From the NCBI GenBank assembly GCA_913061325.1, contig CAJXUU010000013.1, positions 1-37,074 on the forward strand: a stretch of 37,074 nt of DNA. The letters run 5' to 3'. The notes beneath the pieces are model-generated. The model worked only from the letters and a program-made list of their open reading frames with translations, was not told the DNA's origin and searched no databases. Shown here piece after piece: positions 1-37,074 of the stretch (position 1 is the stretch's first letter; each line of letters starts with the position of its first letter). The stretch is from an uncultured Saprospirales bacterium (GTDB taxonomy: Bacteria; Bacteroidota; Bacteroidia; Chitinophagales; Saprospiraceae). The position numbers were made by a program, and so were the translations under genes.

Positions 1-44
1 CACTATCCTCTTCGTCGGCAGCGTCAGATGTGTATAAGAGACAG
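1..44 (+). other. Nextera i5 adapter remnant (not genomic)
   Basis: The first 44 bases are synthetic. They read as CAC, the 8-base index TATCCTCT, the i5 linker TCGTCGGCAGCGTC and the Tn5 mosaic end AGATGTGTATAAGAGACAG. The last 44 bases of the window are its exact reverse complement. The index matches, from memory, Nextera i5 index 503. Genomic sequence begins at 45. Confidence 0.98.
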
Positions 45-1681
45 CACAAAGATACCAAATTAACAAAGGTGGATCACAAGTACCTGATGGACTTTTAAAT
101 ACTTCGGAAAGAGTAAATACAATTATTGATCAAACTGTAAATGCAATATTTAACAAGAGCATAAATGATGATTTCAGTATTGATGGTATCGTAGGTGTTA
201 ATATTAGAAGAGACAACAACGATTATGTTAATTCATCAAGTACAGAGCAATTTATCTTTGGTGTTGGAGCACATCAAAATTTCGCTACTCATAACAACTT
301 TTCATTCAAGTCAGAAGAGAATTTGATTGGAGCATATTTTAATGCAGCGGTAGGATTTAAGGATTACTTATACTTATCTCTTTCTGGTAGAAATGATTTT
401 ACTTCTACACTTGAGAGTGAAAACAGATCTAAGTTTTACCCATCTGCTTCAGTTGCATTCATTCTAAGTGATGCTTTGGAATCATTGGCTAATAATACTA
501 CTATTAACTACTTGAAATTCAGGTTAGGTTATGGTACTTCAGCTGGATATCCAAGTCCATATAGAACAAGAACTACTCTTGGCACAAATGCAAATGCATT
601 TGTAAGTCCAGCAGGTTCAACTGTACAGTTTAATAGTATTTCTAATACATTTGGAAATCCAAACCTAGCGCCAGAAACGCATACGGAGCTTGAATTTGGT
701 ATAGAATCTAGATTGTTTATGAATAGAATAAACATTGATTTATCACTATATCAAAAGCAGTCAAGAGATTTGATTATCGATCTAGAGCTTGATCCATCTA
801 CTGGTGGTACAGAGTCAACAATAAACTCTGCAAGTCTTGATAATAAAGGTATTGAGTTAGGTCTTACGGTCATTCCAATTGTCACTAATAATATCAGATG
901 GGATATCACAACTAACTTTACTAAGAATGTGTCTGAAGTAATTTCTATTGCTGAGGGAACTGATAAAGTATTGATCGACGGTCTTACTTTCTTAGGAAAC
1001 TTTGCAATACCAGGCGAACCTTACGGAGTTATCGAAGGTGCAAAAATACTAAGGGATGAAGCTTCTGGCCTTCCTATCGTAGGAGGTAACGGTGTTTACC
1101 AAGCTGATCCTGATCAAGGAATCATTGGAGATCCAAACCCGGACTTTAACATGAGTTTCATAAATTCATTGAGTTATAAAGGATTGAGCCTTAGAGCTCA
1201 ATTTGATTGGCAACAAGGTGGTGATATCTGGGGCAGTAGTGCATCTACACTTACTGCAAGAGGTATTGCTGGAGAAACTGATTTTGATAGATTTGTTCCA
1301 GTTATAGTTAACGGATTGAAAGAGTCAGCTGACGGTACGTTAGTTGCCAATGATATTCAAGTAACATCTAACAATGCATACTGGACTAATACGGGTGTAT
1401 TTTATGATGAGAACAGAATATTTGATGCAACTACAGTAAGATTAAGAGAAGTATCTCTTTCTTATTCGATTCCAAAATCATTATTAGGCAAAACTCCATT
1501 TGGAAGTGCTTCGCTTACAGTATCAGGTCAAAACATGTGGTATAAAGCAGTTAATTTTCCGGATAGTGTCAATTTCGATCCAGAAGTATTATCTCTTGGT
1601 GTAGGAAATGGTAGAGGATTTGATTTTGTGACTGGTCCAACATCTAAAAGATATGGAGCGTCACTTAGCTTAACATTCTAA
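45..1681 (+). CDS. SusC/RagA-type TonB-dependent outer-membrane transporter, C-terminal part
   Basis: The reading frame is open from the adapter junction (first full codon at 47) to the TAA at 1679-1681, so the true start lies outside the window. About 544 residues remain of a family usually near 1000. The visible part is the C-terminal beta-barrel. It contains the SusC-like run SLSGRNDFTSTLESENRSKF followed by YPSASVAF, a stretch resembling NPNLAPETHTELEFGIE, and a final strand ending in aromatic Phe (SLSLTF), as expected for a barrel protein inserted by BAM. The family imports oligosaccharides or peptides across the outer membrane using TonB energy, with a SusD lipoprotein as lid. The SusD gene follows after 22 bases, which supports the call. 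The substrate cannot be read from the sequence. A TTG at 323 is internal and not a real start. Confidence 0.93.
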
Positions 1682-1703
1682 TCAGTAAAAAAGATAAAAA
1701 ATT

Positions 1704-3347
1704 ATGAAGCATATAAATAAATTATTTATTGTTTTAGCAGTTCTTTTCGTGACTTCTTGTAGCTTGACAGAGCTTGATCTACAAGATAACCCAAATGCGG
1801 TTACACCTGAGAATGCTGAGACTGGACTATTCTTCAACGCTATACAGTTGAATCTAGCCAACCTATTTCAAAACGTAAATGGGACTACTGCAAGGGTTTC
1901 TAGACAGTTAGCAATGACTGGTGGAAACACTTATGAAAATGCATTTGCTGCAACTACATTTAATGGAGCATGGAATATAGCTTATGCTGATATTATTCCT
2001 GATATTGATCAGTTGATAGTAAGTACAGAGACAGAAGGAAGTGAAGTTCCTCATTTTGCTGGCGCAGCGAAAATTATTAAAGCATATACATTGATGACAA
2101 TGGTAGATATGTTTGGTGATATTCCTTATACTGAATCAGGACAAGGTGTAGTTAATCCAAGTCCAATTGCTGATGGTCAATCTTCTATCTATGATGCAGC
2201 ACTTGGATTATTAGATGCTGGTATTGCAGATATGGGAAAAGATTCTCCACCAATTTCTGATAACGATTTGTTTTATGGTGGCGATGCTACTAAATGGATC
2301 AAATTAGCAAATACGCTTAAGATTAAGTGGTATCTAAATGTTGGTTCAGGATCAGGAGCAAATGGTAGTGAAATATCAAGTGCTGCAGCTAATGCAATTA
2401 CAACAGTTGGTGATGATTTTCAATTTAACTATTCTACGATGAGAACTAATCCTGACTCTAGACATCCATGGTATGCAGATGGCTATGAGAACGGCGCTGG
2501 AATCTATCAATCAAACTATTTCATGTGGTCATTGACTGAAGAAAAAGAAATGATGGATCCAAGGACTAGATATTATTTCTACAGACAAGATCTTTCTCCT
2601 GAGGAAGAGATTGATGCATTTACATTGGATTGTGGTGGTCAAAACGCTCCTCTTCATTACGGAAATGATCAACCATTCTGTCACCTAGAAGGTGGCTGGT
2701 GGGGAAGAGACCATGGTAATAATGATGGTATACCACCTGATGATACAAGAAGATCTGTAGCGGGTGTATATCCAGCGGGTGGTCTTTTAGATCTTGACCA
2801 GGGTGCTTCTTCTGCTAATTCAGGAGTAGATGGTGCTTTAGGTGCAGGTCTTGCTCCTATCATGTTGTCATCTTTTACTCACTTTATGTTAGCTGAAGCA
2901 GCTATTACAAGAGGTACTGGAGGAGATGCAGCTGCACTTTTAGAAGAAGGTGTTTCACAATCTATCGCTAAAGTTATGGCCTCTGGAGGAGCACAAGCAG
3001 AAGCTGATTCAGAATTACTACTTCCTAGTGAAGCGGATGTTGATGCATATGTAGCTTTAGTAATGAGTCAATTTAATTCTGCAGGTAATGATGATGATAA
3101 ATTGAACATAATCATGAAAGAGTATCACATCGCTCTTTGGGGTAATGGTATAGAGGCTTATAATGGCCTAAGAAGAACTACATTCCCTAGAGATTTACAA
3201 CCTACGTTGGAGGTAAGTAGTGGTACATTCCCAAGATTAATGTACTACCCGGCAGATTACCTTAACTTGAATGCAAATGTTTCTGATCAACGAAACCTTG
3301 CTGATCAAGCTTTTTGGGATACTAATCCAGCTGGAGTAATTAAATAA
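1704..3347 (+). CDS. SusD/RagB family nutrient-binding outer-membrane lipoprotein
   Basis: This 547-residue lipoprotein has a signal peptide ending in FVTSC, so Cys19 is the likely lipidated residue. The mature N-terminus (LTELDLQDNPNAVTPENA) is typical of the SusD-like_2 branch, where a D-x-NPNA motif follows the lipidation site. The remainder has the helical TPR-like character of the family, including a WNIAYADI-type helix and a conserved end with YYPADYLNLNANV. SusD proteins sit on the cell surface, bind ligand and close over the SusC barrel. The gene lies 22 bases after the SusC gene and 21 before the next lipoprotein gene, so one operon is likely. The ATG at 1704 gives a canonical signal peptide. 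Length is normal for the family. The ligand is unknown. Confidence 0.93.
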   Translation: MKHINKLFIVLAVLFVTSCSLTELDLQDNPNAVTPENAETGLFFNAIQLNLANLFQNVNGTTARVSRQLAMTGGNTYENAFAATTFNGAWNIAYADIIPDIDQLIVSTETEGSEVPHFAGAAKIIKAYTLMTMVDMFGDIPYTESGQGVVNPSPIADGQSSIYDAALGLLDAGIADMGKDSPPISDNDLFYGGDATKWIKLANTLKIKWYLNVGSGSGANGSEISSAAANAITTVGDDFQFNYSTMRTNPDSRHPWYADGYENGAGIYQSNYFMWSLTEEKEMMDPRTRYYFYRQDLSPEEEIDAFTLDCGGQNAPLHYGNDQPFCHLEGGWWGRDHGNNDGIPPDDTRRSVAGVYPAGGLLDLDQGASSANSGVDGALGAGLAPIMLSSFTHFMLAEAAITRGTGGDAAALLEEGVSQSIAKVMASGGAQAEADSELLLPSEADVDAYVALVMSQFNSAGNDDDKLNIIMKEYHIALWGNGIEAYNGLRRTTFPRDLQPTLEVSSGTFPRLMYYPADYLNLNANVSDQRNLADQAFWDTNPAGVIK

Positions 3348-3368
3348 AACTATTAAAAACTAGAAAAA

Positions 3369-4364
3369 ATGCAAAAATTAAAATATAGTTTATTATCAGT
3401 TTTGATGATGATGCTCGCATTCTCTTGTGCGGACGAACCTTTACCGTTTGACACGTTCGATGAATATGCAAAAGGTGGATTCTCAAGACTATTAAGTACT
3501 GATGGAGGTACGTTTTTCTTTACAGATCCTGATAACTCAGCATTTACTTTTGATGTAGAATACTACTCAGAAAATAATGGTGGTGATATCGCAGGACATG
3601 AATGGTCAGTAAGGCACAGAAATAATGTAACTGGAGATATCTCTGATCCTGCGGTATTGGCTAATATTTCAAGCTCTTCTTTTGGGACTGATCCAAAATC
3701 AGGATTACCTTCAGCTTCATTCGCATTCTCTATGAATGATGCAATGGCTGCACTAGGTAAAACCATTGATGATTTCAATGGTGGTGATGATTTAATCTTT
3801 GACGGATTCATCATCATGACGGATGGTAGAAGGTTTGGACCTGATAATACTGGAGGTTCTGTAAATGGAGGTGCTGGGTTTGATGGTATCTTTAGATTTA
3901 TTAAGCCATTATTATGTAATTCTGACTTAACAGGTGTTTATACTGCTGTTGCTACTAATACAAGCCAAGGTGCAGGTATTGGTTGGGATGGATGTGCTGG
4001 ACTTACTTGGGAAGGATCTCTTGAGATCGTTCAAGTTGGAGACGGCGAATACACTGTTTTGACTACCAATGAAGGCGCAACATTTGATGATATGTCATTT
4101 GGTAATTTTTACCCTTGTTATGGGGTTGATTCTCAAGGGGGAATGCCTAATAATAATCCAGATATGTTGACACTTACTTTTATTGATGCTTGTAATCAAT
4201 TAAGTTTCAGAGGTTCATCTCAATGGGGTGAAGTATATTCATTCAATGAAGTAATTGCTGACGGGGCAAACCTTACATTAGGTTGGACAAATGATTATGG
4301 TGAAGGTGGTTCTACAGTAATCACTAGAACTGATGGTACTTCTTGGCCGGCATTGAAAGGATAA
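3369..4364 (+). CDS. Uncharacterised lipoprotein of the SusCD operon (SusE/F-like position)
   Basis: I do not recognise a named family. The 331-residue product begins with a clear lipoprotein signal peptide (MQKLKYSLLSVLMMMLAFSC, Cys20). The mature part is acidic and rich in Gly, Asp, Phe and Ser, with no membrane segment after the signal, which suggests a beta-sandwich surface protein. Cysteines in the second half (LLCNSD, WDGCAG, YPCYGVD, DACNQL) could form disulfides. It is the third gene behind SusC and SusD with a 21-base gap, and a terminator follows, so it is probably an accessory surface-binding lipoprotein for the same substrate. That role is inferred from position only; homology to SusE or SusF is not visible. 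Confidence 0.8.
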   Translation: MQKLKYSLLSVLMMMLAFSCADEPLPFDTFDEYAKGGFSRLLSTDGGTFFFTDPDNSAFTFDVEYYSENNGGDIAGHEWSVRHRNNVTGDISDPAVLANISSSSFGTDPKSGLPSASFAFSMNDAMAALGKTIDDFNGGDDLIFDGFIIMTDGRRFGPDNTGGSVNGGAGFDGIFRFIKPLLCNSDLTGVYTAVATNTSQGAGIGWDGCAGLTWEGSLEIVQVGDGEYTVLTTNEGATFDDMSFGNFYPCYGVDSQGGMPNNNPDMLTLTFIDACNQLSFRGSSQWGEVYSFNEVIADGANLTLGWTNDYGEGGSTVITRTDGTSWPALKG

Positions 4365-4412
4365 TAATTAAGGTTGTTTTTGAATAACTTTAAAATCTAA
4401 TTTCAAATATAT

Positions 4413-4447
4413 AAGTGGTTGTTACTTAATTGTAGCAGCCACTTTTT
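4413..4447 (+). terminator. Rho-independent terminator of the SusC-SusD-lipoprotein operon
   Basis: Arms AAGTGGTTGTTAC (4413-4425) and GTAGCAGCCACTT (4432-4444) form a 13-bp stem with two G-U pairs and a 6-base loop, followed by T-rich sequence. It lies 49 bases after the stop of the third gene. Confidence 0.8.
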
Positions 4448-4454
4448 AATTTTG
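4447..4454 (+). promoter_or_regulatory. Possible -7 box for the arylsulfotransferase-like gene
   Basis: TAATTTTG fits the Bacteroidota -7 consensus TAnnTTTG and lies 16 bases before the ATG at 4471. No well-spaced -33 TTG is visible, and the box overlaps the tail of the preceding terminator, so the call is tentative. Confidence 0.3.
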
Positions 4455-4470
4455 GCCTATATTGTTATAT

Positions 4471-6114
4471 ATGAAAGAACTTATATTGTCCCTATTATTC
4501 ATTTTTTATTCAAATATTCTTTTTAGCCAAGCAAATACGATAGGATTATTATATCATGATCTTGATAAAGTCGAAGAAGGTTATACACTTTTCTATCCGG
4601 AGAATCAATCAACTGTTTTCCTGATCAATAATTGCGGAGAAGTTGTACATACATGGGAAATAGATGATATAAGAGTACCTGGCAAAGAGCAGTATCTAGA
4701 TGGTTTGGGTAGATTATATTTAGCTTCAGCACAGCCTTTATTTCAAAGTCCTTCGTTTGGCTCAGGTGGCGCAGGGGGAGTGTTTGAAATACTTAGTTGG
4801 AATGGTGATGTAGAATATAGGAAAGTTCTTGCAGATTCACTGGTGAGGCAACATCACGATATACATATAATGCCAAATGGAAACATAATGGTAATAGTTT
4901 GGCAAAATGTATCTTTAGCTGAAGCGGCTTCATATGGATTTGATACACTCTCTAATCCGCAGATTGGATTTTGGCCTGACAAGATTATTGAAATTGATCC
5001 TATTATTGATTCTGTGATTTGGGAATGGAACTCAATGGATCACATGATTCAAAATATAAATACTGATTTAGAGAATTTTGGCGTAATCAATGAACATCCA
5101 GAATTAATAAATATAAATTACATAGATTTTGCATTTGGAAGACAAGATGTGCATCACATAAATTCGATCGATTATAACTCTGATTTAGATCAAATACTTC
5201 TTTCAGTTCGAAATTTTAATGAAGTATGGATAATCGATCACAGCACTACTTCTCTGGAAGCCTCCACACATTCAGGAGGCAATAGCGGTAAAGGAGGAGA
5301 TATACTCTATCGATGGGGGAATCCTGCTGCTTATAATTCAGGAGGTGTTTCTGATCAAAAGTTATTCAGACAACATGATGCTTCATGGATTATTGATGTA
5401 AATCATCCAATCAATGGTGGTATTTTATGTTATAATAATTTTATTGCATCTGAACTTAGCCTTGGTAATATATTTATTCCTGAAATAAATGCTCTAACTG
5501 GAGATTATATTTTGGATGAGAATGATATGTTTCTACCCGCTATTTTCTCTGACACTATAAATCATCCTGAAATTCTAAAGACTTTTAGCACAGCTGCTTC
5601 AAATATTCAATTGCAACCAAACGGAAATTATATGATGTGTGCTGGTAGGCAAGGTCGAATTTTCGAAGTTACGAGTGCTGGTGAATTGGTTTGGGAGTAT
5701 TTGGTTCCGATGCGAAATGGATTTCCAATTGAACAAGGAGACGAAATATCTCTATCAGAGAACTTTACGTTTAGTGGTCGAAAATATCATCCTGATTTTG
5801 AAGGATTTATAGGTAAAGATCTTTCACCAAAAGGATTTATTGAATTGAACCCTAATGATGCGTTTTGCAATTTAGTAAAGACTGAAAATATTAATATTAA
5901 TTCTGTTGTTATTTTTCCTAATCCAGTGTATGATCATTTAAATTTTAAAGAAACAATACTATCTAAAATTTCACTTATTAACAGCATAGGACAAGTTGTG
6001 AAAATATTTGATAGTCATGGAGGTGTTTCTTCTATCAATGTTTCTGAGATAAAACCTGGCCTTTATATATTAAAAATCAAGGGTCAAAATCCTGTCAAAT
6101 TTATTAAAAACTAA
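4471..6114 (+). CDS. Arylsulfotransferase-like secreted protein with T9SS type A sorting domain
   Basis: The product (547 residues from ATG 4471) opens with a Sec signal peptide ending near NILFSQ. The body resembles the arylsulfotransferase (ASST) beta-propeller families: FLINNCGEVVHTWEID, HHDIHIMPNGNIMVIVWQ, DVHHINSIDYN, FRQHDASWI and LQPNGNYMMCAGRQGRIFEV are propeller blades with the His-rich motifs of this group. Known ASST enzymes move sulfate from one phenol to another through a sulfated histidine. Activity here is inferred. The last ~75 residues carry a T9SS type A signal (VVIFPNPVYDHLNF to GLYILKIKGQNPVKFIKN), so the protein is probably surface-attached or released. A TTG at 4462 would add three residues; the ATG gives the better signal peptide. 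The stop codon falls exactly at the edge of the inverted-repeat element at 6112. Confidence 0.85.
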   Translation: MKELILSLLFIFYSNILFSQANTIGLLYHDLDKVEEGYTLFYPENQSTVFLINNCGEVVHTWEIDDIRVPGKEQYLDGLGRLYLASAQPLFQSPSFGSGGAGGVFEILSWNGDVEYRKVLADSLVRQHHDIHIMPNGNIMVIVWQNVSLAEAASYGFDTLSNPQIGFWPDKIIEIDPIIDSVIWEWNSMDHMIQNINTDLENFGVINEHPELININYIDFAFGRQDVHHINSIDYNSDLDQILLSVRNFNEVWIIDHSTTSLEASTHSGGNSGKGGDILYRWGNPAAYNSGGVSDQKLFRQHDASWIIDVNHPINGGILCYNNFIASELSLGNIFIPEINALTGDYILDENDMFLPAIFSDTINHPEILKTFSTAASNIQLQPNGNYMMCAGRQGRIFEVTSAGELVWEYLVPMRNGFPIEQGDEISLSENFTFSGRKYHPDFEGFIGKDLSPKGFIELNPNDAFCNLVKTENININSVVIFPNPVYDHLNFKETILSKISLINSIGQVVKIFDSHGGVSSINVSEIKPGLYILKIKGQNPVKFIKN

Positions 6115-6288
6115 ACTTTGAGTCCACTCCGAAAACTCCTCAACACTAAAAATGTTTCTTTTGGCGATATTTTCATTTATTTCAATTAACTGATGCTCAG
6201 GCATCACTGAATTTCAAAAAATACAAATCTCATTCAAAATAATTCATTTTGAAGAAATTGATACTTTTCGGAGTGGACTCAAAGTTTA
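6112..6288. repeat. 177-bp element with 24-bp perfect terminal inverted repeats (MITE-like)
   Basis: Bases 6112-6135 and 6265-6288 are perfect inverted copies with core GAGTCCACTCCGAAAA; 129 bases separate them. Both ends carry a TA, as expected if a transposon of the IS630/Tc1-mariner kind inserted at a TA and duplicated it. That reading is inference. The interior contains two smaller hairpins: TGATGC/GCATCA (loop TCAG, 6191-6206) and TTCAAAAT/ATTTTGAA (6233-6253). No transposase is encoded. The element sits between two convergent genes, and the outermost TAA of each arm is the stop codon of its neighbour. A long bidirectional transcription stop is the main alternative, but a 129-base spacer is unusual for that. 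Confidence 0.7.
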
Positions 6289-8127
6289 AATCTTAGAAAA
6301 CCTACTTGTCTTTACCCCTAAGTTGGTTCTCACTAAAATTGTGTAATTCCCAGTCGTTAAGTGTGAAACATTTATGTGATTTGTTGTTTTATGCGTGCTT
6401 ACAACTCTTCCAACAGCATCAAATATTTGTATAGAATTTATTTCATTCCTAGCCATTGAAATCGTCAAGTAATCATCAACTGGATTAGGGAAAAAGTCTA
6501 ACGGCTGAGGCGCTAAGTCAGATGTGTTTGTGTTTATATTTTCAGTTATATTATTTATGGCATTGACGTTTATATCATACTCTGTTTGCTTATGACTTCC
6601 ACCTGTCCAGTTAATGACTACACTATCTATGGTTTCATGTAACCCAATACCTATTTGCAATGTACTACTGTTGTGAGAGCAAAAACTAGACCCACCGCTT
6701 GTTTCTCTCATTTGTACATCTGAACCAGTGTATACATATACTTTTGATCCGAAAGCGTCTTTGTTGGCTTGCGTTCCCTCTAAGTTTATTTTAACCCAAT
6801 TATTATTGTTAATTGACTTATTCATATATAAGCAGGACGCTCCATCTAAACCAAATGTTGGCTTATCATATACCACAGAATAGATATCTACCTTCCCATC
6901 ATTATTAACATCAGAATAAGCACACCCTCTTGATGTTATTTCATTCCATATTCCAGAAGTGCTATCCATTTCAGCGAATGTACCATCTGTATTATTGATG
7001 TATAATTTGTCAGGCTCTAGATTACCATTATCTACAAATGCGGGAGCTGGTACGTATCCATTTGATATGAATAAGTCTAAATACATGTCATTGTTTACAT
7101 CTGCAAATAATGTACCCCAACTAATAGACAATGAGCTATCTTTAGCTACCAATTCATTTTCAACACCAGCTTCTTCTTCAGCCTGTGAAAATGTTCCTCC
7201 TTCATTTTTAAGAAATACATTTTTGCCCAGATTTGAAATATAATAGTCAAGATCAAGGTCATTATCGTAATCACCTACTGCTATACCCATTGAAAACATT
7301 TCATTGTCACTATTTGTAGACATACCTACTTCTGTGAATTTACCATCTTCGATATCGTTCCTATATAGTTTATTAGGTTGTATGAAAGGTCCAAAGTCGT
7401 TGCCTAGTAGTATATCTAAATCCCCGTCATTGTCATAATCCGAAGCTGTCACGGTAAGTGCACATCCAGTATCACCTAAGCCAAGTTGATTTGTTGTATT
7501 TGTAAATGTTCCATCCCCATTATTTCTATACATATAGTTAGAATAGCATTCATGATCAAATCCATTTATTTGATTCATATCATCATATGTAAAAATGACT
7601 TCATCTACATAATTAACATTATAAATATCTAGATCACCATCTAAATCATAATCTAAGAAAACAGTACCCATGGTCATACTTTTATCAGTGCTTGTAGGCC
7701 ATATATTAGTAAAAGTCATATCTCCATTATTACGAAAAAGCATATTATAGGTATAGCTACCATCAATTCCAGCATGAGTATTTACAAAGAAATCTTTATC
7801 CCCGTCATTGTCAATATCTCCATAGGTAATTCCAGCGGTATATATTTCTGAAGTAATTTCTAAACCTGTTCCTTCAGTAACATTCGTGAAAAATCCAGAT
7901 CCATCATTGATCATCAATTTATCTACTTCTTTACCTCCTGTTAAGTAAACATCATCATCGCCATCATTGTCAATATCAACAAATGCTACGCCTCCTCCAT
8001 TGAAATTGGTATGATAAAATTTATGTTCGAGGTTTCTTTCGACCTGTTCTTCTGAAAATAGGATTGATTGACCTATACAACTGAAAGTAAATAATATAAG
8101 TATGATTGTAGATATTGATGTCTTCAT
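6286..8127 (-). CDS. Secreted FG-GAP/VCBS-repeat protein with ASPIC/UnbV domain and T9SS signal (CRTAC1-like)
   Basis: The 613-residue product starts with a signal peptide (IILILFTFSCIGQ). About residues 40-420 hold repeated acidic loops such as DIDNDGDDDVYLTGG, DIDNDGDKDFFVNT, DYDLDGDLDIYNVN and DYDNDGDLDILLG, which are FG-GAP/VCBS propeller blades with DxDxDG calcium-binding loops. An ASPIC/UnbV domain follows (WVKINLEGTQANKDAFGSKV to SVVINWTGGSHKQ). The last ~70 residues (DFFPNPVDDYLTISMARN to TSRFSKI) are a T9SS type A sorting signal. Such proteins are exported and usually taken as adhesins or binding scaffolds; no enzymatic role is visible. It is the second gene of a minus-strand pair, 26 bases behind a paralogue of the same architecture. 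Its stop lies at the edge of the inverted-repeat element. Confidence 0.88.
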   Translation of the reverse strand: MKTSISTIILILFTFSCIGQSILFSEEQVERNLEHKFYHTNFNGGGVAFVDIDNDGDDDVYLTGGKEVDKLMINDGSGFFTNVTEGTGLEITSEIYTAGITYGDIDNDGDKDFFVNTHAGIDGSYTYNMLFRNNGDMTFTNIWPTSTDKSMTMGTVFLDYDLDGDLDIYNVNYVDEVIFTYDDMNQINGFDHECYSNYMYRNNGDGTFTNTTNQLGLGDTGCALTVTASDYDNDGDLDILLGNDFGPFIQPNKLYRNDIEDGKFTEVGMSTNSDNEMFSMGIAVGDYDNDLDLDYYISNLGKNVFLKNEGGTFSQAEEEAGVENELVAKDSSLSISWGTLFADVNNDMYLDLFISNGYVPAPAFVDNGNLEPDKLYINNTDGTFAEMDSTSGIWNEITSRGCAYSDVNNDGKVDIYSVVYDKPTFGLDGASCLYMNKSINNNNWVKINLEGTQANKDAFGSKVYVYTGSDVQMRETSGGSSFCSHNSSTLQIGIGLHETIDSVVINWTGGSHKQTEYDINVNAINNITENINTNTSDLAPQPLDFFPNPVDDYLTISMARNEINSIQIFDAVGRVVSTHKTTNHINVSHLTTGNYTILVRTNLGVKTSRFSKI

Positions 8128-8153
8128 ATATATTTATGCTATGTGTTTTCTAG

Positions 8154-9908
8154 TTAATACTTTTGAAATAATTTAGATTGCGTACCACTCTTCGTTTTTA
8201 CAGACAAAATGTACGTTCCTGTCTTATAATATTCTGTGTTGATTGTTTGAGACTTTCCATGGTCGATTTCATTTCCTATTAAATCAAATGTTCTCCAAGA
8301 AAAATCCTCCTCTACAATATCAATCGTTACTTGATTAATAGCAGGGTTTGGATAGATTGATAGGTCTTGTGATCGATGTAAATTAATGGTAGATGTAGAT
8401 ATTAAGGGATCTACATAAATATCTCCATTAGTAAAAAAACCTTCTACAAGTGTAATTTTTTGATTTGATGGAATATCATACATTATATCTATGTGACCAG
8501 TAGGCCAAAGGAGCTTGATTGAATCTATTTGACTGACTCCTCCAAGCCCGATCAAAAGATTGGAACTATTTTGCCCCATGAATCCGATTCCACAATGTGT
8601 ATAGTGATACTGGTAACCATTCTCATAGAATAACTCAACAGAAGTACCAATAGCATCCCGATTTGAAAGAACACCTTGTAAACCAATTTTGATCCAGTTA
8701 TTTTCACCTCCTGACGATGACCACAATTGAGAATTAAAATATTCGGAATTATTAACAACAATATCAGCTACGCCATCATTGTTCCAATCTCCAATCGCAT
8801 TTGTGAAACTTCGAACTGTATCTCCTACTAACCCTTCTGTAGCGGGATCAAAGAATCCGGATTGATCATTAATATAGAGCTTACTACTTATAACATCACT
8901 GCCAATCAACATGCCACTGACATATAAGTCTTGCCATCCATCATTGTTAGCATCAAGAAAATTGGCACCCCATCCTATACCATAGAAACCAACTCCCCTA
9001 TCTCCTGCTTCCTCTTCGAATGTATATGTATTCGAGTCTGTATTACATGTTAATAATGCACTGCCTGAAGGTGTATTAGTTATATAAATGTCTTGTAGTC
9101 CATTGTTGTCAATATCTCCGATGGCAACATTCATAGCATCTATTTCTAGATCTGCATTACATGCTTCACTTACGTCTTCAAATATTCCTGTATCATTCAT
9201 CAAGAGTGTATTCCCTTTATCGCGATCGTTGGCAATATAAATGTCAGGCCAGTTATCTTTATTGTAATCAAAGAAAGCAGAACAGAAAGGAAGCTTACCT
9301 GTGTCATCTGCATGAGTGTAATAGGTCCGCTCTTCAAAAGTGCCATCTCCATTATTCTTGAAAAGTCTATTTTTATGACCTGTAGAACTTGCCCCACTAT
9401 TTCTAGCGGTGTAATACAAATCTAAGTGACCATCACGATTGTAGTCACCCCAAATAGCTCCAAAAGACCGAACAGAATCTACTGGAAGTCCGCTAGAAAT
9501 AGTTTCATCTGTGAAATTCATGAGACCATCATTCTTATATAACTTATTGTATCCGTCAAATTCTGCCACATAAAAATCCTTATCTCCATCGTTATCATAG
9601 TCAACCCATATTACTGATTTTGCTTTGGCAATATTTGTTATACCTAAATCCACTTTTTCGAATCCAGATCCGATATTTTTATAAAAATGAATAAGCTCTC
9701 CCTCTCCTGTAGCTAATGTGATATCATCATTGCCATCCATATCAAAATCATAAAAACTGGAGCCTCCTCCAGAATTGTTTAGGATATAAGTATGATCTAT
9801 ACCTACAGACGAAGCGACATTGCTATACTGGTATGATTGACATAATCCAGCTACAGAAAACCCCATAATTAATAGGGTAGAAAATAAACAGTTAATAATT
9901 TTATTCAT
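8154..9908 (-). CDS. Secreted FG-GAP/VCBS-repeat protein with ASPIC/UnbV domain and T9SS signal (paralogue)
   Basis: This 584-residue protein has the same plan as its downstream neighbour: a signal peptide (LLIMGFSVAGLCQS), a series of DxDxDG loops (YDFDMDGNDDITLATG, DYDNDGDKDFYVAE, DYNRDGHLDLYYT, DIDNNGLQDIYITN, DANNDGWQDLYVSG, DWNNDGVADIVVNN), an ASPIC/UnbV domain around residues 400-480 (WIKIGLQGVLSNRDAIGTSV to DSIKLLWPTGH), and a type A T9SS tail (LSIYPNPAINQVTIDI to SKLFQKY). The loops predict a calcium-stabilised beta-propeller displayed outside the cell. The two genes probably arose by tandem duplication followed by strong divergence, and form one operon reading from about 9935 to 6286. 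An antisense frame inside the gene is a shadow. Confidence 0.88.
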   Translation of the reverse strand: MNKIINCLFSTLLIMGFSVAGLCQSYQYSNVASSVGIDHTYILNNSGGGSSFYDFDMDGNDDITLATGEGELIHFYKNIGSGFEKVDLGITNIAKAKSVIWVDYDNDGDKDFYVAEFDGYNKLYKNDGLMNFTDETISSGLPVDSVRSFGAIWGDYNRDGHLDLYYTARNSGASSTGHKNRLFKNNGDGTFEERTYYTHADDTGKLPFCSAFFDYNKDNWPDIYIANDRDKGNTLLMNDTGIFEDVSEACNADLEIDAMNVAIGDIDNNGLQDIYITNTPSGSALLTCNTDSNTYTFEEEAGDRGVGFYGIGWGANFLDANNDGWQDLYVSGMLIGSDVISSKLYINDQSGFFDPATEGLVGDTVRSFTNAIGDWNNDGVADIVVNNSEYFNSQLWSSSGGENNWIKIGLQGVLSNRDAIGTSVELFYENGYQYHYTHCGIGFMGQNSSNLLIGLGGVSQIDSIKLLWPTGHIDIMYDIPSNQKITLVEGFFTNGDIYVDPLISTSTINLHRSQDLSIYPNPAINQVTIDIVEEDFSWRTFDLIGNEIDHGKSQTINTEYYKTGTYILSVKTKSGTQSKLFQKY

Positions 9909-9940
9909 GTGTTATTGCTTTTGCATTTATCTGCAATCGC

Positions 9941-9969
9941 TAAAGGTAAATACATAATACATATTTCAA
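9941..9969 (-). promoter_or_regulatory. Candidate promoter for the UnbV-repeat operon
   Basis: On the minus strand TTG (9969-9967) is followed after 18 bases by TACCTTTA (9948-9941), one base off the Bacteroidota -7 consensus TAnnTTTG with correct spacing. It lies 33 bases ahead of the ATG at 9908. The rest of the divergent gap 9909-10198 shows no other clear signal. Confidence 0.45.
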
Positions 9970-10198
9970 TAAATATTTCTTAGTTGTTTTTGTTCAAACT
10001 CCAAGATTCTCAGGGCTTGAGGGTAGTATTATCGAATTTCAGATTCCATTTAGCTTCATTTCTTATTATCTTGATAAATATCATATGTTTTCACGATACT
10101 TGCAGTTATAAATGAGAAGCTTTTTTTGCGTTTCAAGCGTTATCAAGAGTAGCATATTAGATAATTGAATGTTGTTCTCAATAATTAGATTTATTATA

Positions 10199-12652
10199 AT
10201 GATTAAGATAGATAAGTATTCGATCCTGTTTTTTGTAATTGGAATATTGACTTTTGCATCATTCACGATTTTACCGACATCCAAAATGGATGAATTAGTT
10301 GAAAAATGGGAAAAGAGACTTTATGGGTATCCACAAACTAAAGTTTATGTGCATACTGATAAACCATATTATACGATAGGCGATGATATTTGGTTTTCAG
10401 TTTATGTTACTAATTCTAGTGATCACTCTTCAAAGAGTGTTTCTAATCTGGCATATGTTACGCTGGAAGATGAAAATGGATATATGTTTGAAGAGAGAAA
10501 TATTGAATTGGATGGTCGATTTGGTAAGGGAGACTTTAAAATAGACTCTAAGATCAAACCAGGTAAAATTGTATTAAAAGCGTTTACAAATTACATGAGA
10601 AATTATGATGAAGAATACATATTCTCTAAAGAAATCCTTGTGCTTAGTAATGACGATTCTGAAGAATATTTAGATGATCGTATTATAAAAACTAATACGA
10701 ATGAGATGAAATTCTATCCAGAAGGAGGAGAATTGGTTGCTGGACTTTTATCAAAAGTTGCATTTGAATTGCCCACTAATAGAAGAGGAGACTTAGAACT
10801 TAAGAATAGAAACGATGAAACAATATTAGTAACAAAGCCTTCAGCTCAAGGTATAGGTTACTTTACATTTACACCTCAATTAGGCGAAAGTTACTATGTA
10901 GAATTAAATAGAGAAAAAAATGAACTACCGAAAGTAAGATCAGAAGGCTACGGGTTAAAAATCAATAATTTAAATTCAAGTAACTTGTTTATTGATGTGG
11001 AATGCTCCAAAAATATCAATTTAGATGGAGCTTTCATTATAGGTCATATTAGGGGAGAGATATTTCTTAAGCAAGATAGTCTTTATGGCAAGACAGCCCG
11101 GTTAAAAATAGATAAATCAATTTTACCGGATGGAGTCGCTCAGATAACATTATTTACTAATGGAGGAAAACCGGTGGCAGAACGAACAATGTTTTTAGAT
11201 CATCCAGCAAATGAAGTCAAGGTTACCTCCGATATCCCATATGAGTATTTGAATAGAAGACAGAAAGCGGATTTATCAGTTCAATTAAGAGATTCAAAAG
11301 ACAAACCTATTGATGGAGACTTTTCTGTCACTATTGTAGATAATTCTACTATTAAAGGAAATAAAAAAGCTATTAATATTAAATCATATATGTTATTAGC
11401 ATCAGAGTTTTCTCAATATATCGATAATCCGAATCAATACTTTGCTGATCAAAGTAAGAAATCAAAGTTTTTATTGGACTTACAGATGATGACAAAAGGC
11501 TGGACTAGATTTAAGTGGGAAGATATGAGTAATCTTAATGACCCATATATAGAGTTCATTCCTGAATCTGGATTTACTATTTCTGGCTTAGTTCTATATA
11601 AAGGAGATCCTGTAGAAGCCAATGTTGAGCTAATCACAATGAATGAATCCATGATTGCCGAAGTAATAAAAACTAATCCAGATGGATCATTTAGAATTAC
11701 GGGTATCCATCTTCTACCAAACACCAATTTATTTTTGAAAGCAAGTATTCCAAATTTTGATGTAAGTAAAGAAGGGAAAACTGATGACGTTAGACTAGTA
11801 ATTAATAGTACAAACCTAACTGACATCGAAACTAAAAATATCATAAAATATAAAGGTGAATCAAGTAATGAGGTCTTAATAGAATATGTCGCAATAAGTA
11901 AGAGTAGCCAAATTCAAGATAGTATGTATGCAAGCATGTTTATTGAATTAGAGGAAGTATCAATCTCAGCAAAGAAACTGACGAGAGATCAAAAGCTCAG
12001 AATTGAAAGAGGTATAGTTCATTCACATTATGATAAAAGAATATTTATGGATTCTATTATGGAGATGAGTCCATATAAATCTGTTTTTGAGATTGTCCGA
12101 GATGCAATTCCTGGTGTACAAGTTGTTGGTAACCCCGGATTCGACCAAAGATTTAGATTCCGTGGTGGATCAAATACCATAAGTGGTAGTTTGGATGCAG
12201 AAGTTTTGATCGATGGAGTGAGATCAAGTATCCAATCATTAAATGCAATGAACCCAACAATGATAGAATTTGTGGATATTCTTAAAGGCCTCTCTTCTAC
12301 AGCTATATATAATGCACCCAATGGTATAGTAGCTATTTATACAAAACAGGGGAGTAACACGTATAGTGATGGATTATTTAGCAGACCTGATTATGTTGCA
12401 TATCTTACACACGATGGTTATTATTTTGCAAGGGAATTTTATCATCCTGATTATGGTAGTGCATTTGCTGGTAATGAAAAAGTCGATATGAGGACAACAC
12501 TATATTGGAATCCAAGAGTGACGACTGAGAATGGAAATGGTAGTATCGGGTTTTATACTGCTGATAATGTCACTGATTACCTTATTGAAATTCAAGGATT
12601 AACTAAAGATGGGCGTCCTTTTGTATATTATGATGACCTCACAGTAAAATAG
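10199..12652 (+). CDS. Envelope protein with macroglobulin-like (MG2) domain and TonB plug-like domain
   Basis: The product has 817 residues from ATG 10199, or 827 from an in-frame ATG at 10169. I prefer 10199 because it gives a normal signal peptide or anchor (IDKYSILFFVIGILTFASF). Near the N-terminus, KVYVHTDKPYYTIGDDIWFS starts an MG2 domain like that of alpha-2-macroglobulins. Beta-sandwich-like sequence follows, with a carboxypeptidase-regulatory-like part around GFTISGLVLYKGDPVEANVE. About residues 620-720 resemble a TonB receptor plug: FEIVRDAIPGVQVVG, RFRGGSN, EVLIDGV and VDILKGLSSTAIYNAPNGIV. No beta-barrel follows, only ~95 residues with TLYWNPRVTTENGNGSIGFY. It is therefore not a transporter by itself. 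The family occurs in Bacteroidota but its role is unknown to me. It is a single-gene unit upstream of xerC. Confidence 0.85.
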   Translation: MIKIDKYSILFFVIGILTFASFTILPTSKMDELVEKWEKRLYGYPQTKVYVHTDKPYYTIGDDIWFSVYVTNSSDHSSKSVSNLAYVTLEDENGYMFEERNIELDGRFGKGDFKIDSKIKPGKIVLKAFTNYMRNYDEEYIFSKEILVLSNDDSEEYLDDRIIKTNTNEMKFYPEGGELVAGLLSKVAFELPTNRRGDLELKNRNDETILVTKPSAQGIGYFTFTPQLGESYYVELNREKNELPKVRSEGYGLKINNLNSSNLFIDVECSKNINLDGAFIIGHIRGEIFLKQDSLYGKTARLKIDKSILPDGVAQITLFTNGGKPVAERTMFLDHPANEVKVTSDIPYEYLNRRQKADLSVQLRDSKDKPIDGDFSVTIVDNSTIKGNKKAINIKSYMLLASEFSQYIDNPNQYFADQSKKSKFLLDLQMMTKGWTRFKWEDMSNLNDPYIEFIPESGFTISGLVLYKGDPVEANVELITMNESMIAEVIKTNPDGSFRITGIHLLPNTNLFLKASIPNFDVSKEGKTDDVRLVINSTNLTDIETKNIIKYKGESSNEVLIEYVAISKSSQIQDSMYASMFIELEEVSISAKKLTRDQKLRIERGIVHSHYDKRIFMDSIMEMSPYKSVFEIVRDAIPGVQVVGNPGFDQRFRFRGGSNTISGSLDAEVLIDGVRSSIQSLNAMNPTMIEFVDILKGLSSTAIYNAPNGIVAIYTKQGSNTYSDGLFSRPDYVAYLTHDGYYFAREFYHPDYGSAFAGNEKVDMRTTLYWNPRVTTENGNGSIGFYTADNVTDYLIEIQGLTKDGRPFVYYDDLTVK

Positions 12653-12704
12653 TTACAGATTTAAAGGAATGATTGTTGCGGTATTTAATAAAGAGATATT
12701 GCAA

Positions 12705-13598
12705 ATGAAAAAACTTCTAGAAGACTTTTTAGAATATATGGGAGTGATCAAAAAAAGATCGCAGCATACTGTTATTTCTTATCGAAATGATATTCTTTCA
12801 TTTATTTCATATGTATCAGAGCAATATGAAATTGAGGAAATTAACGCAGCAAATCATTTGATGATTAGGTCTTGGATAGTAAAATTAAAATCAGATGGTG
12901 TTTCTAATGTAAGTGTAAATAGGAAGATATCTGCTTTGAAATCGTTTTATAAATACTTAAGAAGAAAAGAACTTGTCGAGAAAAATCCTATGGCGAAAGT
13001 TCAATCAATGAAAAAACCTAAGCGACTTCCATCCTTTGTTCCAGAAAAGAAGATGGAGTATCTAATTGAATCTAAGCTAGGAGAAAAGACTTTTTCAGAA
13101 TTAAGAAATGAACTTATTATTGAGTTATTATACTTGACAGGGATAAGACGCAGTGAGCTTCAAAATCTCACTTTTTCGGACCTGAATACTGCAAGAATGG
13201 AAATCAAAGTGCTGGGAAAAGGAAATAAAGAGCGAATGTGCCCGATTTCAAATCCATTTTTATTGAAACTTGAAAAATACAAAGAATCTTTACTGGAAGA
13301 ATTTGGATCACTTGATCATGATTTTGTCTTTGTAACAGACAAAGGAAAAAAGGTATACCCAAAGTTGATTTTTAATATTGTTACTAAGAAGCTAAAGTCT
13401 ATCAACGCTTCTGAGAAGACCAGCCCTCATGTGTTGCGACATACTTTCGCTACTCATTTATCTTCCAATGGTGCTGAGCTTAATTCTGTAAAGGAATTGT
13501 TGGGTCATGCAAGTTTAGCGGCGACTCAAGTTTATACACATAATTCTATTGAGAGATTAAAGAAGGAGTATAAAAGGGCTCATCCGCTAGGGGAATAG
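12705..13598 (+). CDS. xerC: Tyrosine recombinase of the XerC/XerD type
   Basis: The product has 297 residues from ATG 12705; an ATG at 12669 would add twelve. The later start gives the usual XerC N-terminus (KKLLEDFLEYMGVIKKRSQ, then HTVISYRNDI). An N-terminal SAM-like DNA-binding domain is followed by the catalytic domain. Numbered from 12669, all active-site residues are present: Arg160 (TGIRRSEL), Lys184 (GKGNKER), His254 and Arg257 (HVLRHTFATH), His280 (LLGHASL) and nucleophile Tyr289 (VYTH). Xer recombinases resolve chromosome dimers at dif sites before division. No integron, phage or transposon context is seen, and the position ahead of hpf and the tRNA-tuf cluster is the conserved housekeeping one, so a mobile-element integrase is unlikely. 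XerC versus XerD cannot be fixed from sequence alone. Confidence 0.9.
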   Translation: MKKLLEDFLEYMGVIKKRSQHTVISYRNDILSFISYVSEQYEIEEINAANHLMIRSWIVKLKSDGVSNVSVNRKISALKSFYKYLRRKELVEKNPMAKVQSMKKPKRLPSFVPEKKMEYLIESKLGEKTFSELRNELIIELLYLTGIRRSELQNLTFSDLNTARMEIKVLGKGNKERMCPISNPFLLKLEKYKESLLEEFGSLDHDFVFVTDKGKKVYPKLIFNIVTKKLKSINASEKTSPHVLRHTFATHLSSNGAELNSVKELLGHASLAATQVYTHNSIERLKKEYKRAHPLGE

Positions 13599-13679
13599 TA
13601 GGTGAAAAAAATATTATTATTCATAAATTCCTTATTGTCAAAATGATACATAGATAAAATTCTATTTGTGAAAAAACGA

Positions 13680-13710
13680 TTTGCTTTATTCGATCAATAA
13701 GCCTATTTTG
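13680..13710 (+). promoter_or_regulatory. Candidate promoter for hpf
   Basis: TTTG (13680-13683) and TATTTTG (13704-13710), a near match to TAnnTTTG lacking one T, are 20 bases apart. The pair ends 26 bases before the hpf ATG. The call rests on fit to the Bacteroidota consensus only. Confidence 0.35.
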
Positions 13711-13736
13711 TACTTATAATCAAAATCAATAAATAT

Positions 13737-14033
13737 ATGAGTGTAACTATTAATAATGTAGGATTCAGTGCGGATGAAAAATTGAAAGGGTTTATTGAAA
13801 CTAAGCTAAACAAGTTGAATAGATACTTTAATCGAATTACAAATAGCACAGTTTACTTAAAATTGGAAAATTCTGGGCAAGTAAGAGACAAAGTAGTGGA
13901 GGTCACAGTATCCGTCCCCGGCAAAGTTTTGGTCTCTAAGGCAGAAGATAAAACATTCGAGGGGGCTGTAGATGAATGTACATCAAGCTTAGAACGACAA
14001 CTAAAAAAATATAAAGAAAAAATGGTGAATTAA
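13737..14033 (+). CDS. hpf: Ribosome hibernation-promoting factor, short form (HPF/RaiA family)
   Basis: This 98-residue protein matches the HPF/YfiA fold: a beta-strand (VTINNVGFSADEKL), a helix (KGFIETKLNKLNRYF), strands around STVYLKLENS and KVVEVTVSVPGK, and a basic C-terminal helix (VDECTSSLERQLKKYKEK). Family members bind the decoding centre of the 30S subunit in stationary phase and silence the ribosome. The length matches the short form, which has no C-terminal dimerisation domain, so 100S formation by the long-HPF mechanism is not expected. It lies between xerC and the tRNA-tuf cluster, the usual place in Bacteroidota, and is closed by its own terminator. Confidence 0.9.
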   Translation: MSVTINNVGFSADEKLKGFIETKLNKLNRYFNRITNSTVYLKLENSGQVRDKVVEVTVSVPGKVLVSKAEDKTFEGAVDECTSSLERQLKKYKEKMVN

Positions 14034-14077
14034 TACTTAGGCGTCGACTACCTAATAATTAGGTAAAATGCAAACTT

Positions 14078-14120
14078 GAGCCATTAAATATAGGTCAAAC
14101 TATAGTTAATGGCTCTTTTT
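14078..14120 (+). terminator. Terminator after hpf
   Basis: GAGCCATTAA (14078-14087) and TTAATGGCTC (14106-14115) form a perfect 10-bp stem that can be extended inward, followed by TTTTT. A smaller palindrome, ACCTAATAATTAGGT, lies just upstream at 14050-14064. Confidence 0.85.
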
Positions 14121-14218
14121 ATTTTGTGGCAGTGGCTTTGGAATGTTAAGCTGGAAATAAAATAAAAAAATAGTTAACCTTTTTTGAAAAAAATGTTTTC
14201 CAATTAAAATAATTGTAT

Positions 14219-14226
14219 TACTTTTG
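14219..14226 (+). promoter_or_regulatory. -7 promoter box for the tRNA-tuf transcription unit
   Basis: TACTTTTG is a perfect match to the Bacteroidota -7 consensus TAnnTTTG. It lies 49 bases before the first tRNA and after the hpf terminator. No clear -33 TTG at the usual distance is visible. Confidence 0.5.
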
Positions 14227-14275
14227 CAACGCTTTTCAGATAAGGATCTGATATATGGCTTGAAATAATGTAATT

Positions 14276-14349
14276 GCCGATGTAGCTCAGTTGGCCAGAG
14301 CAGCTGATTTGTAATCAGCGGGTCGGGGGTTCGAATCCCTCCATCGGCT
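14276..14349 (+). tRNA. tRNA-Thr (anticodon TGT)
   Basis: This is a 74-nt cloverleaf. The acceptor arm GCCGATG pairs with CATCGGC and the discriminator is T. Anticodon stem GCTGA/TCAGC encloses loop TTTGTAA with anticodon TGT. The T arm GGGGGTTCGAATCCCTC is canonical. The 3' CCA is not encoded. Confidence 0.97.
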
Positions 14350-14373
14350 CACTTTTTTGTGAATAAAAAGTAT

Positions 14374-14455
14374 GGGGGTGCGCCACAGTGGGAGAGGTGG
14401 GCAGGACTGTAAATCCTGTGCTTAGGCTGAGTAGGTTCGAATCCTACCACCCCCA
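14374..14455 (+). tRNA. tRNA-Tyr (anticodon GTA)
   Basis: This is an 82-nt class II tRNA with a long variable arm. The acceptor arm GGGGGTG pairs with CACCCCC and the discriminator is A. Anticodon stem CAGGA/TCCTG encloses loop CTGTAAA with anticodon GTA. No encoded CCA. Confidence 0.97.
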
Positions 14456-14481
14456 CACATTCACAAAAGGTAATTTAATAA

Positions 14482-14554
14482 GCGGGAGTAGCTCAGTTGG
14501 TAGAGCATCAGCCTTCCAAGCTGAGGGTCGCGGGTTCGAGTCTCGTCTCCCGCT
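14482..14554 (+). tRNA. tRNA-Gly (anticodon TCC)
   Basis: This is a 73-nt tRNA. The acceptor arm GCGGGAG pairs with CTCCCGC and the discriminator is T. Anticodon stem TCAGC/GCTGA encloses loop CTTCCAA with anticodon TCC. No encoded CCA. Confidence 0.97.
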
Positions 14555-14601
14555 CAATAAAATTGTTCGCCTTTTGAGGTTGCGTCGTTAATTAAATAAT
14601 T

Positions 14602-14673
14602 GCCGATGTAGCTCAGAGGTAGAGCACGTCCATGGTAAGGACGGGGTCGGGGGTTCAAATCCCTTCATCGGCT
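14602..14673 (+). tRNA. tRNA-Thr (anticodon GGT)
   Basis: This is a 72-nt tRNA whose acceptor arm is the same as that of the first tRNA-Thr (GCCGATG/CATCGGC, discriminator T). Anticodon stem CGTCC/GGACG encloses loop ATGGTAA with anticodon GGT. Together with the TGT species it can read all Thr codons except perhaps ACG. It ends 61 bases before tuf and is probably cotranscribed. No encoded CCA. Confidence 0.97.
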
Positions 14674-14734
14674 CAAAATTACCGAAGAATAATTTTTTAA
14701 ACAATTTTTATAATTTTTATTAAACAGTTATCCA

Positions 14735-15931
14735 ATGGCTAAAGAAACTTTTCAACGGACCAAACCTCACGTCAATGTCGGTACGATCGGCCACGTGGAT
14801 CATGGTAAAACAACACTAACCGCAGCAATAACTTATGTATTGGCTGAGGAAAATGGATCAGAAAAGATGAGTTACGATTCTATCGATTCAGCTCCAGAAG
14901 AAAAAGAAAGAGGTATTACAATCAATACTGCTCACGTTGAGTACGAAACTGCGAACAGACACTACGCTCACGTAGATTGTCCTGGTCACGCAGATTACGT
15001 AAAGAACATGGTAACGGGTGCGGCTCAGATGGATGGTGCTATACTAGTAGTTGCGGCTACAGATGGTCCTATGCCTCAAACAAGAGAGCACATTCTACTT
15101 TGTAGACAAGTAGGTGTACCTAAGATTGTAGTATTCATGAATAAAGTGGATCTTGTTGACGATCCTGAAATGCTTGAACTGGTAGAAATGGAAGTAAGAG
15201 AACTTCTTGATCAGTACAAGTTTGATGGAGATAATGCTTCAGTAATCCAAGGTTCTGCACTTAAGGCTCTTGAAGGAGACGCTGATGCAGCTTTGCAAAT
15301 CAAAGAATTGATGGCTGCTGTTGATGCTGATATTCCTGAGCCAATAAGAGATGTAGAAAAGCCTTTCTTAATGCCTATTGAGGATGTATTCTCAATTACT
15401 GGTAGAGGAACAGTAGCTACAGGTAGAATTGAAAGAGGTGTGATTAATACTGCAGATCCAGTTGAGATCATCGGTATGCAAGCAGCAGATGCTAAGCCAC
15501 TTACTTCAGTATGTACAGGTGTAGAAATGTTCAGAAAGATCCTTGATAGAGGAGAAGCTGGTGATAACGCTGGTCTACTTCTTAGAGGTATTGAAAAAGA
15601 TATGATCAAAAGAGGAATGGTAATCTGTAAGCCAGGTTCTGTAACTCCTCACTCTCATTTCAAATGTGAAGTGTATGTATTAGGAAAAGATGAAGGTGGA
15701 CGTCACACTCCATTTTTTAACGGATATAGACCACAGTTTTACTTCAGAACTACTGATGTAACTGGTGATGTATCTCTTCCAGGCGGAGTAGAAATGGTAA
15801 TGCCAGGTGATAACGTTACACTTGAAGTGAAACTTATCAACCCTATTGCGATGGATAAAGGACTTAGATTTGCAATTAGAGAAGGTGGTAGAACCGTAGG
15901 TGCAGGTCAAGTAACTGAAATTATTGATTAA
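14735..15931 (+). CDS. tuf: Translation elongation factor Tu
   Basis: This 398-residue GTPase delivers aminoacyl-tRNA to the ribosomal A site. The G motifs are intact: GHVDHGKT (residues 19-26), the switch region with [19 protein letters not shown] and NKVD. Domains 2 and 3 follow, with [13 protein letters not shown] and the C-terminal [11 protein letters not shown]. Length and start ([20 protein letters not shown]) are typical for Bacteroidota. It follows four tRNA genes, giving the common tRNA-tuf unit, and is closed by a strong hairpin terminator. No second tuf copy is in the window. Confidence 0.99.
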
Positions 15932-15975
15932 TAGCTGACTATCTTTTTAAAGATATATTAAGCTTTGAATATAAA

Positions 15976-16007
15976 TTAAGCACTCGATTATCGGGTGCTT
16001 AATTTTT
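15976..16007 (+). terminator. Terminator after tuf
   Basis: TTAAGCAC (15976-15983) pairs with GTGCTTAA (15995-16002), and the inner CGA/TCG extends the stem through a T-G pair. TTTTT follows at 16003-16007. It separates the tRNA-tuf unit from tRNA-Trp-secE. Confidence 0.88.
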
Positions 16008-16119
16008 CATATTGTGGAATGTTGTATTAAAGAATACTTTTATATGTTTCTCAATATCCTCTGATTGATTATTTATCATTTTCAAACAAGTGTTGATTGT
16101 TTTAAATAATCATTCAGAA

Positions 16120-16192
<73 letters not shown>

Positions 16193-16259
16193 CTAAATAG
16201 GTTTTATCTGAAGTAGCCGTGATCATTGATGGTCATGAGACTTTATAAACATATATAAC

Positions 16260-16460
16260 ATGAATGATTTTTTCTTGTATATTAAAGAAAGCTATAATGA
16301 GCTAGTACACAATGTAACTTGGCCTACATGGTCTGAGCTTACATCAAATGCAGTATTAGTTATTGTTGCTTCAATAATTTTTGCATTGGTTGTCTTCGGA
16401 CTTGATACTGTGTCAAATCAGTCATTAAAGTTTATTTATTCGCTTGCAAGTAATAAATAA
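16260..16460 (+). CDS. secE: Preprotein translocase subunit SecE
   Basis: This 66-residue protein is the short single-membrane-span SecE. The amphipathic helix (IKESYNELVHNVTWPTWSEL) carries the conserved V-T-W-P motif that lies along the inner face of the membrane and clamps SecY. One transmembrane segment follows (AVLVIVASIIFALVVFGLDTV). The gene lies 3 bases upstream of nusG, so the two are cotranscribed. Confidence 0.95.
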   Translation: MNDFFLYIKESYNELVHNVTWPTWSELTSNAVLVIVASIIFALVVFGLDTVSNQSLKFIYSLASNK

Positions 16461-16463
16461 ACC

Positions 16464-17012
16464 ATGGAAGAAGAAAAAAGATGGTACTCTCTGAGAGTAA
16501 TAAGTGGTAAAGAAAAGAAGATCAAGGAACGTATGGAACTTGAGATTCAAAGAAGTGGATGGGGTGATTTTGTTACCCATATTCTTGTGCCTTCAGAGAA
16601 AGTATATAAAATTAGGAGCGGTAAAAAAGTAATCATGGAGCGTAACATTCTTCCTGGTTATATTTTAGTTGAGGCATATCCGTCTAAATTTTCTGGTGAG
16701 ATTATACAAACGCTGTCTAATATGACCAATGTTATTCACTTTTTGGGTAGAAGTAATCCTATCCCGATGCAGCAATCTGAAGCAAATAGAATGCTCGGTA
16801 AAGTGGATGATTCACAAGACTCAGTAGAAGCTATGATAGAGCCATACTTAGTAGGTGAGACAATAAAGATTATTGATGGACCTTTCAATGACTTCGTTGG
16901 GGATGTCAAGGAAGTAAATGAAGAAAAGAAAAAGCTGACAGTTATAGTAAAGATATTTGGTCGTGGAACCGAAGTCGAGCTTAACTTCATGCAAGTTGAA
17001 AAACAAACATAG
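16464..17012 (+). CDS. nusG: Transcription termination/antitermination factor NusG
   Basis: This 182-residue protein has an N-terminal NGN domain (KRWYSLRVISGKEKKIKERM, with RNILPGYILVEAYP) that binds the RNA polymerase clamp. A linker and a C-terminal KOW domain follow (GETIKIIDGPFNDFVGDVKE to FGRGTEVELNFMQVEK), which contacts NusE or Rho. The start lies 3 bases after the secE stop. Length is normal. Frames antisense to it are shadows. Confidence 0.97.
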   Translation: MEEEKRWYSLRVISGKEKKIKERMELEIQRSGWGDFVTHILVPSEKVYKIRSGKKVIMERNILPGYILVEAYPSKFSGEIIQTLSNMTNVIHFLGRSNPIPMQQSEANRMLGKVDDSQDSVEAMIEPYLVGETIKIIDGPFNDFVGDVKEVNEEKKKLTVIVKIFGRGTEVELNFMQVEKQT

Positions 17013-17026
17013 ACCAAATAAGTCAA

Positions 17027-17076
17027 GTATTTGAAGAATTTCTGTTTCAAGCTTCCCTGAAATAATCGACAAATAC
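17027..17076 (+). promoter_or_regulatory. Possible structured leader of rplK
   Basis: In the 105-base gap between nusG and rplK, GTATTTG (17027-17033) is the exact complement of CAAATAC (17070-17076). A weaker hairpin (TTGAA/TTCAA) lies between the arms. Ribosomal-protein autoregulation often uses such leaders; this one is only a suggestion. Confidence 0.25.
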
Positions 17077-17117
17077 CAAGACGGTCAACATTTATCAATA
17101 GATTAGAATAACAAGAA

Positions 17118-17576
17118 ATGGCAAAGGAAATAGAAGGTTTCGTAAAATTGCAGGTGAAGGGTGGACAAGCTAATCCATCACCACCAGTAGGTCCTGCGTT
17201 GGGTGCTAAGGGTTTGAATATCATGGAATTTTGTAAAAGATTCAATGCTAGAACTCAAGAAAAACAAGGACAAATTGTTCCAGTTGTTATTACAGTATAT
17301 AAAGATAAGTCTTTCGATTTCGCAATCAAGACGACTCCTGCTGCTGTACAATTAATGGACGCTGCAAAATTAAAAAAAGGATCTCCAGAATCAAATAGAA
17401 TTAAAGTTGGAACTGTAACATGGGATCAAGTTAAAGAAATTGCAGAAAGTAAAATGGAAGATCTTAATGCATTCAAAATAGAATCAGCTATGAAAATGGT
17501 AGCTGGTACTGCAAGAAGTATGGGTCTTACTATGGATGGTACTCCGCCATGGGGTGCTTCAGAAGAAGAAGATTAA
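17118..17576 (+). CDS. rplK: 50S ribosomal protein L11
   Basis: This 152-residue protein builds the GTPase-associated centre of the large subunit on 23S rRNA helices 43/44. The N-terminal domain shows the L11 signature ([20 protein letters not shown] then [16 protein letters not shown]). The C-terminal rRNA-binding domain includes [20 protein letters not shown] and [15 protein letters not shown]. The tail GASEEED is a short acidic extension compared with the roughly 142 residues of E. coli L11. It is the first of four ribosomal protein genes ahead of rpoB. Confidence 0.98.
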
Positions 17577-17610
17577 GTAGTCTTTGGACTAATGATTATT
17601 AACTGGTAGG

Positions 17611-17647
17611 GAGGTAGTTCTTATAAATAGGCTATCGTTATTACCTC
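17611..17647 (+). promoter_or_regulatory. Inverted repeat upstream of rplA (possible translational control site)
   Basis: GAGGTA (17611-17616) and TACCTC (17642-17647) are exact complements, 25 bases apart, ending 13 bases before the rplA ATG. L1 controls its own operon in many bacteria by binding an mRNA mimic of its rRNA site, so this position is suggestive. No specific match to the L1 motif is claimed. Confidence 0.35.
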
Positions 17648-17660
17648 AAACAATTTTAAT

Positions 17661-18356
17661 ATGGCTAAACTTAGCAAGAAGAAAAAGTCGATCGCAGACA
17701 AATATGATGCGGAAAAACTTTATTCTGTCGTAGATGCTATGAAAACCGTCAAAGATGTAAATCTTACAAAATTTGACGCATCAGTAGATCTTCACATTAG
17801 ATTAGGAGTAGATCCTAGGAAAGCTGATCAAGCGATCAGAGGAACAGTAACATTGCCAAATGGTACTGGTAAATCTAAAACAGTATTGGTATTGTGTACA
17901 CCTGATAAAGAGCAAGAAGCGTTAGACGCAGGAGCTGATTATGCAGGATTGGATGAATACATACAGAAAATTCAAAAGGGATGGACTGACGTAGATGTAA
18001 TCATTGCAATGCCGAACACAATGGCTCAAGTAGGTAGAGTAGGTAGGATCTTAGGACCTAGAGGTCTTATGCCGAATCCGAAAACAGGTACTGTAACACC
18101 TAATGTTGGGGCAGCTGTTCAAGATGTAAAAGGTGGTAAAATTGCCTTCAGAGTAGATAAGTATGGTATTATTCATTCATCAATAGGTAGAGTGTCTTTC
18201 ACTCCAGAGAAATTAGCTGAAAACGCTCAAGAACTTCTCGGAACTATTAATAGAATGAAACCTGCAACTGCAAAAGGTATCTATATGAAATCTGTGACTG
18301 CAGCTTCGACTATGAGTCCAGGTATCAAAATAGATACGAAGACAATTATTGAATAA
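17661..18356 (+). CDS. rplA: 50S ribosomal protein L1
   Basis: This 231-residue protein of the L1 stalk has the family hallmarks: [40 protein letters not shown], then [15 protein letters not shown] and [20 protein letters not shown]. The basic N-terminus ([15 protein letters not shown]) is typical. L1 helps release deacylated tRNA at the E site. It lies 84 bases after rplK and 27 before rplJ. Length is as expected. Confidence 0.98.
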
Positions 18357-18383
18357 TCCTTTTTCTAAAAAAAATAAGCTGAA

Positions 18384-18911
18384 ATGACAAGATCAGAAAA
18401 ATCTCAAGTTATAGAGGACCTAAAAGTAAAATTTAGCGAAAGCCAATATTTTTACTTCGCAGATTCTTCTACACTTACAGTAGGGCAAGTAAATAAGCTC
18501 AGAAGGACATGCTTTGAAAAAGGTATTGAAGTACAAGTTGTAAAAAACACTCTTGCTCAAAAGGCAATGGAAGCAACAGGTGATATGGCAGGAAACTTCG
18601 AGGGACTATATAGTGCTCTTGCAGGACCTACAACAGTATTCTTTGCAGATACTGGAAATGCACCAGCAAAAGTTATCCAAGAATTTCGAAAGAGTTTCGA
18701 GAGACCGATTTTAAAAGCGGCATACATTGATAGCGACATCTTCTTAGGAGATGATCAATTAGATATATTAGCTACTCTTAAATCTAAGGATGAATTAGTA
18801 GGTGAGATTATAGGATTGTTACAATCTCCTGCGAAAAATGTTATCTCTGCTCTTAAGAGTAGTGGAGGCACTATTGCAGGTATTCTTAAGACTCTTGAAG
18901 AAAGAGGATAA
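18384..18911 (+). CDS. rplJ: 50S ribosomal protein L10
   Basis: This 175-residue protein forms the base of the L7/L12 stalk. Recognisable parts are the N-terminal SEKSQVIEDLKVKFSESQYF, the RRTCFEKGIEVQVVKNTLAQ segment, and the C-terminal helix region (LLQSPAKNVISALKSSGGTI then AGILKTLEERG) that binds L7/L12 dimers. The gene follows rplA by 27 bases. The rplL gene follows after 90 bases containing an inverted repeat. Confidence 0.97.
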   Translation: MTRSEKSQVIEDLKVKFSESQYFYFADSSTLTVGQVNKLRRTCFEKGIEVQVVKNTLAQKAMEATGDMAGNFEGLYSALAGPTTVFFADTGNAPAKVIQEFRKSFERPILKAAYIDSDIFLGDDQLDILATLKSKDELVGEIIGLLQSPAKNVISALKSSGGTIAGILKTLEERG

Positions 18912-18920
18912 GAGCCCAAC

Positions 18921-18955
18921 GAATTGGAGAAGCAGCTTCCAAGTGGACCCAATTC
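18921..18955 (+). promoter_or_regulatory. Stem-loop between rplJ and rplL
   Basis: GAATTGG (18921-18927) and CCAATTC (18949-18955) are perfect complements. The enclosed bases include a second hairpin, GAAG/CTTC (18929-18932 and 18936-18939). There is no T-run, so it is not a normal terminator. An mRNA processing or translation-tuning element is a reasonable guess, because L7/L12 is made in excess over L10. Confidence 0.4.
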
Positions 18956-19001
18956 ACCTAGTATTAAATTGTAATTATTAAAAATTTAAAATCCATTTAA
19001 A

Positions 19002-19379
19002 ATGGCAGAATTAAAAGACTTTGCAGAAAAATTAGTAAACCTTACAGTAAAAGAAGTTAGTGAACTAGCTACAATTCTTAAGGACGAATACGGAATCGAG
19101 CCAGCAGCAGCAGCAGTAGCAGTAGCAGCAGGTGGAGCAGGTGGCGGAGAAGCTGCAGTTGAAGAACAGACATCATTTGATATCATGTTGAACTCAGCTG
19201 GAGCAGCGAAGTTAGGCGTTGTAAAAGAAGTGAAAAATCTTCTTGGAGTAGGATTGAAAGAAGCTAAGGAATTAGTTGATGGAGCACCTGCAGTAATCAA
19301 AGAAGGTGTTGATAAAGTTGAGGCTGAGTCAATCAAAGCAGCTCTTGAAGCAGCTGGTGCTGATGTAGAATTGAAGTAA
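19002..19379 (+). CDS. rplL: 50S ribosomal protein L7/L12
   Basis: This 125-residue stalk protein has an N-terminal dimerisation helix pair ([20 protein letters not shown]), an Ala/Gly-rich hinge ([20 protein letters not shown], encoded by imperfect GCA repeats), and the globular domain that recruits translation factors ([35 protein letters not shown]). It is the last ribosomal gene before a hairpin and rpoB. Confidence 0.98.
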
Positions 19380-19441
19380 TTCTATTAACCAGAGATCTTT
19401 AATGACGGAACTAATTAGTTCAAATATAATATGACAAAAAT

Positions 19442-19486
19442 GGCTTAACCCATGTGATAGCGTGGGTTAAGCCTATTGTTGTTTTT
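19442..19486 (+). terminator. Hairpin between rplL and rpoB (terminator or attenuator)
   Basis: GGCTTAACCCA (19442-19452) and TGGGTTAAGCC (19463-19473) form a perfect 11-bp stem with a 10-base loop. Interrupted T-rich sequence ends in TTTTT at 19482-19486. Because rpoB follows on the same strand, it may stop part of the transcripts, as the rplL-rpoBC attenuator does in E. coli. The remaining bases of the 289-base gap hold the leader hairpin listed next. Confidence 0.65.
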
Positions 19487-19622
19487 CTGTGAAATATCGA
19501 AATATTCTTGTGTTTCTACATTCATGCACAAGATCAAAGATAATTTGCAGTGATACCAGAGTATATCTGAATATCTAATAGTGAATGTATCGATTATTAA
19601 AATCGTTTTGCAAACTTATTTA

Positions 19623-19642
19623 GTTGCTAATTTATTAGCAAC
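19623..19642 (+). promoter_or_regulatory. Leader hairpin immediately upstream of rpoB
   Basis: GTTGCTAA and TTAGCAAC are perfect complements around a TTTA loop, ending 26 bases before the rpoB ATG. A sequence one base off the -7 consensus (TCGTTTTG) lies just upstream, so this hairpin may sit at the 5' end of an rpoB transcript. Its function is not known. Confidence 0.4.
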
Positions 19643-19668
19643 CGTAACTCACTTTTAAACGCAATCGG

Positions 19669-22600
19669 ATGGCATCTAACGACATAGTAACCAATGCTGG
19701 AGCATTAAGACACAATTTCGGTAAAATGAAATTGGAGGATAATTATCCAGATTTACTCGAAATTCAATTAAAATCTTTCAAAGAGTTCTTTCAATTAGAA
19801 ACAACTCCAGAGAATAGAGGAAATGAAGGATTATTTAGAGTATTCCAAGAAAACTTCCCAATTACTGATGCGAGAAATATATTCGTATTAGAATTCCTAG
19901 ATTATTTTGTAGATCCACCTAGATATAGCATCGAAGAGTGTATGCAGAGAGGACTTACTTATAGTGTGCCTCTAAAAGCAAAACTAAGATTATCTTGTAA
20001 TGATGAGGAACATGTAGATTTCCAAACAATTGTACAGGATGTATTCTTAGGAAATATTCCTTACATGACTCCAAGAGGTACTTTTGTTGTCAATGGAGCG
20101 GAGAGAGTTGTAGTATCTCAATTACACAGGTCTCCAGGTGTATTCTTTAGTCAAAATTTCCACCCTAATGGTACTAAGATTTACTCTGCTAGAGTAATAC
20201 CTTTTAAAGGTGCTTGGATGGAATTTGCTACGGATATTAATTCTGTGATGTATGCGTATATCGATAGAAAGAAAAAATTCCCTGTTACTACTTTATTGAG
20301 AGCTATCGGATATGATTCTGATAGAGAAATCTTAAACATTTTCGACCTTGCAGAGGAAGTTGATGCAGATAAGAAGACGCTTAAAAAAGCAGTAGGAAGG
20401 AAACTAGCCGCTAGGGTTCTTAAAAAATGGACGGAAGATTTCGTTGATGAAGATACTGGTGAGTTGGTTACAATTGAGAGAAATGAGATCATCCTGGAAA
20501 GAGATGTGATTCTCGATGAGGACAATATAGAATTAGTCCTTGAATCAAATTCAGAAAAAGTAATCCTTCAGAAAGAAGATTTAGACGAAGATTACTCAAT
20601 TATATATAATACACTACAGAAAGATCCATCATCTTCTGAGATCGAAGCCGTAACTCAGATCTATAGACAATTGAGAGGAACAGATCCACCTGATGAGGAT
20701 ACTGCAAGAGGTATTATTGATAAACTATTTTTCTCAGATAAGAGATATAATCTTGGCGAGGTAGGTAGATATAAAATAAACAGAAAATTAGATTCTGGTA
20801 CTAGTGGTGACACTTTGGTATTGACGAAAGAGGATATCATTGCAATCGTAAAGTACTTAGTAAGTCTTATCAATCAAAAAGCTGAGCTTGATGATATTGA
20901 TCACTTATCAAACAGAAGAATTAGAACTGTTGGGGAGCAATTATATGCTCAATTTGGTGTAGGTCTTGCAAGAATGGCAAGAACGATTAGAGAAAGAATG
21001 AATGTAAGAGATAATGAAGTATTCACACCGATCGATTTGATCAATGCGAGAACATTATCTTCTGTAATCAACTCTTTTTTCGGTACATCACAATTGTCTC
21101 AGTTTTTGGATCAAACGAATCCATTATCCGAAATAACACACAAAAGAAGAATATCAGCCTTAGGACCTGGAGGTCTTTCGAGAGAAAGAGCAGGTTTCGA
21201 AGTAAGAGATGTTCATTATTCTCACTATGGTCGTCTATGTACGATTGAGACACCAGAAGGACCTAACATTGGATTGATCTCGACGCTATGTGTATTAGCA
21301 AAGGTTAACAAAATGGGATTCTTGGAGACTCCATATAGAAAAGTAGTAGATGGTAAACTTGATCTAAAAACAGAGATGCAGTATTTATCTGCGGAAGGAG
21401 AAGATTTCAAGAAAATCGCACAAGCAAATACTGAAGTTGATGAGAAAGGAGCTTTCCTTACTGATCAAATCAAGTGTAGAGAACATGGTGATTTTCCAGT
21501 TCTAGCACCAGCGGATATTGAATATATGGATGTAGCCCCTAACCAGATTGTAGGTGTTTCTGCTTCATTGATTCCATTCTTGGAGAATGATGATGCCAAT
21601 AGAGCCCTGATGGGATCTAACATGCAACGTCAGGCTGTACCGTGTGTAAAGCCTAGATCTCCGATTGTTGGTACTGGTATCGAAAAGCAAGTAGCTGAGG
21701 ATTCTAGAATGTTGATCAATGCAGAAGGCGATGGTGAAGTTGTATATGTAGATGCAAGTAAGATCGTAATTAGATATGACAGAACGGAAGAAGAGCAATT
21801 AGTATCTTTTGAAGACAATACTAAAACATATAATCTTACTAAGTTCAGAAGAACGAATCAAGGTACTTCTATAAATCTTAAACCTATTGTTTCAAAAGGT
21901 AAGAGAGTGAAAAGAGGATCTCTTCTTTGTGATGGTTATGCTACAGAGCAAGGGGAATTGGCATTGGGTCAAAACCTTATGGTAGCCTTCATGCCTTGGA
22001 AAGGGTATAATTTTGAGGATGCGATTGTACTATCGGAAAGAGTTGTAAAAGAAGATGTATTTACTTCACTTCACATTGAGAACTTTGATATTGATATAAG
22101 AGATACAAAATTAGGTGAAGAAGAATTGACAAATGATATACCTAACGTATCAGAAGAGGCTACTAAAGACTTGGATGAAAATGGTATCATCAGAGTCGGA
22201 GCTTGGGTTAGAGAAGGTGATATACTGATTGGAAAGATTACTCCAAAAGGAGAGTCAGATCCAACTCCTGAAGAAAAACTATTGAGAGCGATCTTTGGTG
22301 ACAAAGCTGGTGATGTGAAAGATGCTTCATTGAAAGCGCCACCTTCTACTAAAGGTGTAATTATTGGAAAGAGATTATTTGCTAGAGCAAAGAAGGATAA
22401 GTTCCAGAAGGTTCAGGAAAAAGAATTACTTTCTAAATTAGAAGATAAGCACGCTATTGCGATCAATGAGCTCAAGACAATCTTAGTTGATAAATTGATG
22501 CTTCTTGTAAAAGGTAAGACTTCACAAGGTGTGAAAAGTATCTATAACGAAGAGTTGATCTCTAAGGGTAAGAAATTTGCAATCAAAGATCTTAAGGATC

Positions 22601-23490
22601 TAGATTATAGTCAAGTGGATTATACTGGATGGACTACTGATGATGGATTGAACGGGAGTGTAGCAAGATTGCTACATAACTATAATATCAAAGTAAACGA
22701 AGAAGTTGGTAAATACAAAAGAGAGAAGTTCAACATTTCTATTGGAGATGAGCTTCCAGCTGGTGTATTGAAACTTGCAAAAGTTTATATGGCTAAGAAG
22801 AGAAAGCTGAAAGTAGGTGATAAGCTTGCGGGAAGACATGGTAACAAGGGTATCGTATCTAGAATCGTAAGAGAAGAAGATATGCCATTCCTTGATGATG
22901 GAACCCCAGTAGATATTGTATTGAATCCACTAGGTGTACCTTCAAGGATGAACTTGGGTCAGATTTTCGAAACAGTTCTTGGATGGGCAGGAAAGAAAAT
23001 GGGTGTAAAATATGCAACTCCAATCTTTGATGGAGCTAGTATGGCAGAAATTGATGCGGAATGTGTAAAAGCAGATTTACCATCTCTTGGTCAAACTTAC
23101 TTACATGATGGTGAAACTGGAGATAGATTCCATCAGCAAGCAACAGTAGGTGTAATCTATATGCTGAAATTATCTCACATGGTTGATGATAAGATGCACG
23201 CTAGGTCTATCGGACCATACTCATTGATTACTCAACAACCATTGGGTGGTAAAGCTCAGTTTGGTGGACAGAGATTTGGTGAGATGGAAGTATGGGCTTT
23301 GGAAGCATACGGTGCATCAAATGTCTTGAGAGAATTATTGACTATCAAGTCTGATGATATCTTAGGTAGAGCTAAAGCATACGAGGCAATTGTAAAAGGT
23401 GATAATCTTCCAGAGCCAAGTATACCTGAGTCATTCAACGTATTAGTGCACGAGCTTAGAGGTTTGGCATTAGATGTGAAATTTGACTAA
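19669..23490 (+). CDS. rpoB: DNA-directed RNA polymerase subunit beta
   Basis: The 1273-residue subunit is complete and of usual length for Bacteroidota. Visible landmarks include the N-terminal lobe ([20 protein letters not shown], then RSPGVFF) and the rifampicin pocket around residues 470-515 ([20 protein letters not shown], then [11 protein letters not shown]). The Asp, His and Ser at the positions equivalent to E. coli 516, 526 and 531 are wild type. The C-terminal half includes [20 protein letters not shown], and the end includes [18 protein letters not shown] and [14 protein letters not shown], which contact beta-prime. It pairs with rpoC 114 bases downstream. The many small frames on the other strand inside it are shadows. 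Confidence 0.99.
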
Positions 23491-23491
23491 T

Positions 23492-23581
23492 CTTTTTAGA
23501 TAGATATCTAGAAAGGGTGTAGAGAAAGCGCTACAAAACAACTTTTAATATTCTTAGGGGTGGAGATTATACCAAAACCCC
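23492..23581 (+). promoter_or_regulatory. Hairpin-rich rpoB-rpoC intergenic region
   Basis: Three inverted repeats fit in 90 bases: CTTTTTAGATA/TATCTAGAAAG (23492-23502 with 23505-23515, one T-G pair), TGTAG/CTACA (23518-23522 with 23531-23535), and GGGGT/ACCCC (23557-23561 with 23577-23581). None has a T-run, so readthrough into rpoC is expected. They may be mRNA processing or stability elements. Confidence 0.4.
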
Positions 23582-23604
23582 AGAAACAATATAAATAGGG
23601 AATT

Positions 23605-26600
23605 ATGCCATTTAAAAAGAATGTTGATGCAAGGAAACCGTTTGACACAATCACTATTAGTTTGTGTTCTCCGGATGATATCCTTGAAAGATCGTTTGGT
23701 GAGGTTTTAAAGCCAGAGACGATTAACTATAGATCTTATAAGCCGGAAAGAGATGGTCTTTTCTGTGAAAGAATTTTTGGACCTGTTAAAGATTACGAAT
23801 GTTACTGTGGTAAGTACAAGCGTATCAGATATAAAGGTATCGTATGTGATAGATGTGGTGTAGAGGTTACCGAGAAGAAGGTAAGAAGAGAGAGAATGGG
23901 ACACATTAAGTTAGTTGTACCTGTTGTACACATATGGTTCTTCAAATCACTTCCTAACAAGATTGGTTACCTATTGGGATTATCTTCTAAGAAGTTGGAA
24001 ACAATCATCTACTATGAAAGATATGTAGTAGTTCAGCCAGGTGCTAAGGAAGGGGAATTAGCGAAAATGGATCTATTGACGGAGGAGGAATACTTCGAAG
24101 TATTAGATACACTTCCACAAGAAAACCAACAGTTGGACGAATCTGATCCAACTAAGTTTATAGCATTGATGGGTGCTGAAGCTGTAAAAGCACTACTCGA
24201 AAGATTAGAACTTGATCAGTTATCTTTCGACCTTAGACACCAAGCTGCCAATGAGACTTCTCAACAGAGAAAATCTGAAGCACTTAAGAGACTAAGAGTT
24301 GTAGAAGCATTCAGAGAAGGTCAATCTAGAATTGACAACAGACCAGAATGGGCTGTGATTCAATACCTTCCAGTAATACCGCCAGAATTGAGACCATTGG
24401 TGCCTCTAGATGGTGGTAGATTTGCATCTTCTGATTTGAATGATTTATATAGAAGAGTAATCATCAGAAATAACAGATTGAAGAGACTATTGGAGATCAA
24501 AGCTCCTGAAGTAATCCTCAGAAATGAGAAAAGAATGCTTCAAGAGGCTGTAGATTCTCTTTTTGATAACTCTAGAAAATCTAATGCTGTAAAAGCGGAA
24601 GGTGGTAGAGCATTGAAGTCTCTTTCTGATATATTAAAAGGAAAGCAAGGTCGTTTCAGACAAAACCTACTTGGAAAAAGGGTAGATTATTCTGGTAGAT
24701 CTGTTATCGTTGTTGGACCTACATTGAAAATTCACGAATGTGGGCTTCCAAAGGGAATGGCAGCAGAGCTTTTTAAGCCTTTCGTAATCAGAAAATTGAT
24801 TGAGAGAGGAATTGTAAAGACAGTAAAATCAGCTAAGAAATTAGTAGATAGAAAAGATCCTGTGATCTGGGAGATATTGGAGAATATCCTAAAAGGACAC
24901 CCAATAATGCTCAACAGGGCTCCTACGCTTCACAGACTTTCGATCCAAGCATTCCAGCCAACATTGGTAGAAGGAAAAGCGATTCAGCTACACCCACTTG
25001 TATGTGGTGCCTTCAATGCCGATTTTGATGGTGATCAAATGGCCGTTCACGTTCCATTGAGTCATGCTGCAATTCTTGAGACTCAGATGTTGATGCTTTC
25101 TGCGCACAACATGTTGAATCCTCAAGATGGATCTCCAATCCTACTTCCTTCACAGGATATGGTATTGGGTCTATATTATCTTACAAAACCAGCTTCTCCT
25201 GAGCACCCAGTAAAAGGTGCAGGAATGAAATTTTATTCTTCAGAAGAAGTAATTATCGCATATAATGAAGGAGCTGTAGATCTTCACGCACCAATCGTTA
25301 CGAAAGGTAGAGTAGACGATGAAGAAGGTAACTTAGTTATTGCTAGAATAGAAACTACAGTTGGTAGAGTATTATTTAATGAAGCGACTCCAGAGATGGT
25401 GCCATTCATAAATGAGCTACTTACTAAGAAGAACTTGAAGAATGTAATCTCAGGAATTATTACTAGAACAGATTTCTCTGTAACGGCAACATTCTTGGAT
25501 CTTATTAAGGATATGGGATTCTATTGGTCATTCAAAGGTGGACTTTCGTTTAACCTTGGAGATTTGATCATTCCTACTGTAAAAGAACAAACACTAATCG
25601 AAGCTCAAGATGAGGTGGATGAAGTTTGGGAAAATTACAATATGGGTCTTATTACAGGTAATGAGAGATATAATAAAGTAATCGATACGTGGACTAAAGC
25701 CGATAGTGCGATTACGGAGAACTTGATGAAAGAATTAGCTGAGCATAAGGGTGGATTTAACTCTGTGTATATGATGCTTGATTCTGGAGCCAGGGGATCA
25801 AAACAACAGATTAAGCAGCTATGTGGTCTGAGAGGACTGATGGCCAAGCCTAGAAAATCTGGTGATACGGGTGGAGCGATTATCGAAAACCCGATCCTAT
25901 CTAACTTCCTTGATGGATTATCAGTACTTGAGTACTTTATCTCTACTCACGGTGCGAGAAAAGGTCTTGCAGATACAGCCTTGAAGACTGCCGATGCCGG
26001 TTATCTTACAAGAAGATTGGTAGATGTATCTCAGGATGTAATCATCATGGATGAGGATTGTGATACGCTAAGAGGTATCGATACTTTGGCATTGAAAGAC
26101 AATGATAATGTCGTACAAAAACTATCCGCTAGAATAGAGGGTAGATACTCACTTCATAATGTACTAGATCCAGTAACAGATGCGATTCTTGTGGAAGCTG
26201 CAGAGTATATTACTCCTGCGATTTCAATAGAAATCGAAGAAGCTGGCGTAGAGATGGTAACAATCAGATCTGTACTTACATGTGAAACTAAATCTGGTGT
26301 ATGTCGTAAGTGTTACGGTAAGAATCTTGCTTCTGGTAGGATTGCCGAGACAGGAGATGCTGTAGGAATTATTGCTGCACAAAGTATTGGAGAGCCAGGT
26401 ACACAGTTGACATTGAGAACATTTCACGTGGGTGGTATTGCATCTGTATCGAAACAAGAGTCTAACTTGGTTTCTAAGTTTGATGCTGTAATAGAGTTTG
26501 ATAACTTGAAAACCGTAAAGGATAAGGAAACTAACAAGAATGTAGTCGTTTCTAGATCTGGAGAAGTAAGAGTTAAAGATCCTGAAACAGGTAAATTATT

Positions 26601-27876
26601 TACTACACTTTATATCCCTTATGGATCAGAACTATTTGTAAAGGATAAGGCAAAGATTTCGAAAGAGGAGGTTGTTTGTCAATGGGATCCGTTCAACGCG
26701 GTAATCATTGCTGAGGATGGTGGTGTAGCTCAATTCGATTCTATAGAGGAGGGTCAAACTTTCCGTGTAGAGAGAGATGAGCAAACAGGATATGCAGAGA
26801 AAGTAGTGATCGAATCTAAGAATAAGAAAAAGATTCCTACGATTAAAATTATAACTCCTGGAGGGGATGAGCTTAAGAGCTACAACCTTCCAGTGGGTGC
26901 ATACATCTCTATAGAAGATGGAGCTGATGTGAAGCCAGGTCAAACTATCGTGAAAATCCCTAGAAAACTGGGTGGTGTACAGGATATTACGGGTGGTCTT
27001 CCTAGAGTAACTGAGTTATTCGAAGCGAGAAATCCTTCTAATCCTGCAGTAACTGCAGAAATTGATGGTATCGTATCATTCGGTAAGATCAAAAGAGGTA
27101 ACAGAGAGGTATTCATCGAAGATGAGAAGACTGGGCAGAAAAAGAAATATTTAGTAGGTCTTTCTAAGCACATCTTAGTTCAAGAAGGTGATTTTGTAAG
27201 AGCAGGATCTCAAATGTCTGATGGAGCTACATCTCCTCTAGATATCTTGAATATCAAAGGACCTTTTGCAGTACAATCATACTTAGTGAATGGCGTACAA
27301 GAAGTATATAGATCTCAAGGTATTTCGATCAACGATAAGCATATCGAGGTGATCGTAAGACAGATGATGAGAAGAGTACAAATTCTTGATGCAGGGGATA
27401 CTTCATTCTTAGAAGGAGAAGCTGTTGAGAGAGTAAACTTCATGGAGCAAAATGACTGGATTTATGACAAGAAAGTCGTTGAAGATGCAGGAGGTTCTGA
27501 AAACTTAAAAATTGGACAACTCGTAAGTGTAAGAGAACTGAGAGAAGAGAACTCTTCGTTGAAGAGAAATGATTCTAAAGTCGTAACAGCAAGAGATGCT
27601 GTATCTGCAACATCAACTACTTTACTTCAGGGTATTACTAGAGCATCATTAGGTGTATATAGTTGGATCTCTGCGGCATCTTTCCAAGAGACTACTAAAG
27701 TACTTAGTACTGCAGCAATTGGAGCAAAAGTTGATTTCTTGACTGGACTGAAAGAGAATGTAATCGTAGGTAAGAATATACCTGCAGGAACAGGACACAA
27801 GAAGTTCAGAAATATGATCGTAACTGTAAAGAAGCCAGAGCCTGTAATGATGGGTGAAGAAGAAATAGCTGAATAA
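23605..27876 (+). CDS. rpoC: DNA-directed RNA polymerase subunit beta-prime
   Basis: The 1423-residue subunit is complete. The N-terminal zinc ribbon is visible as Cys66, Cys68, Cys81 and Cys84 (CYCGK, CDRCG). The catalytic magnesium site is [12 protein letters not shown] with Asp473, Asp475 and Asp477. The bridge-helix and trigger-loop region follows, with [20 protein letters not shown] and [16 protein letters not shown]. The second zinc site is [13 protein letters not shown]. The C-terminus includes [20 protein letters not shown] and FQETTKVL, which contact omega. A strong terminator 27 bases after the stop closes the operon. Confidence 0.99.
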
Positions 27877-27903
27877 ATAGCAGACTTTTCTTATGAAATA
27901 TAT

Positions 27904-27939
27904 AAGGGATATCAATTAGTTTTGATGTCCCTTTTTTTT
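27904..27939 (+). terminator. Terminator of the secE-rpoC cluster
   Basis: AAGGGATATCAA (27904-27915) and TTGATGTCCCTT (27922-27933) form a 12-bp stem with one T-G pair and a TTAGTT loop. It runs into eight T residues at 27932-27939. This is the clearest terminator in the window. Confidence 0.93.
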
Positions 27940-27994
27940 GGTACGTTAGCTGTAGAATTTATTTGTAAGATTTTATAATTTCAAATTATCCCTG

Positions 27995-28804
27995 ATGGAC
28001 AAAGCATACCAAGGATTCATGAAATCTCGACTCATATGGAGCGGAACAGCCTTTGGTATGACACAATTTGAATTGCCAATATTGTCTATCGACGTATCAG
28101 ACTTACCACCAGTGCCTACCGATCGAAGACTAGGGCATCAAGCTGAATTCGTTTTCTTGCAGTTATTAAATTCTTGCTCTGAGTTTGATGTACTAGCTCA
28201 CTCAATACAATTGATATATGATAAGCGGACACTCGGTGAGTTAGACTATATTATTCAAAATGTATATACAAAAGAGGTCCTACACATCGAATTAACTTAC
28301 AAATTCTATATCCTTGATAGCGCTATCCCTGATCCGATTGATCAACTAGTAGGTCCGAATAGAAAAGATACTTTTGTCAAAAAACTGAACAAGACAAGAG
28401 ATAAGCAGATGCCATTGTTATATTCTGAGCCAAGTATAGCAGCTCTGGAAAAATTGGGTTTGGACGTAGCTAACATCAAACAGCTAGTAGCTTTCTATGC
28501 CCATATCTTCGTTCCATTTAATGATAGGACCTTCAATATTGAAAATCTTAATGAGGATTGTATTGCAGGATACTGGGTTAGCCGAGATCAATTTTTATCA
28601 GACGCATTTAAAAGTTATGTCTATTACCAGCCAAACAAATCTGAATGGTTGCATATTCCTCATCATGAAAGGCCTTGGAAGAGTTATCATGAGATAATGG
28701 ATGAGGTATCTTCTACGCTTGATGAGAAGAGGTCTGTATTGCTATGGCAGCAAGATGAGAATGAATTATACGCGGATATTAACAGATTCTTTCTTTGTAG
28801 TTGA
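27995..28804 (+). CDS. DUF1853 family protein
   Basis: This 269-residue soluble protein resembles the DUF1853 family. Family-like segments are LGHQAEFVFLQLLNS near residue 46, IQLIYDKRTLGELDYIIQN near 71-89, HIELTYKFYI near 97-106, and WVSRDQFLSD and SEWLHIPHHERPW in the C-terminal half. Asp84 with the later Glu99-x3-Lys103 recalls the acidic and Lys residues of PD-(D/E)xK nuclease folds, but I cannot confirm the fold or any activity. No signal peptide or membrane span is present. It stands alone after the rpoC terminator on the plus strand. The start codon at 27995 has no competing ATG upstream. Confidence 0.75.
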   Translation: MDKAYQGFMKSRLIWSGTAFGMTQFELPILSIDVSDLPPVPTDRRLGHQAEFVFLQLLNSCSEFDVLAHSIQLIYDKRTLGELDYIIQNVYTKEVLHIELTYKFYILDSAIPDPIDQLVGPNRKDTFVKKLNKTRDKQMPLLYSEPSIAALEKLGLDVANIKQLVAFYAHIFVPFNDRTFNIENLNEDCIAGYWVSRDQFLSDAFKSYVYYQPNKSEWLHIPHHERPWKSYHEIMDEVSSTLDEKRSVLLWQQDENELYADINRFFLCS

Positions 28805-28937
28805 GATTGAGTAATTGGCCACTATAGAAATGCATATTTAAAATCATTCATCGAATATCCGAGCATAACCATCGAATTACGTTAGCCTAATTGGTCTTAT
28901 CCCTTTATCTTCTTTAAACACAAAACAGAACATAGCA

Positions 28938-29162
28938 ATGGGAAGCAAAAAAGATATAATGTTATTGACTAAAAGCAAACTATCAGGAGATTCACCTCGT
29001 AAGAGTATGAAATTCAAATCTCTTTTCAATGGTGAGCAAAATGGAGTTAGTGTTAGTCGAGATCCTAACGATACCAACTATTGGTTGAATTACAAGTATG
29101 CAGTTGGGTTTAGCATGGTCGTTGGAGGACTAACTTATTTAATGTTTCAGTTCTTGTTCTGA
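28938..29162 (+). CDS. Small tail-anchored hypothetical protein
   Basis: A 74-residue frame opens with ATG 28938. Its first ~50 residues are basic and Ser-rich (KSKLSGDSPRKSMKFKSLFN, SVSRDPNDTNYWLNYKY), and one membrane segment at the C-terminus (VGFSMVVGGLTYLMFQFLF) ends the protein. This is the layout of a small inner-membrane protein with a cytoplasmic N-terminus. I know no homologue. It is kept because its composition looks coding and the competing antisense frame has no sensible start or domain. It could still be chance. Confidence 0.5.
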   Translation: MGSKKDIMLLTKSKLSGDSPRKSMKFKSLFNGEQNGVSVSRDPNDTNYWLNYKYAVGFSMVVGGLTYLMFQFLF

Positions 29163-29181
29163 TTCTTTATCAAAATATTGG

Positions 29182-29888
29182 CTAATATTTGGCTGTGGTA
29201 TCCTGCTCAACCTTTAAAGAGTTTTTTAGGACTTCGCTATTTTTCTTCTTTGGCTTAACTGTACCAAATAACTTTAGCGCAGTATGTTTTGGGTAAGTAT
29301 TAGATTCAATGATTATCTCTGGTTTTGGTCTCCGTCTTTATTGACACTATTGTATGTGATACCTATTTCACCTGATTCACCTGGCGCTATATCCAAAAAA
29401 GGGGCAGTTGGTCTAGCACAGCCACATGAAGCTTCAGCACCTATTATTTGAAGAGGAGCTTTTCCTGTATTTGTAAAGATGAATTTCTTTTTGATGATAT
29501 CACCTTCAACGATCTCTCCAAAATTCCAAATCAATTCTTCAAACTCAATTTTGCAACTTTCTTTTTATATATGTTTTTCTTTTTAACTTTAGAAGAGGGG
29601 CTATCTTGAATCTTAACATCATTAGATGTATTCTCTATTTCTCGCGATTTATTATTGTTTAATGAATCGATATTTTGGACTATCCCTTCTTTTGGTTGAG
29701 AATTGACTTTTGGAGATTCTTTATCTAAGTCTTCTTCCCCGGATTTAGACTCTTTTTTGGAAGCTGCAGATATTTTAGTCTCGTCAACCGAAGCAACATC
29801 TTTTTCTGTATTTAATCTGCATTTTATCATAAAACACAAACTGATAAGTGTCAAGATTAAAATATATATATTTTAAGTTGGTAGACAT
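29182..29888 (-). pseudogene. Frameshifted DUF1573-family gene
   Basis: Three minus-strand frames join into one DUF1573 protein. The first (29854-29531) encodes a hydrophobic signal-like start, a charged linker and VAK. Adding one base in the A4 run at 29549-29552 continues it as IEFEELIWNFGEIVEGDIIK and FTNTGKAPLQIIGAEASCGC. That second frame stops at 29313; adding one base between about 29316 and 29333 continues it as EIIIESNTYPKHTALKLFGT to a TAG at 29182-29184. A third break may lie in the TA repeat near 29863-29870: one more TA would join an ATG at 29888 (MSTNLKYIY) to the signal peptide ILILTLISLCFMIKC. DUF1573 domains are ASH/immunoglobulin-like and mostly exported; function unknown. 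Neighbouring genes show no frameshifts, which favours real decay over sequencing error. Confidence 0.75.
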
Positions 29889-29918
29889 GGATTTAAAGGT
29901 AGTAAATAGATTTATAAT

Positions 29919-31133
29919 TTATCTTAAGACAGAAAAGTTATCTACTTTTACAAATCCTTGGTTGGTACAGGTGTACTTCACTTTATATATGTACATTCCT
30001 GAATTTACAAGCTGCCCGTTAAATGTGCCATCCCAAGTATCTGTTTTATTTATCGCTGTCCACATTTTACCACCCCATCTATCATATATTTCGAAATACT
30101 CAAGTTGATCAATCAAGAATAGGCTGCTTATACCATAGACATCGTTGAGTTGATCATTGTTTGGTGTGAATGCATTTGGTAATAATAAATTGGAACAATC
30201 TAGTTTATCAGGATTAATGACGTTTATAGTTATTTGATCTGTAGTCATACAGTTACCTTCATTCTCTATGTTTAAGGCATAAGTTGTGGTAGCGGTTGGT
30301 GTAGCTGTAGGGTTTAAGATAGACGGATCATCAAGATCGGTATTAGGTATCCAACTGAAATTTGACGCACAAGTAGAGCCAACATTGATATCAACAGGAG
30401 ATCCAGCTATTATAGTTGTGTCATTTGATACTATTTTATCTGGATAGAGCGAACTAGCTACAATTTCAGTGGCAGAAAGAGCTCTTTGATAAAATATAAA
30501 TTCATCAATCCAACCATTAAATCTATCAAGATTAACTGCCAAACATGGACTGTTATTTATTGTAAGGCTAGCATTTTTACCAAAATTCACAATTCCATCT
30601 GAGAGGATAGTAATAGCAAGTTGATCGTCAAGATAAAGACTATAGAAAAGTTCCGATTTGGTTAATACGAGTCTATGCCAGCATACTGATTGGTCAAGAG
30701 GGACATTTTCAGTTTCTATATTACCAATATTCTGCGCCAGTTCAAAAATTATATTATTGTTAAGTGGATTGTAAGTGATCGCCATAAATGAATCTAACGA
30801 GCATTCTGATCGTACAGAAAGTATATCTGTCCTAGTTGTCACTTGATCAAAACGAAAGTAAAAACTGATTGTAAAATCTAGTTCCATCAAAGAATCGATC
30901 TCACTAGGAAATATTAAATTATCATTACTACCATCAAAATAAAGTCCATCTGCTGCAAGTCCACAAGCGCAACTTGGAGCAGAAGTAGGAATGGCAGCTG
31001 GAAGTATTCCGGCTTGATCTACAAACGTACAATCATCAAATGTATACTGTGACGTTTGACCAGTTAGAGTTAACGAAAAAAGGTTGAGCAGTAAAAAGCT
31101 AGCAGTAATTATATATTTTGAGTTGATGTACAT
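29919..31133 (-). CDS. Secreted LamG-like protein with gliding-motility-type (type B) T9SS C-terminal domain
   Basis: This 404-residue protein has a signal peptide (SFLLLNLFSLTLTGQTSQ), then a concanavalin/LamG-like domain over about residues 30-230 (GLYFDGSNDNLIFPSEID, DFTISFYFRFDQ, GWIDEFIFYQRALSATEI). A short Ig/PKD-like stretch follows (SWIPNTDLDDPSILNPTATP). The last ~90 residues are the type B T9SS signal seen in gliding-motility-associated proteins: LLPNAFTPNNDQLNDVYGI, YFEIYDRWGGKMW, WDGTFNGQLVNSGMYIYKVK. It is probably displayed outside the cell and may bind glycans. It lies 34 bases behind ybaB on the same strand, so a shared transcript is likely. A plus-strand frame at its end is a shadow. 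Confidence 0.88.
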   Translation of the reverse strand: MYINSKYIITASFLLLNLFSLTLTGQTSQYTFDDCTFVDQAGILPAAIPTSAPSCACGLAADGLYFDGSNDNLIFPSEIDSLMELDFTISFYFRFDQVTTRTDILSVRSECSLDSFMAITYNPLNNNIIFELAQNIGNIETENVPLDQSVCWHRLVLTKSELFYSLYLDDQLAITILSDGIVNFGKNASLTINNSPCLAVNLDRFNGWIDEFIFYQRALSATEIVASSLYPDKIVSNDTTIIAGSPVDINVGSTCASNFSWIPNTDLDDPSILNPTATPTATTTYALNIENEGNCMTTDQITINVINPDKLDCSNLLLPNAFTPNNDQLNDVYGISSLFLIDQLEYFEIYDRWGGKMWTAINKTDTWDGTFNGQLVNSGMYIYKVKYTCTNQGFVKVDNFSVLR

Positions 31134-31167
31134 ATTTAAATTGAGATATTTAGCGAATAACTGTTGA

Positions 31168-31473
31168 TTAAGCTCCGAACATACCTGACATACCAGGTGG
31201 AAGCATTTGACTAATCATGCTTTGTGATTCTTTAGCTTCTTCTTCGCCAATCTTTATTAGTAGATTATTCATGGTTACAACAAGTAGATCTTCTAATTCT
31301 TCTTTGTTCTCAGGAGATTGATGTTTTTCGTCAATTGAGATATTGACTATTTCCCTTGCTCCATTTCCAGTGATAGTTATTCCCTCTAGTGTTTCGGAAA
31401 GGGTCACAGCTTGAAGTTTTTTCTTCATTTCTAGCTGTTTCTCTTCCATATTTCCCATTAAGTCTCCTAACAT
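31168..31473 (-). CDS. YbaB/EbfC family nucleoid-associated protein
   Basis: This 101-residue protein matches the YbaB/EbfC family. It has an N-terminal helix (MGNMEEKQLEMKKKLQAVTL), the strands SETLEGITITGNGAREIVNI, and a C-terminal helix with LEDLLVVTMNNLLIKIGEEE followed by a Met/Gly/Pro-rich tail (QMLPPGMSGMFGA). Members are dimers that bind DNA with little sequence preference. The usual dnaX and recR neighbours are absent. It is first in a two-gene unit with the LamG-like gene. Confidence 0.9.
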   Translation of the reverse strand: MLGDLMGNMEEKQLEMKKKLQAVTLSETLEGITITGNGAREIVNISIDEKHQSPENKEELEDLLVVTMNNLLIKIGEEEAKESQSMISQMLPPGMSGMFGA

Positions 31474-31496
31474 AGTGCTGATTGTTTATTTGGCTG

Positions 31497-31504
31497 CAAA
31501 GATA
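31497..31504 (-). promoter_or_regulatory. -7 promoter box for ybaB
   Basis: Minus-strand TATCTTTG is a perfect TAnnTTTG box, 23 bases before the ybaB ATG. A -33 TTG at the usual distance is not obvious. Confidence 0.4.
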
Positions 31505-31531
31505 TCATTTTGATACAATAGTTTATGAACG

Positions 31532-31570
31532 AAAAAAGAGCAATAATCATTTCAGACTAGTGCTCTTTTT
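31532..31570 (-). terminator. Terminator after the type A T9SS gene
   Basis: AAAAAGAGCA (31533-31542) and TGCTCTTTTT (31561-31570) are perfect complements, giving a stem with T-runs on both strands. On the minus strand it lies 20 bases after the stop at 31591. It could also act on the plus strand, but no plus-strand gene ends here. Confidence 0.7.
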
Positions 31571-31590
31571 ATACAAGAAATCATCGAAGC

Positions 31591-32628
31591 TTATTGCTTG
31601 ATTATTTTCTTTATTTCTTTTCCAGATTGTGCGTTTACTTGTACAAAGTACATACCATTAGGTAAATCTGAAATATCAATTCTTGTTGTTATTTCTGAGA
31701 TGGTCATGTCTTTGATAGTTTGACCTACTTCATTGAATACGATCACAGAGGCTACTTGCTGCTCATCCATATCAATCGTGATATAATCATATGAAGTTGT
31801 CGGATAGATATTGATTCTAGATACAATATTATCAGCTCTTATGACGTCAGAATATTCATATTTACCATCAAAATCTACTTGCTTTAAGCGGTAGTAATTT
31901 GATCCAGATATTGGTGATAAGTCTTCATAGTTATAGTCTACATTTTTAAATGAGTCTCCTTGTCCTTTGACAGTTTCGATGGTTTTAAAATTTTTACCAT
32001 TTGAAGATCTTTCTATATCAAATCTATCGTTGTTTATTTCAGTTGCAGTAGTCCAAGCCAAAAGGTTTGTATTAGGTTTGGCTTCCACAGTAAAAGAAGT
32101 CCATTTGACGGGTAAAGGAACAAAGCCCGTCCAAGTAATATCATCTATAGCAACTCTTTCTTGACCTCCTGAATTACTTCCTCCAATATTGTTATTAACT
32201 CTAATTACAACATCTCCTCCAATATTTACAACAGCAAAAGTTGTTGTGATTGGATCTGTGCCTAATGGTGCAGTACCGATTGAAACTCCATTAATTAAAA
32301 CATCAATTGAGCTTGTTGTGCCAGTAAATTTTCTTTGTGTTGTTATTGTCAATGATCCAATTCCACCTAAAATAATTCCAGATTCTACATATGTATTTGA
32401 AACATCGTCATTCATTGTTATAGCATTTCCATTTATTGTTTGATCTGTACGAGAATTTGTGGCTGTCCACAAAGAACCATTCTGTCCATTCCAAATTCTT
32501 TGACCATAACTGCTACTTGCTGGCGAGCAACTAGATGTACAAATGTTATTCATGGTTTCATTGCCTTGGGAGTAAATGCTTAATCCAGTGATAACAAATA
32601 AAAGAGTTAAGGGGAAAATTTTTCTCAT
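31591..32628 (-). CDS. Secreted protein with T9SS type A sorting domain, N-terminal domain unrecognised
   Basis: From ATG 32628 the product has 345 residues and a proper signal peptide (RKIFPLTLLFVITGLSIYSQ). A longer frame to 32712 would place 28 odd residues before the signal and is rejected. The N-terminal half looks like a beta-sandwich (WNGQNGSLWTATNSRTDQTI, ESGIILGGIGSLTITTQRKF, VLINGVSIGTAPLG, ERVAIDDITWTGF). A fibronectin-like linker common in T9SS cargo follows (VKWTSFTVEAKPNTNLLAWT, YYRLKQVDFDGKYEYSDV). The last ~80 residues are the type A sorting signal (INIYPTTSYDYITIDM to KEIKKIIKQ). No catalytic motif is seen. Surface or secreted location is inferred from the tail. Confidence 0.82.
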   Translation of the reverse strand: MRKIFPLTLLFVITGLSIYSQGNETMNNICTSSCSPASSSYGQRIWNGQNGSLWTATNSRTDQTINGNAITMNDDVSNTYVESGIILGGIGSLTITTQRKFTGTTSSIDVLINGVSIGTAPLGTDPITTTFAVVNIGGDVVIRVNNNIGGSNSGGQERVAIDDITWTGFVPLPVKWTSFTVEAKPNTNLLAWTTATEINNDRFDIERSSNGKNFKTIETVKGQGDSFKNVDYNYEDLSPISGSNYYRLKQVDFDGKYEYSDVIRADNIVSRINIYPTTSYDYITIDMDEQQVASVIVFNEVGQTIKDMTISEITTRIDISDLPNGMYFVQVNAQSGKEIKKIIKQ

Positions 32629-32759
32629 GCCAAATAATTTTATAGAAGTAATAAATGATAATTTAAAATAGAGTTTCCTTAATAATGGAAACACTAATAG
32701 GTTATTAGGCATGCTAATATAATCAGAAATGTAAATTATATGACTATAATCCGTAATAT

Positions 32760-33683
32760 TTATGTTAATTGTTGTTCAAGTAGAGTTCCAATAAAGAAAA
32801 CATAGAAAATCAACAACATATAACCTTCCCATTTTGAGATCCGCTTAGAAAGACAAATTATACCAAATAGTATTGTTACTACTATCATAAATGGAATGCT
32901 GAATGACATGGTGTCTTCTGGGATAGTAAGATTACCCATTAAACCAGGGATAGCCATCACGGCGTAGGTGTTGAATATATTTGAACCGAGTACATTACCT
33001 ACTGCCATACCGTGATTTCCTTTCTTTGCAGCGGTAATACTTACTATTACTTCTGGTAGGGATGTACCTAAAGCAACTATCGTGATGGATATAATATGAA
33101 CTGGAATTTCCATTAGAGTAGCTGCACCTTCCATGGCATATATAGTATAAGTAGCACTAAAATATATAGCCACCGAACCAATTAAGAGTATCAACCAATC
33201 TTTAGGAGAGGTTTTTGTTTTTACTATTTTCTCGTCTTTATTTCCCCTGAAAGAATTAAGTAGAAAAACAGCTAGTGCACCTAAAAAAATAAGGCACTCC
33301 ATAGTACTAAGGGTGAAGTCTTGTAGTGCAAAGTAAAGAAGGAACGCAGATCCAAATAACATAGGGATGTCAGTATTCATTACATCATAGTCTATTTTTA
33401 TGCCTTTTCCATATACCGCGGCAGCACCAAGTACTAGTAGGATGTTGGTTATGTTAGATCCTACAGCATTACCTATCACTATCTCTGAAGATCCAGAAAA
33501 TACAGAAGCTATAGATGTAGCCAACTCAGGAAGAGATGTTCCGAATGCCACAATAGTAACACCTATTATAAATGAAGGAATACCCATTGCTAATCCTACC
33601 TTTTCAGCAGAATCCACAAATTTGTCTGATGCTATAAGCAAGACTGTAATACTTGCCAAGAAGATTAGGATGAATAATAACAA
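32760..33683 (-). CDS. Calcium/sodium antiporter, CaCA family (YrbG-like)
   Basis: This 307-residue protein has about ten membrane segments and both alpha repeats of the Ca2+/cation antiporter family: GTSLPELATSIASVFSGSSE with GNAVGSNITNILL in the first half, and GTSLPEVIVSITAAKKGNHG with GNVLGSNIFNTYA in the second. The acidic Glu in each GTSLPE motif binds the cation. The family exchanges Na+ (or K+) for Ca2+ across the inner membrane. The start appears to be TTG at 33683: an in-frame stop lies two codons upstream and no ATG occurs before the first helix. It is divergent from tatC. Confidence 0.92.
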   Translation of the reverse strand: MLLFILIFLASITVLLIASDKFVDSAEKVGLAMGIPSFIIGVTIVAFGTSLPELATSIASVFSGSSEIVIGNAVGSNITNILLVLGAAAVYGKGIKIDYDVMNTDIPMLFGSAFLLYFALQDFTLSTMECLIFLGALAVFLLNSFRGNKDEKIVKTKTSPKDWLILLIGSVAIYFSATYTIYAMEGAATLMEIPVHIISITIVALGTSLPEVIVSITAAKKGNHGMAVGNVLGSNIFNTYAVMAIPGLMGNLTIPEDTMSFSIPFMIVVTILFGIICLSKRISKWEGYMLLIFYVFFIGTLLEQQLT

Positions 33684-33799
33684 GTGTTATAGTTTTATAG
33701 ATTTAATAATTCTATTAATCTGCAAAAGTAGTATAATATATTCCAAGTCACAGAAGTTTCAATTTAGTTCTAAAAATAGGTCTATTAAAAAAGCGCAAG

Positions 33800-33807
33800 T
33801 ATATTTG
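33800..33807 (+). promoter_or_regulatory. -7 promoter box for tatC
   Basis: TATATTTG is a perfect TAnnTTTG box, 17 bases before the tatC ATG, in the 141-base gap between divergent genes. No -33 TTG is seen at the expected distance. Confidence 0.4.
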
Positions 33808-33824
33808 CGGATCAATAAAGTAAT

Positions 33825-34655
33825 ATGATTAAGAAACTTTCTGCTGGCGATCAACCCACCCCTGAAGGAAAAGGAGCTGAAATGAGCTTCTTTGATCATT
33901 TGGATGAATTGAGGAAAGTGATTTTTCGGTCTTTGGTAGCGATTATCATAATTGCGATCATGGTCTATTTATCGAGTAGATTTATTTTTGAAGAGATAAT
34001 CTTTGGACCCTTGTCCAATGAATTTATCACTTTTAGGTTGTTTTGTGAGCACCTTGGAATGTGTTTTGAATCTACTAATATTGCTTTAAAGACGAATCAG
34101 TTGACAGAAGCATTTTTTGTGGATCTAAAAGTGTCGTTTTATATAGGCATCATAGCATCTTTCCCATATATTTTTTATCAGCTCTGGGGATTTATCAAAC
34201 CTGGACTATATGACAAAGAGCAGAAAGTAACAAAAGGAGTTGTATTCGTATGTAGTATGTTATTCTTTACCGGGGTGGCATTCGGTTATTTTATATTGTC
34301 CCCTTTCGCCATAAAATTTTTAGGGAACTATGTTGTAGCTTCCATCATCGAAAATGAAGTAACTCTATCTAGTTATGTAGGGTCTATGACAATGTTTATA
34401 ATACCTAGTGGTGTCATGTTTCAATTGCCTTTGGTTGTCTATTTCTTAGCAAAATTGGGATTAATAACGCCTACTTTTATGAGGAACTATAGAAAACATG
34501 CGTTTGTGACTATATTGGTATTAGCGGCTATCTTAACTCCTCCGGATATTCTTACTCAATTTATGATTGGTATTCCTATTTATGGATTATATGAAATAAG
34601 CATTTTTATAGCGGCTAGAGAAACTAAAAAAAGAGAAAAATCACTTGATAATTAA
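33825..34655 (+). CDS. tatC: Sec-independent (twin-arginine) translocase subunit TatC
   Basis: This 276-residue membrane protein shows the TatC signature near the N-terminus (EMSFFDHLDELRKVIFRSLV), where the conserved Glu and Arg residues help bind the twin-arginine signal. Six membrane segments can be traced, including FYIGIIASFPYIFYQLWGFI, whose end with KPGLYDKEQKV is diagnostic, then GYFILSPFAIKFLGNYVV, YVGSMTMFIIPSGVMFQLPL and LAAILTPPDILTQFMIGIPI. TatC with TatA exports folded proteins. No tatA is in the window. The N-terminal 19 residues are a short hydrophilic extension. Confidence 0.96.
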   Translation: MIKKLSAGDQPTPEGKGAEMSFFDHLDELRKVIFRSLVAIIIIAIMVYLSSRFIFEEIIFGPLSNEFITFRLFCEHLGMCFESTNIALKTNQLTEAFFVDLKVSFYIGIIASFPYIFYQLWGFIKPGLYDKEQKVTKGVVFVCSMLFFTGVAFGYFILSPFAIKFLGNYVVASIIENEVTLSSYVGSMTMFIIPSGVMFQLPLVVYFLAKLGLITPTFMRNYRKHAFVTILVLAAILTPPDILTQFMIGIPIYGLYEISIFIAARETKKREKSLDN

Positions 34656-34704
34656 TCGGGTTCGATCTTTAATATTAAGAGAAACAAAGAAATTAACTAC
34701 CAGT

Positions 34705-35145
34705 ATGCAAAGATTATCGTCGAATTTGACCTTGTTTTTTAAGATATTCCTGCCCGTATTATGGGTTTCCTTTTTTGGATTTTTTGGATTAGTAATCTTC
34801 TTAATAGACCCAATGGATGAGCCATTTCTAACCTCATCTACATTCCGTATGATTTATGTAGTATGCTACATTTTGTTTTTGACATTGATCTACTTTACTA
34901 TGTTTCAACTCAAAAGGGTAGAAACTTCTGATGGATATATATATACAACGAATTATTTTAAAACAGTTAGATTTCCAATAGATAACATCAAGAAGATATC
35001 GACAATCAATTTGGGTATAACTAAGATAGCAAGAATGCACCTTCACAAGAAAGGTGTTTTCGGTAGTAAAATACCATTCATGGCCAAGAAGAGTAGTCTT
35101 GATAGTTTCAGAACAAGTCATCCAGAAGTTCAAATAGCTGATTAA
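34705..35145 (+). CDS. Hypothetical membrane protein with two N-terminal spans
   Basis: I do not recognise a family. From ATG 34705 the product has 146 residues. Two membrane segments (FFKIFLPVLWVSFFGFFGLV and MIYVVCYILFLTLIYFTMFQ) are followed by a soluble ~75-residue domain (ETSDGYIYTTNYFKTVRFPI with NIKKISTINL) that looks like a small bacterial PH-type beta domain. A TTG at 34645 would overlap the tatC stop and add 20 residues, which I consider less likely. It follows tatC closely and is probably cotranscribed. Its stop overlaps the stop of the convergent glycosyltransferase gene. Confidence 0.7.
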   Translation: MQRLSSNLTLFFKIFLPVLWVSFFGFFGLVIFLIDPMDEPFLTSSTFRMIYVVCYILFLTLIYFTMFQLKRVETSDGYIYTTNYFKTVRFPIDNIKKISTINLGITKIARMHLHKKGVFGSKIPFMAKKSSLDSFRTSHPEVQIAD

Positions 35146-36080
35146 AGCCCGAGTCGACTTTCGATTTTATATTTATTTCTACCATAGGCACTTCTGCTTA
35201 CAAGCTCCGCCACGAATCCAGCAATAAATAACTGTACACCTACGATGATGAGAAGCATGCCTAAGAAAAAGGCAGGTCTATTTGCTATTCCACTTACATC
35301 AAAAAATAACTTTGATATACTTAAATAGGCAAGCAAACCAGTTCCGAGTAATGAGATTAATATTCCCATTACACCAAAAAAGTGCATCGGTCTTTTTCCA
35401 AACTTGCCAACGAACATTATAGAAAAAAGATCAAGTGGACCATATATAAATCTTGATAATCCGAATTTTGTCACACCGTATTTTCTTGCTTGGTGTTGTA
35501 CAACCTTTTCTCCCACGTTATTAAATCCTGCCCATTTGGCAATTACAGGTATGTATCTATGCATTTCACCATAGACTTCGATATTCTTCACTACATCACT
35601 TCTGTAGGACTTTAGACCACAGTTCATGTCATGGAGTTTTACTCCGCTCATCCAACTTGTGACACCATTATATATCTTGGTAGGTATGGTTTTGGAAAGT
35701 GGATCGAATCTCTTTTTCTTCCAACCTGATACGATATCGAACCCATCATCCTTGATCATGTTATATAGTCCGGGAATCTCATCAGGGCTATCCTGAAGAT
35801 CAGCATCCATGGTAATTACAACATCTCCCTCAGTAGCTTCGAAACCAACATTAAGCGCCGCACTTTTTCCATAATTTCTACGGAACTTTATACCTTTTAT
35901 ATTGCTATTTTTATTCTGAAGATCAAGGATAGTATTCCAAGAATTATCAGTACTACCATCATCAATGAATAAGACCTCATAAGAATACTTGTGCTCTATC
36001 ATGACTTTTTCAATCCATTGACTTAATTCAGGCAATGATTCTTCTTCATTAAGGAGTGGTATGACAACTGATATATCCAA
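35142..36080 (-). CDS. Family 2 glycosyltransferase with two C-terminal membrane spans (DPM1/GtrB-like)
   Basis: This 312-residue protein begins with the GT-A fold: VVIPLLNEEESLPEL, then VLFIDDGSTDNSW, then the DxD motif in ITMDADLQDSPDEIPGLY. GVKLHDMNCGLKSYR and the following EMHRYIPVIAKWAG are typical of enzymes that transfer sugar from a nucleotide to a polyprenyl phosphate. Two membrane segments close the protein (GVMGILISLLGTGLLAYLSI, FLGMLLIIVGVQLFIAGFVA). It probably makes a lipid-linked sugar for envelope glycans; the sugar is unknown. It follows the DUF4199 gene, but a terminator lies between, so it likely has its own promoter. Confidence 0.9.
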   Translation of the reverse strand: MDISVVIPLLNEEESLPELSQWIEKVMIEHKYSYEVLFIDDGSTDNSWNTILDLQNKNSNIKGIKFRRNYGKSAALNVGFEATEGDVVITMDADLQDSPDEIPGLYNMIKDDGFDIVSGWKKKRFDPLSKTIPTKIYNGVTSWMSGVKLHDMNCGLKSYRSDVVKNIEVYGEMHRYIPVIAKWAGFNNVGEKVVQHQARKYGVTKFGLSRFIYGPLDLFSIMFVGKFGKRPMHFFGVMGILISLLGTGLLAYLSISKLFFDVSGIANRPAFFLGMLLIIVGVQLFIAGFVAELVSRSAYGRNKYKIESRLGL

Positions 36081-36094
36081 TGTATAATTTTTTA

Positions 36095-36102
36095 CAAATT
36101 TA
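36095..36102 (-). promoter_or_regulatory. -7 promoter box for the glycosyltransferase gene
   Basis: Minus-strand TAAATTTG matches TAnnTTTG and lies 14 bases before the ATG at 36080, implying a very short leader. No -33 element at the usual spacing. Confidence 0.35.
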
Positions 36103-36134
36103 ACCCTACAAATTTGGAATAGGTAATGATTAGA

Positions 36135-36167
36135 ATAAAAAAAGCCAACGACGAAGTCATTGGCTTT
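36135..36167 (-). terminator. Terminator after the DUF4199 gene
   Basis: On the minus strand, AAAGCCAATGAC (36167-36156) and GTCGTTGGCTTT (36152-36141) form a 12-bp stem with one T-G pair and a TTC loop, followed by a run of T. It lies 36 bases after the DUF4199 stop. Confidence 0.9.
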
Positions 36168-36203
36168 ATATATTTTAAATATTTGCTTTAAAATATCAGA
36201 CGA

Positions 36204-36725
36204 TTAAGCAAATGATTTATCTTGCTTTTTAGTTACAGCTGCTATAATAAGTGCAATAATAGATGTAGGGAAAACTAGAGTTCCTAAATAACCTAATAGA
36301 GTTTTACCTATGGTTGGCGTAAAGTCTTGTTCTTCCATAGCTTCCCTCATCGCTTCTGTAGCTTCTTCATTGTCACCAAACATAGCTATCATTTTTTCTG
36401 CAGCTTCAATGCTTTGTTCTCTGAGTACATCGATTAGTGAAGGATCTATAAAGTTAATCAACACATAGCTAAATAATTGAGCAATAAGACCACCAATAAC
36501 CGCGGCTAAAAATGCTGCTTTGAACCCTTCACCAAAAGTTAAAAACCCTTCGTTGTTAGCTCTTTCTTCAGTTGCAGATTTCCACATGAAGTATATTGGT
36601 ATTAAGAAACCTACATAGGCTACGCCTCCGAATATCATTGTTGAGTCTATAAGATAAAGTATCATGGTAAATAATATCGAGCCGATGCCCATAAATACAC
36701 CATTCTTAATAGCAGGATTTTCCAT
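36204..36725 (-). CDS. DUF4199 family membrane protein
   Basis: This 173-residue protein fits DUF4199, a small membrane family of Bacteroidota. Four hydrophobic segments are visible: GVFMGIGSILFTMILYLIDS, FGGVAYVGFLIPIYFMWKSA, FKAAFLAAVIGGLIAQLFSY and GTLVFPTSIIALIIAAVTKK. Between them lies the acidic helical loop REQSIEAAEKMIAMFGDNEE. The motif LTFGEGFKAAF before the third span is characteristic. Function is unknown. A DUF4199 gene beside a family 2 glycosyltransferase and dihydroorotase is an arrangement I recall from other Bacteroidota. The gene ends at a strong terminator. Confidence 0.88.
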   Translation of the reverse strand: MENPAIKNGVFMGIGSILFTMILYLIDSTMIFGGVAYVGFLIPIYFMWKSATEERANNEGFLTFGEGFKAAFLAAVIGGLIAQLFSYVLINFIDPSLIDVLREQSIEAAEKMIAMFGDNEEATEAMREAMEEQDFTPTIGKTLLGYLGTLVFPTSIIALIIAAVTKKQDKSFA

Positions 36726-36758
36726 AGTTTTATTTGTTTTAGATTGATTTTGAAATGC

Positions 36759-36782
36759 ATATGTGACTAAAGCATCACATAT
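36759..36782. promoter_or_regulatory. Palindrome upstream of the DUF4199 gene, possible operator
   Basis: ATATGTGA and TCACATAT are perfect inverted 8-mers separated by 8 bases, centred about 45 bases ahead of the ATG at 36725. The half-site TGTGA is that of CRP/FNR-type regulators, but their usual spacer is 6 bases. The rest of the gap 36726-36911 shows no further signal. Confidence 0.35.
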
Positions 36783-36911
36783 TTATAATCTAATATATGA
36801 AATATGAATTGAATAGCACCTATTTTTTCGATGAAGAGACATTAGGCATCGAAATGTGTTGCAAATGATAGTTAGTGGAAAGTAAATAATAATAAAAGAA
36901 CATTTAATTGA

Positions 36912-37024
36912 TCAGTTAGCTATATAGACAGTTCCTTTATTAATTGTTGCTATGACCTTTCCTGTGAATGCATTTCCTATAAATGGCGTATTTTTCGAAG
37001 TTGACTTTATAGATTGTTCTTCAT
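36912..37024 (-). CDS. pyrC: Dihydroorotase, C-terminal fragment
   Basis: About 37 codons are open on the minus strand from the adapter junction to the TGA at 36914-36912. The translated end (SKNTPFIGNAFTGKVIATIN followed by KGTVYIAN) matches the conserved C-terminus of dihydroorotases and related amidohydrolases, where S-K-x-P-F-x-G and F-x-G-x-V-x-x-T precede the last strand. Dihydroorotase closes the ring in pyrimidine synthesis. The catalytic metal ligands lie outside the window. Another amidohydrolase such as allantoinase is possible, but the neighbouring DUF4199 and glycosyltransferase genes favour dihydroorotase. Confidence 0.75.
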
Positions 37025-37074
37025 CTGTCTCTTATACACATCTGACGCTGCCGACGAAGAGGATAGTGTAGATC
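37025..37074 (-). other. Nextera i5 adapter remnant (not genomic)
   Basis: The last 50 bases are the reverse complement of GATCTACAC, index TATCCTCT, linker TCGTCGGCAGCGTC and mosaic end AGATGTGTATAAGAGACAG. The index is the same as at the left end. Genomic sequence ends at 37024. Confidence 0.98.

Follow-up and report, generated by a model that had tools for sequence, protein, structure and literature searches.

The window analysed here, a continuous stretch of 37,074 nucleotides from an uncultured Saprospirales bacterium, contains a DUF1573 gene that cannot be read in one frame, which raises the question of whether the gene has been lost from the organism or has been broken during assembly. 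Three-frame translation placed a single DUF1573 gene, scattered across three frames, on the minus strand from 29888 to 29182. The original prediction, made from the letters alone, was that the three frames join into one DUF1573 protein, and this was borne out by the reading frames, by Pfam and tblastn searches and by alignment with intact orthologues. The parts of the gene are as follows.

29182–29888, minus strand: disrupted DUF1573 gene, ATG at 29888–29886, last stop at 29184–29182 (frames, orthologue alignment, tblastn, Pfam)
29534–29872, minus strand: open piece one, 113 codons, hydrophobic N-terminal segment and Lys-rich linker (frames, alignment)
29316–29564, minus strand: open piece two, DUF1573 profile positions 1–77 of 98 (frames, Pfam)
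29185–29337, minus strand: open piece three, closing part of the DUF1573 domain followed by the C-terminus (frames, tblastn)
29862–29871, minus strand: break 1, ATATATATAT stretch, one base more than in both relatives, where the reading leaves the frame set by the ATG (frames, alignment)
29549–29552, minus strand: break 2, A4 run (minus-strand reading) where the linker ends, placed from the frames within 29534–29564 (frames, alignment)
29323–29326, minus strand: break 3, A4 run (read on the minus strand) inside the domain, one base fewer than in the relatives (alignment)

The three pieces tile the gene, with pieces one and two overlapping at 29534–29564, and contain no nonsense codons of their own. 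Relative to the intact orthologues the coding frame is disrupted, as seen by both alignment and tblastn, and translation from the ATG at 29888–29886 halts after 34 codons at a stop at 29786–29784. An internal start for piece one was considered at a TTG at 29854, downstream of an in-frame stop at 29873–29875, and was rejected; the product would be without the charged residues with which the relatives' N-terminus begins, and piece one in any case does not contain the domain. Scans for promoter-like sites (16, versus 21.0 in shuffled sequence) and terminator-like sites (2, versus 1.6) gave nothing beyond chance.

Piece two matched the DUF1573 family (PF07610) with 71.6 bits against a cut-off of 26.1, and carries the conserved SCGC motif of the family. 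It differs from the family in that no single open frame of the window spans all 98 profile positions, the remainder of the domain being in another frame. Neither piece one nor piece three alone matched a Pfam family, and in tblastn piece three extended the match of the orthologues. Piece two also scored above the cut-off of PF22544 (HYDIN/CFA65/VesB-like Ig domain), overlapping PF07610, and gave 47.8 bits with NCBIfam NF041425 (OS_HP2 seleno protein), which is under the model cut-off of 100. In a set of 46 other DUF1573 domains 23 columns are conserved to 80% or more; at one of these columns the window has a different residue, and so do the three orthologues. The hydrophobic N-terminal segment, the Lys-rich linker and the one Ig-like domain with SCGC together suggest that the product would be an envelope protein. 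A selenoprotein table includes a form of DUF1573 whose motif is UGC (PMC9312934), and a DUF1573 gene is among the iron-dependent genes tabulated for Bacteroides thetaiotaomicron (PMC10434189); no role is assigned to DUF1573 in the sections of these two sources that concern it.

Alignment with two intact genes (L036, within stretch L048 of genome G002, and L037, within stretch L046 of genome G001, both from MAGs of uncultured Saprospiraceae bacterium) showed the window out of register at three places, so each break is genuinely present in the assembled sequence. A missing base had been proposed for the A4 run at 29549–29552, which the frames confirmed. The linker aligns poorly and the gaps chosen by the aligner fell upstream of that run, leaving the window one base short modulo 3 ahead of the domain; break 2 is put at or just before the run because the frames, not the aligner, place it there. 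The break proposed near 29316–29333 does lack one base, and its place was refined to 29323–29326. The loss of a TA had been suspected near 29863; there is a break at the TA stretch, and the relatives suggest that one base was gained instead, which is equal modulo 3. The ten-base TA stretch is absent from both aligned orthologues. It is true, as was originally pointed out, that the sites lie in or next to short repeats, but this is weak evidence since the window holds 643 single-base runs of at least four. The 28 other ORFs considered in the window contain 512 runs of 4–7 bases, of which 366 are of exactly four and 146 of 5–7, and those ORFs are still open; they are open by definition, and the ones beyond approximately 12.7 kb were additionally compared with relatives.

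The genome that contains the window (G000; 5.98 Mb, 555 contigs, 94.8% complete) was compared with three congeners, as the original prediction had recommended. Syntenic orthologues were found on G001:C35 (which holds L037), G002:C37 (which holds L036) and G003:C118, and the gene is intact in 3/3, open over 264, 259 and 230 codons respectively among the matches listed. Identity across piece two is 81–82% to G001 and G002 and 63% to G003. In this setting, within the same trio of YbaB, CHU_C protein and DUF1573, the gene occurs once per genome in all four; it is open throughout in the congeners whereas in the window it is broken. Among the matches listed for related genomes, some of which are paralogues, no DUF1573 match has an internal stop. 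The neighbours of the gene in the window are as follows.

29919–31133, minus strand: upstream gene, intact, encoding a Laminin_G_3 domain and a CHU_C type IX secretion domain, adjoining DUF1573 in four genomes
31168–31473, minus strand: YbaB/EbfC-family gene, intact, completing the conserved trio (relatives' matches)
28938–29162, strand opposite to DUF1573: small open gene facing DUF1573; G002 has a homologous frame, also open

The stretches of G001 and G003 gave no counterpart of the small gene. Genomes G000, G001 and G002 share the order rpoB, rpoC, DUF1853 gene and then, on the opposite strand, DUF1573, CHU_C protein and YbaB. The G003 trio is unchanged but is separated from rpoC by approximately 11 kb, and that setting gave no DUF1853 match. 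Genome G002 has a second rpoB-like gene (L055; G002:C88, contig positions 2034–5549) with 85% identity to that of the window, which may reflect a mixed bin. DUF1573 is the last gene on its strand before the facing gene at 28938–29162, so a downstream polar effect would not be expected. The recommended search for other copies found four other DUF1573 genes in G000, which fall in other paralogue groups common to the congeners in a domain tree; as they group with other congener genes they represent no spare copy. A DNA search of the G000 assembly found no second or intact copy and no strain variant of the gene.

The splitting of the DUF1573 gene exceeds chance. When the relatives' ORFs were matched to the window by tblastn, 41/45 were in one piece, some of these partial, and 4/45 were split; three of the split ORFs are the orthologues of the DUF1573 gene and one is an ORF over a tRNA cluster. 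This comparison covers the window beyond approximately 12.7 kb, as the first third has no counterpart in the relatives' stretches used. One of the window's other genes, at 31591–32712, encodes a protein with a type IX sorting tail; relatives match its C-terminal 150–170 residues, and the rest of the protein has no match in their stretches.

For a wider comparison 61 stretches of G000 (1,237,074 bases, window included) were searched for matches to 773 ORFs taken from 60 G001 stretches. This gave 182 orthologue-like pairs (191,709 bp, DUF1573 gene included), 21 of which were flagged, four as split between frames and 17 as single-frame matches with stop signs. The stops in these 17 were taken to lie mostly ahead of start codons because the queries ran from stop to stop; when queries were trimmed to the first Met, 3/181 best pairs had stops well inside, namely a glycosyltransferase gene, a 100-residue ORF on L186 and a gene with a single stop on L174, the latter two without a change of frame. 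In the reverse direction 25/179 pairs were flagged and two were split between frames, one of them the leader of window 35145–36203. A 60% coverage threshold, which dropped the DUF1573 gene itself, left 85 pairs with none flagged (86 with two flagged in reverse), and a 40% threshold left 90 pairs with two flagged.

The four split genes are DUF1573, the glycosyltransferase on C20, a fragment on C37 and infB on C38; of the three besides DUF1573, infB is cleanly broken by one base and the other two are decayed. By our arithmetic a rate of one clean break in 192 kb would give 0.004 breaks in the DUF1573 gene, and three were seen in 707 bp. Three breaks in this gene versus one comparable break in the rest of the 192 kb points to either an unconstrained gene or a local fault of assembly.

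The infB gene (L168, G000:C38, approximately 4843–7766) has one base missing after approximately 75 codons, while the other 901 codons are open. It matches TIGR00487 with 777 bits, was found once in G000 and is open throughout in the three congeners. Since infB should be an essential gene, either the break is a consensus error or the cell gets round it. Residues 307–897 of the open piece form the conserved IF-2 part, and the break lies ahead of that part; an internal start of IF2 is known in E. coli, and such a start could make the break real and tolerated. The one-base infB break suggests that false indels may be present in the assembly. The original argument that intact rpoB and rpoC genes speak against sequencing error is accordingly weaker than it looks, with this break elsewhere in the same assembly.

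The family 2 glycosyltransferase gene (L074, G000:C20, approximately 14939–15728) has several frame changes and stops and is open in G001. It is an older pseudogene, broken several times, so G000 does contain decayed genes. The fragment on C37 (L167, approximately 7001–7323), matched in two frames with a stop by a G001 NADH:flavin oxidoreductase ORF, looks decayed. The gene on L174 (G000:C1, approximately 4512–5018) has a single inner stop relative to its G001 counterpart, which matched no Pfam family, and this stop could be either an error or a true nonsense mutation.

Selection on the domain was examined over 100 codons. Between the window and G002 there are 47.8 synonymous and 20.2 non-synonymous changes, and between the window and G001 49.0 and 17.0, with synonymous sites near saturation; 48–49 synonymous versus 17–20 non-synonymous differences indicate strong past purifying selection over nearly all of the separate history. 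Non-synonymous differences to G003 are 52.7 for the window, 51.2 for G002 and 54.0 for G001, and those to a further DUF1573 sequence, L038, are 57.7, 61.2 and 65.0, so that against these two outgroups the window's protein shows no faster change. A three-branch count without outgroup put 12.9/24.4 protein changes on the side of the window, compared with a share of 0.27 in six window genes (binomial 0.004). In the DUF1573 row of this count the fourth sequence was L038, a gene outside the G003 stretches; the outgroup count used both. The excess may partly belong to the branch common to G001 and G002, as the window retains the outgroup residue at several sites. The domain is otherwise without clear decay, and the count without outgroup hints at some. 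Purifying selection together with the lack of acceleration in the window's protein argues that the breaks are either very young or not real.

Recent inactivation of the gene in this lineage is the leading reading, to which a probability of approximately 0.55 is given, and it is favoured because three breaks fall in one gene while 192 kb held a single comparable one, in infB. The decayed genes seen elsewhere in G000 and the excess in the three-branch count also speak for it, as do the intact syntenic genes in the congeners. The same reading had originally been offered as one possibility; it now leads and is not proven. Against it are the absence of nonsense codons of the gene's own, the retained conserved residues, the lack of acceleration against the outgroups and the one-base infB break. 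These observations bear on a tentative but credible alternative, that the three breaks are consensus errors in a fragmented draft, clustered by poor coverage or mixed strains over approximately 550 bases, and that the gene in the cell is intact. Only small length changes are seen, clear further decay is absent and the domain has been kept by purifying selection, which speaks for this alternative; the assembly is in 555 contigs, and infB, found once in it, lacks a base while the gene is open in three congeners. A survey of public genomes also lends it support, reporting that many frameshift and internal-stop pseudogenes are assembly errors and naming low coverage among the causes (PMC11017572). 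However, the flanking genes are open at distances of only 31 bases (29919–31133) and 20 bases (28938–29162), the 146 runs of 5–7 bases in other ORFs of the window left those ORFs open, and the infB break itself may be real and tolerated through an internal start.

Slippage-based phase variation, in which the tracts would switch an envelope protein on and off, had been proposed from the position of all three sites in or beside short repeats, and is very improbable. No long unstable repeat tract that could set the frame was found in the gene, the tracts being A4, A4 and the ten-base TA stretch; runs of four are common in the other ORFs, simultaneous phase would be needed at three sites, and the two aligned orthologues are without the TA stretch. 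That a population of this species switches the protein by multi-site slippage in short tracts, with the assembly having caught the off state, is a shade less probable again. Least probable of all is fusion of the pieces into a full protein by programmed frameshifting or transcriptional slippage. The A4 at break 2 would allow a Lys codon to re-pair one base back, but A4 is short for transcriptional slippage, three separate events in mixed directions would be required, and the frame change is not conserved in the orthologues, each congener having one open frame and the related matches listed, paralogues among them, having no internal stop. Both mechanisms were rejected as explanations of this gene.

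Under recent gene loss, the DUF1573 gene, last of the minus-strand trio near rpoB–rpoC, would have been inactivated by small length mutations, probably of the polymerase-slippage type, and after the first inactivating change the others could have accumulated freely. The native start would then yield a 34-residue peptide and the whole domain would stand in no single frame, and the changes would be present in living cells and presumably not selected against. Small indels in an otherwise well-kept gene are shared with recent bacterial pseudogenes and with the spurious pseudogenes of draft assemblies (PMC11017572); the gene in the window differs from both in having three breaks where 192 kb compared gave one other clean break. 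If the breaks are real, the lineage can do without a DUF1573 protein that three congeners retain next to the same pair of genes. If they are not, the small frame breaks in this assembly, including that of infB, are no proof of gene loss. Under either reading the finding is an ordinary one, of little import beyond this genome.
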